Shown here: positions 1 through 64,000 of the stretch, one piece after another
Layout: every line of letters starts with the position of its first letter
Numbering within the stretch: the first letter of the stretch is position 1
DNA from: Streptomyces sp. NA04227
GTDB lineage: Bacteria; Actinomycetota; Actinomycetes; Streptomycetales; Streptomycetaceae
NCBI RefSeq assembly: GCF_013364195.1
Contig: NZ_CP054918.1
Span: 2,159,001-2,223,000, forward strand
Direction: 5' to 3'
Length of the DNA: 64,000 nt
Notes under the pieces: generated by a model
Seen by the model: only the letters and a program-made list of their open reading frames with translations
Databases searched by the model: none
Told to the model about the DNA's origin: nothing
Made by a program: the position numbers and the translations under genes

Positions 1-145
1 CTCTCGGCGCGCCGGGCAGAGGCAGCGGAAAACGCACCGCTGCGACGCGTTCCCGCAGTTCGCAGAGCGCTTCAAGCAGCTGAGGCCGTACATCCAAGGT
101 CACCACATGCGAAGAATGCCCAATTTTGCTGGCTTTCTGAAGCAT
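1..145 (-). CDS. Dynamin-like GTPase, N-terminal fragment (runs off the window)
   Basis: Only the first 48 codons lie in the window. The ATG at 145 has an AGGAG box 7 nt upstream. The translation contains VVTLDVRPQLLEAL and ends in RFPLPLPGAPR. I recognise this as the amino terminus of a streptomycete dynamin-family/YfjP-like GTPase; its P-loop would lie further downstream, outside the window, so the GTPase activity cannot be seen here. Family members often start at the VTLDV segment, so the GTG at 106 is an alternative start. The assignment rests on recall of the family's N-terminal sequence, not on a visible catalytic motif. Confidence 0.55.
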   Translation of the reverse strand, partial: MLQKASKIGHSSHVVTLDVRPQLLEALCELRERVAAVRFPLPLPGAPR

Positions 146-406
146 ATGGGCGCTCCTGCGCGCCGACCGGACGCATCAGGGGTACCGGCGGAGCCGCGAC
201 AGGCATAACGACTGCACAACACCCGCCACAACAGGCGCGAAAAGCGATGCGCGATTCGCACCCGCCTGCGATTATCGGGACCGCTTCACCGAACCTCCAC
301 AACGTGGTGCGGAGGCGAAGCAAACGGGATGACGACCATGGAGCTCTATCCTTGGTCCCCGACAACGGGCGCGGCCTGCTCACAGACCGCCGTCCGAGCG
401 TCACCG

Positions 407-479
407 GCCCCCGTAGCTCAGTGGATAGAGCAGGCGCCTTCTAAGCGCTTGGCCGCAGGTTCGAGTCCTGCCGGGGGCG
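407..479 (+). tRNA. tRNA-Arg (anticodon TCT)
   Basis: A full cloverleaf can be drawn. The acceptor stem is 407-413 with 472-478 (GCCCCCG/CGGGGGC). The D arm begins GCTC at 416. The anticodon stem is 433-437 with 445-449 and its loop CTTCTAA places TCT at 440-442. The T arm is 455-471 with loop TTCGAGT. G479 is the discriminator base. There is no encoded CCA. It decodes AGA, a rare codon in high-GC genomes. tRNA-Arg genes are frequent integration sites, but I saw no integrase or 3'-end duplication nearby. Confidence 0.96.
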
Positions 480-567
480 CTCTCTTGTGTACTGGTCAGC
501 CCGCCGGGCGACCACCCCGGCCCGTTCTGCGATGCGGACGAGATCCGGGGTGACACCGGCCAGGATC

Positions 568-591
568 GTGACGTGCTTCGTGACGTGCTTC
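568..591 (+). repeat. Tandem 12-bp direct repeat
   Basis: GTGACGTGCTTC occurs twice back to back (568-579 and 580-591) in the 213-bp gap between the tRNA and the next gene. No gene is supported in this gap. Open frames overlapping the tRNA on the opposite strand are typical tRNA shadows. Confidence 0.8.
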
Positions 592-692
592 GAGGCATTG
601 CTCCCGGACGATGCGACCGGCACTCCCTGCGCCCGCGCCGGGCGCGCGACCTCCGCCCTCGCCGCCCGTACCGGCCAACGCGGCGAAGTGCG

Positions 693-1691
693 TTACCTCT
701 GGAGGAAAGCCAGCAGCACGTCGCGCTCAGGCTGCTCGAAGTGCTGCTCGATCGCCGTGCGGACCGCCCCGGGGACGACCTCGGCGATGTCGGCCAGAAC
801 CTGCCTCCTGAGCGCGGCAGGGGCCCATACCGAGGCGTAGACGAGGGTGTCGACCCACTCCGGGTTCGCGTGGATCAGCGCGCCGCTGTGGGCCCAGAGC
901 CACTCGGGGTCGTAGTCGCGGAACGTCAACGGGCTGTCGCTGGGGCCGATACCGGCGAGCGCGAGTTCCTCGGTCAGGCCGAGAGCCGGTGCGTCGACAG
1001 GGGCGCCGGTGTCGTCGACGATCAGCAGCCGCTCGTGCAGGAGCAGAGCCGCACCGTCGAGCAGCGAGGACGAGGGCCGGCGCGGGTCAGGGGTCGTGTT
1101 CAGCCACTCCCGGCGCCCGGCCACCGAGCCCGTCAGGAGTTCGGCCCCCGCGGCCTCTCTCTCGTTGGTGAAGAAGTCGTAGGCCGCCCGCACCAGGCGC
1201 GGGTCCTCGGCGCTCAGCATGCCGGCGACCGCCCGGCTCAGCGCCGTCCGTTCGGCGCCGAGAAGACGGTGGAGCCGGGTGATCCACCGTGCGTACAACT
1301 CGACGCCGGGCGGCTCGAACGGCGGACGCAGGGCCGTCTCGACGACCAGAGCGTCCCAGTCGGTGGCGGTCTCCAGCGCTACGCCGTCCAGTACGGCGGG
1401 GAGTTCGAAGTCGGGGTGCCCGCCGCACACCCAATCGGTGAACGCCGGGTACAGATCATCCGTTTCGGCCCCGATCCGGTAACTCCAGACCGTGTCCCGA
1501 CGGTGGCATCCGCAGGTGTAGCGCCGGTGCTCCCCGTCCGGCAGCACCTCCGGCCGCACCGGTTCACCGCAGCGTGTGCAGCGCAGAGCGTTGCAGCCGA
1601 CAAGGGCGGCCCAGCCGAACTCGAACGGCTCGGTCGGCAGCCAGAAGCGCGCGCCCACCAACTCGGGAAAAGGACCGCAGAACCTCGTCAT
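693..1691 (-). CDS. Hypothetical protein with N-terminal zinc-ribbon motif, coupled to an LQR/GN-motif protein
   Basis: 332 residues, not recognised. Near the N terminus it has CTRC (C38, C41) and CGCH (C60, C62, H63), spaced like a small zinc ribbon. The remainder is acidic and probably soluble, with no signal peptide or membrane segment. Its ATG overlaps the stop of the upstream gene by four bases (ATGA), so the two are translationally coupled and should act together. If the upstream protein is a secreted toxin or cargo, this could be its immunity or loading partner; that is inference from position only. The protein reaches its stop at 693 without a visible terminator. Confidence 0.8.
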   Translation of the reverse strand: MTRFCGPFPELVGARFWLPTEPFEFGWAALVGCNALRCTRCGEPVRPEVLPDGEHRRYTCGCHRRDTVWSYRIGAETDDLYPAFTDWVCGGHPDFELPAVLDGVALETATDWDALVVETALRPPFEPPGVELYARWITRLHRLLGAERTALSRAVAGMLSAEDPRLVRAAYDFFTNEREAAGAELLTGSVAGRREWLNTTPDPRRPSSSLLDGAALLLHERLLIVDDTGAPVDAPALGLTEELALAGIGPSDSPLTFRDYDPEWLWAHSGALIHANPEWVDTLVYASVWAPAALRRQVLADIAEVVPGAVRTAIEQHFEQPERDVLLAFLQR

Positions 1692-3067
1692 GCCCCGGTC
1701 CCCGTCCTGGCGGGAGCTGTCTCCCCGGGGAACTTGCCGTCCTTGCCGCAGGCGCGCAGCTCCTCCTCGGTGAGAGGCTTGACGTTCCGGTAGATCTCCT
1801 GCGTCGGGTCGTACTCACAGCCGAACGGCTCGGCCGCGGCCATGATCTCGACAAGGGTGTGATGGCTGGCCCCGACGAGGAACGCGATGGACGCGAGCCG
1901 GGCACCGTACTTGTCCGCGCCGAGCGCCGTGGCGGCGCTCATCATCGTGTTGGTCGTGCCCGAGGGCCCGCCGCCGAGCGGGAGGCTGAGCTTGCGCTGC
2001 GCCGCTACCCAGGCGTTCTTCTCGTTGATCATCCAGACCTTCGCGCCGGCCGCCCATTTCAGAGCGTCCCGCTCCTTGTCCCATCCGGGATCGTCCTTGG
2101 TGTGCACCGCATTCTGCCGGTCACTGAACTCCAGGCCGGTCTGCGCCACCGTGTGGTCGGTGCGCCCGGTCTCGCCGGGTTCCCGATCCGGGTGCAGTGC
2201 CTTCAGCACGTCGTTGCGCCGGACGCGCGCGGCGCCCTGGTGGTGCACCGCCGAGTCCGGCGGAAGGGGCGCGATGTCGCGGGTGGTGACGGACTCCGGG
2301 CCCTTGCCGTCCCGCGCCATCGCCCGGCGACGATCCTGCAGGAAGGGCATGTTCAACTGGGCCTCCTTCATGCGCTCGTCGATCTCCGTCCGCTTCGCGG
2401 AGCCTGCGAGGTCCCGGGCCAGCACTTCGGTGAAGAAGCGCACGATGTGGGTGTACCGCTCGCTGAGATTGCCCTCGTCGAAGACGGCCATGACGTCGTC
2501 GACCGCGGTGCCGACGAAGCCCGACTTCTCGACACCTTCCTGACCGACGACCTTGAAGATCTCGGCCAGTCGCTGATCGGCGTGATCCCATGCGTCGCCC
2601 ACTCCGCTGCGGATGTACGCCTTGGCCTTCGCGGCCATAACGGCCATGGCGCCGTTGGCGGATGCGTGCGAGGACGCCTTGGCCGCGAGTTTGCGCTCGA
2701 ACGCCATCGCCTCCGCTTCGAACGCCGGATTGGCGGCCTTCGACTGCCCGCTGGTGTTGGCCCCCAGAGTCAGGCCCTCGTCGTCCATACGCTGGACCAT
2801 CAGCGCGGCCACCGCGCGGTTGCCCGCACTGGTCTGCATCCGCTGCACCACGGCACGCGCAGCCTGCGGGCGGTCGGCGGTCTCCCCGCCCGTGTCCCGC
2901 TCCCGCGTTCCCGACTGCCCGGCGCGCTGGAGCATCTCCGCCACGGCCCTGTTGCCCATACCTCGTTGGAGGGCCATCAGTCCCGGCAGGGGCTGACCAC
3001 CCCACCCTGCTCGTGCATGAGTCGACGGAGCGCGGCTGGTCTTGTCGTCGTCCCGCTGGTGACGCAT
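1688..3067 (-). CDS. LQR/GN-motif protein, candidate cargo or toxin of a secretion/contractile system
   Basis: 459 residues. Two copies of the motif LQRxxGNRAV occur at residues 33-48 and 75-93. In actinomycetes this motif marks proteins encoded with extracellular contractile injection systems and DUF4157-type polymorphic toxins. A helical middle (110-250) leads to a C-terminal domain (about 330-445) with conserved-looking GGGPSGTTNT (365-374), GASHHTLVEIM (399-409) and YDPTQEIY (419-426). The paired histidines H402/H403 could be catalytic or metal-binding, but I do not recognise the fold. There is no signal peptide. The start has GAGGAG just upstream. No sheath, tube or baseplate genes are in the window, so any machine it serves is encoded elsewhere. 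Confidence 0.8.
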   Translation of the reverse strand: MRHQRDDDKTSRAPSTHARAGWGGQPLPGLMALQRGMGNRAVAEMLQRAGQSGTRERDTGGETADRPQAARAVVQRMQTSAGNRAVAALMVQRMDDEGLTLGANTSGQSKAANPAFEAEAMAFERKLAAKASSHASANGAMAVMAAKAKAYIRSGVGDAWDHADQRLAEIFKVVGQEGVEKSGFVGTAVDDVMAVFDEGNLSERYTHIVRFFTEVLARDLAGSAKRTEIDERMKEAQLNMPFLQDRRRAMARDGKGPESVTTRDIAPLPPDSAVHHQGAARVRRNDVLKALHPDREPGETGRTDHTVAQTGLEFSDRQNAVHTKDDPGWDKERDALKWAAGAKVWMINEKNAWVAAQRKLSLPLGGGPSGTTNTMMSAATALGADKYGARLASIAFLVGASHHTLVEIMAAAEPFGCEYDPTQEIYRNVKPLTEEELRACGKDGKFPGETAPARTGTGA

Positions 3068-3494
3068 AGCTCCTCTTCTCGCAGGCGAGCACCCGGTAAC
3101 GGGCCATCGATGCGCTCAGGCAGCCTATTTCCGGACCACACTTCGGACTACGTCCCAAAGGGCACAGTCCGGTGGCTTCATGGGCAGAGCCAGAGGGTGC
3201 CGGGGTCCGCCGAAGTCGCCGCGACGGCGAGAGCGAGCGGCCCCGGGCGGAGGAACTCCCCCCTCCTCATCACCGACCCGACAACTTCAAGTCCCAAACC
3301 CCGTACGAAGGTTCCGGTTCGGGGGACTTGGTGCAGCAGGTGTGCCTGCGGGAGCCTCGTTTGTCACGTGTTCGCCGCAGCGGACGGCTTGAAACCGCCG
3401 CTCCCCACGAGGTTCGATAGCTTGAACCGGTCTGTTCCGAAGGCGACTTGCGACACATTCACCTGTTTTCCAGGGTGGCTGGGGGGAACCGAAC
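3068..3494. other. Divergent intergenic region, no gene seen
   Basis: The 427 bases separate the minus-strand LQR/GN pair from the plus-strand ESX-like unit and must carry promoters in both directions. I see no convincing -35/-10 pair; a weak TTGCGA lies near 3447. Open frames here have no ribosome-binding sites and unlikely composition. Confidence 0.5.
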
Positions 3495-3815
3495 ATGTCG
3501 AAGGGCGACCTCGTTCTGAGCCTGGCCGGGCTCGGCGACCTGGCGGACCTCCTGCGGTCGATCAAGAAGCGCATGGACGACACCGGCCAGGTCGACCGCA
3601 AGCTGGGCAACGGGGAGCTGGGCTCGAGCTCGGCGTTCGATGCCATGGACGACTTCATGAGCGGCTGGAAGGACGGCCGCAAGGAGATCGACGCCGGTGT
3701 CGACGGCGTGGCGCAGATGGCTCAGGACATCGTCGACGAGATAACCAAGCTCGACCTCGAACTCAGAAATGCCCTCCTCAAGCACGAGAATAAGGAGGGC
3801 AAGGGTGGAAAGTGA
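3495..3815 (+). CDS. Small helical ESX/WXG100-like protein
   Basis: 106 residues with no signal peptide. The segment FDAMDDFMSGWKDGRKEI, followed by a long amphipathic helix, matches the second-helix pattern of actinobacterial WXG-like proteins (hydrophobic-acidic helix with a central W before a charged turn). The canonical W-x-G is not exact (it reads WKDG), so membership is by pattern rather than strict motif. It heads a tight plus-strand unit with the next two genes. Proteins of this kind pair with larger type VII substrates and guide them to the ESX machinery; that role is inferred here. A GGGG box lies upstream of the ATG. Confidence 0.75.
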   Translation: MSKGDLVLSLAGLGDLADLLRSIKKRMDDTGQVDRKLGNGELGSSSAFDAMDDFMSGWKDGRKEIDAGVDGVAQMAQDIVDEITKLDLELRNALLKHENKEGKGGK

Positions 3816-4515
3816 GACCGCCGTCCCCGAGGGCCCCAATGACCCCGAGGACCCCTTCGGCAGTGCCGCTCCGGGGGACGTCATCGGTATCAACATCCAG
3901 GTCCCCAGCGCCTGGTACGAGTTCGACGTCCACCCCGCGACGGTGAACCGCTCGATTCGGGAGGCGGTCGCGGAGCGGGTCAGGGAGAAGCCGGAGCTGG
4001 CCGGGTATCAGGCCGATCTGGTCAGGACGCTGAAGAAGGTGGCCCGCGAGGCGAGGAAGAACAACGTCGTCTATTCGGGGTCCATGTGCGAGATCGTCGA
4101 CAGCGAACCGATGGTGGCCAGTGTCACGGTCAGTGTGACCGAGGCCGTGAACGAGACCACGGGCGAGCGCGCACCGACCGGCCTCGACACACTCATGGCG
4201 GTACTGGAGCCGATGGCCCCCGGCCGTCGGCCCACCGACCCCTGGCGCCGGGTGTCCGCCGTGGACCTGCCCGAAGCGGGCGCGGCGGCGCGCACCGAAG
4301 GCATCGAGGACCTTGAGATCCCCGACGACGACCGCAGCTATCGGGCGGTGATGATGCAGACCTTCGTACCCTTCCCCGGCAGCAGCCCGAAGGTCGCCGT
4401 CATCAGCGCCAGTACGCCCCAACTGGCCCTGGCCGAGCCGATGCTGCAGCTCTTCGGCCTCATCACGAACACCTTCCGTTTCGTGCACCGCGCCGATCTC
4501 GAGACGGAGAGCTGA
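3805..4515 (+). CDS. ESX-associated conserved protein, possible substrate chaperone
   Basis: 236 residues from a GTG at 3805, with AAGGAG at 3792-3797; it overlaps the preceding gene by 11 bases, implying coupled translation. The segment QVPSAWYEFDVHP is followed by a charged helical stretch (REAVAERVREKPEL) and alternating beta-like sequence such as VASVTVSVTEAV. I recall this layout from actinobacterial proteins lying between a WXG-like gene and a putative type VII-secreted protein. No catalytic motif is visible and there is no membrane segment. A role as a dedicated cytosolic chaperone or adaptor for the 493-residue protein downstream is inference from neighbourhood. Confidence 0.78.
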   Translation: MESETAVPEGPNDPEDPFGSAAPGDVIGINIQVPSAWYEFDVHPATVNRSIREAVAERVREKPELAGYQADLVRTLKKVAREARKNNVVYSGSMCEIVDSEPMVASVTVSVTEAVNETTGERAPTGLDTLMAVLEPMAPGRRPTDPWRRVSAVDLPEAGAAARTEGIEDLEIPDDDRSYRAVMMQTFVPFPGSSPKVAVISASTPQLALAEPMLQLFGLITNTFRFVHRADLETES

Positions 4516-4520
4516 GTGCG

Positions 4521-6002
4521 ATGGCCCGCCCCACCGACTGGCACCACCTCGACCTGCACGACGACCCGACGCCCGGCGATCCCTACGAGGTCAGTCTCCA
4601 GGGCAAGCGGTACAAGAAGTTCGTCGAGGACATCTCCACGGCGCTCTCGGGCATGCGCTCCGCCTCGAAGGACTCCGTTCTGGAGGAAGCGGCGGGCAAG
4701 GCCATCGCCGAGTTCAAGGAGCGCATCGGCAAGCTGCCGGGCCAGTTGCAGAAGCTGCACGACTCGTACGACATCGTCTCGGGCGCGCTGCTGACCTACG
4801 CCGGGAAGCTGGAGCAGGCCCAGACAACGGCCGACCACGCGCTCGCCAAGGCCCGTATTCTGCGTGGCGATCTCTCCAGGGCGCAGTCGCGGCTGGACAG
4901 CGCCACCACCGAGGCGAACCGTGCCAAGTCCGCGCAGGACAAGCTGAAGGACCCGGCCGTGGGCAGCGCGGAGCCGCCGGAGCCGGAGAAGGTCCGCAAG
5001 GCGGCGAGCAACGCCCGGCACGCGAACGAGCACGAGAAGTCGATGCAGTCTCAGGTCGACAGCCTGCACGCCCAGCTCGCGGAGCTGAAGACGAAGGCGG
5101 AGGGCGCCGGAAAGGACCAGGACGACGCTGCCGACAAGCTCGTCCACGAGCTCCACGACGCGTCCGACGCCGGGATCCAGAACAAGAAGTGGTACGAGAA
5201 GGTCGGCGACTGGCTCGCGAAGGCATGGAAGGTGATCGTGATCGCCGCCAAGATCTTCGTCGCGATCGCCGGGATCGTGCTGCTCTTCGTGGGCGGCCCG
5301 CTGGTGTGGTTCGTCCTGGCGGCGGCCTTGATCGTGCTGGCGGACACCATCGCCAAGTTCGCCCAGGGAAAGGCGGGTTGGGGCGATCTCCTGTTCGCCG
5401 CGCTGGACTGCGTCCCGGTGCTCGGGAAGCTGGCCATGCTGGCGAAGGCGGGCAAGCTCATGAAGGGCTTCAACATGGCGTTGAAGGTCAGGAAGGCCGA
5501 GATCGCCTTCGCCCGCGTGATCAAGGTGTGGCGCACCGGCGCGGACTTCAAGGGCCTGAGCAAGGTCGCCCTCACGTTCGCCAAGGGTGAGCTGAAGACC
5601 ACGCTCAAGGACGCCTTGAACGGCGGGTGGAGCGAGGTGAAGAAGAACGCTCTGGCCAACCTCACCGGCAATGTGATCGGCGCCGGCACCGGCTCGCTCG
5701 TGAGCAAGGGATTCGGCAAGCTGCCCAAGCTGATCAACGACAGCAGCCTGACCAACCTGACGCGCAGGCAGTACGCGGACCTCACCATGACCCTGAACGG
5801 CAGGAACCCGCTGGGCGCGGGCATCATCGGCGGCACCGAAGGCTTCGTCACCAGTGTGACCAGGGCGACCGTCAACACCGCCGTCTTCGGAAAGGAATTC
5901 GACACGACGGGCATGCTGGTGGACACCGCCGGTGGCTACGGCAACAGCGGTGTCGGGTACAAGCCGGGTATCGGTCCCGCGAAGGCGGCCTTCGGCGTCT
6001 GA
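4521..6002 (+). CDS. Putative type VII-secreted coiled-coil membrane-active protein
   Basis: 493 residues. Residues 1-215 are almost wholly helical, with long coiled coils and two WXG/LXG-like helical hairpins. Residues 235-275 form one or two strongly hydrophobic segments. The C-terminal third is rich in Gly, Lys and Thr (LTGNVIGAGTGSLVSKGFGK) and resembles the pre-toxin region of LXG-type polymorphic toxins, but no toxin domain follows; the protein simply ends. It may therefore be a toxin that lacks a separate enzymatic tip (a pore-former) or a structural ESX substrate. It starts 5 bases after the upstream stop. The following gene is convergent, with only 19 bases between them. Confidence 0.78.
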   Translation: MARPTDWHHLDLHDDPTPGDPYEVSLQGKRYKKFVEDISTALSGMRSASKDSVLEEAAGKAIAEFKERIGKLPGQLQKLHDSYDIVSGALLTYAGKLEQAQTTADHALAKARILRGDLSRAQSRLDSATTEANRAKSAQDKLKDPAVGSAEPPEPEKVRKAASNARHANEHEKSMQSQVDSLHAQLAELKTKAEGAGKDQDDAADKLVHELHDASDAGIQNKKWYEKVGDWLAKAWKVIVIAAKIFVAIAGIVLLFVGGPLVWFVLAAALIVLADTIAKFAQGKAGWGDLLFAALDCVPVLGKLAMLAKAGKLMKGFNMALKVRKAEIAFARVIKVWRTGADFKGLSKVALTFAKGELKTTLKDALNGGWSEVKKNALANLTGNVIGAGTGSLVSKGFGKLPKLINDSSLTNLTRRQYADLTMTLNGRNPLGAGIIGGTEGFVTSVTRATVNTAVFGKEFDTTGMLVDTAGGYGNSGVGYKPGIGPAKAAFGV

Positions 6003-6021
6003 GAGCTCGCCGGGGCGGCCG

Positions 6022-6519
6022 TCAGCGGCCGAAGTGGCGGCGTGTGTCCTCGAAGCGGTCCATCGCGTCCTTCACCTGCGTACGGAAGTCGATGACCTCG
6101 ATGCCGCCGTCCGCCAGGACGCCCGCGTGCTCGGTGGGTCGCGTCACGCGCCCGAGATGGCTGTCCACCAGACTCCGAGCGGCCGACCAGAGGGAATCCG
6201 CGACGATCCCCGGCGCCGACTCGTCGATCCGCGACCAGCCCTGGCCGGTCGTCAGGACCTCGTTCTTGAGGGTGAACTTCAACGGCAGCCCGATGTCCGA
6301 GCACTTGAACTTGCCGCCCCCGTCCCGCAGCAGCGTCCCCACCCCGTCGAGCAGTTCGACCAGCGCCGGGAAGAGCACGATTCCCATGCCGCCGTCGGGC
6401 TGGCGGGCACTTCTCGTGGTGGCGCTCCCGGAGCTGCCGTTGACGTCGAGATGTCCCAGGAACATGCCGTCGCTGACGTCTTCCTGGTCAGTGAGCGGGG
6501 TGAACGTGAACTCAGGCAC
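6022..6519 (-). CDS. Hypothetical protein convergent with the ESX-like unit
   Basis: 165 residues from a GTG with GAGG at the expected distance. Not recognised. It is soluble, without signal peptide or membrane segment. It begins FTFTPLTDQEDVSDGMFLGHLDVNG and ends in a helix (VKDAMDRFEDTRRHF). Because it abuts the candidate effector tail to tail, it could be a partner or immunity protein, but opposite orientation argues against simple co-expression. No clear relative comes to mind. Confidence 0.75.
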   Translation of the reverse strand: MPEFTFTPLTDQEDVSDGMFLGHLDVNGSSGSATTRSARQPDGGMGIVLFPALVELLDGVGTLLRDGGGKFKCSDIGLPLKFTLKNEVLTTGQGWSRIDESAPGIVADSLWSAARSLVDSHLGRVTRPTEHAGVLADGGIEVIDFRTQVKDAMDRFEDTRRHFGR

Positions 6520-6628
6520 CGGAACCTCGCTTGTGCACTCGGGTCGACTCTCTTTCCACTCCTGGATTTACCGTGCCACGGCGGTTCGATCGGATGCGAA
6601 CCCGATCCGATCCGTTCGGTTCGGCCCC

Positions 6629-7318
6629 TCAGGCCGGGCCCCTGGTCCGGAAGCCTTTCCACAGACCGGACAGCAGCCTGCGCCGTTGCTCCTCCTCCGA
6701 CGGAGGTACGGCGATTCCGGTCGCCTGGGCACGCCTCCAGGACGCCTCGCTCACGCCGTCCGGCCGACTGTCGCGATCGGTGACGTACGTGTGCTGAGGG
6801 CGTACCGCCAGCAGGCCCCGAGGGCCGGGCAGCGCGACTACGCACGCGAACCGTGGATCGCCCGCGCACAGCAACCCGGCGGACCTGGCCTCGGTCACCA
6901 CGCGCCGCCATCGCTTCCCCGGCCCGAACCGCCGAAAGGCGACTTGGACCCGCTTACCCGGATCATCCGGATCCGGGAGCCGGCAGTACTCGGCACCCGC
7001 CGGATGGGCCTGCCCGATCGCGGGCAGCTCCTGCCAGGGGTACGTCTCCAACACCCCTCGCATACCGCCCAGTTGCTCCCAGCGAAGCACGGAGACAACA
7101 AGCCCTGCGGCCATCACGAGCACGACCGGTACCGCACCGATGTTCACGACGAACTGACTCGCCCAGCCCTGGCCCACCGCGGTCGCCGCCAGTGCGGCGT
7201 AGCCGGGGAGGCACAGGGTCCACAGGACCATGGCCGCCCGCGTGCGCCGCCGCTCCCCCTGCCACGCGCGAAGCGTCGCCGGGTCGGCGAGTGCGGCGTC
7301 GAGTGCGCGGCTGGTCAT
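6629..7318 (-). CDS. Hypothetical membrane protein with two N-terminal transmembrane segments
   Basis: 229 residues; GGAGGAG lies 8 nt before the ATG. Two hydrophobic segments (about 28-48 and 58-78) form an N-terminal hairpin, and the remaining 150 residues are basic and probably cytosolic. That part contains VQVAFRRFGPGKRWRRVV and a C-terminal EEEQRRRLLSGLWKGFR helix. I do not recognise the family. It is transcribed in the same direction as the 6022-6519 gene, 109 bases upstream of it, and could be co-transcribed. Confidence 0.75.
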   Translation of the reverse strand: MTSRALDAALADPATLRAWQGERRRTRAAMVLWTLCLPGYAALAATAVGQGWASQFVVNIGAVPVVLVMAAGLVVSVLRWEQLGGMRGVLETYPWQELPAIGQAHPAGAEYCRLPDPDDPGKRVQVAFRRFGPGKRWRRVVTEARSAGLLCAGDPRFACVVALPGPRGLLAVRPQHTYVTDRDSRPDGVSEASWRRAQATGIAVPPSEEEQRRRLLSGLWKGFRTRGPA

Positions 7319-7401
7319 CTCGTGGACTCCTCCCCGTACGGCGCGCTTACGTCGGCGCGTACGTGTCCACAGACCAGACCAGGTCGCGTCGGCGAGCGCA
7401 A

Positions 7402-7428
7402 GCCTTCGTCGTCAGCCGCGGCGAAGGC
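7402..7428 (-). terminator. Candidate hairpin terminator
   Basis: A 7-bp stem (GCCTTCG/CGAAGGC, 402-408 with 422-428 of this kilobase) and 13-nt loop lie just past the stop of the 305-residue membrane protein. There is no U-tract. Confidence 0.4.
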
Positions 7429-7450
7429 CCTCCTCCTCCCCCCGATCCCC

Positions 7451-8368
7451 TCAGCGCCGAGCCCCCGCCTGCCCCTCCCCCAACACCCGCGCCGTGGCCC
7501 GGTTCGTCGTCGCGTCCTCGATGCAGCCGCGTAGGCGCATCAGGTCGTGCGGCGGCAGGGCGGGGCGGATCACACCGGCGTACACGTTCTTCTCCAGGTG
7601 TTGGACGAAGGCGCGGTCGTTGAGGGCGGCGGTGGAGCGGCGGCAGGTCTGCCACAGGTCTTCGGCGGCGAGTTGGAGGGCCTCGGGGGGTTCGGCGCCG
7701 CGCATCTCGATCCGGAAGACCACGGTGGTGGCCGCGGCGTCGGGGCGCTCCTGCGGGCGGGTCTGGGTGGCGTCGGCGAGGCCGCCGCGGAGGACGGTCA
7801 GGAGGACCACGGCGACGGCGGCCGTGGCGAGCAGGGCGAGGTTGCGTCCGGCGTGGGACGGTGCCACGGGTGACCGGTCCTCCAGGCGGGCGGGCTGGGA
7901 GGCGGTGCCCGCGGCGAGGTCTCCGGGGGCGGTGAGGGCGGCCAGTCTGCCCGCCAGGCGGCGTTCGGCGGCCGGGCGTGCGGTGGCGGCGGCGATCTTC
8001 TGGACGACGAACGCGACTCCGGAGAGGGCCGCGCCCGCGACCATCAGGACGGGGATGAAGACGAAGGTGCGCTGGGTGCCGTCCAGGTCCTCGGAGCGCA
8101 TCCAGCGGAAGCTGCCCGGGGCACTGTGCCGGGACTGTTCGAGGCGGCGCCGTACCTCCTCCACGCGGGCGTCGTGTGCGGCCAGCCGGTTCTCCAGGCG
8201 GGACAGCCGGGACAGCAGGACCAGGCAGACGAGGAAGCCCTCGACGGCGAGCAGCACCACACCGGCGATGAGGGCCCGTTGCCACTCCCAGCGGTAGAGG
8301 TAGAGGACCAGGTAGTACCCGGCGTACAGGGCCGAGAAGGCGCCGCAGAGGTAGGTCACGTACTTCAT
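7451..8368 (-). CDS. Membrane protein with coiled coil, coupled to a PEP-utilising enzyme
   Basis: 305 residues starting MKYVTYLCGAF. Two N-terminal membrane segments (5-25, 32-54) are followed by a short coiled coil (55-82, LSRLENRLAAHDARVEEVRRRL). A third membrane segment lies near 103-123 and a fourth near 186-203. The last 100 residues (VVFRIEMRGAEPPEALQLA...) form an outside domain with two cysteines. The ATG overlaps the stop of the upstream PEP-utiliser by four bases, so the two are coupled. A longer open frame extends upstream in this phase but is an antisense-type shadow within the PEP gene. Function unknown; it may anchor or sense for the enzyme. Confidence 0.8.
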   Translation of the reverse strand: MKYVTYLCGAFSALYAGYYLVLYLYRWEWQRALIAGVVLLAVEGFLVCLVLLSRLSRLENRLAAHDARVEEVRRRLEQSRHSAPGSFRWMRSEDLDGTQRTFVFIPVLMVAGAALSGVAFVVQKIAAATARPAAERRLAGRLAALTAPGDLAAGTASQPARLEDRSPVAPSHAGRNLALLATAAVAVVLLTVLRGGLADATQTRPQERPDAAATTVVFRIEMRGAEPPEALQLAAEDLWQTCRRSTAALNDRAFVQHLEKNVYAGVIRPALPPHDLMRLRGCIEDATTNRATARVLGEGQAGARR

Positions 8369-10461
8369 GCCGCGGCCCCCTCGTCGCTCGTGGCGGGCTG
8401 TGGCGGTGCGGGGCGGGCGGTCTGTGTCACCGCTCCGGTCCCGCCGTCCACGGTGAGTTCGGCGCCGGGTGGGAAGCGGTCGACGGCGCCGGGGACACCG
8501 ACGGCGGTGGGTACGTCGTACTCGCGGGCGAGGACGGCGAGGTGGGACAGGACGCTGCCGGTCTCGGCGACCAGGCCCGCGAGGCCGGGCAGGAGCGGGG
8601 CCAGGGCGGGGTCGAGGGTGCGGACGACGAGCACCGGGTCCTCGGGGCGCTCGCCGTGCCCGTCCCAGGCGGTGCCGGTGCCGAAGCCGCCCCCGGCGCC
8701 CTGGCCTTGGCCCGCGCCGCGGCCGGTGAGTGTCTCGGCCACCGGGCGGCCCTCGGCGAGGCGGAAGGCCGCGGGCAGGGCCGGCGAGTCGGGTCTGAGG
8801 TGGCGTTCGGGCAGGTCGGTCGGGAGGGCGCCGCCGTCCACTATCCGCGTCAACTCGTCCCAGCGCAGGGCGAGCAGAGACGGTCCGGCGAGTGCGGCGT
8901 CGCTCTTGCCGAGCCGGGCGCCGAGTTCCCGGACCATCTCCGACTGCATCTCCTGCACCCAGCGGATCCGCAGCCGCAGCCCCTCGCGTACCGGGAGACC
9001 GGCCACGCCGCGCGGCAGGCCGGTCAGGTTCATGTGGCCCGGCAGGGCGGCGCGTTCGCCGAGGGTGGGCGGCAGCAGGGACAGCAGGACGGGGTGCCGG
9101 GCGAGGAGTTGGTCGTCGCTCGCACCCTGGGAGCGCGTCTCGGCGAGGGTGGCGAGCGCCTCGCCCGCCGCGGTGCCGCCGGAGCCGGGGCCGAGCAGCG
9201 CTCCGGCCAGGGATTCCTGCGCGTGCAGCGGGGACAGTACGGCCCGGCCCCAGGACACGGCGTCCAGGAGTTGGCCGCCGAGCATCTGTCGCGGGGCGGG
9301 CAACTCGGCGAGCCGCCGGTCGACGTCGGCCATCAGGTCCAGGGCGAGCAGCGGGAGCGCGGACCGCAGGCGTCCCACCCGCCAGGCGGCCGCCGCGCGG
9401 CGGGCGCCGGGCAGCGGGTTGACGAAGTCGAGTACGGGGTGGGCGGACGGCACCGCGCCGAGCAGCCGCAGGTCGGCGGCGACGCGGCCGCCGACGGTCG
9501 TGACCACCGGCAGCCGGCGGAGCAGCCGCCGGGAAGCCGCCCCGGCGAGGTCGAGGGCGAGGGTGAGGCCGTGGGACATCGGCGCGATCCAGAGGTCCTC
9601 CTCCAGTGGCTGGAGGACGCCGGGGAAGGTCTCGGCGACCGGGCCGGGGCCCAGGAGGCGCGCACCGCGCGACGGCCGGGGGGCCATCGCGGTGATCGGA
9701 CGGGCCTGGAACAGCCACAGCCGCCCGTCGCCGTCGAAGCCGAACTCCATGTCCTGGGGTCCGCCAAACACCCGCCGGGTCTTCTCGGCCAGCCGTGCGA
9801 GGCGGGTCAGCTCACCGCGGCCGAGCAGCCGTGCGGATCTCCGCTCGGTGGGATCGGATCCCAACAGCCTTCCGGACCGGGTGAGTTGGTAACTCACCCC
9901 TTGGGTGCTGCCGTCCACCAGCTGGTCGGGGCCACCGCTCACGGCGCTGACAAGGAGGCGGTCCGTACGGCCCGCGACCGGGTCCGCCCCGAACATCACC
10001 CCACCCTTGGCCGCCCGCAGCATGGGCTGCACCAGGACCGCCATGCCCTCCAGCGGATCGGCCCGCCCCTCGGGCGGATGCAGGACGTGTACGCGCCGGG
10101 CCGAGTCGAGCACCGTCTGCACCGCGGTGACGAACTCCTCCCAGCCCCGCACCTCCAGGACCGAGGCGAAACGTCCGGCCATCGAGGAGTTCTCACCGTC
10201 CTCGTGCGCGGAGGAGGACCGTACGACAAGCGGCCCCTCGTCCGGCCCGGCCAGCTCGCGCCAGGCGCGGCGCAGCGCCTCCTCCCCGGCCGGGGCGTCC
10301 GGCGCCCGCCCCACCGGTACGAGGACGAAGCCGGGCAGCACCGGCAGCCCCGCGACGGCCGCGCGGGCCAGATTGGCCGCCTTGGCGCCGGTGACGGCGA
10401 AATCCTCCGCTCGTCCGGTGTCCAGCGCCACCACCGCCAGCAGATGCGCGTCAACCCCCAC
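8365..10461 (-). CDS. PEP/pyruvate-binding and PEP-utilising phosphotransferase-like protein
   Basis: 698 residues. The N-terminal 280 residues look like the ATP-grasp (PPDK-N) domain: GAKAANLARA, LVVRSSSAHEDGENSSMAGRF, and FGFDGDGRLWLFQARPI, where the QxRP motif closes the domain. The C terminus has the swivelling phosphohistidine domain, GSVLSHLAVLARE, with H640 as the expected phosphoacceptor. PEP synthases need a further PEP-binding barrel that is absent, so the layout fits rifampicin phosphotransferase-like enzymes: ATP-grasp, a variable substrate domain (here about 290-600), then the His domain. The substrate is unknown. Compared with about 860 residues for known rifampicin phosphotransferases, it is shorter. 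GTG start; coupled to the membrane protein downstream. Confidence 0.85.
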   Translation of the reverse strand: MGVDAHLLAVVALDTGRAEDFAVTGAKAANLARAAVAGLPVLPGFVLVPVGRAPDAPAGEEALRRAWRELAGPDEGPLVVRSSSAHEDGENSSMAGRFASVLEVRGWEEFVTAVQTVLDSARRVHVLHPPEGRADPLEGMAVLVQPMLRAAKGGVMFGADPVAGRTDRLLVSAVSGGPDQLVDGSTQGVSYQLTRSGRLLGSDPTERRSARLLGRGELTRLARLAEKTRRVFGGPQDMEFGFDGDGRLWLFQARPITAMAPRPSRGARLLGPGPVAETFPGVLQPLEEDLWIAPMSHGLTLALDLAGAASRRLLRRLPVVTTVGGRVAADLRLLGAVPSAHPVLDFVNPLPGARRAAAAWRVGRLRSALPLLALDLMADVDRRLAELPAPRQMLGGQLLDAVSWGRAVLSPLHAQESLAGALLGPGSGGTAAGEALATLAETRSQGASDDQLLARHPVLLSLLPPTLGERAALPGHMNLTGLPRGVAGLPVREGLRLRIRWVQEMQSEMVRELGARLGKSDAALAGPSLLALRWDELTRIVDGGALPTDLPERHLRPDSPALPAAFRLAEGRPVAETLTGRGAGQGQGAGGGFGTGTAWDGHGERPEDPVLVVRTLDPALAPLLPGLAGLVAETGSVLSHLAVLAREYDVPTAVGVPGAVDRFPPGAELTVDGGTGAVTQTARPAPPQPATSDEGAAA

Positions 10462-10695
10462 GTCCCGCCCCTATCTCTGCGTGCGCGAGCAGGCCGGTGG
10501 CGGCCAAGCAGGCGCGTTCGGTGTCCCCCGCGAGATACAGACGCCTGATGGCGTCCGGGAGTTGAGAGTGCGTTCACCTTGGGCACCGAATCCGCCACCG
10601 AGGGTGCCGCCGCGTGGGAGCGGGCCCGGCGCCCGGGCGCGGCGTAGCGTGGGACGCGGACGTGCCCCGGGGGGATCTCACCTCAGGAGGACGCG

Positions 10696-11379
10696 ATGAT
10701 GCGGTACACCCGACTGGCCGGGGAATCGGCGGACCACCTCGCCGCCCGCGAGGAACTGCGGCAGGCCGAGATCGCTCTCATGCGGCAGCGCGAAGAGGTC
10801 GCCGCCCGGCGGCGGGCGCTCCCCCAGGGACCACCGGTGGACGACTACACGTTCCTGGAGGGCCCCGCCGACCTCGACTCCGGGGACGCGCCGCTGCGCG
10901 AGGTCCGGCTGAGCGAGCTGTTCACCGCTCCGGACCGCCCGCTGATCGTCTACCAGTTCATGTACGGCAAACGGCAGACCGAGCCGTGCCCGATGTGCAC
11001 CATGTGGATCGACGGTTTCAGCCACACCGTCCAGCACCTCACCCGGAACGTCGACTTCGTCGTCGCCGCTGCCGCCGACCCGGTCACGCTGCGCGGCCAC
11101 GCCCGTCGCCGCGGCTGGCACCGGCTCCGCCTGCTGAGCTGCGGCGACAGCACCTTCAAGTACGACACCGGCAGCGAGGACGAGGACGGCTGGCAGGACT
11201 CCACCATCTCCGTCTTCACCCGCGACGAGGACGGCACGATCCGGCACTTCTACGCCACCCACCCGCGGATGGCCGACGACATCGACGAGCGCGGAATCGA
11301 CCTCTACACCCCGGTCTGGAACCTCCTCGACCTGACGCCGAGGGGCCGGGGGGACTGGTATCCGAGCGTGGACTACTGA
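10696..11379 (+). CDS. DUF899 family thioredoxin-like protein
   Basis: 227 residues; CAGGAGG lies 5 nt before the ATG. It opens with a helical region containing LRQAEIALMRQREEVAARRRALP, typical of the family, then a thioredoxin-like fold with PLIVYQFMYG and the cysteine pair in EPCPMCTMWIDGF, and closes with a tail ending WNLLDLTPRGRGDWYPSVDY, also typical. DUF899 proteins are predicted cytosolic redox proteins of unknown substrate. It is monocistronic and diverges from the PEP-utiliser. A long perfect hairpin follows it. Confidence 0.9.
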   Translation: MMRYTRLAGESADHLAAREELRQAEIALMRQREEVAARRRALPQGPPVDDYTFLEGPADLDSGDAPLREVRLSELFTAPDRPLIVYQFMYGKRQTEPCPMCTMWIDGFSHTVQHLTRNVDFVVAAAADPVTLRGHARRRGWHRLRLLSCGDSTFKYDTGSEDEDGWQDSTISVFTRDEDGTIRHFYATHPRMADDIDERGIDLYTPVWNLLDLTPRGRGDWYPSVDY

Positions 11380-11431
11380 GCTTCGGGGCGAGCACCGGGC
11401 AGTCAACCGGTCGGTACGGAGCAGTAGTTGG

Positions 11432-11471
11432 GGCGAGCCGGGCAGGGAGGGTCGATCCTGCCCGGCTCGCC
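11432..11471. terminator. Bidirectional hairpin terminator
   Basis: A perfect 15-bp stem (432-446 paired with 457-471 of this kilobase; GGCGAGCCGGGCAGG on the left arm) with a 10-nt loop sits between two convergent genes. No U-tract, as is common in Streptomyces. Confidence 0.8.
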
Positions 11472-11493
11472 GGTGAGGGAGTGGAGCGGCGTC

Positions 11494-12702
11494 TCAGTAG
11501 TCGATCGTGTGCTTGTTGATGATCTTCTTGGCGTCGCCGTCGACGGGCAGCGGCACGGTGGGCCGTCCCTCGGTGAAGTACTCCTCGAAGGTGCTGCTGC
11601 GCTGCTCGGTCATGAGCTGGAGAGTGGCGTCCCAGTCGCCGCCGTCGGGGCCGTCCTCGGCCCACAGGTCGAGCAGCGAGGTGGAGACCCGGGCCTGGAC
11701 GCTGTCGCCCTTGTCCCAGCCCTCGGTGGTCTCGTCGTTGGTGAAGTCGAAGCTGTCGCCGTTCTCGTAGACCCAGCGGTAGTCGCCGAGGGTGTGGGCC
11801 GCGACCGCGTCCGCGAAGCCTTCCGTCCACGCGCAGGTCGGGGAGGATTCCCGCTCGAAGTAGTGCGGGTTGCAGCCGGTGACCTCGGGCCACCACTTCC
11901 CGTGGAGCTGCCACTGGAACCAGTGCCCGGCCTCGTGCAGGACCAGGTGCCGGGAGTCGGGCATGTCGGCGTTGAGCAGGACGAAGTCCGTTCCGTGGCT
12001 CTCGTCGTCGGAGTTGGACGGGTGGTCCCAGTAGCCGCCCTCCTCGTTGTCCCGGCCCCAGGCGACGGTGAGGGTCTCGCACTCGCCCTCCCCTTGGTGA
12101 CGGGTGAAGCAGGGCGAGTCCGTACCACGCTTGTCGTAAAGGATGTTGAGGGTGTCGACGACGCTGAAGGCGCGGGCCATCTCCTCGGGCACCTGGACGG
12201 TGCCCAGGTCCTGCTCTCCGGAGACCTCCTCGACGCGCTCGCTGTCGAAGGTGTACTCGCTCTCGTCGTCCCAGTTCTTCACCACCCGCCACAGCTCGGC
12301 CGAGCTGGAACGGAACCGGACCGAGGCCTGGTGGAGCGAGCCGTCGTGGCAGGCGGCGAAGGTGCCGTCCTTGGCATCGGTGAGTCCGGTGGCGAGCTTC
12401 TCGGGCTTACCGTCCGGTGAAGTGGCGCCCCACAGCTCCCAGTTGGCCCTGCGCGCGGGCAGGGCGACCACCGGTTTCTCCGGGCCCGCCTCCGCGTCGT
12501 GGTGCTCGTAGGAGAGGGTGCCGTTCAGGCAGTTCCGTGCGCCGGTGGCCTGTGCGTCCGCCATGACGAAGGGGACGGCGGAGGCACCGGCGGCGAGTAC
12601 CGCGGCGGTGGCCAGCCAGACACCGGGGCTGCGGCGCCGCCCGCGCACCGGACCGTCCGCTCGCTCCCTCGCGGCAGCTCGCTTGCTACGGGGAATTCTC
12701 AT
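11494..12702 (-). CDS. Secreted zinc metalloprotease-like protein (HEAGH)
   Basis: 402 residues. The ATG at 12702 has GGAG five bases upstream; an upstream in-frame extension is not needed. A twin-basic N region followed by a hydrophobic stretch (about 30-50) indicates export. The HExxH motif appears as LVLHEAGHWFQWQLHG, followed about 30 residues later by TEGFADAVAAHTLGDY, whose Glu or Asp could be the third zinc ligand. The rest is rich in Asp and Glu (VVDTLNILYDK, DFTNDETTEGWDKGD). Cysteines are paired outside the membrane. The exact peptidase family is uncertain. Convergent to the DUF899 gene. Confidence 0.85.
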   Translation of the reverse strand: MRIPRSKRAAARERADGPVRGRRRSPGVWLATAAVLAAGASAVPFVMADAQATGARNCLNGTLSYEHHDAEAGPEKPVVALPARRANWELWGATSPDGKPEKLATGLTDAKDGTFAACHDGSLHQASVRFRSSSAELWRVVKNWDDESEYTFDSERVEEVSGEQDLGTVQVPEEMARAFSVVDTLNILYDKRGTDSPCFTRHQGEGECETLTVAWGRDNEEGGYWDHPSNSDDESHGTDFVLLNADMPDSRHLVLHEAGHWFQWQLHGKWWPEVTGCNPHYFERESSPTCAWTEGFADAVAAHTLGDYRWVYENGDSFDFTNDETTEGWDKGDSVQARVSTSLLDLWAEDGPDGGDWDATLQLMTEQRSSTFEEYFTEGRPTVPLPVDGDAKKIINKHTIDY

Positions 12703-13018
12703 GTCTGCTCCAGATCGGATGCGTTTCCGCCGGGAGGCCGGGCGGCACCCGGCGAATTCCGCGGTGGGGGGTGCGGACACCTTCGCCAAGGGATTCCGGG
12801 GGAGGGAAGAGGGGCGAGGCCGTCAAGTATTAGGCGTTTACGGGTGCTTGGCCGGAGCGCGGCGCATCTGGGCCGCCCGGGCAGGGAGGACCGGCTCGGG
12901 AAAGCGCCCGTGAAGCACTCTTGCGTTCCGCGAACAGGTGTCGTTAACCTCCGTTGCCTCTCTGCCTGGTGAGTTCTCCCTTCGGCGTCACCGAATCACC
13001 GGAAATGCGGCCATCGAA
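12703..13018. other. Divergent intergenic region, no gene seen
   Basis: 316 bases between the protease gene and the divergent HTH gene. It must hold both promoters. An AT-richer patch (about 12828-12842) is the only departure from GC composition. No -35/-10 pair is convincing. Confidence 0.4.
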
Positions 13019-13999
13019 ATGAACGCACCGCACTCTCCGCACCGGCTTACCGAACCGGTTGCCGACGGCTGCGGCCCGCAGTCGCCCCCGCTGGAGGCAG
13101 TGCTGCGTACGGGGCCGTTCCACGCGGCGCTGCGTGCGGCCGTGGAGCGGCGCGGGCTGAGCCTCGGCCGCCTGGAGAGCCGGTTGCGGCGGCAGGGCAC
13201 CCCCGTGACCGCCGCGACGATCAGTGCCTGGCAGTCGGGCAAGTACCGTCCCGAGCGACCGCACGCCCTCGCGGCGCTCGCCGCCCTGGAGACCATCCTG
13301 GAGCTGCACCCCGGTGACCTGGTCGCGCTGCTCAAGCCGCCCAAACCCAGAGGGCGTTGGCAGCACAGCTCCCACCGGCGCCCCAGTCTGTCCGCGGCCT
13401 GGGCGGGCCGTCTCGACCCGCTCCTGCACTCCGTGGACGCCGCCTGGTCCCGCCATCTGACCAGCCTCAGCAGCCAGCACCGGATGCACTGCGACGCCGA
13501 GGGACGGGTGCACCGGATGTGGGACCGCCTCGTGCTGCGCGCCGAGGAGGACGGACCGGACCGCTACGTCCTCGGCTACACCGCCGACCACCCGAGCCCG
13601 CCGCCGGTGCTGCGGCCGGTGACTCCCCAGCGGCTCGGCCCGAGCGTCGCCGACGCCGACGAGGGCACCCTGCTCGCCACGCTCCTCTTCGAGAGGCCGC
13701 TGGCGCGCGGCGAGACCGTGATCATCGAGTACACGACGGAGCACACCCACGACCGGCCCCGGGCCGAGCAGAGCCTGCTGCATCTGCAAGGCCCCGTCCG
13801 CGACTGCGTGTTGGAGGTCTGCTTCGACCCGGCCGCGGTCCCCACCCGCTGCCGTTCCTTCCACTCCCTGCCCACCCACGACGGACTGTCCCCCGAGGCG
13901 ACAACCGAGCAGCCGCTGCGGATCGGGCCGGGCCTGCGCGCGCACACGGTGGGACTCGACCTGCCCCCGTCCGACTTCGGTATCCGCTGGGACTGGTAG
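13019..13999 (+). CDS. HTH (XRE-like) DNA-binding protein
   Basis: 326 residues from the ATG at 13019; an earlier GTG at 12938 is in frame but has no ribosome-binding site. Residues about 32-85 form an XRE-like helix-turn-helix (LRAAVERRGLSLGRLESRLR, then ATISAWQSGKYRPERP). The remainder is a mixed domain I do not recognise, with paired cysteines and the segment LARGETVIIEYTTEH. It may act as a transcription regulator with a ligand- or protein-binding C-terminal half. It diverges from the secreted protease gene, which is a plausible but unproven target. The start codon is the least certain point. Confidence 0.78.
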   Translation: MNAPHSPHRLTEPVADGCGPQSPPLEAVLRTGPFHAALRAAVERRGLSLGRLESRLRRQGTPVTAATISAWQSGKYRPERPHALAALAALETILELHPGDLVALLKPPKPRGRWQHSSHRRPSLSAAWAGRLDPLLHSVDAAWSRHLTSLSSQHRMHCDAEGRVHRMWDRLVLRAEEDGPDRYVLGYTADHPSPPPVLRPVTPQRLGPSVADADEGTLLATLLFERPLARGETVIIEYTTEHTHDRPRAEQSLLHLQGPVRDCVLEVCFDPAAVPTRCRSFHSLPTHDGLSPEATTEQPLRIGPGLRAHTVGLDLPPSDFGIRWDW

Positions 14000-14033
14000 G
14001 ACGGCAGCCGGCGGGCGGAGGCAGGGCCCAGGC

Positions 14034-14333
14034 TCAGTCCGGCAGGTTCTGCCGGTACGGCTCCAGCGGCGGGGCGCACTTCGTCGCCACGAACTCCGTG
14101 ATCGCGTACTCGGCCACCCCCGCGACGGTGAACGGATCGCTGCGGGTGATCTCCTCGATCTTCGCCCGGTCGTCGCCGACCGCCAGGATCACCCCGCCGT
14201 CCCGGGGGACCTTGCGGCCCGAGGCGATGAAGACCCCGGACGCGTAGTGGGCGTCCAGCCAGGCGATGTGCTCGGGCAGCGCGCTCTCGATGCGTTCCAT
14301 CGGCGCGACGTAGGTGAGCTCCAGTACGAACAT
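14034..14333 (-). CDS. YciI-like protein
   Basis: 99 residues, MFVLELTYVAPMERIESALPEH. The ferredoxin-like alpha-beta plait and the HIAWLDAHYASGVFIASGRKVPRDGG segment match YCII-related proteins; the His in HxxWLD is the conserved family residue. They are small cytosolic dimers, sometimes enzymes acting on chlorinated or keto substrates, mostly of unknown function. The longer in-frame N-terminal extension to 14423 is rejected because homologues start at MFVLEL. No strong Shine-Dalgarno sequence is seen. It follows 34 bases after the convergent HTH gene. Confidence 0.88.
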   Translation of the reverse strand: MFVLELTYVAPMERIESALPEHIAWLDAHYASGVFIASGRKVPRDGGVILAVGDDRAKIEEITRSDPFTVAGVAEYAITEFVATKCAPPLEPYRQNLPD

Positions 14334-14367
14334 GATCGACAGGTTAAGCCTGCGGACCCATCCGGCC

Positions 14368-15354
14368 TCAGTGCACGTGGCCGCTCTCGTCGTGCCCCGC
14401 TCCCCCGGCGGCGTCGCCCTCACCGGCCTCGGCGGTTTCGGTGGTACCCGCGCGGACCGTGAAGGCGGCGGTACGCACCTTCCCCTCGTGCCGGAAGTCG
14501 AGGAACAGGCGGTACGTACCGGCGCTCGGGGCGGTGGCGGTGAAGGAGATCTCGGGGCCGGGCTTCGTGCTGCCGTCGCCGGGTTCGCCGCCCGGGTGGA
14601 CGTGCAGATACGCGAGGTCGCCGGAGCGCAGGGCGACCAGGTGGCCGTAGGCGCCGAGGTAGGGCTGGAGGTCGCGGACCGGGCGGCCGTCCTTGGTGAC
14701 GCGGAGTGTCAGTTCGCGGGCCTTGCCGGGGCGGAGTTCGCCGCCGAGCGTGACCTCGTAGCCGTCGGTCTTCGCGGTACGCGAGGGGGCGGGCGGCGAG
14801 GCGGGCGCGGCCGTCCCCGTGACGGCGAGGTCCGCACCGAGCGTCACGCCCTCGGCGCCCTTCACGCCCGGCTTGAAGTCGGCGAAGGCGCGGTAGCCGC
14901 CCGCCTCGGGCAGCGTCGTCCGCACGCTCCAGGTGCCGTCCGCGGCCCGCGCCGGGTGCAGATGGCGGTAGACCGTCAAGTCCCTTGAGGCGACGATGAA
15001 ATGGAGTTCCTTGCCGTGCTCGCGCCGGTACGAGGTCAGCTTGCGGCCCGCCTCGTCGAGGATCGCGAAGCGCAGCTCGGACTCCTTGCCCTCGGCGACC
15101 CGCTCGGTGCCGAGCGCCAGCGTGTAGCCCCCTTCGGTGACCTGGAGGCCGCCCGCGGCGGGTGTCCCCGGATCGTCGTGACCCTTGTTCCCGTCCGGAT
15201 CCGCTCTGCCCGGCTTCTCCGAGCGGTGCTCCCCGTGCGAGGCCGAGCCGCCGTCCGCGACCACGGGGTCCAGGGCCGCACCGGCCCCGTACGCCGTACC
15301 GAAGGTCGCGGCCAGAGCCGCGGCGAAAGCGGCGATTTTCAGTCCCGTGTTCAT
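14368..15354 (-). CDS. Secreted copper-associated protein
   Basis: 328 residues with a signal peptide (MNTGLKIAAFAAALAATFGTAYGAGAAL). GGGGA precedes the ATG at the right distance. After a His/Asp-rich linker there are two related beta domains, each with a stretch like YRHLHPARAADGTW and LAYLHVHPGGEPGDG, where closely spaced histidines could bind metal. The C terminus ends GHDESGHVH. It is transcribed divergently from the copper ATPase, with copper-repressor-type operators in between, so it should be copper-induced and act outside the membrane in copper handling. The family occurs in actinobacterial copper loci; the biochemical role is unknown. Confidence 0.87.
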   Translation of the reverse strand: MNTGLKIAAFAAALAATFGTAYGAGAALDPVVADGGSASHGEHRSEKPGRADPDGNKGHDDPGTPAAGGLQVTEGGYTLALGTERVAEGKESELRFAILDEAGRKLTSYRREHGKELHFIVASRDLTVYRHLHPARAADGTWSVRTTLPEAGGYRAFADFKPGVKGAEGVTLGADLAVTGTAAPASPPAPSRTAKTDGYEVTLGGELRPGKARELTLRVTKDGRPVRDLQPYLGAYGHLVALRSGDLAYLHVHPGGEPGDGSTKPGPEISFTATAPSAGTYRLFLDFRHEGKVRTAAFTVRAGTTETAEAGEGDAAGGAGHDESGHVH

Positions 15355-15425
15355 GACGGTCCCCAATGTCGAGAGGTGTGCACAGAGATGTGCGCCGAGG
15401 GATGTGGCCGAGAGATGCGAGGAGA

Positions 15426-15442
15426 ATACCCCAGGGGGGTAT
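15426..15442. promoter_or_regulatory. CsoR-like operator (proximal to the secreted copper protein)
   Basis: ATACCCCAGGGGGGTAT, a GC-centred palindrome flanked by TA, matches the CsoR consensus TAnCCCCnnnGGGGnTA in form. It lies 72 bases upstream of the secreted protein's start. One arm carries a C:G imbalance relative to the perfect copy at 15530. Confidence 0.8.
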
Positions 15443-15529
15443 CAAGTCAAGGTGGGGAGGCAGGAGGGGGCAGACGGGAGACGGCTTGCCAGGGATAGGG
15501 GGAGGGGGTATACATGGTGATCACGCGAG

Positions 15530-15546
15530 ATACCCCCAGGGGGTAT
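15530..15546. promoter_or_regulatory. CsoR-like operator (proximal to the copper ATPase)
   Basis: ATACCCCCAGGGGGTAT is a perfect palindrome of 17 bases, 58 bases before the ATPase start. It is expected to bind copper-free CsoR and release it on Cu(I) binding. No csoR gene is in the window, so the repressor is encoded elsewhere. Confidence 0.85.
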
Positions 15547-15604
15547 TGATGATCCGGCACCAGAGCCGGACTCCGCCATCCGCCCACCCCCGCGAGGAGC
15601 AGCA

Positions 15605-17953
15605 ATGACCGCCCCCATCACGCCCGTCACCACCGTCGCCCCCGCCTCCGCCACCGCCACCGACAACGCCCAAGTCGAACTCCTCATCGGCGGTATGACC
15701 TGCGCCTCCTGCGCGGCCCGCGTGGAGAAGAAGCTCAACCGCATGGACGGTGTCGAGGCGACCGTCAACTACGCGACCGAGAAGGCCAGGGTCACCTTCG
15801 GCGCGGGCACGGCGGTCGAGGATCTGATCGCGACCGTGGAGGCGACGGGGTATACGGCGAAGGAGCCGCCACCGGCGCATCCCGGTCCCGGGCAGGGCCA
15901 CTTGCCGGGCGCGGACGGCGGTGCGGCGAGGGGCGGCGGCGGGTCGGGGGCCGAGGCCGGGCAGTCCGAGGAGGCCGACGGGCTCGGGCCGCTCCGGCAG
16001 CGGCTGACGACCGCGGTCGCGCTCGCGGTGCCGGTGATCGCGATGGCGATGGTGCCGTCCCTGCAGTTCACGTACTGGCAGTGGCTGTCGCTCACGCTCG
16101 CCGCGCCGGTCGTCACCTACGCGGCCTGGCCCTTCCACCGTGCGGCCTGGACCAACGCGCGGCACGGCGCCGCCACCATGGACACGCTCATCTCGGTCGG
16201 GACCTCGGCCGCCTTCCTCTGGTCGCTGTGGGCCCTGTTCTTCGGGACGGCCGGGGAACCGGGCATGACGCACCCCTTCGAGCTCTCCATCTCCCGTACC
16301 GACGGCGCCGGGAACATCTATCTGGAGGCCGCGGCGGGCGTGACCGCCTTCATCCTGGCCGGTCGCTACTTCGAGGCACGCTCCAAGCGCAAGGCGGGAG
16401 CCGCGCTGAAGGCGCTCCTGGAACTCGGCGCCAAGGAGGTCGCCGTACTGCGCGACGGCCTCGAGGAGACTGTGCCGGTTGCCGAACTCCGCGTCGGGGA
16501 CCGCTTCGTGGTCCGCCCCGGCGAGAAGATCGCCACCGACGGCACCGTGGTCGAGGGCGCCTCGGCGGTCGACGCCTCGATGCTCACCGGTGAGTCGGTA
16601 CCCGTCGAGGTGGCCGTCGGCGACCCGGTCACCGGCGCCACCCTCAACGCGGGCGGGCGCCTGGTCGTCGAAGCCACCCGGATCGGCGCGGACACCCAAC
16701 TCGCCCGGATGGCACGGATGGTGGAGGACGCGCAGAACGGCAAGGCCGCCGCGCAGCGTCTGGCCGACCGTATCTCGGGGGTCTTCGTGCCCGTCGTGAT
16801 CGCCCTGGCGCTCGGCACCCTCGGCTTCTGGCTGGGCAACGGCTCGGGACTGACCGCCGCGTTCACCGCCGCCGTGGCGGTACTGATCATCGCCTGCCCC
16901 TGCGCCCTGGGCCTGGCCACTCCGACCGCGCTGATGGTCGGCACCGGTCGCGGCGCCCAACTCGGCATACTCATCAAGGGTCCCGAGGTCCTGGAGAGCA
17001 CCCGCCGGGTCGACACCGTCGTCCTGGACAAGACCGGCACCGTCACCACCGGCCGGATGACCCTCCTCGCCGTGCACACCGCGGGCGGCGTCACGGAGAA
17101 CGAAGTCCTGCGGCTGGCGGGCGCGTTGGAGCACTCCTCGGAGCACCCCATCGCCCGGGCGGTCGCCCAGGCGGCCACCGAGGCACTCGGCACCCTGCCC
17201 ACCCCCGAGGACTTCGCCAACATTCCCGGCCTCGGGGTCCAGGGAATCGTCGACGGGCACGCCGTACTCGTGGGCCGCGAAGGCCTGTTGGTGGAGTGGG
17301 CGATGGAACTGCCCGCCGAACTAAATGAGTTGAAGCGGCGTGCCGAAAAGGCGGGCCGTTCCGCGATCGCGGTCGCCTGGGACGGCGAGGCCCGTGCCGT
17401 GCTCGAAGTCGCCGACGCCGTCAAGGAGTCGAGCCCCGAGGCCATCCGGCGCCTGCGTGCCCTCGGGCTGACCCCGATCCTGCTCACCGGCGACAACCGG
17501 GCGGTCGCCGAGTCGGTCGCCGCCGAGGTCGGCATCGAGGAGGTCATCGCCGAGGTGCTGCCGCAGGACAAGGTCGACGTGGTCAAGCGGCTCCAGGCCG
17601 AAGGCCGCAGCGTCGCCATGGTCGGCGACGGGGTCAACGACGCCGCCGCGCTCGCCCAGGCCGACCTCGGCCTGGCCATGGGCACCGGCACCGACGCGGC
17701 CATCGAGGCGGGCGACCTCACCCTGGTACGGGGCGACCTGCGCGCCGCCGCCGACGCCATCCGGCTCGCCCGGCGCACCCTCGGCACCATCCAGAGCAAC
17801 CTCTTCTGGGCCTTCGCCTACAACGTCGCGGCGCTTCCGCTCGCCGCCGCCGGACTCCTCAACCCCATGCTCGCCGGGGCCGCGATGGCCTTCTCCTCCG
17901 TCTTCGTCGTCGGCAACAGCCTGCGCCTGCGGGGCTTCCAGCCGGTGCGCTGA
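15605..17953 (+). CDS. copA: Copper-translocating P1B-type ATPase
   Basis: 782 residues; GAGGAG lies 7 nt before the ATG. An N-terminal heavy-metal-associated domain has GGMTCASC (C33, C36). A low-complexity Gly/Glu linker follows (about 88-125). Then come the membrane segments, the actuator motif TGES, and the transport-site motif ACPCALG (CPC at 431-433). The phosphorylation motif DKTGTVT follows (D475), then SEHPIARAV, which binds ATP in P1B pumps, and [13 protein letters not shown] together with an MTCASC domain indicates Cu(I) export across the membrane, with ATP hydrolysis. Divergent from the secreted copper protein, and expected to be under CsoR control. Confidence 0.96.
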
Positions 17954-17973
17954 GCCGCTGCCCGCCTCCGCAC

Positions 17974-18011
17974 GGGGCCGGTGACCTGCTACGGAGCAGG
18001 TCACCGGCCCC
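17974..18011 (+). terminator. Hairpin terminator after the copper ATPase
   Basis: A perfect 17-bp stem (17974-17990 with 17995-18011, left arm GGGGCCGGTGACCTGCT) with tetraloop ACGG, without a U-tract. It separates the copper gene from the riboswitch. Confidence 0.85.
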
Positions 18012-18063
18012 TGCTGGGTGCCCCGCCCCTGCGCCGCGCCCGGACCCCCTCTAGGCTGACCGG

Positions 18064-18260
18064 TGCAGTAGGTTCGCCCCGTCCGCCAGACGGGATGCGT
18101 CGCAAGAGGGAACCCGGTGGGAATCCGGGACTGCCCCGCAGCGGTGAACAGGAACGACCGCCGTCATACGCACTGGGTCCATGGAGGGCCTGGGAAGCGA
18201 CGGCCAGTAGGTGTCTCGTGTCCGCGAGACGTGCCCGTGAGTCCGAAGACCTGCCAACTG
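18064..18260 (+). ncRNA. Cobalamin (AdoCbl) riboswitch
   Basis: The leader contains GGTGGGAATCCGGGACTGCC, CCCGCAGCGGTGAACAGG and, near the 3' end, the B12 box GAGTCCGAAGACCTGCC at 18239-18255, as in class I cobalamin riboswitches. It lies about 180 bases upstream of metE on the same strand. With adenosylcobalamin bound it should shut off metE, so the cobalamin-dependent methionine synthase is used when B12 is plentiful. The expression platform must lie between about 18260 and the ribosome-binding site at 18431; I could not settle whether it acts on translation or termination. Confidence 0.95.
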
Positions 18261-18442
18261 CCCGCGTGCGGAACCTTCCGTGCGCGGACATCCCGGTGAC
18301 CTCGAGGGCGGGTCGGCGCACACATCGGACACAGCGACCGTGCTATCGCCGCGCGGGTCCCGGCCGTCCGGTCTGTTGCTCCCTTCGCGCTCTCGTCCCG
18401 TTCTCCGGGATCTCAGGGATTCGTCTCGCGAAGGAGATCTCC

Positions 18443-20767
18443 GTGACAGCCAAGTCCGCAGCCGCGGCGGCACGCGCCACCGTGTACGGCTACCCCCGCC
18501 AGGGTGGCAACCGGGACCTGAAGAAGGCCATCGAGGGCTACTGGAAGGGCCGCGTCGGCGCCGACGCCCTCCGGGCGACCGCGGCCGAGCTGCGCCGCAC
18601 CAACTGGCGGCAACTGACCGAGGCCGGTATCGACGAGGTACCGACCGGCGACTTCTCGTACTACGACCATGTCCTGGACACCACCGTCATGGTGGGCGCG
18701 ATCCCCGAGCGGCACCGTGAGGCCCTCGACGCGGACGCACTGGACGGGTACTTCGCCATGGCGCGAGGCACCCAGCGGGTCGCACCGCTGGAGATGACCA
18801 AGTGGTTCGACACCAACTACCACTATCTGGTCCCGGAGCTGGGCCCGGACACCCGCTTTCGCACCGACTCCCGCAAGCAGGTGGCGGAGCTGACCGAGGC
18901 CCTGGAACTGGGCCACACCGCCCGCCCGGTCCTGGTCGGCCCGGTCACCTATCTGCTGCTCGCCAAGCCCGCACCCGGCGTGGCCGAGGACTTCGACCCG
19001 CTCACGCTCCTGGACCGCCTGCTGCCCGTGTACGCCGAGGTCCTGGCCGACCTGCGCGCGGCCGGTGCGCGGTGGGTGCAACTGGACGAGCCCGCCCTGG
19101 CGCAGGACCGGAGCCCGGCCGAACTGAACGCCGCCGGGCGCGCCTACCGTGAACTGGGCACCCTCACCGACCGTCCCCAGCTGCTCGTCGCCTCCTACTT
19201 CGACCGCCTGGGCGCGGCCCTGCCGGTGCTGGCGAAGGCACCGGTCGACGGTCTCGCCCTGGACTTCACCGAGGCCGCCGCCGCCAACCTCGACGACCTC
19301 GCCGCGGTGGGCGGGCTGCCCGGCAAGCGGCTGGTCGCCGGTGTCGTGAACGGCCGCAACATCTGGATCAACGACCTGTCCAAGTCCCTTGCCACACTGG
19401 GCACTTTGCTCGGTCTGGCCGACCATGTGGATGTCGCCGCCTCCTGCTCGCTGCTGCACGTCCCGCTCGACGCGGCCGTCGAACGCGACATCGATCCGCA
19501 GATCCTGCGCTGGCTGGCCTTCGCCCGCCAGAAGAGCGCCGAGGTCGTCGCCCTGGCCAATGGCCTCACCCATGGCACCGGCTCGCTCACCGCGGAACTC
19601 TCCGCCAACCGCGCCGCCCTCGCCTCCCGGGCGCAGTCCCCGGTCACCCACGACCCCGCCGTACGCGCCCGGGCCGCCGCGGTCACCGACGCCGACGCCC
19701 GCCGCTCCCAGCCGTACGCCCGGCGGGCCGCGGCCCAGCGCGAACGTCTCGGCCTGCCCCTGCTGCCGACCACGACCATCGGTTCCTTCCCGCAGACCGG
19801 TGAACTGCGCACCGCGCGGGCGGACTTGCGTACGGGCCGGATCGACACGGCGGCGTACGAGGAGCGCATCGCCGCCGAGATCCGCGAGGTCGTGGCCTTC
19901 CAGGAGAAGGCGGGCCTGGACGTCCTGGTGCACGGCGAGCCCGAACGCAACGACATGGTGCAGTACTTCGCCGAGCGGCTCACCGGCTACCTCGCCACCC
20001 GGCACGGCTGGGTCCAGTCCTACGGCACCCGCTACGTCCGCCCGCCCGTCCTGGCGGGCGACATCTCCCGCCCCGAGCCCATGACGGTGCGCTGGGCCGA
20101 GTACGCCCAGTCGCTCACCGCCCGTCCGGTCAAGGGCATGCTGACCGGGCCGGTCACCATGCTCGCCTGGTCCTTCGTCCGTGACGACCAGCCCCTCGGT
20201 GAGACCGCGCGGCAGGTCGCGCTCGCCCTGCGCGACGAGGTCAACGACCTTGAAATTGCGGGCACTTCGGTGATCCAGGTGGACGAGCCCGCGCTGCGCG
20301 AGACACTGCCGCTGCGCGCCGCCCGGCACCCGGAGTACCTCGCCTGGGCCACCGAGGCCTTCCGGCTGACCACCGGCGGCGTACGGCCGGACACCCAGAT
20401 CCACACCCATATGTGCTACGCGGAGTTCGGCGACATCCTCGCCGCCATCGACGCGCTGGACGCGGACGTCATCAGCCTGGAGGCCGCCCGCTCCCACATG
20501 CAGGTCGCCCGCGAACTCGCCAAGGCGGACTACCCGCGCGAGGTCGGCCCCGGCGTCTACGACATCCACTCCCCGCGCGTGCCCGACGAGGAGGAAGTAA
20601 CGGCCCTGCTGCGCAAGGGACTTGAGGCGATCCCGGCCGAGCGCCTGTGGGTCAATCCGGACTGCGGCCTGAAGACCCGCGGCTGGCCCGAGACCCGTGC
20701 CGCCCTGCACGAACTCACCGCCGCGGCCCGGACTCTGCGCGAAGCCCTGCGCACGGCCGGGGGCTGA
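18443..20767 (+). CDS. metE: Cobalamin-independent methionine synthase
   Basis: 774 residues from a GTG with AAGGAG seven bases upstream; the in-frame extension over the riboswitch is not coding. It transfers the methyl group of 5-methyltetrahydropteroyltri-glutamate to homocysteine, the last step of methionine synthesis, in the cytosol. The N-terminal half ([20 protein letters not shown]) and the C-terminal half ([14 protein letters not shown]) are the two barrels of the family. The zinc site is visible as HTHMCYAEF and [11 protein letters not shown]. Length matches the family (about 750-770). Expressed when the upstream riboswitch is not bound by B12. Confidence 0.98.
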
Positions 20768-20771
20768 CGTC

Positions 20772-20811
20772 CGGCCTGTGCAGGGGGTGGGCTCACCTCC
20801 TGCACAGGCCG
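20772..20811 (+). terminator. Hairpin terminator after metE
   Basis: A 13-bp stem (CGGCCTGTGCAGG at 20772-20784 with 20799-20811), loop of 14 nt, begins 4 bases after the metE stop. Confidence 0.8.
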
Positions 20812-21037
20812 TCGCCGCCGGGCCGCGCGGCGGGACTACGGCCCGCTCCCGCCAGGCCCCGCCCCGCCCCGCCAAGAGCTCCCCGCGCACGCTGAACTCC
20901 GCAGCGCCACGGCCGCGTTCACCGCTCGGTCCACCCGGTCGCCGTGTAGCGTCGAGGACGAGGATTCCCGCGGCTTTCGACGTGCAGGGTCCCCGGGGTC
21001 GCCGAGGTTCCCGGGCCGCGGAGGATGCGGAGGGCTC

Positions 21038-22576
21038 ATGTGGTCGGCCCCGGTCTCGGCAGCCGCCTTTCTGCCCCATGTGGTCAGGGCCGCAAGGGAA
21101 GCCGGGTTCAGTTCACTGCTCGTGGTCCTCGCGCGCGGTGCCGACGCGGCGCCCCTGCAACGCGAACTCACCCGTGAGTGGACGAGCATCCACGACGTCA
21201 CCGGGCATCTGGTCGCCGTGCTCTGCCCCGAACCCGCCACCGCCAAGTCGCCGATCACCACCTTCACTTCGATGTCCGGCCGCTTCCTGCGCGACGTGGC
21301 ACAGATGCACGACCTCAGGGTGTTCCCGCTCGGCGGCGGCTACGCCGAACTGGCCGGGGAACTGGTCATGTCCGTGAGCCGCCACTCCGAGCCCGGTACG
21401 CGGATCGACGGACACTCCTACACGGCGGCGCCGTTCACCCCGCGCGAGCACCACCTCGCCTGGACCGAGGCCGCCTCCCGCTGCGCCACCCATTTCGGAA
21501 TCCCCGAAGCGGACCTGCCCGCCCTCCTGTTGCTCGACTTCCCGGAACCCTCGGCCCTGCTGCTGACCCTGCGGCCGGACTCTCCGCTCTCCCCGTACCG
21601 CCTGTGCAAGGAGATCGCCGAGCAACTGGGCTGCACCAAACGCGCCGCCGCGCTGTTCGCCGAGGCCGAGGAACTCGCCCGTGCGGAAGTGCTCTTGGCG
21701 GCGAGGGCCGAGCGGGGCGGCGGCAGGGCGGACGGGCCGGCGGACGACGAGGCCGCTGTCGAGGCCGAGCGGGCGCGGCTGCTCGCCGTACTCGACGATC
21801 CGCTGTCGGCACACCTGGATGCGGAACTACGTGCCGCCTACGCGGGGTTGGACCAGCACCTGTGCCGCGTCGAGGACGTGGAACCGGACCTCGTCGCCCA
21901 ATGGCGTACGCGGCTCGGCGAGTTGACGTCGTCCGGAGCACCCGTGACCGTACGGGACGCGCTCCATCTGCTCTTCGACGTGCTCGGCCGGGTACGCGCC
22001 GAGGGAAGCGGCGGGCGGCGATGGCTGGGCCTGCACCGCAAGGCGCGGAAGGTGCTCCGTGCGACGGCCGAGGCCCTCGGCGTGGAGCTGGACTGGGATC
22101 TGTCGGCCGAGGATCCGGTGGGCGCCGCGCTGGATCGCTTCGACCGGCGCCGGGACCGGTGTCGCGCCAGGGCCGAGGAGGAGCCTCTGGCCCGGGAGCG
22201 GGCACAGGTGCTGCTGCGGGGTACGCGGGAGCGGCTGGCCGTCGTGGGACGGGAGCTGTCGGAGATCCGTGACCGGGCCCGGGCGGAGGGCGGGACGGTG
22301 GCCGCCGCGGAGCGGGCCGCGCATCGGCTGCTCGGCGTTTCGGCGGCCGAGGAGCGCCAGGGACACGCCGGGCTGGACGGCTACCGGGTCCGGGTGGTCC
22401 GGGAACCCGAAGCGGCCGCTCCCCGCGCCGCGCACCCCGCCACTCCCTTGGCCCGGCCGGGCGCCTCGGCCACGGCCAACAACGTCTCGGGCCACGCGGA
22501 GCTGCACGGACCCGTGGTCCAGGCCCGCGACATCAGCGGTGGTATCCACATCCACCCGCCGCCGGACCGGACGTGA
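21038..22576 (+). CDS. Unknown protein with C-terminal VVQARDISGG-type tail
   Basis: 512 residues, ATG at 21038; not recognised overall. Residues about 1-330 include alpha/beta sequence (FSSLLVVLARGADAAPLQREL; HLVAVLCPEPA). A charged helical region follows (about 330-440), rich in Arg and Glu (RRRDRCRARAEEEPLARERAQVLL). The last 40 residues contain NNVSGHAELHGPVVQARDIS and end in GGIHIH and PPPDRT. I recall this G-x-V-V-Q-A-R-D-I-x-G-G-I/V-H module at the ends or linkers of actinobacterial signalling and defence-type proteins, where it may mediate complex formation. Monocistronic and followed by a convergent hairpin. Confidence 0.8.
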   Translation: MWSAPVSAAAFLPHVVRAAREAGFSSLLVVLARGADAAPLQRELTREWTSIHDVTGHLVAVLCPEPATAKSPITTFTSMSGRFLRDVAQMHDLRVFPLGGGYAELAGELVMSVSRHSEPGTRIDGHSYTAAPFTPREHHLAWTEAASRCATHFGIPEADLPALLLLDFPEPSALLLTLRPDSPLSPYRLCKEIAEQLGCTKRAAALFAEAEELARAEVLLAARAERGGGRADGPADDEAAVEAERARLLAVLDDPLSAHLDAELRAAYAGLDQHLCRVEDVEPDLVAQWRTRLGELTSSGAPVTVRDALHLLFDVLGRVRAEGSGGRRWLGLHRKARKVLRATAEALGVELDWDLSAEDPVGAALDRFDRRRDRCRARAEEEPLARERAQVLLRGTRERLAVVGRELSEIRDRARAEGGTVAAAERAAHRLLGVSAAEERQGHAGLDGYRVRVVREPEAAAPRAAHPATPLARPGASATANNVSGHAELHGPVVQARDISGGIHIHPPPDRT

Positions 22577-22594
22577 GCGGGACGCGGCAAAACA

Positions 22595-22628
22595 GCGGCA
22601 ACCGGCGCCGAAAAGCGCCGGTTGCCGC
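22595..22628. terminator. Bidirectional hairpin terminator
   Basis: A perfect 14-bp stem (GCGGCAACCGGCGC, 22595-22608, with 22615-22628) and 6-nt loop CGAAAA lie between the two convergent genes. Confidence 0.85.
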
Positions 22629-22649
22629 ATAACCCGTAGGGCTGCCCGG

Positions 22650-24095
22650 TCAGGCGACCGCACCCGGGAAGGTCGGGTACTCGACCCCGGAGACGTGCTG
22701 GACGACCCGGATGACCTGGCAGGAGTAGCCGAACTCGTTGTCGTACCAGAGGTAGAGGATGGCGTTGTCGCCCTCGACCTTGGTGGCACCGGCGTCGACG
22801 ATCGAGGCGTGCCGCGAGCCGATGAAGTCGTTCGAGACCGCGTCGGGGGCGCTGGTGAAGTCGATCTGGCGCTTGAGCGGCGAGGTCAGCGAGACGTTGC
22901 GGAGGTAGTCGAGGACGTCCTCGCGGGTGGTCTCGCGGGCCAGCTGCAGGTTGAGGATGGCGATCGAGACGTCCGGGACCGGGACGCGGATCGAGCTGCC
23001 GGTGATCTTCGCCTTGAGGTCGGGCAGCGCCTTGGCGACGGCCGAGGCGGCACCGGTCTCGGTGATGACCATGTTCAGCGGCGCGGAGCGGCCACGGCGC
23101 TCGGACTTGTGGTAGTTGTCCAGCAGGTTCTGGTCGTTGGTGAACGAGTGGACGGTCTCCACGTGGCCGCGCAGTACGCCGTACTCGTCCTCCATCGCCT
23201 TCAGCGGCGGGACGATCGCGTTGGTGGTGCAGGAGGCGCAGGACAGGATCTGCTCGTCGGGCTTGATCATGTCGTGGTTGACGCCGTGCACGATGTTGGG
23301 CACGTCGCCCTTGCCCGGAGCGGTCAGTACGACCTTGTCGACGCCGGGGCGCAGGTGCTTGGACAGGCCCTCGCGGTCGCGCCACTTGCCGGTGTTGTCG
23401 ATGAGGATGGCGTCCTTGATGCCGTACGCCGTGTAGTCGACCTCGGAGGGGTCGTTGGCGTAGATCACCTTGATCGCGTTGCCGTTGGCGACGATCGTGC
23501 TGTTCGCCTCGTCGACGGTGATCGTGCCCTGGAACTGACCGTGGATGGAGTCCCGGCGCAGCAGCGAGGCGCGCTTGACGAGGTCCCCGGCACCGCCGCC
23601 GCGGACCACGACGGCGCGCAGCCTGAGGCCGTTGCCGGAGCCCGCCTTCTCGATGAGCAGCCGGGCGACGAGGCGGCCGATGCGGCCGAAGCCGTAGAGG
23701 ACGACGTCGCGGCCCTCGCGGCGCTCGATCTTGTTCGCCCCGGTGGCACCGGCGACGGCCTCGGCGGTGAACTCCCGCACGGTGAGGCCGCGCTCGTCGC
23801 TGCGGTAGGTCGCCGCGAGCATGCCCAGGTCGATCTGGGACGGGCCGAGGTCGAGCTCGGTCAGGGCCTGCAGGAACGGCATCGTCTCGGTGACGGACAG
23901 CTCCTGGCCTGCTATCTGCCGGGCGAACCGGTGGGTCTTCAGGATGCTGACGACCGACTTGTTCACCAGGGAGCGGCTGTGCAGCAGGACGGTGACGTCC
24001 CGCTCGCGGTGCAGCTTCCCGATGATCGGAATCATCGACTCCGCGATCTCCTCGCGGTGCATCCAGTTGGTGAACGAGTCCTCATTGACAGTCAC
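22650..24095 (-). CDS. gap: Glyceraldehyde-3-phosphate dehydrogenase, N-terminally extended type
   Basis: 481 residues, against about 335 for the usual enzyme. The first 128 residues are an extra helical domain (EEIAESMIPIIGKLHRERDV...). The Rossmann motif GFGRIGR is at 135-141 and the catalytic cysteine is C289 in SCASCTTNAI. The C-terminal part has the expected HxSxTxDQ-like segment (VHSFTNDQNLLDNYHK). It interconverts glyceraldehyde-3-phosphate and 1,3-bisphosphoglycerate. Extended forms occur in actinomycetes and proteobacteria alongside the standard enzyme, and may serve gluconeogenesis or NADPH supply; that choice cannot be made here. GTG start with no strong Shine-Dalgarno box. Confidence 0.95.
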   Translation of the reverse strand: MTVNEDSFTNWMHREEIAESMIPIIGKLHRERDVTVLLHSRSLVNKSVVSILKTHRFARQIAGQELSVTETMPFLQALTELDLGPSQIDLGMLAATYRSDERGLTVREFTAEAVAGATGANKIERREGRDVVLYGFGRIGRLVARLLIEKAGSGNGLRLRAVVVRGGGAGDLVKRASLLRRDSIHGQFQGTITVDEANSTIVANGNAIKVIYANDPSEVDYTAYGIKDAILIDNTGKWRDREGLSKHLRPGVDKVVLTAPGKGDVPNIVHGVNHDMIKPDEQILSCASCTTNAIVPPLKAMEDEYGVLRGHVETVHSFTNDQNLLDNYHKSERRGRSAPLNMVITETGAASAVAKALPDLKAKITGSSIRVPVPDVSIAILNLQLARETTREDVLDYLRNVSLTSPLKRQIDFTSAPDAVSNDFIGSRHASIVDAGATKVEGDNAILYLWYDNEFGYSCQVIRVVQHVSGVEYPTFPGAVA

Positions 24096-24431
24096 AGGCT
24101 TATCTTTCGAGCTAGGCGACGCTCATATGCTAACGTCCGCCGATTTGATCATCGACGGCCACCTGCCCCGCCCACCTGCCGCCGCGCCGCCGTCGGCCCG
24201 CCCATCCGCCCCCGTACGGCCCGGTTTTCGCGGACTCGGCACCCGTACGACAAGGCGCGGCCGGGGAACACTTCGGTGCGGATGAGGCAAAGGTCACATG
24301 GGGGCGGAGTGCCGATCCCTGCGGCGGCCAACTCGCAGTCGGCAGCGCCTGCTTGGGCTCCGGCCCGGGACGAGGACCCTTCGACTCGTGTCAACTTGTG
24401 TCAACTCGTGCCGGCTGTATCGAGGCAGCGA
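24096..24431. other. Upstream region of gap, no gene seen
   Basis: 336 bases between the stop of the sensor kinase and the gap start, both on the minus strand. It contains the gap promoter. The relatively AT-rich stretch near 24120-24160 is the likely site, but I cannot name a -10/-35 pair with confidence. No hairpin terminator for the kinase was found near 24432. Confidence 0.4.
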
Positions 24432-25766
24432 TCAGCCCCGGCTCTTGTCGTTCTCCCGTGCCGGGGGCAGCCGCAGTACGAAGGAGGCGCCGCCGCGGGC
24501 GCCGGGGCCCGCGGTGAGGGTGCCGCCGTGGGCGTGGGCGACCCAGGAGGCGATGGACAGGCCGAGACCGGTGGAGCCCGAGCCGCTGCGGAACCGCTCG
24601 AACAGGGCGCCCGCCACCTGCGGGGGCAGGCCCGGGCCCGCGTCGTCGACGGTCACGATGCCGCTCGCCGAGACGGTGATCCGCACGTCGGCCGCCTCCC
24701 CGGGCGCGTGCCCGTGGGTGAGGGCGTTGCCGAGCAGATTGGCGACCGCCCTGCGCACCAGGTCGGGGTCGGCGAACACCACGGACGGCTCGGCCTCGAC
24801 GGCGACGCGGTGTCCCTCGGCGGGGGTGTCCGCCACGACCGACTCGACGAGCTGGTCCAGGCGCAGCGGTTCGCGGGCGAGCGTCGCCGTGCCGGACATC
24901 AGCCGGGCCCGGGTGAGCAGCCCGTCGACCAGGCCGCCCATGGATTCGGACAGGCGCAGGGTGCGCCGCAGCACGTCCGAGGGGTCGGTCTCGCCGCGCA
25001 GCCCGGTCTCGGCGAGCATCCGCAGCGACGCGGTCGGGGTGCGCAGGTCGTGGGCGGCGTCGGCGAGGAAGGCCTCCTGCTGGCCGAGGGCCGCGAGGGC
25101 GGGCCGGATGGCGCGCCCGGACAGCAGGTGCCCGACCACCGCCGACATGGCGACCAGGACCGCGCAGGCGCCGGTCACCAGCCAGGCGAGCCGCCGGTGG
25201 TCCGCGCGCTGCTCCGAGGCGTCGGACCAGGTGACCAGGGCGCCCTCGGGCCGGGTGTTCTCGTCGGTCTCGGCCGGGTAGTACGGCAGCGCGAACACCC
25301 GGACCGGGTCACCGCCCGGGGTGCGCCGGTCGAAGGCCACCTCGCCGTCCTCGCGCACCGCGGCCGCGGCCACGTCCCGTACGACCGAGGAGCGCAGCGG
25401 CAGGCAGGGTTTCTCCGGGGCGTGCTCGACGTTCAGCCGCAGCTTCCCGCCGGAGTGCCTGGCCGTGAGGATCGTCAGCGGCGGGCAGTCGGTGTCCACG
25501 GTGTCGACCAGGACGCGGGTGTCGAGGCCGCCGTTCTCGTCGATCTCCAGCAGGCCCAGGTCCCAGCTGGTGTCCGCGTTCATGGTCTGGTCGAGCTGCG
25601 CCCGCCACCGCTGGGCGTCGCTGCGTACCGCGAAGGCCCCCATGGCCACCACGCCGACGGCGCTGGTGAGCGCGAAGAGCACGGTGATCCGCCGACGGAG
25701 CCTGCGCACCCGGGCCGTGGGCGTGAGCGGACGCGAGCGTCGCCGACGCGGCACTCGCACTCTCAT
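24432..25766 (-). CDS. Orphan sensor histidine kinase
   Basis: 444 residues; GGGGAG lies 6 nt before the ATG. A basic N terminus, TM1 (27-47), an extracytoplasmic domain of about 145 residues with cysteines C94 and C121, and TM2 (193-215) come first. The H-box follows as AAHDLRTPTASL, with H239, the phosphorylated residue. Then the ATP-binding region: ANLLGNALTHG (N box), VDDAGPGLP (G1), STGLGLSIASWVAHAHGG (G2). It is a membrane-bound kinase that should sense an outside signal, yet no response regulator adjoins it. It lies 86 bases after the M50 protease in the same direction, as the third gene after the leader peptide, so it may sense that peptide. Confidence 0.93.
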   Translation of the reverse strand: MRVRVPRRRRSRPLTPTARVRRLRRRITVLFALTSAVGVVAMGAFAVRSDAQRWRAQLDQTMNADTSWDLGLLEIDENGGLDTRVLVDTVDTDCPPLTILTARHSGGKLRLNVEHAPEKPCLPLRSSVVRDVAAAAVREDGEVAFDRRTPGGDPVRVFALPYYPAETDENTRPEGALVTWSDASEQRADHRRLAWLVTGACAVLVAMSAVVGHLLSGRAIRPALAALGQQEAFLADAAHDLRTPTASLRMLAETGLRGETDPSDVLRRTLRLSESMGGLVDGLLTRARLMSGTATLAREPLRLDQLVESVVADTPAEGHRVAVEAEPSVVFADPDLVRRAVANLLGNALTHGHAPGEAADVRITVSASGIVTVDDAGPGLPPQVAGALFERFRSGSGSTGLGLSIASWVAHAHGGTLTAGPGARGGASFVLRLPPARENDKSRG

Positions 25767-25852
25767 CGCGAACTCCCCTGCACAGGCGGCACCGGCACCG
25801 GGTCACCATATCCACGCAGATCACCCGTGCGGTAAACGCGCGTCCGTCCCGC

Positions 25853-27694
25853 TCAGCGGCAGAGCAGCGGGCCGAGGGAGAGGCCGAGGAGGGTGGCACA
25901 GTCCTGCTCTTCGGCGGACGGCTCGGGCTCCGGCTCGTTCTTGGCGGGCTTCTCCTCCGCGGCGGGCCGCTCCTCGGCGGCGGAGGGCTCGGGCTCGGCG
26001 CTCGGTTCCCGCGGGGACGGCGAACTCTCCGCCTTCTCCTGCCCCTTGTCGCTCGTACCCGGCCGCTCGGTCGGCGCCGCAGCCGACGGCTCGCTCGGCG
26101 CACCGGTCGCGGTGTCGCGCGGAGCCTCGTCCTGGGGTGCGGGTTTGGTGTCGTGGGGGTGGGTGGGGCTGGGTGCGGGTGTGGGGGTGGTGGTGCGGGT
26201 GGGGCGGTGTGCGGTGGTCGGCTGTGGTGAGGGGATCAGGGCCCAGGCGATGAGGGCGAGGGAGGCGGCGAGGGCCAGGGTGAGGAAGGCGGCGCGGCGG
26301 CGTCGGCGGGTGAGGCGTGCGGCGAACGCGGCCCGGGTCTTCTCGGGGACGTAGCGGCGGATGAGGAAGCCGAGCAGGGAGCTGAGGAGTTGCCAGCAGA
26401 TGAGGAGGACGCCGACGAGGGGGAGCAGGAGCAGGATGATCTGCAGGAGGGCGGAGGCGACGCCGAGGACGGGGTGGGGGTTGTTGAGGGCTTCGTCGGC
26501 GAGGTTGTGGGTGGAGTCGAGGGCGGAGGCTGTCCATTGGGGCAGGCGGGTGAGGACGATGGCGAGTTGGACGGCGAGGGCGGGCAGGACGGTGAGGACC
26601 CAGACGGTGACGACGATTTGGGGCCAGCGTTTGAGGGCGTCGAGGCGGGCGTCGGCGGGTTTGCGCAGGACGGCGTGTTTGAGGATGGGGCCGATGTATT
26701 TGAAGAGGTCGGGGATGCCGACGAGGTCGGAGACGATGTAGTAGCCGTCGAAGCGGAGGGTGGGCAGGAGTTGTTGGGCCATCTCGAGGTTGGTGAAGAG
26801 GATGGCGGCGAGGATGACGGGGTTGTGGGTGTTGAGGTAGGCGGCGATGAGGGCGAGGACGAAGATCCCGTTGAAGTAGACGCCGCCGAGGTCGGTGCGT
26901 AGGCGTCCGGCGCGGCCCAGGCGGTAGGAGTTGGTGACGTCGGTGTAGAAGGCGGGCCAGACGAGGTAGATGCCGCAGCCCATGACGCCGGGTTTGACTT
27001 TGCCGTAGCGGCAGGCGGCGGCGTGGCCGCATTCGTGGAAGGCGGAGGAGGTCAGGGTCAGGGTGACCACGATGAGTACGGAGTTGGGGCTGGCCATCGA
27101 GGTGGCAACGGCGGTGCCGACGTCCTGGGAGAGGAACACCCACACCTCGCCGACCAGGACCGTGGCGACGACCGCCATCAGTACCAGTGGTGTGAACAGC
27201 CAGGCGAACAGGCCCGCGATGAACCACGTCGCCCGCTCGGAGAGCACCGCTTTACGGAACCGCAGGGTCAGGAAACTGTTCGCCTTCGGAATCTCCGGCG
27301 GCGAACCGTCGCTGTACCGCGTGATCCCCAACGGCGCCAACTTCTTGTCCATCAGATACGCGACGTGCTCGGCGGTGAAGGCACGCCCGCTGAGCTTGCC
27401 CAGTTCCTCGGCCACCTTCGCCATGACGGCATAACCGCCTTGCGTCGCCCCGGACTTGGCGCGGCGCTTTCCGGCGGGTTCCGGTTCCGCGGTGCGCTCG
27501 TGCTCCGCGATGAGTTTCGTGGCCTGGTACAGCAGCGGCGGCAGATGAATGACCTGCCCGTCGAAACGGTGCACCAGATGAGGCGGGACGCGATATCCGG
27601 ATCCCGTGAACTCGCCGACCAGTTCGGTGCCTTCGGTCAGTCCCGGCACGGGGTAATCGGCAGGCGGTGCGGTCTTTTCCGAGGGGCTGGACAC
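25853..27694 (-). CDS. Site-2 (M50) family intramembrane metalloprotease with N-terminal winged-helix-like domain
   Basis: 613 residues. Residues 30-130 resemble the winged-helix (PqqD/RRE-like) domain in front of 'peptide zinc metalloproteases' such as YydH. The HExxH motif is HECGH at 220-224 inside a membrane segment, and the third ligand is probably D316 in RFDGYY. About seven membrane segments span 156-487. A basic patch (RRRRR, 463-467) precedes the last one, so the following tail of 125 residues is outside. That tail is a Pro/Glu/Thr-rich stalk ending with cysteines C599 and C612. Such enzymes cleave membrane-embedded or leader peptides. The short peptide gene immediately upstream is the likely substrate. 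GTG start; the nearest AGGAG lies 18 nt upstream, so the start is not firm. Confidence 0.9.
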   Translation of the reverse strand: MSSPSEKTAPPADYPVPGLTEGTELVGEFTGSGYRVPPHLVHRFDGQVIHLPPLLYQATKLIAEHERTAEPEPAGKRRAKSGATQGGYAVMAKVAEELGKLSGRAFTAEHVAYLMDKKLAPLGITRYSDGSPPEIPKANSFLTLRFRKAVLSERATWFIAGLFAWLFTPLVLMAVVATVLVGEVWVFLSQDVGTAVATSMASPNSVLIVVTLTLTSSAFHECGHAAACRYGKVKPGVMGCGIYLVWPAFYTDVTNSYRLGRAGRLRTDLGGVYFNGIFVLALIAAYLNTHNPVILAAILFTNLEMAQQLLPTLRFDGYYIVSDLVGIPDLFKYIGPILKHAVLRKPADARLDALKRWPQIVVTVWVLTVLPALAVQLAIVLTRLPQWTASALDSTHNLADEALNNPHPVLGVASALLQIILLLLPLVGVLLICWQLLSSLLGFLIRRYVPEKTRAAFAARLTRRRRRAAFLTLALAASLALIAWALIPSPQPTTAHRPTRTTTPTPAPSPTHPHDTKPAPQDEAPRDTATGAPSEPSAAAPTERPGTSDKGQEKAESSPSPREPSAEPEPSAAEERPAAEEKPAKNEPEPEPSAEEQDCATLLGLSLGPLLCR

Positions 27695-27820
27695 TCGCGT
27701 ATTGATGACGATCTCCTACGGCGGACTGCCGGTGGTCACGGCCCGGAAAGGCATGACGGCTACTGCACGGACAACGAGCCGCGCACGGTGCCGGTCACGC
27801 CCGTACCGGGCACGGCCGGG

Positions 27821-27866
27821 AAAACAAAAAACGCGGGGGAGGGCGATGCGATCGCCCTCCCCCGCG
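27821..27866 (-). terminator. Strong intrinsic terminator after the leader-peptide gene
   Basis: A perfect 16-bp stem (27832-27847 paired with 27851-27866, plus-strand arm CGCGGGGGAGGGCGAT) and 3-nt loop. On the minus strand it is followed by a T-rich run (27821-27831, the complement of an A/C tract). It sits between the peptide gene and the protease gene and should make the peptide mRNA far more abundant than that of the protease. Confidence 0.93.
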
Positions 27867-27883
27867 CCCGAGGAGGAAATACC

Positions 27884-28183
27884 TCAGTGCGTGGCCGTAG
27901 CAGCCGGCACGCAGGTGAGGCTGTTGCTCGGGTTGTTCGAGCCGAGGCCCAGAGCGCCGACGAGGCCCGGGGTTCCGTGAACCTGCTGAGCCTGGCACGC
28001 CGAGGTGGAGAGGGCACCGCCGCCGTTGTCACCGCCGCCGACCGCGACAGCGCTGGAGCTCGCGCCACCGGCGTCGTGGCCGCCACCGGCGTTGTTGAAC
28101 GGAACAACGGTGGACAGGACAGCGCGCTCGGGCAGAAGCTCCCCGGTCAGACCGTCCAGCTCCTCGAAGGTGATCGCGTTCAT
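27884..28183 (-). CDS. Leader-bearing small peptide, putative RiPP or signal-peptide precursor
   Basis: 99 residues with AAAGGA 8 nt before the ATG. The N terminus (MNAITFEELDGLTGELLPER) is an acidic, amphipathic leader with a ELDGLTGELLPER segment like those of ribosomally made peptide precursors. From residue 21 the sequence turns to Val/Ser/Thr, then a Gly/Ser/Ala/Asn-rich core with GGG tracts. It has only two cysteines (C63 and C91) and ends CVPAATATH. No modification enzyme (radical SAM, YcaO, lanthionine synthetase) is in the window. It is followed by a very strong terminator and then an M50 protease and a sensor kinase in the same direction. It may instead be a small exported structural protein; the leader and neighbours favour a processed peptide. 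Confidence 0.8.
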   Translation of the reverse strand: MNAITFEELDGLTGELLPERAVLSTVVPFNNAGGGHDAGGASSSAVAVGGGDNGGGALSTSACQAQQVHGTPGLVGALGLGSNNPSNSLTCVPAATATH

Positions 28184-28747
28184 GCTTTTCCTTTCATGGC
28201 CACGGACGGCTTGCCCCGTCCGACGCAATGAGAACTGGGCAAAAGGGTTTTGAGTAACGGCAGTTCACTCGTCCGCGAAAAAACGGGCGAGCTGCTGATT
28301 CATTTATAGGACGATCCTTCCGGCGGCACTCTTTCTTCCCGCTCGGCACTTGTCGGTTCTTCACGGCCGATAACCGGTCGATAAACCGGCGCGCGCACCA
28401 CGCGCCACGCTCGGTCGGCCCGAACAGGGTCGGCGGCGCGAACACGGTCCGTCCTCTCGACTACGGCCGGTAAGGAAGTGGCGGACGGGCGGAGAGGAGG
28501 GGCGCGGCCAGGCTCCACGAACGCCCGCCCGTCTACTGGCATGGACATGCTCACCCGCCCCACCTGCGGAAACGTCAGCCCGCCTCCCCCACCGGACGCC
28601 GCCGATCGCTGCTGCCCCGTTTTTGGGTGACCATGACTAACGGGGCGCGGATCTTTCGCGCCCGCGAGGTCCGCGAGGCATCGCGACCGGACGAGGCAGG
28701 GCCGGACGGCGAGACGCTCAGTGGGGCGAGCCCGGCGAAGGAGCGAC
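28184..28747. other. Divergent intergenic region between peptide and phosphatase genes
   Basis: 564 bases. It must hold the promoter of the peptide gene (minus) and of the phosphatase gene (plus). A TATAAA hexamer on the minus strand (28303-28308) could be a -10 element, but no -35 box stands at the usual distance. An imperfect hairpin with a run of A (CTCGTCCG/CGGGCGAG around 28268-28291) lies between it and the gene. No further small gene with a ribosome-binding site was found on either strand. Confidence 0.45.
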
Positions 28748-31141
28748 GTGGCCGAAGCTCAGGACAGGCGGGACGACGATCGCCATCCGTCGTCGAGGCC
28801 ATCCCCGACCGGGACGGCGGGCCACGACGGCGGTCCCGTGGCGACCGGGCCACCGGGCGGCGCCGTGACCACGGCGGACCCCGGCGACGACGCGACCACG
28901 GCCGACCCGGGCGACGAGCGGTCCGTGGCCGAGGCGATGGCCAAGCTGCTCGGCTGCCCCGACCCGCAGTCGCTGCTCACCACCGCGATGGACGTCTGGC
29001 TGACCGGGGTGGGCGCCTCCTCCGGCCTGGTGCATCTGCTCCAGGACGACGGGTGGATGCGGATGGCCATGGGCGTCGGCTACCCCGAGGAGGCGCTCGA
29101 CTCCTTCCGGCTGATACCCCCGGACGCCGAACAGCCGCTCGTGCGGGTGGCCCGTACCCGCGTCCCGGAACACGTGCTCGCCGCGGAGTACCGGGACCTC
29201 TTCCCCGTCGGCGTCTCACCGCGGCGGCCGACCTCCTTCAGTGTGCTGCCGCTGCTCGTGGACGACCGGTGCCTGGGCACGCTCATGGTGCAGCTCGACC
29301 GGCTCGATCCGCTGTCCGGTGTGGAGGAGCACGAGCTGACGCTGATCACCACCGTCTGCGCGCACCGGCTCGACCATCTGCTCTCGATGGGTACCGGCGC
29401 CGAGAGCGACGAACGGCTCGACCAGGCCCTGCGGCTCATCCAGGGCCGCTCCCGGGCGGCCCGGCTCGAACTGGCCATGACCAACGCCGAGATCGGCTCC
29501 TTCGACTGGGACTTCGCCTCCGGGAAACTGATCTGGGACGACCGGATCTGCCGTCTGTTCGGTCTGGAGCCGGAGGAGTTCGACGAACGCCACGAGACCT
29601 TCATCGGCGCGATCCACCCGGACGACCGGGAGCAGGTCGAGGAGCTCCTGGAGCGGACCAAGGAGACCGGGATCTACCGGGGCGAGTACCGCGTCGTCTG
29701 GCCGGACGGCAGCGTCCACTGGATCGCCGCGGGCGGCAAGGTCGTCTACGACACCCAGGGACGGCCGATGGGCATGCTGGGCGTGGCCCAGGACCGCACC
29801 GAGCAGCGCCGCAACGAGGAACTCAGCGCCGCACGCCAGCAGTTCATCCTGGACGTCTCGCGCGCCTTCAGCGACGCGATGTCCACCCAGAGCGTGATCG
29901 AGAAGGTATACGAGACCGTCCTGCCGGGTCTCGGCGGCAGCTCCACCGCGCTGTACGTCAGTGAGCGCACCGGGATGCATCTGGTCGGCACCCGCGGGCT
30001 GCACGGCGAGTCGCTGCGCCGGCTGGAGCGCCTCACCGCCCTGGACGCGGGCCATCCGCTGCAACGGGAGCTGCGGATGGACCGGCCGATGTTCTTCGGC
30101 GACCGCGAGGCCCTGACCGCCTCGGTCTGGCAGCCGGACCTGGTGCCCGAGGAGGAGGTGCAGGCCTCGGCCCTGCTGCCGCTGACCACCGGCGAGGACC
30201 TGGTCGGCATCTGGGTCGTCAACTACTCCGAGCCGCACGAGTTCACACCGGAGGTCCAGGTCGCGCACACCGCGGCCGCCGGTATTCTCGGCCAGTCGCT
30301 GGCCCGCGCCGAGCAGTTCGACGCCCGGCGCCGCCAGATGAACGAGCTCCAGCAGCTGATGCTGCCGCGCACCATCCCGGACGTGCCGCGCCTGGAGGCG
30401 GCGGTGCGCTATCTGCCGGGTTCGCAGGGGCTGCACGTGGGCGGCGACTGGTACGACATCCTCAGCATGCCGGGCGGGCGGGTCACCCTGGCGATCGGGG
30501 ACGTGCAGGGTCACAGTGCCGAAGCGGCCGCCGTGATGGGGCAGTTGAGGACCTCGATGTGGGCCCACGCCAAGATGGGGCCGACGCCCACCGCGCTGAT
30601 GCAGCTCGGCAACCACACCCTCGCCGACCTCGACACCGAGCTGTTCGCGACGAGTTGTCTGATCGAGCTCGACCCGGTCAGCGGCGACTACACGGCGGTG
30701 CGCGCCGGACACCCGTACCCCTTGGTGGTGCACCCCGACGGGCGGGTGCACGAGCTGGAGGTGCCCGGCGGGCTGCCGCTCGGCACTTTCGCCGACAGCG
30801 AGTACCCGGACCTGGACGGGACCCTGCCGCCGGGCGCCATCCTGCTGCTGTTCACCGACGGTCTGGTGGAGCGCCGCGACGCCGACTACACGGAGGCCGT
30901 CTACGAGCTGATGCACGCCCTCGCGCAGTGGACGCGGGAACGCCCGCCCGACGGGGATCCGGACGGCGACGGCCCGGAGGGACGGCGTACGGTCGCCGCG
31001 GCCTCCGGCGAGGGCGGCCCCGCGCAGTCCATCGCCAACAGCCTCTCCCTGGACGCCCTCGCGGATCTGGTCGTCACGCCCGCGCTGTCGCGCAGTTCGC
31101 ACGACGACATCGCGGTTCTCCTTGTACGGCGCACCAGTTGA
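28748..31141 (+). CDS. SpoIIE/PP2C-family phosphatase with GAF and PAS domains
   Basis: 797 residues from a GTG with GAAGGAG upstream. In order: an Asp/Gly/Pro-rich N tail; a GAF domain (about 45-200, with SVLPLLVDDRCLGTLMVQLD); a PAS domain (about 225-350, IGSFDWDFASGKLIWDDRICR to WIAAGG, with the PAC-type WRQDR replaced by AQDRTEQ); a second GAF (about 360-540); and the phosphatase domain (about 550-797) with GGDWYDILSM, AIGDVQGHSAEAAAVMGQLR, LFTDGLVERRD and HDDIAVLLVRR. Asp residues in GGDWYD, GDVQGH and DD chelate the two metals. Such proteins dephosphorylate anti-sigma-factor antagonists in the partner-switching control of sigma factors. Its substrate is unknown; no antagonist gene adjoins it. 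Confidence 0.93.
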   Translation: MAEAQDRRDDDRHPSSRPSPTGTAGHDGGPVATGPPGGAVTTADPGDDATTADPGDERSVAEAMAKLLGCPDPQSLLTTAMDVWLTGVGASSGLVHLLQDDGWMRMAMGVGYPEEALDSFRLIPPDAEQPLVRVARTRVPEHVLAAEYRDLFPVGVSPRRPTSFSVLPLLVDDRCLGTLMVQLDRLDPLSGVEEHELTLITTVCAHRLDHLLSMGTGAESDERLDQALRLIQGRSRAARLELAMTNAEIGSFDWDFASGKLIWDDRICRLFGLEPEEFDERHETFIGAIHPDDREQVEELLERTKETGIYRGEYRVVWPDGSVHWIAAGGKVVYDTQGRPMGMLGVAQDRTEQRRNEELSAARQQFILDVSRAFSDAMSTQSVIEKVYETVLPGLGGSSTALYVSERTGMHLVGTRGLHGESLRRLERLTALDAGHPLQRELRMDRPMFFGDREALTASVWQPDLVPEEEVQASALLPLTTGEDLVGIWVVNYSEPHEFTPEVQVAHTAAAGILGQSLARAEQFDARRRQMNELQQLMLPRTIPDVPRLEAAVRYLPGSQGLHVGGDWYDILSMPGGRVTLAIGDVQGHSAEAAAVMGQLRTSMWAHAKMGPTPTALMQLGNHTLADLDTELFATSCLIELDPVSGDYTAVRAGHPYPLVVHPDGRVHELEVPGGLPLGTFADSEYPDLDGTLPPGAILLLFTDGLVERRDADYTEAVYELMHALAQWTRERPPDGDPDGDGPEGRRTVAAASGEGGPAQSIANSLSLDALADLVVTPALSRSSHDDIAVLLVRRTS

Positions 31142-31246
31142 GCCCGGCGGCGGTCAACACCCGCCCGCACGGGTGGGGTTGTCCCCACCCCCGGTCCGGG
31201 GGCCGTCCGGCTGGGTCCGCGAGGGCCCCGGCGGAAAGCTGGAGCC

Positions 31247-31918
31247 ATGACCGAGACCACGCCCCCGCTCTTCGCGCACGCCGCGCCGCGGACCCCCGCC
31301 GCCCACCTTCCCCGTAGCGCCAAGGCCCCCGCCTTCGGGCACGCCCTGGTCTATCTGCTCGCCGGATTCCCGCTCAGCCTGGCCGTGTTCGTGGCCGCGT
31401 GCGTCGGGGTCTCCTTCGGCCTGGGCACCCTGGTCGTCTGGCTCGGCCTGCCGGTGCTCGCCGGAACCCTCGCCCTGGCCCGGCGGCACGCCGCGCTGGA
31501 GCGGCGCCGGGCCGAGGCGGTCACCGGACGGGCCATGCCCGCGCCGCGCTACCGCGAGAACCACGCGACGGGCGTGCGCTGGATGTTCCGCTCGCTCGCC
31601 GACCCGCGTGCCTGGGCGGACCTGAGCCATATGTTCCTGGGGCTCGTCCTGCGTACGGTCACCTTCTCGCTGGCGCTGACCTGGACGGTGGGCGGCCTCG
31701 GCGAACTCCTCTACGGCACCTGGTCCTGGTCGCTCCCGCGCGACGGGGGCGAGGAGGGCCTGCTCGACCTCGCCTTCGGCATCTCCTCCCGGGCCGCCGA
31801 CATCGGCTTCCACACCGGTGTGGGCGTGCTGCTCCTGGCGACGGCCGTGCCGATGGTGCGAGGACTCGTCGCCCTGGAGGTGGGCCTGGTGCGGGCGCTG
31901 CTCACGGGCCGGCGCTGA
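31247..31918 (+). CDS. Free-standing sensor-domain membrane protein (putative_sensor type)
   Basis: 223 residues with GGAG upstream of the ATG. Four or so membrane segments (about 31-50, 51-75, 121-145, 180-205) enclose ALVYLLAGFPLSLAVF, a segment of the N-terminal sensor region of actinobacterial histidine kinases. Here no kinase domain follows; the protein ends in ALLTGRR and the neighbour is on the opposite strand, its stop two bases away. It may therefore be a lone accessory subunit, or a kinase that has lost its catalytic part. It follows the phosphatase by 105 bases in the same direction. Confidence 0.8.
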   Translation: MTETTPPLFAHAAPRTPAAHLPRSAKAPAFGHALVYLLAGFPLSLAVFVAACVGVSFGLGTLVVWLGLPVLAGTLALARRHAALERRRAEAVTGRAMPAPRYRENHATGVRWMFRSLADPRAWADLSHMFLGLVLRTVTFSLALTWTVGGLGELLYGTWSWSLPRDGGEEGLLDLAFGISSRAADIGFHTGVGVLLLATAVPMVRGLVALEVGLVRALLTGRR

Positions 31919-31919
31919 C

Positions 31920-33359
31920 TCAGCTCGCCCGTACCCGCTGCGGCACGCCCCACGGGTTGTCGTCCCGCAGCGGCTCGGGCAGCAGTTCCTCCGGGGCGCC
32001 CTGGTAGGCGACCGGTCGCGTGAAGCGTTCGAGAGCGGCGGTGCCGACCGAGGTGCCGGCCGGTGCGGTGGTCGCGGGGAAGGGGCCGCCGTGCTGCATG
32101 GCATGGGTCACCGAGACGCCGGTGGGCCACTGGTTCCACAGCACGCGGCCACTGCGGTCTGCCAAGACCCCGGCAAGTGAGGTGAGTTGGGTCGCCTCAG
32201 CGGGTTCGGCGTGCACGCTCGCGGTCAGTTGGCCGGGCATGCGGCTCAAGACTTCTGCCAGCTCCCCGAGTTGGCGGTAGGTCACGACGAGTCCCAGCGG
32301 GCCGAAGCACTCCTCGGCGGCCTCCTCGCCCGCCGCGACGAAGGACTTCAGGTCGGTCGCGAGGAGCCGGGGCGCGGGGGTCTCGTCGTCGGCGGGCCGG
32401 ACGAGGGTACGGACGCCGGGCAGTGCGGCGAGGCGTCGCGCCCCGTCGAGATAGCCCTGGACGAAACGGTCGCCGAGCATCGGCGCGGCCTCGACTCCGC
32501 GCAGGGCCGAGGCGATCGCGTCGACGAGACCGTGGTCCTCGGCGGGGACGAACAGCAGCCCGGGGTTGGTGCAGAACTGTCCGGCGCCCAGGGTGAGCGA
32601 GCCGACGTAGCCGGAGGCCAGTTCGGCCGCGCGGACGCGCGCCGCCTCCTCGGTCACCACGACCGGGTTGACGCTGCCCAACTCCCCGTAGAACGGGATC
32701 GGTTCGGGTCGTTCGGCGGCGATACGGGCGAGGGTGAGCCCGCCGCGCTGGGAGCCGGTGAACGCCGCCGCGCGCAGGGCGGGATGACGCAGTGCCTCGA
32801 TCCCCTGCTCCTCGCCCTCGATGAGCGCGAACACGCCCTCGGGCGCGCCCGCGCGGGCCAGCGCGTGGTCGATCAACTCCGCTGTCAGCCGCGACAGTTC
32901 GGGGTGACCGGGGTGGGCCTTGACGATCACCGGGCAGCCCGCGGCCCAGGCGGAGGCCGTGTCGCCGCCCGCGACACTGAAGGCGAACGGGAAGTTGCTC
33001 GCGGCGAAGACCAGGACCGGGCCGAGCGCGGTGCGGTAGCGGCGCAGTTCGGGGCGGGGGCCGGTCGGCCAGGCCGGATCGGCGCGGTCGATGCGTACGT
33101 CGTAGTGCTCGCCCGCCCGCGCCTCGGCCGCGAACAGGCCCAACTGGAAGGTGGTACGGGTGAGTTCGCCGTTCAGGCGGGCGGGGCCGAGCCGGGTCTC
33201 GGCATCGGCCGCCGCCACCAGGGCCTCCCGTTCCTCCTCCAGGGCCTTGGCGACCGTGGTCAGGGCGTGGGCCCGCAGATCCGGCGGGCTCGCGGCCCAG
33301 CTGGGTGCGGCCTCCGCCGCGGCGGCGGCGAGTACGCGGTCGGTCGGAGTGGGGTTCAC
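31920..33359 (-). CDS. 2-oxoglutarate semialdehyde dehydrogenase (aldehyde dehydrogenase family)
   Basis: 479 residues; the GTG at 33359 gives the expected N terminus (NPTPTDRVLAAA); an in-frame GTG at 33407 would add 16 residues. Family motifs: FAASNFPFAFSVAGGDTASAWAAGCPVIVKAHPGHP (NADP-binding), PIPFYGELGSVNPV with the general-base Glu, and LGAGQFCTNPGLL with the nucleophile Cys. In the hydroxyproline operon this oxidises 2-oxoglutarate semialdehyde to 2-oxoglutarate, using NAD(P)+. It is the last gene of the operon, 78 bases after the epimerase. Its role follows from context more than from sequence, which cannot separate close semialdehyde dehydrogenases. Confidence 0.93.
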   Translation of the reverse strand: MNPTPTDRVLAAAAAEAAPSWAASPPDLRAHALTTVAKALEEEREALVAAADAETRLGPARLNGELTRTTFQLGLFAAEARAGEHYDVRIDRADPAWPTGPRPELRRYRTALGPVLVFAASNFPFAFSVAGGDTASAWAAGCPVIVKAHPGHPELSRLTAELIDHALARAGAPEGVFALIEGEEQGIEALRHPALRAAAFTGSQRGGLTLARIAAERPEPIPFYGELGSVNPVVVTEEAARVRAAELASGYVGSLTLGAGQFCTNPGLLFVPAEDHGLVDAIASALRGVEAAPMLGDRFVQGYLDGARRLAALPGVRTLVRPADDETPAPRLLATDLKSFVAAGEEAAEECFGPLGLVVTYRQLGELAEVLSRMPGQLTASVHAEPAEATQLTSLAGVLADRSGRVLWNQWPTGVSVTHAMQHGGPFPATTAPAGTSVGTAALERFTRPVAYQGAPEELLPEPLRDDNPWGVPQRVRAS

Positions 33360-33437
33360 GTGTGTCTCGGTCCTGTCCTGTGGAGTGAGTGGGCTGCCGG
33401 TTCGCACGTACTCGGCGCACGTACTCAGAGCACGTGT

Positions 33438-34439
33438 TCAGAGCACGAAGCCCTGCGGGAACGGGTCGCTCGGGTCGAGCAGATAGTTCGCCGTGCCGGT
33501 GATCCAGGCGCGGCCGGAGAACTCCGGTACGACGGCGGGGAGTTGGCCGACCGTGCTGGTGCCGACGAGGCGGCCGGTGAAGCGGGTGCCGATGAAGGAC
33601 TCGTTGACGAAGTCGGTGTGCAGGGGGAGTTCGCCGCGTGCGTGGAGCTGGGCCATCCGGGCGCTGGTGCCGGTGCCGCAGGGTGAGCGGTCGAACCAGC
33701 CGGGGTGGATGGCCATGGCGTTGCGGGAGTGCGCGGCGTCGGAGCCGGGGGCGAGGAACTGCACGTGCTTGCAGCCGGAGATGGCCGGGTCCTCGGGGTG
33801 CGCCGGACGGCGGTGGGTGTTGACCGCCTCCATGACGGCGAGGCCCGCGCTCAGGATCTCGTCCTTGCGTGCCCGGTCGAACGGCAGCCCGGTTTGGGCG
33901 AGTTCGACCACGGCGTAGAAGTTTCCGCCGTACGCCATGTCGTAGCGGATCTCCCCGAGGCCGGGCACCGGCACCCGGGCGTCCAGCTCCAGCGCGAAGG
34001 CGTCCACGTTGCGCAGGGTGACCTGCTCGGCGACGCCGTCCCGTACCCGCACCCGCGCCTCGACGAGTCCGGCCGGGGTGTCCAGGCGGACCAGTGTCTC
34101 CGGCTCGGTGACCGCCACCATGCCGGTCTCCACGAGCACGGTCGCGACACCGATGGTGCCGTGGCCGCACATCGGCAGGAAGCCGCTGACCTCGATGTAC
34201 AGCACGCCCCAGTCGGCGTCCGGGCGGGTCGGCGGCTGGAGGATCGCCCCGCTCATCGCCGAGTGGCCGCGCGGTTCGTCGACCAGGAAGCGGCGCAGAC
34301 CGTCCAGGTGCTCCACGGCGTACCGGCGGCGTTCGGCCATGGTGTCGCCGGGGATCGGGCCGACGCCTCCGGTGACGACCCGGGTCGGCATGCCCTCGGT
34401 GTGCGAGTCGACCGCGCTGATGCTGCGGACCGCGCGCAT
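33438..34439 (-). CDS. 4-hydroxyproline 2-epimerase
   Basis: 333 residues. The two catalytic cysteines of the proline-racemase family are both present: C91 in LPMCGHGTIG and C254 in SPCGTGTSA. A Thr at the second position would indicate a 3-hydroxyproline dehydratase, so this is an epimerase. It converts trans-4-hydroxy-L-proline to cis-4-hydroxy-D-proline, the entry step of the pathway. Its start overlaps the stop of the deaminase gene by one base (TGATG). Operon context and the two Cys make the assignment strong; known counterparts include LhpA. Confidence 0.95.
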   Translation of the reverse strand: MRAVRSISAVDSHTEGMPTRVVTGGVGPIPGDTMAERRRYAVEHLDGLRRFLVDEPRGHSAMSGAILQPPTRPDADWGVLYIEVSGFLPMCGHGTIGVATVLVETGMVAVTEPETLVRLDTPAGLVEARVRVRDGVAEQVTLRNVDAFALELDARVPVPGLGEIRYDMAYGGNFYAVVELAQTGLPFDRARKDEILSAGLAVMEAVNTHRRPAHPEDPAISGCKHVQFLAPGSDAAHSRNAMAIHPGWFDRSPCGTGTSARMAQLHARGELPLHTDFVNESFIGTRFTGRLVGTSTVGQLPAVVPEFSGRAWITGTANYLLDPSDPFPQGFVL

Positions 34440-35380
34440 CAGGCGGCGGCCTGCCGTTCGAGGGCGGCGATCGCGCGGGCCATGTCGGCCTCCACCCCGG
34501 CCCGCAGGTCCGCGGCGAGCGGTCCGCGCGGCGGGCGGCAGGGGCCGCCGAAGCGCCCGACCTTCTCCATGCCCAGCTTGATGGCCTGTACGAACTCGGT
34601 GCGCGAGTCCCAGCGGAAGGCGGCCACCAGCGGCTCGTACAGGGCGCGCGCCTCGGCGAGGCGGCCCTCGGTGGCGAGCGCGAACAGCCGGGCGGACTCG
34701 GCCGGGAAGACATTGGGGAATCCGGCGAACCAGCCGGTCGCGCCCATGAGGAGGCTCTCCAGGACGACGTCGTCGGCGCCGCTGACGACCTCCAGGCCGG
34801 GGGCGCTCTCACGGATCTCCAAGACCCGCCGTACGTCGCCGGAGAACTCCTTCACGGCGGCGATGTTGTCGATCTGGGCGATCTCGGCGAGCAGGTCGGG
34901 GGTCAGGTCGACCTTGGTGTCGAGCGGGTTGTTGTAGACCATCACCGGCAGCCCGACCGAGGCGACGGCCTCGAAGTGCCCCAGAATCTCCGCCCTGTTG
35001 GCGCGGTACATGGTCGGCGGCAGGCAGAGCACACCATCCGCGCCGTCCTCGGCCGCGATCTCGGCCCAGTACTTGGCCTGGTGCGCGCCGACCCCGTGCA
35101 CGCCGACGACGACCTTGCCCGCGCCGCCCACCGCCTCGACGGCGGTACGGGCGACCCGGCGGCGCTCCTCGTCGGTCAGCGAGGAGTACTCGCCGAGCGA
35201 GCCGTTGGGCCCGACACCGTCACAGCCGTTGTCGACCAGCCACTTGCAGTGCTCGGCGTACCGGTCGTAGTCGACCGCGAGCCCGGCCGGTGCGGCGGGA
35301 TCCTCGGCGTACGGCAGGGCCGTGGCCACCACGACGCCGCCGAGCGGACCGGTCTTGGGCTTGTTGTCGATGGTGCTCAA
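34439..35380 (-). CDS. 1-pyrroline-4-hydroxy-2-carboxylate deaminase (DapA family)
   Basis: 313 residues starting at a TTG (35380-35378), chosen because AAGGAG lies 5 nt upstream and it overlaps the preceding gene by four bases (TTGA). An open frame continues upstream but is the antisense shadow of the FAD gene. It is a TIM-barrel aldolase-like lyase with Y149 in VYNNP and the Schiff-base Lys K177 in IAAVKEFSGD. In this operon it deaminates 1-pyrroline-4-hydroxy-2-carboxylate to 2-oxoglutarate semialdehyde, as LhpC does. The fold alone would also fit dihydrodipicolinate synthase; context decides. Confidence 0.92.
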   Translation of the reverse strand: MSTIDNKPKTGPLGGVVVATALPYAEDPAAPAGLAVDYDRYAEHCKWLVDNGCDGVGPNGSLGEYSSLTDEERRRVARTAVEAVGGAGKVVVGVHGVGAHQAKYWAEIAAEDGADGVLCLPPTMYRANRAEILGHFEAVASVGLPVMVYNNPLDTKVDLTPDLLAEIAQIDNIAAVKEFSGDVRRVLEIRESAPGLEVVSGADDVVLESLLMGATGWFAGFPNVFPAESARLFALATEGRLAEARALYEPLVAAFRWDSRTEFVQAIKLGMEKVGRFGGPCRPPRGPLAADLRAGVEADMARAIAALERQAAA

Positions 35381-36918
35381 CTGGACTCCTTGGTAAGGGG
35401 GTTGGGGGTACTGGACTGGGGGTGGCCGGTGCCGTCGGGCTCGGGCTCGCGTTCCGGTTCGGGTACGGGGGCGGGCCCCGCCGCGAGTTCGCCGAGGCGG
35501 ATGGGCTGGGCGAGTGGGCGGCGGTGGATCGCCGGCGCGGGCAGGCCGTCGGTGTCGTGGCCGTCCGGGGCGGGGCCGCGCAGCCGGGCGGTGAGTTCGG
35601 TGACGGTGGGGCCGCACATCCGTGCCTGGCAGGGGCCGAGTCCGGCGCGGGTGGCGAGTTTCGCGGTACGGGCGGCGGCGCCCGCGGGTTCCTCGGCCGC
35701 GCGGCACAGCGCCCCGTACGGGGTCTCCTCGCAGCGGCAGACCAGGGTTTCGGGGCGCAGCCAGCCGGGCCAGGCGGCGCCGACGGGGTGGGCGCGGGCG
35801 AGCCGTTCGGCGAAGGCGCGGCCCTGGTCGCGGCTGCGGCGCAGGGCCCGCAGCGGCCGGGCGCCGACGGGGCCGCCCGCCGCGTACCAGCCCGCGAGCG
35901 CGCCCTCGGCCCGCGCCGCCGGAGCGCCCGCGATGCCCGTGATCTCGCCCGCCGCCCAGACCCCGGCGACGGAGGTGCGCTGGTCGCCGTCGACCCGGAC
36001 GAACTCTCCGGCCGGGGTCGAGTCGACCAAACAGCCCGCTGCCACCGGGAGTTCGAGCTGCGGACTGAATCCGTGCGCGACACAGACGGCGTCCACCGCG
36101 ACGGTCCGCTCACTGCTCGGCACCACCGACCAGTCCGGCCGCAGCCGCGCGGTCACGACCTCCTCCACACGGCCCTCGCCGCGCGCCTCGACGACCGTAC
36201 GGCCGGTGCGGTACGGGACCCGGTGGCGCGCCAACGCGCCCGCGTACTCGACGAGTTCAGCCGTCTTGCCGACCTGCGCGGCCAACTGCCAGGGACGGTG
36301 CGACCATCCCCGTACGAGCGTGGCAGGGGTGCTGGCCTCAAGCACCTCCCGCACCCGGGCGCCCGCTTCGAGCAGCGAGGCGGCGACGGGCAGCAGGAAG
36401 GGGCCGCTCCCGGCGACCACGACCCGGTCGCCGACCACCACCCGCTCACCCTTGGCCAGCGCCTGCGCGGCTCCGGCGGTGAACACACCGGGCAACTCCC
36501 AGCCGGGGAAAGGCAGTACGCGGTCGTGGGCGCCGGTGGCGAGGACCAGGGCGTCGGGGTCCAGGGTGTGCCGGGTGCGTCCGGAACCGTCGGCCGGGCC
36601 GTGCAGCACGTGCACACGCGGCGGCTTGCGCTCGCCCGGGCCCCGGCGTTCCAGGGCCCAGACGGAGGTCTCGGCCCGCCAGGTGCAGCGCGGGTGGCCG
36701 AGCAGCGCGCGGCGCAGCCGGGCGAAGTCCCGCCAGCCGTGCTGGAGCCGCTCGGGGCGGGCGGCCTCGTACTCCTCGGGCAGCATGCGGTGGTACTGGC
36801 CGCCCGGGTCCGGCGCCGAGTCGAGCAGGGTGACCTCGGCGCCCGCGGCGAGGGCGGACCGCGCGGCGGCGAGACCGGCGGGGCCCGCACCGACGACGAC
36901 CACCTGACGTCGCCTCAT
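35377..36918 (-). CDS. FAD-dependent oxidoreductase subunit of D-hydroxyproline dehydrogenase, with [2Fe-2S]
   Basis: 513 residues. The FAD-binding GAGPAGLAAARSALAAGAEV (residues 10-29) is followed by a second dinucleotide motif (VVVAGSGPFLLPVAASLLEAGA). The C-terminal third has a BFD-like cluster site, with cysteines in VCRCEETPYGALC and LGPCQARMC. The organisation matches the alpha subunit of the three-part dehydrogenase of Pseudomonas-type pathways (LhpE/HcnB-like). It overlaps the ferredoxin gene by one base and the deaminase by four. The C-terminal tail (residues 470-513) is Pro/Glu-rich and likely disordered. Confidence 0.9.
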   Translation of the reverse strand: MRRRQVVVVGAGPAGLAAARSALAAGAEVTLLDSAPDPGGQYHRMLPEEYEAARPERLQHGWRDFARLRRALLGHPRCTWRAETSVWALERRGPGERKPPRVHVLHGPADGSGRTRHTLDPDALVLATGAHDRVLPFPGWELPGVFTAGAAQALAKGERVVVGDRVVVAGSGPFLLPVAASLLEAGARVREVLEASTPATLVRGWSHRPWQLAAQVGKTAELVEYAGALARHRVPYRTGRTVVEARGEGRVEEVVTARLRPDWSVVPSSERTVAVDAVCVAHGFSPQLELPVAAGCLVDSTPAGEFVRVDGDQRTSVAGVWAAGEITGIAGAPAARAEGALAGWYAAGGPVGARPLRALRRSRDQGRAFAERLARAHPVGAAWPGWLRPETLVCRCEETPYGALCRAAEEPAGAAARTAKLATRAGLGPCQARMCGPTVTELTARLRGPAPDGHDTDGLPAPAIHRRPLAQPIRLGELAAGPAPVPEPEREPEPDGTGHPQSSTPNPLTKESS

Positions 36919-37271
36919 CAGCTCGCGCTTTCGGGCGAGTTGGGCTGCTGGGGCGTTGCGCCCTCCCCCGGCGACGTACGGGCCTGGGTGGTCACCTCGT
37001 CGCCGTCCTGTGCGCGGCGTCGGCAGGCGCGGACGTCCGGGACGCCGTTGACGGTGACCAGGCAGTCGAAGCAGACGCCGATGCCGCAGAACACTCCGCG
37101 CGGGGCACCCGAAGCACCCCGGCGCCAGTGGAGCCTGCCGGAGGCGAGCAGCACGCCCGCGAGGCTCTGGCCCGCGAGGCCGTCGACCCGCTCGCCGTCG
37201 ACGGTGAGGCGCAACGGCCGCTCGCGGCGCCCGACGGCGTCGGCCGCCGCCGGTACGAGACGTGGAGTCAC
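36918..37271 (-). CDS. [2Fe-2S]-binding subunit of D-hydroxyproline dehydrogenase
   Basis: 117 residues from a GTG whose bases overlap the upstream stop (GTGA). The plant-type ferredoxin cysteine spacing is seen in GVFCGIGVCFDCLVTVNGVPDVRAC: CxxxxCxxC then a distant C. It is expected to carry electrons between the flavin subunits, like LhpF in Pseudomonas. The last 25 residues are a low-complexity tail. Tight coupling to both flanking flavin genes supports one complex. Confidence 0.9.
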   Translation of the reverse strand: MTPRLVPAAADAVGRRERPLRLTVDGERVDGLAGQSLAGVLLASGRLHWRRGASGAPRGVFCGIGVCFDCLVTVNGVPDVRACRRRAQDGDEVTTQARTSPGEGATPQQPNSPESAS

Positions 37272-38566
37272 GGGTGCTCCCTTCCTTCGGAGTGCTCGGA
37301 GTTCTCAGGGCGTTCGGAATGCTTGGAGTTCTCGGGGTGCTCGGGGTGTTCCGGATGCTCGGGGCGCTCGGGGTGTTCCGCCGGGGGCGCCTCGGCGAGT
37401 ACGGCGGGGCGGTCGACGCGGAACGGGTCCGGATCGATCTCCGTCGGGCGGCCGAGGACGAGTTGGCGCAGCAGCCGTGCCGTGCCGAGGGCGAGTCCGA
37501 TGCCCGCGCCCTCGTGCCCGCCCGCGTGCCAGAGTCCGGCCAGGCGCGGGTCGGCGCCGAGTACGGGCAGATGGTCGGGGACGTACGGGCGGAAGCCGCC
37601 GTAGGCCCGCATCACCGGGATGTCGGCGAGGGACGGGAAGAGCCGCAGGGCCTTGGCGGCGACGGCGGCGAGCACCTCGGGGCGCAGCCGGTCGTCGAAG
37701 CCGACCCGGCGCCGCGAGGAGCCGAGCAGCACGCTGCCGCCGCGAGTGGACTCCACCACCGCCGAGGTCTGGAGGTCGGCGTCGTCGCTGCCGACGGCAC
37801 CCACGTAGTCGGCGTCGTAGACCTTGTGGAAGACGGTGGGCGGCAGGGGTGTGGTGACCAGGACGTCGCCGCGCCGGGGGCGTACGTCGACCGGTGCGCC
37901 GAGCCGCGCGGAGAGCGCACCGGCCCAGGGTCCGGCCGCGTTGACGAACAGTTCGGCTTCGAGCAGACCGAGCGAGGTGTGTACGCCGGTCAGGCCCGTG
38001 GGGCCGGTCCGGGCGCCCAACACCTCGCAGCCGGTGCGGAGTTCGGCGCCCTCGGCGAGGGCGTCGGCGAGCAGGGCGGTGGCCGCGGCGGCGGGCTGGA
38101 CCTGGGCGTCCTCGGGGTAGTGCAGTGCGGTGCGCCGGTCGCGGGTCAAGAAGGGTTCGGCGGCGGTGAGTTGATCCTCGTCCAAGGTCTCGGCCCGTAC
38201 GCCGCACGCGCGTTGGCCCGCGGCGAACGCGGTCAGCGCCTCGGCGCCCGGTTCGGTGGTGGCGACGACGATGCCGCCCTTGGGCTCCCATTCGACGGCA
38301 CGCACCAACTCGGCGGCCCTGCGTGAGCGTTGGGCGATGGCGTCGAGCACCTCGGGCCACAGGCGGCGGGAGAGCTTGGCCAACTCCAGCTCGGGTCCCG
38401 GGCCCTTGTCGGAGAGCAGGATGTTGCCCTCGCCGTGCGCGGTGGTCGCCGAGGCGGCGCCGCCCCGGTCCACCACGGTGACGGCGAACCCGGCGAGCGC
38501 CAGCTCACGCGCGCAGGCGGCACCGACGATCCCAGCACCGATCACCACCGCTCGTGTTCCGCGCAT
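37268..38566 (-). CDS. DadA-like FAD subunit of D-hydroxyproline dehydrogenase
   Basis: 432 residues. The N-terminal Rossmann motif is VVIGAGIVGAACARELALAGFAVTVVDRG; a glycine-rich C-terminal FAD segment (LWHAGGHEGAGIGLALGTA) is typical of D-amino-acid dehydrogenases. It oxidises cis-4-hydroxy-D-proline to the pyrroline. It is the first gene of the operon and starts 11 bases after an inverted repeat (577-594). Unusual: the last 39 residues are a repeat-rich tail made of PEH and ENSEHSE units that ends the protein; a soluble enzyme should not need it. The GGGAGGG box lies four bases before the ATG. Confidence 0.9.
   Translation of the reverse strand: MRGTRAVVIGAGIVGAACARELALAGFAVTVVDRGGAASATTAHGEGNILLSDKGPGPELELAKLSRRLWPEVLDAIAQRSRRAAELVRAVEWEPKGGIVVATTEPGAEALTAFAAGQRACGVRAETLDEDQLTAAEPFLTRDRRTALHYPEDAQVQPAAAATALLADALAEGAELRTGCEVLGARTGPTGLTGVHTSLGLLEAELFVNAAGPWAGALSARLGAPVDVRPRRGDVLVTTPLPPTVFHKVYDADYVGAVGSDDADLQTSAVVESTRGGSVLLGSSRRRVGFDDRLRPEVLAAVAAKALRLFPSLADIPVMRAYGGFRPYVPDHLPVLGADPRLAGLWHAGGHEGAGIGLALGTARLLRQLVLGRPTEIDPDPFRVDRPAVLAEAPPAEHPERPEHPEHPEHPENSKHSERPENSEHSEGREHP
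37271..37387 (-). repeat. Low-complexity repeat in the 3' end of the DadA-like gene
   Basis: The coding DNA repeats units resembling CTCGGGGTG and CTCGGAGTT in about 12 imperfect copies, giving Pro-Glu-His and Ser-Glu-Asn repeats. The region is likely to vary in length between strains through slippage. Confidence 0.8.
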
Positions 38567-38576
38567 CGAACCCTCC

Positions 38577-38594
38577 CGTTCGTTTTATCGAACG
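38577..38594. promoter_or_regulatory. Inverted repeat at the hydroxyproline operon promoter (operator)
   Basis: CGTTCG-TTTTAT-CGAACG, a perfect 6-bp arm repeat with a 6-base spacer, lies 11 bases before the start of the first operon gene. A close relative lies at the regulator gene (39380). The XRE-cupin protein is the obvious ligand. Confidence 0.75.
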
Positions 38595-38726
38595 AGAGGA
38601 GGTTAGGCGTGCCCACAGCAGGGTGTCAACGGTCACGGGCTCGGCGTCTTCGGCCCACACTCATGGGCGGTCCGGAAGTCGCGGGATCGCGCGCCGGCGG
38701 GCGAGCCGCGCCCCGGCCTCGCGCCC

Positions 38727-39332
38727 TTACTCGCCTTCGCCCGGCGAGGCGTACGGCGACTGGGACGGCGCCCGGTCCTTCCCGTACTGGAGCAGCAGCA
38801 CGGACCGCACAGGACCGTCGAGCGCCTCGTAGCCGTGCGGCTGGGCGGCGTCGAAGCCGACGTAGTCGCCGGGGCCGAGTTCGGCCTCCTCGCCGGCGAC
38901 CCGTACGCCGAGCCGACCGGACTGGACGATGGTGTGCTCGGTGCCGACGTGCCCGAGCGAGTCGCGCCGCGAACCGGCCTGAACCTGCTGGTCGTACACC
39001 TCGAAGACGGTGTCGCCCGACTCGATGCGCTGGAGCGGGCGCAGGTCGAGACCCTCGCCGCTGAGCGCCTCCACCTCCCCGGCGCGCACCACGCGCAGAC
39101 CGGCCGGGGGCCGGGTGTCGAGCAGTTCGGAGATCGGCACTTCGAGGACCCGGGAGAGGCTGAACACCGTCTCGATGGTCGGGTTCCCGGTGCCGGACTC
39201 CAGCTGCGAGAGCGTGGCCTTGCCGATCTTCGAGCGCCGCGACAGCTCGGACAGCGAGAGCCCGCGGCGCGAGCGCAGCCGCTTGAGATTGACCGCCAGC
39301 ATGTCCCGGATGGAGCCGTCAGGGGCGCTCAC
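38727..39332 (-). CDS. XRE-family regulator with cupin domain, hydroxyproline operon regulator
   Basis: 201 residues from a GTG with AAGGA seven bases upstream. The helix-turn-helix is at 11-65 (AVNLKRLRSRRGLSLSELSRRSKIGKATLSQLESGTGNPT). A cupin domain follows (about 105-190: VFEVYDQQVQAGSRRDS to DYVGFDAAQPHGYEALDG), probably the effector pocket. It lies directly upstream of the operon in the same orientation. A DNA site matching that at the operon lies 48 bases upstream of its own start, suggesting autoregulation. The effector (hydroxyproline, or the pyrroline) is inferred. Confidence 0.92.
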   Translation of the reverse strand: MSAPDGSIRDMLAVNLKRLRSRRGLSLSELSRRSKIGKATLSQLESGTGNPTIETVFSLSRVLEVPISELLDTRPPAGLRVVRAGEVEALSGEGLDLRPLQRIESGDTVFEVYDQQVQAGSRRDSLGHVGTEHTIVQSGRLGVRVAGEEAELGPGDYVGFDAAQPHGYEALDGPVRSVLLLQYGKDRAPSQSPYASPGEGE

Positions 39333-39639
39333 AGGTCGTTCCTTCCTCGGTGGCGCTTCGCAGCGATGTCGAGCGATCTCGTTCGTTTTGCAGAACGATC
39401 AATGGGTGGGTGCGTTCATTATCCCGATCGGACCCGGGCGTCCGGAACCCCCGTCCCGGTACGGGCGCCGAGAACCCCGAGCGTCCGCAAGGGTGATTCC
39501 GCGCAGCCATCGGAGGTCACGGCCCGAGGCGGTGGGACGGGTGCGGCGGGCCCGGTCATGTATGGACACGCCCCTCGGCGCACGGGGGGCGGCCCGTGCA
39601 CCCGTACCGGGCCCGTACACAACGGAGGACGACACTCAG
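39333..39639. other. Divergent intergenic region, no gene seen
   Basis: 307 bases between the XRE-cupin regulator and the secreted hydrolase, containing the second operator-like repeat at 39380-39398 and otherwise nothing I can support. No -10 box for the hydrolase is clear. Confidence 0.4.
39380..39398. promoter_or_regulatory. Second operator-like inverted repeat, upstream of the regulator gene
   Basis: CGTTCGTTTTGCAGAACGA shares the CGTTCGTTTT half and the GAACGA half with the copy at 38577; the arms are spaced alike. It lies about 48 bases upstream of the regulator start. Confidence 0.65.
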
Positions 39640-41304
39640 ATGCGCGCTCGCAAGCTCACCCCGCGCCGGGCCGTGCTCGGCGCCTCGATGGCCGTCGCCC
39701 TCGCCGCGACGGCCGTGCCCGCCGCGGCCGACGCCTCTCCGGTCGCCGAAAGCGGCCCGAAGCCGCCCGCGATCCAGCCCCGCGCCTGCGCGAACCCGGA
39801 GGGCGAGACGCCGATCCCGGCGGACTGGCGCTGCGGGTACCTGGAGGTGCCGCTCGAATACCGCGCCAAGGGCGGCTACGGCGACAGCGCGGCCTCGGAC
39901 CGCACCGCGGGCACGGTGCGCCTCGCGATCGCCTACCGCCCGGCCGGTGACCCCGCCGCCCGGGTCGGCGCGCTCTTCCTCAACCCGGGCGGTCCCGGCG
40001 GCTCCGGGATCGACCTGGCACGCGGCGGCGCCTGGGCCGAGGAGGTCTCGCCCGAGGTGCGCGAGCGCTTCGACCTGGTGACCTGGGACCCGCGCGGGGT
40101 CGGCGAGAGCACCCAGCTGCGCTGTGCGGCCGACGACGAGGCACGTGAGGACCTGGACGAGTTGGCGGCCCCGTACCAGGCCCCGCGCAGCACCGCCGAA
40201 CTGCGCGGCAACCTCGGGGCGGCCGACCAGCTCGCGAAGTCCTGTCACACACACGCCGGGCCGCTCCTGAGCCATGTGTCGACCATGGAGAACGTGCACG
40301 ACCTGGACCGGCTGCGGGGCGCCTTCCACGATCCGCGCCTCAACTACTTCGGCATCTCCTACGGCACCACCATCGGCGCCGTGTACGCCAACGTCTTCCC
40401 GCACAAGGTGCGTGCCATGGCCCTGCACGGGGTCGTCGACAACCCGGCCCGGTTCAACGACCTCCAGCGGTACGTCGCCACCGACGCCGAGGAGTCCGAC
40501 CGCACCATGGAGGCGGTCCTTGCCGCCTGCGACCGGGCGGGGAGCGCGGTCTGCGCCCTCGCGGGCGGGGCCGAGGCCAAGTACCGGCGTCTGGTCGAGA
40601 AGTTCGGCTCCGACGACTCCGGCGGCGCCGAGGCCCGCGAGGCGTGGCTCGCCACCGTGGGCAACGCCCGCGCGCTCAGCGGCTCCTTCACGGCGTCCGC
40701 CGCCTCCCAGGCCGCGGCCAACCTCCAGAAGCTGTACGCCGCCGCGTTCCCGGCCGACGGCACCACCACGTTCTCGATGCCCCGGCTCGCGCCCACGCCC
40801 CGGCCCGGCTTCCTGAAGCCCGCCTACACCCACTCCGGCGACGACGTCCTGAACGCCACCAACTGCACCGACCTGCCGCCCGCGCCCCGCTCGGACGCGG
40901 GCTGGACCGGCGTATGGGGCCGGGCCCGGACCGCGTCCACGCTCGACGGGGCGATGCTGACCGGCGCGTACACGGTCTGCCGCAGCCTGCGCGACCGTTC
41001 ACCGCTGCCCCGCTGGACCGGCCCCTGGGACCGGACCCGGGCCAAGGTGCTGCTCCTGAACGAGACCCACGACCAGGCCACCTCACTGGCCTGGGCCGAG
41101 CGGATGCGCGAGGCCATGGGCTCGCGCGCCGCCCTCGTCCCGATCGACGGCTTCGGCCACGGGGTCGGCACCGCGTGCAGCAGGAAGGTCATGGAGGAGC
41201 ACCTGCTGACCACCCGCCTGCCCGCTTCCGGGACCCGCTGCGCCGACGGCATCCGGAACCCGTTCCTCAACACGGCGAAGACCTTCGGCCTGTTCGGCAA
41301 GTGA
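39640..41304 (+). CDS. Secreted alpha/beta hydrolase, tripeptidyl aminopeptidase type
   Basis: 554 residues; GGAGGA lies 10 nt before the ATG. A signal peptide (RKLTPRRAVLGASMAVALAATAVPAAADA) leads to the mature enzyme. The oxyanion-side segment LFLNPGGPGGSG, nucleophile motif GISYGTTIG, LLLNETHDQATS (acid) and DGFGHGVG (base) match the S33 family of secreted Streptomyces tripeptidyl and prolyl aminopeptidases (SlpD/SlpE-like). It would release tripeptides from secreted proteins. Neighbouring genes do not suggest a shared role. Confidence 0.92.
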   Translation: MRARKLTPRRAVLGASMAVALAATAVPAAADASPVAESGPKPPAIQPRACANPEGETPIPADWRCGYLEVPLEYRAKGGYGDSAASDRTAGTVRLAIAYRPAGDPAARVGALFLNPGGPGGSGIDLARGGAWAEEVSPEVRERFDLVTWDPRGVGESTQLRCAADDEAREDLDELAAPYQAPRSTAELRGNLGAADQLAKSCHTHAGPLLSHVSTMENVHDLDRLRGAFHDPRLNYFGISYGTTIGAVYANVFPHKVRAMALHGVVDNPARFNDLQRYVATDAEESDRTMEAVLAACDRAGSAVCALAGGAEAKYRRLVEKFGSDDSGGAEAREAWLATVGNARALSGSFTASAASQAAANLQKLYAAAFPADGTTTFSMPRLAPTPRPGFLKPAYTHSGDDVLNATNCTDLPPAPRSDAGWTGVWGRARTASTLDGAMLTGAYTVCRSLRDRSPLPRWTGPWDRTRAKVLLLNETHDQATSLAWAERMREAMGSRAALVPIDGFGHGVGTACSRKVMEEHLLTTRLPASGTRCADGIRNPFLNTAKTFGLFGK

Positions 41305-41351
41305 CCGCCGGGCAGGGCGAGTAGAGGCCGCACGCAGCCACAGCGCACACG

Positions 41352-41388
41352 GGAGCCGGGGCCGCGCACACCGCGCGGCCCCGGCTCC
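41352..41388. terminator. Bidirectional hairpin terminator
   Basis: A perfect 16-bp stem (GGAGCCGGGGCCGCGC at 41352-41367 with 41373-41388) and 5-nt loop ACACC lie between the convergent hydrolase and lpdA genes. Confidence 0.85.
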
Positions 41389-41465
41389 GTCATGACGTAT
41401 ACGTACGAGCACGAAGAGGACCGGACCCCGATCCCCGTACCGCCCGCGTCGGAACCGTCAGAACG

Positions 41466-42869
<1,404 letters not shown>

Positions 42870-43144
42870 TGGAAGATCCCTTTCCTCTGTACTGCCGTAC
42901 TGCCGATGTGCCGAGGCCGCGGGTCTGCGGCCGGCGGGGCGGCCGGACCTGCCCGCTCGGGGTCACCGGCGCGGCGTCGGACACCGTCGCCCTGACCACA
43001 GTGTCACCGAACGCCTCGGCACGCGTGTCACCCAGGTCACGCCCGGCACAGGCGGGCGGGGGCGCATGGGCGGATACGCCCGGATGTGTACGGCATCGGT
43101 CGCGCATACCCAGGCGTACGACCGCCAAGTCGACGCGCGTAGCG

Positions 43145-43183
43145 CGACGGCCCGGGTGCCCCCCGTGGACATCCGGGCCGTCG
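43145..43183 (-). terminator. Hairpin terminator after the phospholipase gene
   Basis: An 11-bp perfect stem (CGACGGCCCGG, 43145-43155, with 43173-43183) and 17-nt loop lie about 60 bases past the PLA2 stop. Confidence 0.65.
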
Positions 43184-43186
43184 GTG

Positions 43187-43219
43187 GTGCTCAGGTGGTG
43201 CGCGTGCTCAGGTGGTGCG
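43187..43219. repeat. 16-bp direct repeat downstream of PLA2
   Basis: GTGCTCAGGTGGTGCG occurs at 43187-43202 and again at 43204-43219 (period 17). It lies between the PLA2 stop and the hairpin. Confidence 0.8.
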
Positions 43220-43243
43220 TGGGGCGCTGTGCCCGGCGGTCCG

Positions 43244-43690
43244 TCAGCCGAGCACCTTGACGGCCTGGTAGTACGTCCAGGCGGTGGAGTTGCAGGCGGT
43301 CTTGGTGGCGCCCGAGTGGCCGTTGCAGACGCGCTTCAGGTCCTCGTAGAACGCCGAGTCGATGCGGGCCTTGTTGGCGCTGAAGGTGCCCATGGCCTTG
43401 TAGTTGCGGTAGCCGAAGTCGTGGCGCGCACAGGACAGCTTGAAGTTGAAGCCGAACGGGTTGTCGGGCGAGGAACTGCAGTAGTCCGTCGACCAGTCGA
43501 AGTTGTAGGAGGCCCACTGGCCCTGGTTGTTGCGGGCGGAGTTCCAGGCGTTGTAGCTGGAGGCGCTGGTCTGGGTCCAGGAGCTGAGGACCTCGGGCTT
43601 GGTGGCGGCCGAGGCGGTGCCGGTGGACAGGAAGGTGGCGGGCAGGGCCATGGCCGTGGCGGCCAGGGTCAGGGCGTAGCGGCGGCGCAT
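43244..43690 (-). CDS. Secreted prokaryotic phospholipase A2
   Basis: 148 residues; GGAGG lies 6 nt before the ATG. The signal peptide MRRRYALTLAATAMALPATF ends near TASA at 29. The active-site dyad is H90-D91 in CARHDFGYRNYK. Four cysteines (71, 87, 122, 133) form the two disulfides of the family. It is expected to hydrolyse the sn-2 ester of glycerophospholipids in the presence of calcium, as the Streptomyces violaceoruber enzyme does. It stands alone. Confidence 0.95.
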   Translation of the reverse strand: MRRRYALTLAATAMALPATFLSTGTASAATKPEVLSSWTQTSASSYNAWNSARNNQGQWASYNFDWSTDYCSSSPDNPFGFNFKLSCARHDFGYRNYKAMGTFSANKARIDSAFYEDLKRVCNGHSGATKTACNSTAWTYYQAVKVLG

Positions 43691-44106
43691 GCGAAACCTC
43701 CGGAGGGGGGCGAGAGCCTCGCGGGGTCACGAGGCGCCAGAATCCTGCCCCTCCAGAGGTGCGGCCAACAGGCACCGTCAGCGAGCCGAAGGTGAATTCT
43801 TCATGCAGAACACCGCCCCAATGGCCCCTGACGACAAGCCTGTTGACGGAAGTTCAGAAGAAGGTCGGTACAAGGTCAGGGGCAGGTCGTGGAAGTGTCC
43901 GGCAGGTGTCAGGAGTCGCGCCGCCTTACATCGCCCCAGCGTGTCGGCCGTGCGCGGGCCGCGGCGCGCGGGTACGGTCCGCCGCTCGCCGGTGGGCGGT
44001 ACGTGAACGGGCCCGGCGAGGGCGAGGAGTTGAGGTGCGAGAGGGCGCGCGCGAGGCGCCCGCGCTCCCGCGTCACACCCGGGCGCCTGCCGAACGAGGC
44101 CGTGTG
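43691..44106. other. Intergenic region upstream of PLA2, no gene seen
   Basis: 416 bases. A TTGACG near 43851 on the plus strand lacks a good -10. Short open frames starting at 43804 have no good ribosome-binding site and lose coding character past 43900. Nothing else is supported. Confidence 0.35.
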
Positions 44107-44664
44107 TCAGGCGAGGTTGTCGCGGACGCCGGTGAGGACCTTGCCGAACCGCTTGCCCGCCTGCCCGTCGGAGAACGCCTCGGCCAGCGAACCGAGCGCC
44201 TCCAGGACGGGCAGCGCCCGGACCGGGGCCACGTCCTGGAACGGCTCCCACGGCTGCGGAAACGGGGCGGAGACGAGCCACGGATCGGGCACCGGACCGA
44301 GGACGAGCCAGGGGTCGGGCAGCGGACCGGCGACCTCGTTCCCGCCCACCGGCGGCTTCGGCCAGCGGACGCCGACGGGAAGGGGCCTGGGCGGCGGGCA
44401 GAGGTCCTCCAGCTCCGAGAGGGTGTCGAGGACGGGCTCCATCCGGGCGAAGACGTCCGCCGGAGTGAGCGACTGACGGTTGCCGTTCAGTCCGGCCGCG
44501 ACCCGGGTCAGCTCCGCGTACACCTCACGCGCCTTGGCCTCGGGCAGGGCGCGCAGGAGATAGCGCTGCGTCTGGGCGACCAGGAACCGGTCCCAGTCGC
44601 GCGAGTTCCGGATCCGCTTGAGGACGAACGGGGGCAGGTCTCGCACATCGTCGTCGGTGCGCAT
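44107..44664 (-). CDS. Hypothetical protein
   Basis: 185 residues from MRTDDDVRDLPPF; AAGG lies 7 nt before the ATG, and the in-frame upstream extension to 44853 is low in coding character. Residues 1-110 are helical and charged (FVLKRIRNSRDWDRFLVAQT), then a Pro-rich stretch with two copies of DPWLV near residues 126-140, then a helical end. There is no signal peptide and no recognised family. It diverges from the small protein and propeller pair that follows. Confidence 0.72.
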   Translation of the reverse strand: MRTDDDVRDLPPFVLKRIRNSRDWDRFLVAQTQRYLLRALPEAKAREVYAELTRVAAGLNGNRQSLTPADVFARMEPVLDTLSELEDLCPPPRPLPVGVRWPKPPVGGNEVAGPLPDPWLVLGPVPDPWLVSAPFPQPWEPFQDVAPVRALPVLEALGSLAEAFSDGQAGKRFGKVLTGVRDNLA

Positions 44665-44971
44665 GGGACAACCTTTCCTACCGGCCGCACAGCGAGGCCC
44701 GGGGCCCGGCGGCGCGGCAGGTGAAGTCGACTGATACACGGCCAGATTCGCAGCGCCGCGCGGCGGGCGACCGCCGGGCCGAGCCGCTCGGGTGAGGCCC
44801 GCCGGCCGGCGCACCGGGGAGCCCCCGCCACTTGGCCGGACAGAATCGATCATGCGGAAGCTGTACGGGTGAAACCTGTGCCGGAGGTTCCGGATACGCG
44901 TGGAATTCGGTCACCATCGACCGACGCGAGGAAGGGAATTCCCGCGAAAGTCCACTCCGGAAAGGAACCCG
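44665..44971. other. Divergent intergenic region, no gene seen
   Basis: 307 bases carrying both promoters of the 44107 and 44972 genes. I see no convincing box. Confidence 0.35.
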
Positions 44972-45211
44972 ATGAAACACGACCCGAAACTTCTCGACGC
45001 CCAGGTGGACGACATCAGAAAGCTGGTCGGCCAGATCCACGACGAACAGTACTGGGCCGATCTCACCGACTTCTGGCGGCGCCCGGGCTGGACGACTCCG
45101 GCGGAATGGGTTCTGGTCTCGGGTCACCTCGAATCGGTGCGGATGATGCTGGAACAGGTACGCCGGACGCAGGAGACCCTGCACGAGGGAGTAAGCGCGG
45201 TGGGGGGCTGA
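44972..45211 (+). CDS. Small hypothetical protein, helical
   Basis: 79 residues with AAAGGA five bases before the ATG. Mostly helical and acidic (MKHDPKLLDAQVDDIRKLVG), ending EQVRRTQETLHEGVSAVGG. Tryptophans in WADLTDFWRRPGWTTPAEW suggest a packed hairpin. Unknown family. It lies 75 bases before the propeller protein gene in the same direction and probably shares its transcript. Confidence 0.72.
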   Translation: MKHDPKLLDAQVDDIRKLVGQIHDEQYWADLTDFWRRPGWTTPAEWVLVSGHLESVRMMLEQVRRTQETLHEGVSAVGG

Positions 45212-45286
45212 GCCCCTGACCACACCCCGTCCGTCCGCCCCTCTGCGCACCTCTCCCCCATCCCTCGCTCACGGAGGACACCGGAC

Positions 45287-46483
45287 ATGTCCGAGATCCT
45301 GGTCAACACATCCACCGCCGGAATTCAGCAGTTCCCGACGGTCACCGAACTGTTCGGTACGCACTATCTGGTCTGCTGGAGCGATTTCCAGGACGGCACG
45401 GTAAAAGGCCAGGCCTTCCGGGCGGACGGAACTCGGGCCGGTACGGAATTCGTCGTCAACGAGCCCGGTCCCGAGTCACGGCGGCGCATTCTCCCGGCCG
45501 CCGACAACACCGGCATGGGACCGGTGGTGGTCTGGATCGAGGTACCCGCCGAGCCCGGCGGGCGCCGGGTGAAGGCACAGCGGCTCGACCAGTCGCGGCA
45601 GCGGCTGGGCGCGGAGATCGCGGTGAGCACCGACGACGTCGACCCGGAGCACCGTCCCACGGTGGCCTCGCTGCCCGACGGGGGCTTCCTCGTGGTCTGG
45701 GTCGGCTCGGCTCAGGAACGGCGCGTCCGGGCACGGCGCTACGGTCCGGACGGCGCACCGGTCGGCGCGGAGCTGGCCGTCAACGCCACCGCCGGATTCC
45801 ACGAACGCCCGGTCGTGACCGCACTGGGCGGCGGCGGTTGTGTCGTCGCCTGGGTCGGCGCACCCGGCGTCGGCGGCGGCCGCGCGGTCTTCAGGATCTT
45901 CGCGTCCGACGGGACCCCGGTGACCGGCGAGGTCAAGCCGAACCTCGCCGGCTTCCTGGGCCGCAGCAGCAAGCCCGCCGTCGCTGCACTGCACAAGCCC
46001 TACGTCGGCCCCGACGGACAGCTCGCCTTCCGCAGCCACTTCGCCCTCGCCTACGTCCGCGCCGTCTCCGAGGACACCTCCAAGGTCTACTCGGCGGTCT
46101 ACGACGGCGACGGCGTCGAGCAGGTCCTGCCGCTGCCCGCGTCCGAGGGGACCGGTATCACCTGCGACGATCCGACGGTGGCCACCCTGTCGAACGGACG
46201 CGTCCTGGTGGCCTGGACGCAGAAGAACGCGGGCGCCGCGGTCCCGAGCGTCCGGGCACGGATCGTCTCCGACGAGTTCGGCGCCATCGGCGGCGAGGTC
46301 ACGGCCGAGTCGGGCACGGCGGCCGACCGCTTCCAGGTACGGGCCGCGGCCGTCTTCGACGGCGGGGAGGGCAATACGGCCTTCCTGACCTGGGCCGACC
46401 GCGCGGGAGCGGCCGAGGACCCCTCGGAGTTCGCCGTCCGCGGCCGTCTCCTGACCGTGGCCGCCCAGGACTTGTTGCCGTAG
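45287..46483 (+). CDS. Seven-blade beta-propeller-like protein
   Basis: 398 residues; GGAGG lies 8 nt before the ATG. Seven repeats of about 50 residues each contain a hydrophobic strand ending in W or Y: YLVCWSD, VVVWIE, FLVVWVG, CVVAWVG, FALAYVR, VLVAWTQ, AFLTWAD, several followed by a strand with RxxGxDGxxVGxE. This looks like one seven-bladed propeller. There is no signal peptide, so it is probably cytosolic unless exported by another route. It may scaffold a complex with the 79-residue partner. Such repeats also occur in exported surface proteins. Confidence 0.78.
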   Translation: MSEILVNTSTAGIQQFPTVTELFGTHYLVCWSDFQDGTVKGQAFRADGTRAGTEFVVNEPGPESRRRILPAADNTGMGPVVVWIEVPAEPGGRRVKAQRLDQSRQRLGAEIAVSTDDVDPEHRPTVASLPDGGFLVVWVGSAQERRVRARRYGPDGAPVGAELAVNATAGFHERPVVTALGGGGCVVAWVGAPGVGGGRAVFRIFASDGTPVTGEVKPNLAGFLGRSSKPAVAALHKPYVGPDGQLAFRSHFALAYVRAVSEDTSKVYSAVYDGDGVEQVLPLPASEGTGITCDDPTVATLSNGRVLVAWTQKNAGAAVPSVRARIVSDEFGAIGGEVTAESGTAADRFQVRAAAVFDGGEGNTAFLTWADRAGAAEDPSEFAVRGRLLTVAAQDLLP

Positions 46484-46530
46484 TGACCTGAGTCGGAGAC
46501 GCGTCGGCAGTAGGCGACCGCAAAGGCCGG

Positions 46531-46554
46531 GCACCCCGCCGGGAGGCGGGGCGC
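46531..46554. terminator. Bidirectional hairpin terminator
   Basis: A stem GCaCCCCGCC/GGCGGGGcGC (one A-C mismatch) with loop GGGA lies between the propeller and ParB-like convergent genes. Confidence 0.65.
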
Positions 46555-46570
46555 TCCTCCTCGGCCTCGG

Positions 46571-47599
46571 CTACTCCGCCCGCTGCTGCAGCTGTTCGGC
46601 GAGTTCGCTCCACGCGGCCGCGCAGCTACGGGCCAGGTCGGCGACCTCCGGGGCCCAGTGGCAGGGCAGGCCGCGGCCGAGGGTCTCCAGGCCGTCGCCG
46701 TCGACGGAGTAGTGGTGCAGCCAGCGCAGCGCGCGGCGGCCCGCCTCGTTGAGCCGCAGGGAGGGGTCCTCGCTCAGCTTGGCGAGGAGCTTCTGCCGGT
46801 CCACGCCGACGGGGACCCGCTCGGTACGGGCCGGGGCGGGCTGCGGGCGGCGCCGGTTCGCGGCGGCCGGGTCGCGGTCCTGCTTGCGGGTGTTGCGGTA
46901 GCGGCTGGGCACCGGGTCCTCGCCGCGGGCGATGCGCTGGCGTACGTCCCGCACCGTGGCCGGGGACAGTCCGGTCGCCCTGGCCACCTCGCGCAGCCCC
47001 GCCTCGGGCCGGTCCAGGAACATCGCGGCGGCGCGGCGGCGGCGCTGGCCGCTGTCGAGCGGGCGTACCCGGCCGTCCCTGCCGAGCCGGGTGGCCGAGG
47101 GCGCGGTGTCCGTGACCGAGCGGATCCGCGAGACGGTCTTGTCGGAGATGCCGGTGGCGGCGGCGACCGCGCGGTCCGACCACTGCGGGTGGGTCAGGAT
47201 GATCCGCGCCGCGGCGGCGGCCCGGTCGGCGCGGGACAGCGGCAGCCCGTGCGTGACGTTGACCTTGACCGACAGGACAAAGGCGGCGGCCTCGTCGCAG
47301 TCGAGCAGCCGGGCGTCGATCTCGTCCTGTCCGTTGAGCTGGGCGGCGCGCACCCGGTGCACGCCGTCGATGACGCGCATGGTGGCGCGGTGCACGGTGA
47401 TGGCGGGCAGCGGGCGCCCGGCTCCGGCGAGCAGTCGTACGTGGTCCTGGTCCTCCCCGTTCAGGCGCGGAGAGTCCGCGAGAGCAAGGGAGTTGATCCG
47501 TACACGAGTGACAGGGTGCGATTCGATCCAGATGGCCGACGACTCGATCTCGTCCAGATCGACTGCCGGGGGAGTCAACTGCTCGGCCAGAGACAACAT
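46571..47599 (-). CDS. ParB/StrR-like DNA-binding regulator
   Basis: 342 residues from an ATG with AGGAGG just upstream. The ParB-N motif is VIDGVHRVRAAQL, with the DRAAAAARI segment of the following helix. A helix-turn-helix follows in WSDRAVAAATGISDKTVSRIR and LREVARATGLSPATVRDVR. Proteins of this StrR-like layout activate antibiotic or developmental genes in Streptomyces. No biosynthetic cluster is visible here. A good promoter (TTGACA/TAATAT, below) precedes it. Confidence 0.85.
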   Translation of the reverse strand: MLSLAEQLTPPAVDLDEIESSAIWIESHPVTRVRINSLALADSPRLNGEDQDHVRLLAGAGRPLPAITVHRATMRVIDGVHRVRAAQLNGQDEIDARLLDCDEAAAFVLSVKVNVTHGLPLSRADRAAAAARIILTHPQWSDRAVAAATGISDKTVSRIRSVTDTAPSATRLGRDGRVRPLDSGQRRRRAAAMFLDRPEAGLREVARATGLSPATVRDVRQRIARGEDPVPSRYRNTRKQDRDPAAANRRRPQPAPARTERVPVGVDRQKLLAKLSEDPSLRLNEAGRRALRWLHHYSVDGDGLETLGRGLPCHWAPEVADLARSCAAAWSELAEQLQQRAE

Positions 47600-47645
47600 G
47601 CACCTCCTGACAGCAATTCGGAAGCGGAATCCAGTTCCGGTAGCG

Positions 47646-47676
47646 ATATTAGAGGCGAGCCCGATCACAGTGTCAA
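47646..47676 (-). promoter_or_regulatory. Sigma-70-type promoter of the ParB-like gene
   Basis: On the minus strand TTGACA (47676-47671) and TAATAT (47651-47646) are separated by 19 bases. Predicted start is about 47639, 40 bases from the ATG. Confidence 0.6.
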
Positions 47677-47972
47677 CAGCGGGGCCGAGAGGCCGGATTG
47701 GGCCCTGTCGAGTTCCGGCCAAGGTGTGAAGCTTTTTGGCAACGCCATCAACTCATCCTTCTCACCAGGGAATTGAGATTCCGGATGTGTCCGTTCCGGC
47801 AACGGCGGACCAATACCGGGCGGCGCACCCGTACCGTGGGATGGCCCCGCACCACGCCTGCCGTGCGGCGATGGCCGACACCACCTCCCCGCGGCCCGCC
47901 CTCCCCGTGTCACATACGCTGCGTCACAGCCGTCATTCCCATGACGGGACACGAGCCGCGATGAGGTGACCG
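47677..47972. other. Divergent intergenic region, no gene seen
   Basis: 296 bases beyond the ParB promoter, up to the ECF sigma gene start. Open frames here are shadows. No gene is supported. Confidence 0.35.
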
Positions 47973-48875
47973 GTGAACAAGGGCGACTGGCCGACGCTCG
48001 CGGAGGAGTTCGAGGCGCACCGGAGTCATCTGCGAGCGGTGGCCTACCGGATGCTCGGGTCCGCGGCCGAGGCGGAGGACGCCGTACAGGAGTCCTGGCT
48101 GCGGCTCGGCCGCGCGGACACCACCGATGTGGAGAATCTCGGCGGCTGGCTGACCACCGTGGTCGGCCGCATCTGCCTGGACATGCTGCGCTCGCGCACC
48201 GCGCGCCGCGAGGAACTGCTCGGCGGCCCGCTGCCCGAGCCGGACCCGCACACGGGCGGAGCCGGGGATCTCCCTCAAGACCCGGTGCGCGAAGCCGAGT
48301 TGGCCGACTCGGTGGGCCGGGCGATGCTCATCGTCCTGGACACCCTCACCCCCGCCGAACGGCTCGCCTTCGTCCTGCACGACATGTTCGCCGTGCCCTT
48401 CGGGGAGGTCGCCACGATCATCGGCAAGTCCCCGGCTGCGGTGCGGCAGCTCGCCAGCCGGGCCCGGCGCCGGGTACAGACCGCCGACACCTCGCCGGAC
48501 TCGGATCTGCCCCGGCAGCACGCGGTGGTGAGCGCCTTCCTCGCGGCGGCCCGTGACGGACGCTTCGGCGACCTGCTCACGCTGCTCGACCCCGAGGTGG
48601 TGCTGCGCGCCGACCCGGTGGCGGTTCCGCCGGGCGCCCTCGCGGAGGTCGTCGGCGCCGAGGCCGTGGCGGGCCGGGCGCGGATGTTCGCCGACCGCGC
48701 CCAGGGCTCCCAACTCGCCCTGGTCGACGGCCGGATGGGCATGATGGCCCCGGCGTACGGCGCGCTGACACCCGTCGGCGCCTTCGAGGTGCGGGGCGGA
48801 CGGATCACCCGTATCGACATCATCGCGGACCCCGCCCGCCTGGCCGCGCTCGATCTGGCGCTGCTGCCCGCCTGA
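47973..48875 (+). CDS. sigJ: ECF sigma factor, SigJ/ECF41-like
   Basis: 300 residues from a GTG with GAGGTG upstream. Sigma region 2 is at about 10-75 (FEAHRSHLRAVAYRMLGSAAEAEDAVQESWLRL, with TTVVGRICLDMLRSR). Region 4 is around 115-165 (LTPAERLAFVLHDMFAVPFGEVATIIGKSPAAVRQLASRARRRV). The C-terminal half (about 180-300) is a SnoaL-like domain, as in ECF41-type factors, where it acts as a built-in regulator. No anti-sigma gene adjoins it. Carboxymuconolactone- or COE-type partners usually found beside ECF41 genes are absent. Confidence 0.9.
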   Translation: MNKGDWPTLAEEFEAHRSHLRAVAYRMLGSAAEAEDAVQESWLRLGRADTTDVENLGGWLTTVVGRICLDMLRSRTARREELLGGPLPEPDPHTGGAGDLPQDPVREAELADSVGRAMLIVLDTLTPAERLAFVLHDMFAVPFGEVATIIGKSPAAVRQLASRARRRVQTADTSPDSDLPRQHAVVSAFLAAARDGRFGDLLTLLDPEVVLRADPVAVPPGALAEVVGAEAVAGRARMFADRAQGSQLALVDGRMGMMAPAYGALTPVGAFEVRGGRITRIDIIADPARLAALDLALLPA

Positions 48876-48879
48876 CGAA

Positions 48880-48956
48880 CGGCCGCCCCGGACCCGGGCC
48901 TCTCCCCCGCCGCCAACGGTGCGCCGGGGGACGCACGCACGCGGGCGGGGCGGCCG
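48880..48956 (+). terminator. Candidate terminator after sigJ
   Basis: An 11-bp outer stem (CGGCCGCCCCG at 48880-48890 with 48946-48956) encloses a GC-rich loop that can fold again. Confidence 0.5.
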
Positions 48957-49199
48957 AATCCCTTCGCTCCAGGGTCACTTGACACCCGCGCCCGCGAAGA
49001 ACGACCGGAACCCATATCCGGAATTGACCCCTCCCGCATCCCCGGGAAAGCCTGACCAATTCCCCACCGCGGGCCTGGCGAAATCGGGTAACGTCCCAGC
49101 GCGAGGCCACTCCTCACCTTCTTCGGAACAGTTGTGCGGCCATGACGGGTGGCAGCCCTCTGTCCGGAAAGAAGGGTCGCGCTCCTTCATTTCCGACAC

Positions 49200-49247
49200 A
49201 GCCGTCTTGTAGGTTCGCCTTCCGTTTCGGGTTCCGACGGCTTTTTT
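49200..49247 (+). terminator. Terminator-like hairpin with T6 in the regulator's leader
   Basis: AGCCGTC (49200-49206) pairs with GACGGCT (49236-49242), followed by six T (49242-49247). It lies upstream of, and in the same direction as, the response regulator gene, a position typical of attenuators. Confidence 0.5.
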
Positions 49248-49284
49248 GGCCACCGGGCGGAGCACATGACTCAGGGGGAGAGAC

Positions 49285-50073
49285 ATGGCACAGATTTCGT
49301 CCGAAACGCTCACGGAATCCGGCATCACCACGCGCCCCGGCCCGGCCGCGCCGCACACCGGCGAGAGCGAAGGCGCCTCGGCGGCGGTGCGCAAAGCCGT
49401 GGAGCTCCCCAGCGGGCAGCGGATCCTGGTCGTCGACAACGACGGTGACAGCGCCGAGTCCCTGGTACTCGGACTGCGCAGACACGGCCACGAGGCCGTG
49501 AGCGTCAAGGCGGGCGCAGCCGCCCTGACGGCCTTCGAGGACATGGACCTGATCCTGCTCGACCTCGAACTCCCCGACCTGGACGGCCTTGAGGTCTGCG
49601 GGGCGATCCGGTCGGTCAGCCGTATCCCGGTGATCATCGTGACCGCCCGCGGCACCGAACTCGACCGGGTGCTCGGACTCCAGGCCGGGGCCGACGACTT
49701 CCTGGTCAAGCCGTACGGCTTCCGCGAACTCCTGGCGCGTATCGAGGCGGTCATGCGACGTGTGCAGCAGCAGCCGGAGACCTCCCGGGAGATCCAGCAC
49801 GGCCCGCTGCGGATCGACGCGAACTCCCGCGAGGTCAGCCTGCACGGCCGGACGGTCTGCCTGACCCGCAAGGAGTTCGACGTCCTGCTGCTGCTCGCCT
49901 CGCACCCGGACACCGTCATCCCGCGCAAGCGTCTGCTCCAGCAGGTCTGGGGCGACTCCTGGTCCCGCAGGACCATCGACACCCATGTGAGCAGCCTGCG
50001 CGGCAAGTTGGGCAACAGCGGCTGGATCGTCACCGTGCGCGGTGTGGGATACCGACTGGGCGGCGGCGTCTGA
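49285..50073 (+). CDS. OmpR-family response regulator (orphan)
   Basis: 262 residues from an ATG with GGGGGAG upstream. A disordered N tail (1-45) precedes a receiver domain: ILVVDNDGDSA has D-N-D where many have D-D, the phosphoacceptor is in LILLDLELPDLDGL, and VIIVTARGTELDRVLGLQAGADDFLVKPYGFREL follows with the conserved Thr and Lys. The C-terminal winged helix (about 170-260) has LTRKEFDVLLLLASHP and RTIDTHVSSLRGKLG. It should bind DNA when phosphorylated. No sensor kinase adjoins it; the orphan kinase at 24.4 kb could in principle be a partner but is 24 kb away. Confidence 0.93.
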   Translation: MAQISSETLTESGITTRPGPAAPHTGESEGASAAVRKAVELPSGQRILVVDNDGDSAESLVLGLRRHGHEAVSVKAGAAALTAFEDMDLILLDLELPDLDGLEVCGAIRSVSRIPVIIVTARGTELDRVLGLQAGADDFLVKPYGFRELLARIEAVMRRVQQQPETSREIQHGPLRIDANSREVSLHGRTVCLTRKEFDVLLLLASHPDTVIPRKRLLQQVWGDSWSRRTIDTHVSSLRGKLGNSGWIVTVRGVGYRLGGGV

Positions 50074-50489
50074 GCGTCCGCCCACACGGCGTACGACAAC
50101 CCGCGAATTCCCGCGTACTGATTTCCGGTTTGCTGTCGATCGCCGACCTCACCGGAAACTCCCACTGAACGCCAGGACAGACGGTCCGGCAAGGCGTTCA
50201 CAGGCGAAAACCATGACAGGAAGCGGCGATTCCGTTTCCATTTCCCGGTCGCCGCAAGGTGTGCAACAGAGAAATTCCCGCACTTGCACACACCCGAACC
50301 CGCTCTCACCTGGAACACGCCTGCCCCGCGCCCCGTTTGCACTCGATCGCCGGACCTCACATCACGTTGCGAGCCGATGTGAGGTCCGTTCATAGTGATG
50401 CTCACAGCCCGCTGTGTGCTGCCGTGAGATCAGCCCATAACGACTCTCGCGGCAGCGGCTGCCACACATACACGAGCAAGGGGATTCCT
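50074..50489. other. Intergenic region upstream of the DUF3050 gene
   Basis: 416 bases with a 13-bp inverted repeat (50351-50388) about 100 bases before the DUF3050 start. No gene is supported. Confidence 0.5.
50351..50388. promoter_or_regulatory. 13-bp inverted repeat, possible operator or terminator
   Basis: CGGACCTCACATC at 50351-50363 is perfectly repeated inverted at 50376-50388 with a 12-base spacer. No U-tract follows. It could terminate the regulator transcript or be a binding site controlling the DUF3050 gene. Confidence 0.6.
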
Positions 50490-51284
50490 GTGTCGCGATA
50501 CGACTGGGGTAAAGAGAACGCCCGCATCGAGAAGCTGCGCGCGGTCATCGAGACGGCGCGCGCCGAAGTGGTCAAACACCCCATCTACCACCAGCTCAAC
50601 ACGCTTGAGGACGTCAACACCTTCAACGAGAACCATGTGTTCGCCGTCTGGGACTTCATGTCGCTGCTCAAGAGCCTTCAGCGCAGCCTGACGTGTGTGC
50701 AGGTCCCCTGGGTTCCGCAGGGCTCCTCGGAGAGCCGCCGGCTGATCAACGACATCGTCCTGGTCGAGGAGAGCGACGAGCTCGGCGACGGTTTCATCAG
50801 TCACTTCGAGATGTACGTCAACGGCATGGCCGAGGCCGGTGCCGACGTCGGCACGATCAACGGCTTCCTGGACCGGATCCGCGAGGGCGAGCGCGTACGT
50901 TCCGCCCTGGTCACCGCCGAGGTGCCGACGGCCGCCGCCACCTTCGTCAACGCCACCTGGGACTTCATCGAGACGGCCCCGCTGCACTGCCGTGCCGCCG
51001 CCTTCGCCTTCGGCCGCGAGGACCTGATCCCCGAGATGTTCGACCAGGTCATCAAGGTCGACGACCAGGGCGGCAAGCTGGCCACGTTCCGCGAGTACCT
51101 GGCCCGCCACATCGAGGTGGACGGCGAGGAGCACACCCCGATGGCGATGGCGATGGTCGCCGACCTGTGCGGCGATGACGAGGCCAAGTGGGAGGAGGCG
51201 GGCAACACGGTGACCGCCGCCCTGCGCGCCCGAGTCGCCCTGTGGGGCGGCATCATGAAGGCACTGGAGGCACAACGGGCCTGA
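50490..51284 (+). CDS. DUF3050 family protein
   Basis: 264 residues from a GTG with AAGGGG upstream. The family signature is seen in [20 protein letters not shown] (H, Y) and [20 protein letters not shown], plus [21 protein letters not shown] and [14 protein letters not shown]. The fold resembles haem oxygenase-like di-metal enzymes; the histidines and glutamates could bind metal. The natural reaction is unknown. It follows the OmpR-type regulator in the same direction, 416 bases downstream, and is followed by a strong hairpin. Confidence 0.9.
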
Positions 51285-51328
51285 TCCATCGGCCTGTTGA
51301 GCCTTCCGCCCGGAAGGCCCCGCTCGCG

Positions 51329-51363
51329 AAGCCGCGTACGCACCCACCGCGTACGCGGCTTTT
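51329..51363 (+). terminator. Hairpin terminator after the DUF3050 gene
   Basis: A perfect 13-bp stem (AAGCCGCGTACGC at 51329-51341 with 51349-51361), 7-nt loop, then T residues. Confidence 0.85.
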
Positions 51364-51459
51364 CGCGTGCTGTGCAGGCACGTTGAACGGGTACCCGTAC
51401 CTCTCCCGATCGGGAAGAAACGGAGGCATAGTATAGGTAAAAACGGAAGGAGGTTCCGC

Positions 51460-52053
51460 ATGAGTTCCACGGGCAAGGACGAGAATCCCACCCCCCCACA
51501 TCCCCGCCGCCGAGCGGATGCGGAACGCAACCGGGCCCGCGTGCTGAGCGCCGCGCGCGAACTCTTCGCGGAGCGCGGCTCCGAGGTCTCGATGGACGAG
51601 GTGGCCCGCCGCGCCGAGGTCGGCATCGGCACGCTGTACCGCCACTTCCCGACCAAGCAGGCCATGGTCCTGGCCGCAGGTCAGCAACGCTTCGGCGAGA
51701 TCCTCACCTACTACCGCACCACCTGCCGCGACTCCGCCGAACCCCTCGAAGCGCTGCACCTGTTGCTCACCCACATCGCCGAAGTGGAGTCCAGGGACCG
51801 GGGGTTCGCGACGGCGGTCACCCAAGGCGCCCTCGGCTCCGCGGGCCCGCGCAGCCCCCTGCGCGAGGACCTGGAAGCGGAACTGATGTCACTGATCGGC
51901 AAGGGCCAGTCGGGCGGCACCATCCGCGGGGACGTCCAGGGCTCCGACATTCTCGCCCTCACCTGCGGCCTGACCTCGATCGTGCACCACCGCAGCGGGG
52001 ACTGGCACCGCTACATCGACATCGTTCTCGACGGCCTCAAGCCCGCCCCGTAG
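51460..52053 (+). CDS. TetR-family transcription regulator
   Basis: 197 residues from an ATG with GGAAGGAGG upstream. The helix-turn-helix is at about 18-65: RNRARVLSAARELFAERGSEVSMDEVARRAEVGIGTLYRHFPTKQAM. The C-terminal ligand domain is of ordinary length. Its target is unknown; neither neighbour is an obvious efflux or metabolic gene in divergent position. An AT-rich patch (about 51428-51440, TAGTATAGG) may be its -10 region. Confidence 0.93.
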   Translation: MSSTGKDENPTPPHPRRRADAERNRARVLSAARELFAERGSEVSMDEVARRAEVGIGTLYRHFPTKQAMVLAAGQQRFGEILTYYRTTCRDSAEPLEALHLLLTHIAEVESRDRGFATAVTQGALGSAGPRSPLREDLEAELMSLIGKGQSGGTIRGDVQGSDILALTCGLTSIVHHRSGDWHRYIDIVLDGLKPAP

Positions 52054-52180
52054 ACGGCGGGAAGCGGAAGGGGACGGCGAGCACCGAGAGAGCGAAAGCG
52101 GCGCGGGCGCCGAAGAACTTCCGGAGGCCGACAGGGCCACCGCATCGGGAACGCCCTTATGAAAAGCGGAAGTTGAGTAT

Positions 52181-52221
52181 GCGGGTGCGGGTGCGGGTGC
52201 GGGTGCGGGTGTGGGTGCGGG
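52181..52221 (+). repeat. GGGTGC hexamer array, G-quadruplex-forming
   Basis: Seven GGG runs separated by three bases (TGC, once TGT) lie just outside the 3' end of the HATPase gene. On the plus strand this is a canonical G3N3 quadruplex array; on the minus strand it would be C-rich in the HATPase mRNA. Confidence 0.85.
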
Positions 52222-52224
52222 CCC

Positions 52225-52689
52225 TCAGGCCCCGACCGCGATCTCGGCACGTACGCGCGTGCCGTAATCGCTGCCGTCCACCTCGCAGGCGACCGCGTAG
52301 GCGTCGACCAGGCGGAGCCCGCGGCCGCACGGGACGTTCGCGTCCTGGCTCGCGCGGCGGGCGCCCTCACGGCGCTTCCAGCGGCCGTCGTCGTCGACAT
52401 GGATGGTGAGGGAACAGTCGCCGCGCACGATCCGCAGGGTGACATCGCGACTGCCACTGTGCAAAAGGACGTTGGTCACGAGTTCCGTGACGATGACGCA
52501 GGCCGCTTCCTCGGCGTTGCCGGGCAGGTCCCACTGCCGGGAGGTGTCCCTGGCGAACCGTCGCAGCAGTGGGACCGCTTCGGCACTCACCGGCATCGAA
52601 CACAGCGCCTCGGTGACCCTGGCAACTCGCGCCCGGGCCGCGAGGCCGGTGAGGGCGGCGAGCGGTCCGGGGTTCTTGACGGTGCTCAT
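52225..52689 (-). CDS. HATPase-domain anti-sigma-like protein
   Basis: 154 residues; GGAG is 5 nt before the ATG at 52689. Family pattern: ACVIVTELVTNVLLHSGSRDVTL (N box), HVDDDGRW (G1-like) and RGLRLVDAYAVACEVD. This is the small SpoIIAB/RsbW-like ATPase common in Streptomyces. It may bind a sigma factor or an antagonist. No obvious partner adjoins it. Confidence 0.88.
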   Translation of the reverse strand: MSTVKNPGPLAALTGLAARARVARVTEALCSMPVSAEAVPLLRRFARDTSRQWDLPGNAEEAACVIVTELVTNVLLHSGSRDVTLRIVRGDCSLTIHVDDDGRWKRREGARRASQDANVPCGRGLRLVDAYAVACEVDGSDYGTRVRAEIAVGA

Positions 52690-53068
52690 GCGTTGCTCCA
52701 GATCTCCTGACCGGGGTGAGTCGGGATGGTGGATACACGCGCTGACGGCGTCGGCCTGCTTGCTCTGGCACCCGGTCGATGGAGAGGCCGGACCGCCTTG
52801 TGGGGAGACGGTCCGGACGCTCACCGACCGCGTCCGGATTCCTCGTGAGGCCCCGGACACGTACCTGGGGGGTGGTGCGATCCACCATCGGGGCTGGCCG
52901 TAGGGGCACACAATCAGGGACACTGAACTACGGATACGCAAACAACTCCCGACCCGGCAGGTGTCGCGACCGTGCCGTACGCGCACCCTGCCGAGGTGCC
53001 GTGCACCGCACGCCGCCAAGCACAACCGCTCGGTCGGACAGGACCATGAGCAGGGGCGTGATCGCGCG
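52690..53068. other. Divergent intergenic region, no gene seen
   Basis: 379 bases between the HATPase and the LuxR ATPase genes. No promoter stands out and no gene is supported. Confidence 0.35.
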
Positions 53069-56000
53069 GTGACCGGCAGTGATACTACCGCAGGTAGCCG
53101 ACTGCGCCACCTGCTGGTCTCGCAGAGCTCCGAACCCAGGATCGCGCTGGTCGCGGGGCGGGCCGGGACGGGCAAGACGCGCCTGGTGGAACGGCTCCTC
53201 GAACTGCCCCAGTCCCGCGCCCGGTCGGCACTCGTCCTCGCCTTCACCGCCTCCGGCGAGGCGGTGAAGCGCGTCGAACGCCCGCTCGTACGTAGTACCG
53301 CCGCCACTACGTCCACCCCTCCCGCGACCGCGGACGCGAACCACCCGCGCACGGCGACCCACCGGACGGACAGGTCGGACCAGAGAGCGGAATACGGCAC
53401 AGAACGGGCGGACCGGGCAGACCGGTTGGAACACCTCGATCGCCCGGACCGTGTCGACCGCATGGACCGTGTCGACCGCACGGACCGTCCGGAGCGCGCA
53501 GACCGTCCGGACCGCACGAGCGGGACGGAACCCAGACCCTGCATACCCGGCGCCCGTACGGAGACCTTCGCACCGGACGCCACCCCCGCCGCGCCCCACA
53601 CCGCGACCACGACCGCCCCCACTCCGCCGTCGCCCGCGACCCTCGGCGCGCTCGCCGCGCTCGGCGACCTCGCCGCCGCCACCGACCCCGTCCTCCTGGT
53701 GGCCGAGGACGTGCACCGCGCCGACCCCGCCGCCCTCGCCCTCCTCACCAGGCTACTGACAAAACCGCCCGCCGGACTCGTCGCGGTACTCACCTACCGC
53801 CCGGAGGAACTTCCCGAGCCGGGGCTGCCGCTCGGCGGCCCCGTCGACTACCCGGCCGAGGCGGCGGTCATCCGGATCCCCCTCGAACCGCTCACCGAGG
53901 AACAGATCGCCGCATACGCGGCGGAAGTGCTCGGTGCGCACCGGTGCAGCGCCGAGTTCACGGCGCGGCTGCACCAGCGCTCCGGTGGCGTGGCCCAGGT
54001 CGCGGCGGACCTGCTGCGCGCGCTCGACGACGGTGGCAAGGAACCGTACGGCGCCGCCGAAGTGGACGCGGTGGGGGTCCCGGTGCGCCTGGCCGAACTG
54101 ATCGCGGGCCGCATCCGCGCGATACCCGCCGAGCACCGCCCCGTGGTGTGGGCGGCGGGCGTGCTCGGCGAGCCCGCCCCGGCGCACGAACTGGCCGCCG
54201 TCGCCGGAGTGCCCCTGGAGACCGGACGGGCCGGGCTGCTCGCCGCCGAGGCGGCCGGGGTGCTGCGCGAACTCGACCGCGGCCGCTACGGATTCGACGT
54301 ACCGCTCGCCGCGCACGCGGTGCACGACCTGCTGCCCGGCACGGTGCGCGAGGACATGCACCGCAGGGCCGCCCGTACGCTCGGCCGCCGCCAGCCGGTG
54401 CCCTGGGCCCGGCTCGCGCGGCACCACCGGCACGGCGGGCGCACCCGGGACTGGCTGCGCGCGGTGGAGCGCGCGGCCGAGCAGTACGCGGCGGGCGGCA
54501 GGCACATGGACGCGATCGTCCTGCTCGACCGCACGCTCTCGGCGACCGGCATCCCCCAGCACCATCGGGTGAAACTGGCCCTGCTGCTCGCCCGCAGCGC
54601 GGTCATCGCGCTGCGTGTGGACGAGACGGTCGGCGTGATGCGGCACATCGTCGAGGATGTCGACCTGCCCACCGAGGTACGCGGCGAGATGCGCCTGGAC
54701 CTCGCCCTGCTGCTGTCCAACACGGTCGGCCTCGGCGAGGGCGGACGGGCCGAACTCACCCAGGCCGCCGAGGAGTTGGAGTCCCGTCCGGATCTCGCGG
54801 CGCGCGCCATGTCCGCACTGGCCATGCCGTACTGGCCCGGCCCGCCGCTGGAGGCCAACCTCCGCTGGCTGGAGCGGGCCGAGGAAGCCGCCAAGGAGAG
54901 CGGCAACCTCGCGGTACAGATGGCCGTCGCCGCCAACCGGGCCACCGTCATGCTCAACATCGGCGCTCCGGGCGCCTGGCAACTCGTCGAGCAACTCCCC
55001 CGGGACACCGAGGAGTTGGCGGCGCGCCAGCAGGTGGCGCGCGGCGTGGTCAACGCCGCCGACTGCGCGTACTGGCTCGGTGAGTACGCCACGGCGGACG
55101 CGCTGCTCGCCGAGGGCCGCGAACTCGCCTCCCGCACCGGCGCCTCGGGCGCCCACCGGACCGGCCGCAGTACCGAACTGCTGCTGCGGATGGCCACCGG
55201 CCAGTGGGCGGCTCTCAGCGAGCACGCGACGGCGTACGCGATCGAGGTCGGCGAGGACCATCTCGCCGCCGTGGACGCCAACTTGGTACGGGCGCTGCTC
55301 GCGTTGGCCCGCGGCGACTGGAGCACCTGCTTCGAACTCCTCACCGGCAACGCCGTGTCGAACGAGGAGAGACCCGTACCGCTGGGCGCCGCCGCCTCGG
55401 CACTGCGGATCCGGCTCGCACTGGCCCGGCGGGAGCCGGAGGCAGCGGCCGAGGAAGCCGAGCTGGCCTGGGGACGGCTGCGCGCCAAGGGCGTCTGGGC
55501 CTGGGCGGCCGACCTCGCGCCCTGGGCCGTGGAGGCCCAGGCCCTCACCGGTCGGCGCGAGCGGGCCGCCCAGTGGGTGACCGAGTTCGCCGAGGGCGTC
55601 GAGGGCCGCCCGGTCCCGGTCGCCACCGCCTCGCTCGCCCGCGCCCGGGCCGCGCTCGCGGAGAGCGCCGAGGAACACGTCACCGCCGCCGAGCTGTTCC
55701 GCGAGGCCGCCGAGTCCTACGAAGCACTGCCGCGCCCGTACGAGGCGGCGCTCGCCCGCGAGGCGGCGGGCCGCTGCGCGCTGGCGGCCGGGGGCCGCGA
55801 GACGAGCCGCGGGGTGGACGAACTGACCGCGGCGGCAAGGGTGTTGGACGACCTCGCCGCAGTCTGGGACGCCGCCCGGGTACGCGCGACCCTGCGCACC
55901 AACCACCAGGCCCCCGACCGCCGCCCGCCGGGCCGCCCCGGCTACGGCGACCGCCTCTCCCCGCGCGAACGCGAGGTGGCGGTACTCGCGGGCCGTGGCC

Positions 56001-56149
56001 TGACCAACCGCGAGATAGCCGAGACGCTGCACCTGTCCTCCCGCACCGTCGAACAGCATGTGGCGCGTGCCCTGCGCAAGCTCGGTGCGCATTCGCGACA
56101 GGACTTGGCCCAGGCGGCGGAGGCCCAGGGGCCCGAGCAGGGCCAATAG
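53069..56149 (+). CDS. Large ATPase transcription regulator (LuxR family, LAL type)
   Basis: 1026 residues from a GTG at 53069 (start not firm; no strong ribosome-binding site). Walker A is GRAGTGKT at 30-37; Walker B is LLVAED near 209-214. Between them lies an atypical insertion of about 100 residues rich in Asp-Arg repeats (99-149). A TPR-like helical region follows. The C-terminal LuxR helix-turn-helix is LSPREREVAVLAGRGLTNREIAETLHLSSRTVEQHVARALRKLG. It should be an ATP-dependent activator. The gene ends in a TAG that begins a 9-base tandem repeat. Confidence 0.9.
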   Translation: MTGSDTTAGSRLRHLLVSQSSEPRIALVAGRAGTGKTRLVERLLELPQSRARSALVLAFTASGEAVKRVERPLVRSTAATTSTPPATADANHPRTATHRTDRSDQRAEYGTERADRADRLEHLDRPDRVDRMDRVDRTDRPERADRPDRTSGTEPRPCIPGARTETFAPDATPAAPHTATTTAPTPPSPATLGALAALGDLAAATDPVLLVAEDVHRADPAALALLTRLLTKPPAGLVAVLTYRPEELPEPGLPLGGPVDYPAEAAVIRIPLEPLTEEQIAAYAAEVLGAHRCSAEFTARLHQRSGGVAQVAADLLRALDDGGKEPYGAAEVDAVGVPVRLAELIAGRIRAIPAEHRPVVWAAGVLGEPAPAHELAAVAGVPLETGRAGLLAAEAAGVLRELDRGRYGFDVPLAAHAVHDLLPGTVREDMHRRAARTLGRRQPVPWARLARHHRHGGRTRDWLRAVERAAEQYAAGGRHMDAIVLLDRTLSATGIPQHHRVKLALLLARSAVIALRVDETVGVMRHIVEDVDLPTEVRGEMRLDLALLLSNTVGLGEGGRAELTQAAEELESRPDLAARAMSALAMPYWPGPPLEANLRWLERAEEAAKESGNLAVQMAVAANRATVMLNIGAPGAWQLVEQLPRDTEELAARQQVARGVVNAADCAYWLGEYATADALLAEGRELASRTGASGAHRTGRSTELLLRMATGQWAALSEHATAYAIEVGEDHLAAVDANLVRALLALARGDWSTCFELLTGNAVSNEERPVPLGAAASALRIRLALARREPEAAAEEAELAWGRLRAKGVWAWAADLAPWAVEAQALTGRRERAAQWVTEFAEGVEGRPVPVATASLARARAALAESAEEHVTAAELFREAAESYEALPRPYEAALAREAAGRCALAAGGRETSRGVDELTAAARVLDDLAAVWDAARVRATLRTNHQAPDRRPPGRPGYGDRLSPREREVAVLAGRGLTNREIAETLHLSSRTVEQHVARALRKLGAHSRQDLAQAAEAQGPEQGQ
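53363..53515 (+). repeat. Asp-Arg repeat region inside the LuxR ATPase gene
   Basis: Codes for residues 99-149, made of DR-x-DR units (DRPDRVDRMDRVDRTDR). DNA units of about 9-12 bases are repeated imperfectly, so length is likely to vary between strains. It sits between Walker A and Walker B, where the core fold normally has none. Confidence 0.8.
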
Positions 56150-56179
56150 GGCTCGTAGGGCTCGTAGGGCTCGTAGGGC
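56147..56179. repeat. 9-bp tandem repeat starting in the LuxR stop codon
   Basis: TAGGGCTCG occurs 3.7 times. Because the unit is 9 bases long, each copy repeats the TAG stop in the same frame. Confidence 0.85.
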
Positions 56180-56240
56180 CTCTCGTTCGGATCTTGCCGG
56201 GGGGCGGCTGGATCTTGTCGGTGGCCGGCGCCCGAGCGGA

Positions 56241-57113
56241 TCAGGCGGGGAGCAGGCGCAGGGTGAGGCCCAGTCGGCCGGGGCGCTCCTCCGTACTCAC
56301 CAGCGGGGCGTTGATCCGTCCGGTCTCCACGCACAGGAAGTGGCGGTGGTCCTCGTCGGTCAAGTCGCCCATGGAGGCGGCCAGTTCGGCGCCGGGGTTC
56401 CAGACCACGACATCGCTCGCCCCACGGTGCGCGAGCTCGACGACCCGGCCGAGGGCCTCGTCCCTGAGCAGGCTGACGTCCTCCGGCTCGGTGTAGACCC
56501 GCTCGATGTGGTCCGCGGGCACCACCGTGCCGTCGACGTCGGACACGTCCACCGCCAGCAGGTTGTCGCGGTAGCTCCCGCCGAGACCGGAGACCTCCGC
56601 CTTGCCCAGGGCGCCGACCGCCAGATAGGTGTGCAGCGCGCCCGTACTGCTGTGGTCGCCCTGCGCCTCCAGCTCGATGTCGCACGTCGCGCCGAGCACG
56701 ATCCGGATGCTCAGGGTGAACTCGTGCGGCCAGACCTCACGCGTCTTCTCCGAGGCCTTCAACTCCAGGGCCAGCAGGACCCCGCCCTCCCTCTCCTCGT
56801 GCGCCACGAGGTCCCAGTCGAGGAGGCGGGCGAAGCCGTGCGAGGGCTTCGCGGCGGGACCGAACCACGGCCAGCACAGGGGCACCCCGCCCCGGACGGG
56901 CTTCCCGGCCTGCCAGGTGTTCCGCTCGCCCAGCCACAGGCCCGGCGCGGATCCGGCGGGTTGCCAGGCGAGCACCTGGCCGCCCTGGAGGCTGACCGCG
57001 CCCCGGACACGCGGGTGGTCGACGACCAGGACCGGGATCTCGCCGAGCAGGCGGCGGGTCACCGAAGGCGACAGTTCTTCGATGACGGGCAGGGCGGAGA
57101 GTGCGTCGTTCAT
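56241..57113 (-). CDS. Glucose-6-phosphate 1-epimerase-like mutarotase
   Basis: 290 residues. Members of this YeaD family have a beta-sandwich with catalytic histidines; here H92 in SHGFAR and H161 in GALHTYL, with an acidic residue in ETGRINAP. The PRVRGAVSLQGGQVLAWQP and PVRGGVPLCWPWFGP segments are typical. It interconverts the anomers of hexose-6-phosphates in the cytosol. Not in an obvious operon. Confidence 0.92.
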   Translation of the reverse strand: MNDALSALPVIEELSPSVTRRLLGEIPVLVVDHPRVRGAVSLQGGQVLAWQPAGSAPGLWLGERNTWQAGKPVRGGVPLCWPWFGPAAKPSHGFARLLDWDLVAHEEREGGVLLALELKASEKTREVWPHEFTLSIRIVLGATCDIELEAQGDHSSTGALHTYLAVGALGKAEVSGLGGSYRDNLLAVDVSDVDGTVVPADHIERVYTEPEDVSLLRDEALGRVVELAHRGASDVVVWNPGAELAASMGDLTDEDHRHFLCVETGRINAPLVSTEERPGRLGLTLRLLPA

Positions 57114-57179
57114 ACCGGCGACTCTTCAGAAGCGGCAGAGGAGAGTCAAGCCGGACCCAACCCCGCTTGGACAGGGCGA

Positions 57180-57752
57180 TCAGACAGGCAGCTCGAAGAC
57201 GATCTCGCGCCCGTCCCGCTCGTCCCACTGCTCGCCGACCTTCTCGAACCCGAAGCCCGAAATCGTCGCCAACGAGGCGGTGTTGTCGGGCCTGATGGTC
57301 ACCCGCAGCTTTCTGACGAGGGGTTCGGCGGTGGCCCGGTCCAGGAACGCGGTCAGGATGGCCCGCGCATAGCCCTGCCGCCGGTGTTCAGGGACCACCG
57401 AGTACCCCAGTTCCACCATGCCCGCCCCGTCCGGCGGCCCATGGAACCCGGCGTACCCCACGACGTCGCCCCCCGGTTCGTCCACCACGATCTGCGTGAT
57501 CCACCCCGCGCACGCCGGGTTCGCGGCCAGCTGATCGAGCCGGTACTGCCACACCCACCGCGCGTCCTCGGTGACGAAGAACTCGGTCAGAGCGACACCC
57601 GCTTCCCTACTGGCACCGGCCAGGTCGTGGTTCAGCAAGGCGGTCATGGTCTCCCGCGACAGCTCGACGAAGCCCACGGACTTCGGGCTCGTGGGGGCGG
57701 GAGTGGGGCGCGCGGCGGCGTTGTCTGTGTCTGTCACAGGGCGAATCGTCAT
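57180..57752 (-). CDS. GNAT-family N-acetyltransferase
   Basis: 190 residues from the ATG at 57752. The acetyl-CoA site is in ELGYSVVPEHRRQGYARAIL (pattern RxxGxA), preceded by GYAGFHGPPDGAGMVE. The C-terminal strand ends with FGFEKVGEQWDERDG. It would acetylate an amine; the substrate is unknown. The long upstream extension of the frame is a shadow of the neighbouring HATPase gene. Confidence 0.88.
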   Translation of the reverse strand: MTIRPVTDTDNAAARPTPAPTSPKSVGFVELSRETMTALLNHDLAGASREAGVALTEFFVTEDARWVWQYRLDQLAANPACAGWITQIVVDEPGGDVVGYAGFHGPPDGAGMVELGYSVVPEHRRQGYARAILTAFLDRATAEPLVRKLRVTIRPDNTASLATISGFGFEKVGEQWDERDGREIVFELPV

Positions 57753-57808
57753 GGCGAGCCCCGGACGTGTCCAACCGATTTCGCGCGGACCGGCCATTCC
57801 CGGTCGGC

Positions 57809-58357
57809 TCACGAGCGCGGGTCCCTGCCCTCCGGGCCCCGCACGGCTGCCTCCGTACGAAACCTCGCCCAGACCGTCTTGCCGATCGGCACCCGGGGAT
57901 GGTGACCGAAGTCCTCGGCGAGCGCGGCGACCAGAGCGAGCCCACGTCCGCTCTCGTCGTCCTCGCCGGCGCACACGGGCCGCGGCACCCGCTCCGAGGC
58001 ATCGGACACCTCAAGGAGCAGCCCGTCGAGCTCCTCGGTCAGCCGTACTTCGAAGAGCCGATCCCGAACTCGCCCGTGCCGTACGGCATTTGTGGCCAGC
58101 TCACTCACGGCGAGCACGATCCGGTCGGTGTCGCACTGTCCGTAACCCCAGGCGCGCAGGGTCTTTTCGGACTGATGCCGAGCGAGGGCCACGGCTTTCA
58201 CGGAGGTGGTGAACTGCATGTACCACTGCCCGAAGTCCCCCTCCACCGGCACCGAATCCCCTGCTGACCGCACGTACGACTCCCTTGGCAACCACCTCAA
58301 CTCCCCTTCCCCGCACACCGTTTCCGCCACGGGCAACCGCCCGCCGAGCATCGCCAT
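57809..58357 (-). CDS. HATPase-domain anti-sigma-like protein of the WhiJ-type cluster
   Basis: 182 residues from the ATG at 58357 (start uncertain; 58351 is also possible). ATPase motifs: RIVLAVSELATNAVRHGRVR, LLEVSDASERVPRP, GRGLALVAALAEDFGHHP. The C terminus ends in a charged tail. It is divergent from the XRE regulator, with about 110 bases between. HATPase, XRE and DUF397 genes commonly occur together in Streptomyces developmental loci. Confidence 0.86.
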   Translation of the reverse strand: MAMLGGRLPVAETVCGEGELRWLPRESYVRSAGDSVPVEGDFGQWYMQFTTSVKAVALARHQSEKTLRAWGYGQCDTDRIVLAVSELATNAVRHGRVRDRLFEVRLTEELDGLLLEVSDASERVPRPVCAGEDDESGRGLALVAALAEDFGHHPRVPIGKTVWARFRTEAAVRGPEGRDPRS

Positions 58358-58469
58358 CCAACCCACAACCTCTCTCTGTGTAGCAATTCGCTCACAGCTT
58401 GAAGTCACTCGGCGTAGTCTCGCCAGGGGGCGGGGAGTGACATCGGTTCCGTCGCGAGGGAGTTGGCAC

Positions 58470-59264
58470 ATGGGCAGCAAGTACGGCGACTGGCTCAAGG
58501 AACAGCGCGAGGCAGCGGGTCTGACGCAGCAGGAGCTCGCGGATCGCGCGATCATGACCCGTTCGCACATCTCGCACATCGAGGCGGGGCGCAGGGTTCC
58601 GTCGAAGGACGACGCGAAGCGGCTGGACAGGGCGTTGAACACGGGGAATGTGTTGCAGACGTTTCTACCGCGCACCGACGTCGTGATCGCCGACTACTTC
58701 GAGTCGGCGCTCGAACTCGAACAACAGGCAACGGTGATCCGGGAGTTCGCGCCGTCTCTGGTCCCGGGCATTCTTCAGACGGAGCCCTACATGCGAGGTG
58801 TCATCGGCGCCGTCTTCCCTCCATGGAGCGCTGAGGAGTGCGACAAGCTGGTGGTCACTCGACTCAACCGGGCGAAGATTCTTACCGACCCGACCACTCC
58901 CATGGTGTGGGCGCTTCTGGACGAAGCAGTGCTCCGCCGCCCGGTCGGTGGTCCGGAGGTCATGCTGGAGCAGATCCAGCACCTCATCGGTCTGGCCGAG
59001 TCAGGGCGAGTGCGGATTCACGTGCTTCCCCTCGGCCTTGGCGTTCACTCTCTGCTGCCAGGAATGCTGTCCCTGATGTCGTTCGAGGACCAGCCACCGG
59101 CCGCCTACACAGAGGGGCTCTACACAGGGACGCTGCACGATTCCCCGGCTATTGTCGAACAGTTGCAGGGGACCTACGACCTGGCCCTGGGCGACGCTCT
59201 GCCGATCAAGGAATCGCTTGCTCTCATGCGAGCAGCGGCGAAGGATTACGGACACCATGACTGA
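58470..59264 (+). CDS. XRE-family regulator with DUF5753 domain (WhiJ-like)
   Basis: 264 residues; GAGGGAG is about 8 nt before the ATG. The helix-turn-helix is at about 5-60: DWLKEQREAAGLTQQELADRAIMTRSHISHIEAGRR. The rest is the DUF5753 domain, with FAPSLVPGILQTEPYM and MSFEDQPPAAYTEGLYTG. WhiJ-like proteins act with DUF397 proteins to control development and antibiotic production. The last eight bases overlap the DUF397 start. Confidence 0.95.
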   Translation: MGSKYGDWLKEQREAAGLTQQELADRAIMTRSHISHIEAGRRVPSKDDAKRLDRALNTGNVLQTFLPRTDVVIADYFESALELEQQATVIREFAPSLVPGILQTEPYMRGVIGAVFPPWSAEECDKLVVTRLNRAKILTDPTTPMVWALLDEAVLRRPVGGPEVMLEQIQHLIGLAESGRVRIHVLPLGLGVHSLLPGMLSLMSFEDQPPAAYTEGLYTGTLHDSPAIVEQLQGTYDLALGDALPIKESLALMRAAAKDYGHHD

Positions 59265-59478
59265 GCACACGCTTCCCCAAGCCTCCGCCCTCGGCGGCTG
59301 GCGCAAGTCGACCTACAGCGACGGAAACGGCGGCAGCTGCCTAGAGGTCGTCGACACCCACCCCACCGGCATCCCCGTACGCGACTCCAAGAACCCCAAC
59401 GGCCCCGCACTCTGCTTCACCACCGGCACGTGGGGCACCTTCGTCTCCGCGGTGAAGGCCGACCGCCTCGCCCGCTGA
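59257..59478 (+). CDS. DUF397 family small protein
   Basis: 73 residues. Signature WRKSTYSDGNGGSCLEV and VRDSKNPNGPAL, typical of this Streptomyces family. It overlaps the XRE gene by eight bases. Its function is as a partner of the WhiJ-like regulator, counteracting it in better-studied cases. Confidence 0.96.
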   Translation: MTEHTLPQASALGGWRKSTYSDGNGGSCLEVVDTHPTGIPVRDSKNPNGPALCFTTGTWGTFVSAVKADRLAR

Positions 59479-59580
59479 GCGGCGTACCGCCCTTCCGCCG
59501 CCCCGCGTACGGCGCCGTCCGCCCTCCGACGAGGATGGGCACGGTCCGCCCGTCCGGGGCGGCGGCTTCAAGGAGCACCC

Positions 59581-60087
59581 GTGCGCCGCATCCGAGCAGT
59601 GACAGCCCTCGTCGTCGTCCCGCTGTCGGTTCCGGCCATGCAGGGCTGCAACCCGCACCAGTACGACTCCGTCCCCTCGGTCACGGATGTCCGCAGCTCC
59701 GAACTCACCGGAACCTGGCGGGGGTTGGACGGTACGCGGGTCGTACTGAAGGCCGACGGCACAGCGGAGGTGGCGCGCCTCGACGGCCAGGAGTTCGACT
59801 TCGACGAGGGCTGGCGCCTGTCCGGAACCGGGACGTGGCGGCTCACGGATAGGCCGTCGGGCTGGGGTGACGGGCAGCATGTCTCCCTGAAGGTCACGCG
59901 GCGGACCGCAGCGGAGACCCGGGAACCGGAGGACGGCGAGCCGCGCGCGAGCCAGGATGGCGAGCCCGCCCCGAAGGCGTACACGTGGACGCTGGAGATG
60001 GAACGCGGCGAAAAGGGCCTGCGCCTCTTCTTCCTGTTCGGGGATCCCGACTCGCGCAGCTACTACGTTCTGCAGAGGGCGGGCTGA
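59581..60087 (+). CDS. Putative lipoprotein
   Basis: 168 residues from a GTG. The N-terminal signal ends VPAMQGC, a lipobox-like sequence with C23. The mature part has a beta-rich SSELTGTWRGLDGTRVVLKADGTAEV segment, as in lipocalin-like lipoproteins, and a Glu-rich mid-region. Unknown function. It lies 102 bases after DUF397. Confidence 0.78.
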   Translation: MRRIRAVTALVVVPLSVPAMQGCNPHQYDSVPSVTDVRSSELTGTWRGLDGTRVVLKADGTAEVARLDGQEFDFDEGWRLSGTGTWRLTDRPSGWGDGQHVSLKVTRRTAAETREPEDGEPRASQDGEPAPKAYTWTLEMERGEKGLRLFFLFGDPDSRSYYVLQRAG

Positions 60088-60172
60088 CGCGTTCGGCGAG
60101 AAGCACGGCTCGCGCGGTCGGGAAGACGCCGCCCATCGGCTCCTGTCGGTGGCTCCCCATATCCTCGGACGC

Positions 60173-60664
60173 GTGATCGAAACCGAGCGGCTCATTCTGC
60201 GACCTCTGGGGACCGCGGACGCCGACCTCTTCGTCGAGTTGCATGCCGACCCGAGAGTCAATCGCTTCGTCGGGGCCTACTCCCGTCAACAAGCCCTGGA
60301 ACGACTCGCCTTGATCGAGCGGCAGTGGTCCGAGCGCGGGCACGGCCTGTGCGCGATCGAACTCAGGTCGACCGGGGAATTCGTGGGCCGCAGCGGCTTG
60401 CAGTACTGGGAGCAGTTCGACGAAGTCGAGCTGGGCTGGACCCTCCGTGCGGAGCACTGGGGGCACGGATACGCGACCGAAGCCGCACGAGCCTGTCTCG
60501 ACTGGGGCTTCGCCACGCTCCAAGAGGACTACTTCACGGCTCTCATACGACCGGGCAACGAGCCGTCGGTGAAAGTGGCCGAGCGCCTTGGCTTCTCCCC
60601 ACGGCGTCAGGACGAGGTCATGGGGAACGCCGTCACGGTGTACGCGTTGGATCGGCCCCGCTGA
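60173..60664 (+). CDS. GNAT-family N-acetyltransferase (RimJ/RimL-like)
   Basis: 163 residues from a GTG. The N terminus is typical, ETERLILRPLGTADADLFVE. The acetyl-CoA site is ELGWTLRAEHWGHGYATEAARACLDWGF. The C terminus has NEPSVKVAERLGFSPRRQ. RimJ/RimL-type enzymes acetylate N-terminal or small-molecule amines; the substrate is not known here. It follows the lipoprotein gene by 85 bases. Confidence 0.93.
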   Translation: MIETERLILRPLGTADADLFVELHADPRVNRFVGAYSRQQALERLALIERQWSERGHGLCAIELRSTGEFVGRSGLQYWEQFDEVELGWTLRAEHWGHGYATEAARACLDWGFATLQEDYFTALIRPGNEPSVKVAERLGFSPRRQDEVMGNAVTVYALDRPR

Positions 60665-60836
60665 CCGGTCCGTCGTCACGGCGAGGCGCGCCGCAGCCGA
60701 CCGTTGGCCAGTCCGGCGCCCCGACGCCCGGAACTGGACGGGGCACCCGGCGGGACGCTTGCTTCGCAATTCGTCGGGGCACTTCGCGGTCCGGGGCGGC
60801 AGAGCCGGGCGACATCAGCCGTCCCTCTCGGGACGG

Positions 60837-61625
60837 CTACCGCCGCTCGGCCCGCTCCACCTGCCGCGGCCTCGCCGTCGCACCGACGCAGGCGCCGATG
60901 AACCAGAGCGCCGCCGCCACAGCACTGGCCGTCGCACTGTCCGAGGCATGCAGCGACCAGGCCCAGGGCTCCGGTGTGTTGTCGCTGTCCACTCCGAGGA
61001 GCAGCGTCGGGCCGAACATGCCGAACGGGAGCAGCCAGGCGAGGCCGCTGCCGAAGAGACGGGCGCTGATCAGGGCGAGGCCGAGGTAGCCGACGGCGTT
61101 GCGGGCCGCGGCGACCGCCACGTCTGCGCTCACTCCGCCTGCCAGTGGCAGCACGCTCAGGCCGACCGCCAGGGCCAGCAACAGCACCAGGTACACGCTC
61201 CGGTGGCGGTCCATCGGCTGGGCCGAGGTCTGCTCCAGATCGGCCATGGGCGAGAAGAGCGTCGCGGCCAGGAGCACGGCATGGGCGAGTGGGACGACTT
61301 CCGCCATCGGCACGCTGAAGTCCACCAGGTAGCGGAACTCGGGCACTGCCACGCGCTGCCCCGCGAAGGCGGTCGCCGCCAGCGCGATGACCAGTGCCGC
61401 CGCGGCTGCCCGGGGCAGGCCGCGGCAGCGTACGAAGGCGGAAGCGGCGGCCAAGTGCGGGCGGAGGCCGAGCACTTGGCGGGGGCGCTCCGTCACAGAC
61501 TGAGGGCCGGGCATCCGACGGGGCGAGGGGTTCTCCGTCACGGGCTGAGGGCGGGACGTCCGGCCGGGCGAAGGGTTCTCCGTCGCGGGCTCCGCTCGTC
61601 GAGGTCGGTCCACAGGGTCGTTCAC
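60837..61625 (-). CDS. Membrane protein of an ABC-transporter operon
   Basis: 262 residues. The first 50 residues repeat PxPVTENPSPxRxPGPQSVTE-like units, then six or so membrane segments follow (about 73-250). The ATG overlaps the permease stop by four bases, so it is translationally coupled to it. Unknown family; likely a permease partner. Confidence 0.8.
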   Translation of the reverse strand: MNDPVDRPRRAEPATENPSPGRTSRPQPVTENPSPRRMPGPQSVTERPRQVLGLRPHLAAASAFVRCRGLPRAAAAALVIALAATAFAGQRVAVPEFRYLVDFSVPMAEVVPLAHAVLLAATLFSPMADLEQTSAQPMDRHRSVYLVLLLALAVGLSVLPLAGGVSADVAVAAARNAVGYLGLALISARLFGSGLAWLLPFGMFGPTLLLGVDSDNTPEPWAWSLHASDSATASAVAAALWFIGACVGATARPRQVERAERR

Positions 61626-62923
61626 CTCGGCAACTCAGGGACGGGACGGCAGTCCCTGATCCGCTCGGCGGCCCGCTCGATCCAGGTGTCCTGCTCGGCG
61701 CGCGGGAGGCTGGTGATCCGGTCGAGGGCGCGGCCGAATCTGTCGCCGTAGTACTCGCCGGGGGCTCCGAGACGGGCGCGTACGGCGGCCTCGAAGAGGA
61801 AGGTGTCGGGGTAGCCGCCGGTCTCCTTGAGCACGTGGGGTGCGCAGTTGGGCGGTTCGGGTTCGGGAAGTGCCGCCGTGTACAGGGCGTCGGTCAGGCC
61901 TTCCTGGGTCTGTGCCGGTGTCATCAGGGGCAGTTCGGCGGTGTGGCCGCGCGGGCGGGTGAGGCCGCTGGCGTAGAACCGCCGGTTCAGGCCCTCCAGT
62001 GAGCCGAGTCCCGAGTCGAGGGTGTCGACCGCGGCACGGGCCGTCGGCAGCAGGTGGCGGTCCTCCGGCCACAGGCACACCTTGCTACGACCGCTCGCGG
62101 CGCAGAGCGGCTGGGCGGGCTGGGGCTTGCGCACCGCCCAGTACGAGTCGGGCGTCGGGGTCCGGAAGGCCACCAGCGTGCTGCCCGCGACCAGCGCGAC
62201 CAGCGCGAGCGCTCCGGCGGCGAGGGGCCGTGGGGCCAGGGCGGCGCGGCGCCACAGTCCCGGCAGGGCGGTGAGCAGGAGGGCGAGTGCCAGGCACCAG
62301 ACGACGGCGATCAGCATGCGGGACCGGTTCGGCTCGAACTCCGAGCTCCAGAACTCGTCTATCGCCGGGAACAGTTTGTCCAGAGCGGTGTTCGGGACGA
62401 ACGCCACGCAGACGAAGAAGCCGTACCAGAGGATCCCCGCGAAGGGTGCGACCGCGCGTGAGGGGAACGCCGAGCCGATGGCGACCCCGAGGGCGATCTG
62501 CACGCCCATCATCGCGGCGCCGAGCAGCAGCGGTGTCCAGGACGGTTCGCTGACGTCACTGACCGAGGCGGTCCGCGAGAAGGCGAGGGCGATGAGCACG
62601 GCGTAGGCGATCAGTGCCCACAGCCAGACCGCGAACCACTGCAACAGCGCCTGCGCCCAAGCACTTTGGGCTGCGGTGTCGGCCCAGACCCGGGTGCGGT
62701 GGCGGAAGGCACGGCCCGCTCCCCAGGCCGCCGCCGCGCTCATCGTCGAGCCCATCACGATCACCGAGTAGAGCTGGACCTGGAGACTGGTCTGGGTCCA
62801 CCAGCCGATCCAGTCGCTCTGCTCCGGGTCCTCGGCGGTGAAGTAGTAGATACCGATCGCGCACATCAGGGCGGCGGCCCATTTCGCCTCGCCGCGCCGC
62901 ATCTCGGTGAGCAGCAGGCGCAT
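61622..62923 (-). CDS. ABC transporter permease-like membrane protein
   Basis: 433 residues from an ATG overlapping the ATPase stop by one base (TGATG). Six membrane segments in residues 15-280 (SLQVQLYSVIVMGSTMSAAA and others), then a soluble domain of about 150 residues, probably outside, with cysteines in LCAASGRSKVCLW. The protein is unlike standard permeases and is identified by its coupling to the ATPase gene. Confidence 0.82.
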   Translation of the reverse strand: MRLLLTEMRRGEAKWAAALMCAIGIYYFTAEDPEQSDWIGWWTQTSLQVQLYSVIVMGSTMSAAAAWGAGRAFRHRTRVWADTAAQSAWAQALLQWFAVWLWALIAYAVLIALAFSRTASVSDVSEPSWTPLLLGAAMMGVQIALGVAIGSAFPSRAVAPFAGILWYGFFVCVAFVPNTALDKLFPAIDEFWSSEFEPNRSRMLIAVVWCLALALLLTALPGLWRRAALAPRPLAAGALALVALVAGSTLVAFRTPTPDSYWAVRKPQPAQPLCAASGRSKVCLWPEDRHLLPTARAAVDTLDSGLGSLEGLNRRFYASGLTRPRGHTAELPLMTPAQTQEGLTDALYTAALPEPEPPNCAPHVLKETGGYPDTFLFEAAVRARLGAPGEYYGDRFGRALDRITSLPRAEQDTWIERAAERIRDCRPVPELPR

Positions 62924-63774
62924 CAGCGCACCGTCCCGGGTCCGGCGAGATGCAGGTATCCGGCTTCCACGGCGCCGCCGTCGACTTCCGTGACTGCCTC
63001 TTCTCCACCCGCCTCTTCTCCGCCCGCCCCTTCCGTACTCGCCTCGGCCTCGGCCTTGCTGCGGGGCAGGGCGCACAGTTCGGCGACCGTGCCCGTGAAG
63101 CGGACCGTCCCGTCGAGCAGTACGGCCACCCGGTCGCACACCCCCGCGACGTCCTCGGCCAGATGTGTGCTCATCACGACCGCACAGCGTTCGCTCAACT
63201 CCCGTATCAGGGACCGGAATCCGACCCGCTGGGCGGGATCCAGTCCTACCGTCGGTTCGTCGAGGAGCACCAGCGAGGGCTCGTTGACCATGGCCTGGGC
63301 GATACCGGCCCGGCGCAGCATGCCACCGGACAGGGCGCCCATCCGGCGGTCGGCGTACTTCTCCATCTCCACCAGGCGCAGTGCCGCCAGGGCACGTTCA
63401 CGGCGCTTGGCGGCGGGCACCTTGCGCAGCCAGGCGGCGTACTCGGTGAACTCCAGGACGGTGAAACGGGGGTAGAAACCGAAGCTCTGCGGCAGCACCC
63501 CGATCCGCTGTCGCAGCCGCCGCACCCCCGCACGGCCCGAGGCCGCTTCGCCGAGCAGCGTGACCGCGCCCGACCTGGGTCTGGTCGCGGTACTCAACAG
63601 GGACAACAGGGTGCTTTTTCCGGCCCCGTTGGGCCCCAGCAGGCCGGTGACCCCGGCGGGGAAGTCGAGTGAGACGTCGTCGAGGGCGCGCGTGGACCCG
63701 TAGGTGACCGACACGCCCGCCACCGCCGCGACCGGCTGGTCGTCGGTCTCGGCAGCGCTGTGGGGGGAGGACAC
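62923..63774 (-). CDS. ABC transporter ATP-binding protein
   Basis: 283 residues from a GTG with GGGA upstream. Walker A is GLLGPNGAGKSTLL; the signature is LSGGMLRRAGIAQAM; Walker B is LVLLDEPTVGLD; the H-loop is MSTHLAED. The Q-loop is PQSFGFYP. A Glu/Gly-rich linker (about 245-262) precedes a short C-terminal part. It drives the permease encoded downstream. The substrate is unknown; a 28-codon gene upstream could encode a substrate peptide. Confidence 0.96.
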   Translation of the reverse strand: MSSPHSAAETDDQPVAAVAGVSVTYGSTRALDDVSLDFPAGVTGLLGPNGAGKSTLLSLLSTATRPRSGAVTLLGEAASGRAGVRRLRQRIGVLPQSFGFYPRFTVLEFTEYAAWLRKVPAAKRRERALAALRLVEMEKYADRRMGALSGGMLRRAGIAQAMVNEPSLVLLDEPTVGLDPAQRVGFRSLIRELSERCAVVMSTHLAEDVAGVCDRVAVLLDGTVRFTGTVAELCALPRSKAEAEASTEGAGGEEAGGEEAVTEVDGGAVEAGYLHLAGPGTVR

Positions 63775-63785
63775 GTGATTCCCGA

Positions 63786-63872
63786 TCAGCTCTGCGCGTC
63801 CGCGGCCGCGCCCTCATCCGCGCCCGCGTCCACGGCCGCCGACTTGGGCTTCCTTACCGAGATGTTGCCCAT
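63786..63872 (-). CDS. 28-residue small peptide heading the ABC transporter operon
   Basis: The ATG at 63872 has AGGGGG four bases upstream. The peptide opens MGNISVRKPKSAAVDAGADE and ends in Ala/Asp-rich sequence (ADAQS): a basic N terminus and acidic C-terminal half. It has no Cys. Its stop lies 11 bases before the ATPase start. Too short for standard gene callers. It might be a signal or substrate peptide for the transporter, or a translated leader that sets ATPase expression. Confidence 0.6.
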   Translation of the reverse strand: MGNISVRKPKSAAVDAGADEGAAADAQS

Positions 63873-63947
63873 CAATCCCCCTGAAAGCAGGACTACTTGG
63901 TCGTTGATCAAGCTATCCGAGGGGGTGGGGATCCGCTGACGCAGGGG

Positions 63948-64000
63948 TCAGTTGTAGGCGTGGTCACTCGGAGGCGCGGGCGACTCCAACTCCCCATCCG
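63948..64000 (-). CDS. C-terminal end of a gene entering from the right edge
   Basis: The frame on the minus strand reads DGELESPAPPSDHAYN then TGA at 63948. Only 17 codons are in the window, and the coding call is by composition and frame alone. It lies 75 bases upstream of the small-peptide gene and is transcribed in the same direction, so it may belong to the same unit. Confidence 0.35.
   Translation of the reverse strand, partial: DGELESPAPPSDHAYN

Follow-up and report, generated by a model that had tools for sequence, protein, structure and literature searches.

A conserved and apparently undescribed peptide-protease module in filamentous soil bacteria

Organization of the locus

The window analyzed here, a stretch of 64,000 nucleotides from Streptomyces sp. 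NA04227, carries on its minus strand a gene for a short peptide, a gene for a protease and a gene for a histidine kinase. The three genes lie where an earlier reading of the sequence (hereafter, the original prediction) had placed them; their strand, the length and the two Cys of the peptide, the HECGH motif of the protease and the lack of a response regulator gene adjacent to the kinase are also as described there. All features below are on the minus strand.

The peptide, designated A, has 99 residues, an ATG start and two Cys (27884..28183). We found 228 relatives at E ≤ 0.001, and comparison with the S. physcomitrii peptide revealed that third codon positions hold 30 of the 45 nucleotide differences (24 synonymous and 12 non-synonymous codon differences). 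On account of these relatives and of the third-position excess, the sequence data indicate that the peptide is a genuine gene. When the comparison is made with a second copy found in the same genome, the third-position excess is weak, with 11, 13 and 18 differences at codon positions 1, 2 and 3 and with 13 synonymous and 15 non-synonymous codons. Among the 120 relatives listed out of 228, nearly all are hypothetical, uncharacterized or nameless. The UniRef name of one of them (P0014), 'Thiocillin family RiPP', was discarded as unsupported, with no NCBIfam or Pfam match.

Three parts can be distinguished in the peptide: a leader that is acidic and always carries LP-x-R, a variable linker made of Gly, Ser and Asn, and a two-Cys tail. 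The leader (residues 1-24; 28112..28183) follows the pattern L-x5-E-x-LP-x-R-x-x-[LM]-[SG]; in an alignment of 65 peptides, L9, L17, P18 and R20 are invariant and E15 is nearly so. The tail, which is the probable core (residues 57-99; 27887..28015), contains Cys63 and Cys91. Collection by the leader motif LP-x-R-x-x-[LM]-[SGT] gave 133 peptides, every one with exactly two Cys in a near-constant tail, and the surroundings of the invariant Cys are rich in Ser and Thr in the 65-peptide alignment. Downstream of the leader, Lys and Arg together make up 1.3% of the residues, while Gly, Ala, Ser and Thr are abundant. AF2 predicts that the two-Cys tail forms a beta-hairpin (57-68/86-98), with block pLDDT values of 73-84 across residues 61-99; a Foldseek search with the peptide model yielded nothing at E ≤ 0.001. 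In one relative, P0086, the whole core is duplicated, and a single leader precedes two cores in tandem.

Between the peptide and protease genes lies a terminator-like stem of 19 pairs followed by a T-run (27829..27869; dG -47.6 kcal/mol, z -6.5). Perfect stems of at least 12 pairs occur no more than 90 bases past the peptide stop codon in 39 of 72 segments, against 0.07 expected. Such a stem behind the peptide gene would keep the peptide more abundant than the protease.

The protease (25853..27694) has 613 residues, counted from an uncertain start codon. Its zinc motif HECGH occupies residues 220-224 (27023..27037), and HE-x-GH, D316 and G317 are invariant in 59 aligned proteases. The protein has strongly hydrophobic segments, and HExxH together with an Asp motif further downstream is, for a membrane protein, the signature of site-2 (M50) metalloproteases. 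Kinship with the proteases of daptides and epipeptides, as originally proposed, is supported by a match of 78.3 bits to the NF041824 (daptide_HExxH) model; another member, from locus L019, reaches 104.9 bits, and both scores lie below the equivalog cut-off of 300. The N-terminal domain (27314..27640) had been described as winged-helix-like. This description stands as a predicted topology: AF2 shows a beta-beta-beta-alpha-alpha-alpha arrangement whose beta3-alpha3 order fits an RRE, and a Pfam RRE/PqqD match was found in none of 18 members. Foldseek detected nothing at E ≤ 0.001 with the protease model. Sequence searches of the PDB returned a single weak match for the protease profile, a designed protein, and the same protein plus a few weak unrelated ones for the N-domain profile. 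The C-terminal part is a stalk rich in Pro and Glu that ends in C-x12-C-R (25856..26221), and a two-Cys end is found in 8 of the 19 proteases listed. The stalk does not appear to be essential, as the 27 Actinomadura proteases listed, which measure just 426-460 residues when counted from where the N-terminal domain begins, are too short to contain it.

Conservation of the peptide-protease pair

That peptide and protease belong together as a conserved module was borne out by their co-occurrence in genomes and in loci. Relatives of the peptide are present in 14 of 392 Streptomyces genomes, and precisely these 14 encode a protease with 58% identity or more (distances were obtained for 12 of the 14, all but G000 and G129). 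When loci were found through the protease alone, 70 of 73 named loci had peptides upstream; these loci span Streptomyces, Actinomadura, Amycolatopsis and Actinacidiphila. In the set of 75 segments, a Cys peptide adjoins the protease in 72, and the exceptions are L167 and L171, whose contigs begin inside the protease gene, and L179, with another peptide type. Class-wide, 16 loci have no peptide, and two of these, L214 and, by its length, L215, have fewer than 200 bases upstream of the match. One protease is usually common to two differing peptides, A and B; A-like and B-like peptides occur together in 53 of the 72 segments.

Pairing extends beyond close relatives. A second peptide family that shares the leader motif alone, in the form [AG]ELLP-x-R-x-x-L, and the next protease branch (39-43% identity) are confined to the same 45 of the 392 genomes. 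In six genomes from three other families, a third tail follows LP-x-R-x-x-M-S and adjoins the protease. There are at least three types of tail: the predicted two-Cys hairpins, KFSF...QSI-x-x-Q, and NAN-x-AAPVNAAVAANVLSD. The second family and the third tail thus indicate that the leader motif tracks the protease while the tails vary.

The second copy in the genome of NA04227 encodes both A and B peptides, together with a protease whose core is nearly identical to that of the window. The best explanation, which we consider probable, is that the window holds a pared-down duplicate, with A only, of this fuller locus. Spread by plasmids was considered and set aside, as a search of a plasmid collection gave no peptide match.

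Proposed mechanism

Our preferred interpretation, held with some confidence, is a two-gene module that removes the leader, perhaps exports the product and involves no conserved peptide chemistry; the products would be secreted and probably disulfide-bonded. The leader would dock on the RRE-like N-terminal domain at the cytosolic side, the short hydrophobic stretch right behind LP-x-R would enter the active site in the membrane, and cleavage would take place near the conserved [LM]-[SG]. There are precedents for such steps: MpaP is described as an RRE-dependent intramembrane peptidase that takes off daptide leaders (PMC10036551), and EpeP is thought both to cleave and to export (PMC10885120). 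By analogy with EpeP, the remainder of the peptide might leave the cell through or with the protease. Outside the cell, the two Cys would form a disulfide spanning the beta-hairpin. Locus L102 is informative in this regard: about 350 bases from a leadered peptide, and divergent to it, lies the gene for another that combines a short version of the Cys tail with what looks by eye like a Sec-type signal. The tail is therefore probably extracellular. With few Lys and Arg, much Gly, Ala, Ser and Thr and the usual A plus B pair, the products look more like secreted peptides of a surface or matrix than like cationic antimicrobials.

A broader reading, which we regard as doubtful, is that the module represents a general, hitherto undescribed secretion route of Actinobacteria that operates without Sec signal, ABC transporter or peptide chemistry. 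An LP-x-R-x-x-[LM]-[SG] leader would be read by the RRE-like domain, and the attached site-2 protease would cut the peptides and set them free as beta-rich material for a surface or matrix, with three or more kinds of tail.

Neighboring genes and alternative explanations

Neighbors were examined as clusters of ORFs of at least 80 residues, obtained with a simple gene caller that placed the protease of just 64 of the 75 segments in the protease cluster; the 28 largest clusters were read by eye. The original prediction was right in that radical SAM, YcaO and lanthionine enzymes are found neither among recurring neighbors nor among the 20 scanned with Pfam. Of possible modification enzymes and transporters, only a luciferase-like oxidoreductase is shared between genera in the 28 largest clusters. 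In Actinomadura, the recurring neighbors identified with Pfam are ferritin-like, luciferase-like, esterase and SpoIIE/PP2C phosphatase genes, and we set them aside as module parts mainly because they reflect genus synteny. The luciferase-like gene flanks the module in 33 of 75 segments, of which 31 come from Actinomadura; in the 38 remaining segments it appears in two (L017 and L173), and the PP2C phosphatase in four (L017, L108, L117 and L173). The luciferase-like and PP2C neighbors may nevertheless have a role in the module.

These data bear on the possibility that the peptide is a classical RiPP whose tail is further modified, either by an enzyme encoded elsewhere or by the luciferase-like oxidoreductase found in Actinomadura and near the module's own second copy. 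A leader followed by a core, and a domain resembling an RRE, are RiPP-typical, and a figure legend names luciferase-like proteins among common daptide cluster genes (both PMC10036551); the Ser/Thr-rich context of the invariant Cys would also suit modification. However, 42 of the 75 segments lack the luciferase-like gene, and near the few Streptomyces copies that have it, the luciferase-like and PP2C genes lie on other sides of the module than in Actinomadura. The PP2C phosphatase apart, no other enzyme recurs across genera in the 28 largest clusters, the rest of the Pfam-scanned neighbors resemble housekeeping or regulatory genes, and the Sec-type short-tail version would bypass cytosolic enzymes. 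We thus view a classical RiPP as unlikely.

Slightly harder to sustain is the idea that A and B act jointly against competitors as a two-peptide bacteriocin. The frequent coexistence of A-like and B-like peptides is in agreement with it, and the membrane peptidase EpeP is reported to mature the toxin EPE (PMC12871923). The products are, however, almost devoid of Lys and Arg and of a membrane-spanning stretch, and neither an immunity gene nor an ABC transporter is found among the 28 largest neighbor clusters.

The peptide might also be a regulator or inhibitor seated on the protease, whose real substrate would be another membrane protein, much as small proteins (BofA) are reported to block SpoIVFB. 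This is highly improbable, since release of the product would better explain why one protease has several differing tandem peptides, why tails are swapped behind a fixed leader, why one leader precedes two cores and why a Sec-type tail exists.

Lastly, the orphan histidine kinase (444 residues; 24432..25766) had been proposed as the third member of the system, and this part of the original prediction failed by its own test, which asked for a kinase conserved next to peptide and protease. None of the other 74 segments contains a match (tblastn, E ≤ 1e-15), and no kinase is found in the 20 kb read around the second copy. Orthologues were detected in 5 of 40 other genomes searched, directly downstream of a response regulator gene, a partner missing from the window, in four of the five; the two of these genomes that were also searched for peptides have none. 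The two Cys of the outside domain do exist. However, the pair is retained in both orthologues compared, L182 and L183, and since the L182 genome was searched and is free of peptides, the pair does not indicate peptide sensing; the two terminal Cys of the protease stalk, also present, are likewise no sign of such a module. On sequence grounds, the kinase is a chance neighbor, and would be a leftover beside the window copy. Despite the adjacency of the three genes on one strand, a self-sensing module, with the protease freeing the peptide for detection by the kinase, is therefore refuted as a conserved system and scarcely credible even for the window.

Significance and comparison with known systems

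The two-gene module appears to be undescribed: no description of the peptides was found in the literature, although coverage was thin for subscription journals and absence is thus unproven. The rule that pairs leader motif and protease branch holds in Streptomyces, Actinomadura, Amycolatopsis and several further families, yet the peptides are barely annotated. Should the protease carry out both trimming and release, the module would offer a very simple setting in which to study the selection and release of a soluble leader peptide by site-2 proteases; in epipeptides and daptides, that question is entangled with peptide chemistry. In turn, A and B peptides are candidates for unrecognized surface material of filamentous bacteria.

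Chaplins and rodlins are surface peptides of Streptomyces, and the chaplins of the NA04227 genome are, like the module peptides, short and with two Cys. Chaplin-like genes, recognized by eye, are found near some loci (L107), and the neighbors of L094-L096 are presumably rodlin-like genes, also by eye. The leadered peptides differ from both in lacking a Sec signal. Homology of the Cys tail with chaplins was ruled out despite the L107 neighbors, as hhalign gave a probability of 0.2% against the chaplins of the same genome; Pfam finds no ChpA-C (PF03777) in the window peptide, P0014, P0080 or P0086. The UniRef name of a Sec version (P0121), 'Chaplin domain-containing protein', was overruled by the profile comparison.

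Daptides (PMC10036551) resemble the module in having an RRE-fused site-2 protease (MpaP/DapP), to whose superfamily the module protease also belongs (NF041824, 78-105 bits), and in the several short precursors encoded next to it, which have a leader motif in common. Differences are, however, clear: the module protease remains far under the NF041824 cut-off, the daptide precursor motif is ELExMEAP instead of E-x-LP-x-R-x-x-[LM]-[SG], and daptides end in an invariant Thr whereas the C-termini of module peptides vary. Daptide-type decarboxylase, aminotransferase, methyltransferase and ABC transporter genes are absent from the 28 largest clusters, read by eye, and from the 20 Pfam-scanned neighbors.

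The epipeptide EPE system (EpeX/EpeP, YydF/YydH) provides a second parallel. Here a membrane metalloprotease is responsible for the maturation, and perhaps the export, of a small peptide, and a terminator separates the precursor gene from the enzyme genes (PMC10885120, PMC12871923). In contrast, neither a radical SAM epimerase nor an immunity transporter was seen near the module (28 largest clusters and 20 Pfam-scanned neighbors), its protease scores 39-46 bits with NF058609 against a cut-off of 225, and the predicted two-Cys hairpin tail belongs to the module peptides.

Organisation of the locus and its second genomic copy

The minus strand of the window carries three consecutive genes, the first for a 99-residue peptide (precursor A, 27884-28183), the next for a membrane protease of 613 residues (25853-27694) and the last for a histidine kinase (24432-25766). 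Neither Pfam nor NCBIfam gave a match to the peptide. A SpoIIE gene is found upstream of the peptide gene (28721-31141). A 19-pair stem with a T-run after it separates the peptide and protease genes and may bear on the stoichiometry of the two products. Perfect stems of at least 12 pairs, at most 90 bases after a peptide stop, were detected in 39 of 72 peptide-bearing segments (0.07 expected from shuffles); few of the stems near peptide stops are followed by a clear T-run. At the epeX locus, a terminator is described at the equivalent place (PMC12871923).

The genome is a single contig of 7.9 Mb, and a fuller second locus (L017) lies 4.6 Mb from the window copy. Its peptide A is 91% identical to that of the window and its protease 86%; it also encodes a second peptide type, B (46% identity), which the window copy lacks. 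When the two protease genes were compared in 60-base blocks, 57-60 of 60 positions were identical across 27357-26158, and just 20-57 of 60 outside that stretch. This looks like gene conversion confined to the membrane core of otherwise diverged proteases, with the N-terminal linker and the C-terminal stalk drifting apart.

Pairing of peptide and protease across genomes

Of 392 genomes searched within the genus, 14 matched a profile built from 11 peptides, and 86 matched a single protease query (E <= 1e-10). Proteases of at least 58% identity were present in 14 of the 392, and these were the very genomes that carried the peptide; in the 12 of them measured, 87-439 bases lie between the protease match and the nearest peptide match. 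A scan with a protease alignment, using one genome per species, yielded 73 loci, chiefly from Streptomyces and Actinomadura, and also from Amycolatopsis, Actinacidiphila and an Acidimicrobiia bin. At least one peptide was present at 70 of them. Two of the three remaining loci start within the protease gene, and one has a different peptide type. The coincidence of the two genome sets and the near-constant presence of a peptide at protease loci show that peptide and protease go together, in agreement with this part of the original prediction.

A filter that required one or more Cys in addition to the leader motif collected 133 peptides from 72 segments, the two own copies included. Two peptides per segment was the usual number (52 segments); 16 segments had one, 3 had three and 1 had four. 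A-like and B-like peptides, distinguished by the residues preceding the first Cys, occur together in 53 of the 72. A lone peptide A (L106, G129:C1:7835283-7835573) has no recognised protease in the 19 kb read; that genome has proteases elsewhere.

The histidine kinase

The kinase had been proposed as a third member, with the three genes expected together in relatives. Peptide and protease do recur, and the window kinase has no match in the other 74 segments (tblastn, E <= 1e-15), the 20 kb read at the second own locus included; its sole cluster mates, which are weak, lie more than 7 kb away. Orthologues were found in five other genomes (41 searched, own included), and in four of the five the gene directly upstream reads, by eye, as a response regulator. 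The two orthologue-bearing genomes searched for peptides have none. Both outside Cys of the kinase are kept in loci L182 and L183. Because it is unmatched in the other segments and four of its five orthologues apparently stand beside a regulator gene, the window kinase is most likely an ordinary sensor that has lost its regulator, and its membership in the module is abandoned.

Anatomy of the peptide and the protease

All 133 peptides have exactly two Cys after the leader. Counted through the last residue of the motif, the leader spans 24-29 residues in 121 peptides (range 21-34); the Cys-to-Cys gap is 26 or 27 residues in 108, and 8 or 9 residues follow the second Cys in 114. An alignment of 65 peptides shows no variation at L9, L17, P18, R20 or either Cys, and almost none at E15. 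Lys and Arg make up 1.3% of post-leader residues, and 62 peptides have neither. AlphaFold2 modelled the window peptide with a whole-model pLDDT of 61, the leader and linker at low confidence; for residues 57-98 it gave a beta-hairpin, with block means of 73-84 across residues 61-99. Peptide P0086 duplicates the tail in tandem behind a single leader, which singles this part out as the core. A peptide of S. ureilyticus (L102:10945-11178) has the Cys tail in shortened form and carries what by eye is a Sec-type signal; it lies about 350 bases from a leadered peptide, in divergent orientation, and four database proteins of its kind were found, itself among them. This arrangement suggests that the Cys tail works outside the cell.

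Across 59 members of the protease family, the HE-x-GH motif and, downstream of it, D316 and G317 never vary. In the protease model (mean pLDDT 85), a beta-beta-beta-alpha-alpha-alpha domain at the N-terminus precedes a membrane core; there are matches to solved site-2 protease structures, but weak ones. The order of elements in that domain fits RRE domains, a leader-binding type; Pfam detects no RRE in it. A two-Cys stalk end is present in 8 of 19 proteases compared: the two own copies (near 25856 in the window, and L017), L173, L174, L108, L109, L112 and L125. It reads C-x(10-16)-C with hydrophobic residues within, and its vague resemblance to short peptide cores may possibly reflect mimicry or docking. 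The 27 Actinomadura proteases listed are too short for a stalk.

One leader motif, changing tails

The next protease branch (39-43% identity) adjoins a different peptide, whose leader is ESAELLPGREALG and which lacks a Cys pair; a profile of this peptide matched 45 of 392 genomes, exactly those carrying that branch. In other Streptomyces (L083-L096), the branch accompanies peptides of 70-72 aa (ESAELLPGREALGRLKFSF...), often in 2-3 tandem copies, and most of these loci also have an Xre-like regulator, an 86-aa ORF and a secreted protein. At L094-L096, genes that are presumably rodlin-like lie nearby.

In a class-wide sample, the protease was found in 58 of 394 genomes and 22 of 137 genera (E <= 1e-60). 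LP-x-R peptides lie upstream in 14 of 30 loci fetched; 8 of these are Streptomyces, mostly genomes counted before, and 6, from three families, show a third tail after LP-x-R-x-x-M-S. Simple ORF rules found no such upstream peptide at the other 16. Among protease relatives of this latter kind (L219-L227, L230, L231, L234-L236), many have frames of roughly 750-1100 aa. In the third peptide type (L179:6924-9644, L211, L212, L213, L216, L217, L218), LP[DE]RE[AQ]MS, with VPDRE in one case, leads into tails that are repeated or of the NAN-x-AAPVNAAVAANVLSD type. These peptides lie upstream of proteases of the same family in an Acidimicrobiia bin and in other families of actinobacteria. A relationship between the second and third tails is possible (hhalign probability 59%, P 9e-5); profile comparison of the Cys tail with chaplins and with the second tail gave no match. 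Recurrence of the motif beside changing tails is the strongest evidence that the leader motif is what this protease family reads.

Neighbouring genes

Peptide and protease apart, no gene recurs in the same position from genus to genus. The flanks of 31 of 37 Actinomadura segments contain a luciferase-like oxidoreductase, as do those of L017 and L173; a PP2C phosphatase is found beside 30 of 37, L017, L108, L117 and L173 (both identified with Pfam). Actinomadura and Streptomyces differ in the side of the module on which the luciferase-like gene lies. Both genes, the phosphatase being SpoIIE/PP2C, stand near the module at L017:3951-7367 and L173:9213-12833. As they are absent at most Streptomyces loci, we treat them as synteny; a part in the pathway is possible.

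Proposed function and comparison with known systems

We commit to leader removal as the task of the module, its targets being peptides in which a disulfide forms at a later stage: the protease would take off the leader and probably release the peptide, whose two Cys would then pair. Cleavage, export and disulfide formation are steps that we infer. For the function of the peptide we lean towards surface material, because of its low charge, the beta-hairpin, the paired peptides and occasional neighbours that, by eye, we take to be chaplin-like or rodlin-like. The peptides might possibly constitute a two-peptide bacteriocin, or serve as a signal.

The window protease scores 78 bits against the daptide protease model NF041824, whose cut-off of 300 is far above, and 39 bits against the epipeptide model NF058609 (cut-off 225). 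For the epipeptide protease EpeP, a leader-protease review reports a presumed double role in cleavage and export (PMC10885120). The module would work in a manner like that of the daptide and epipeptide systems, but it shows none of the membership features tested for either family.
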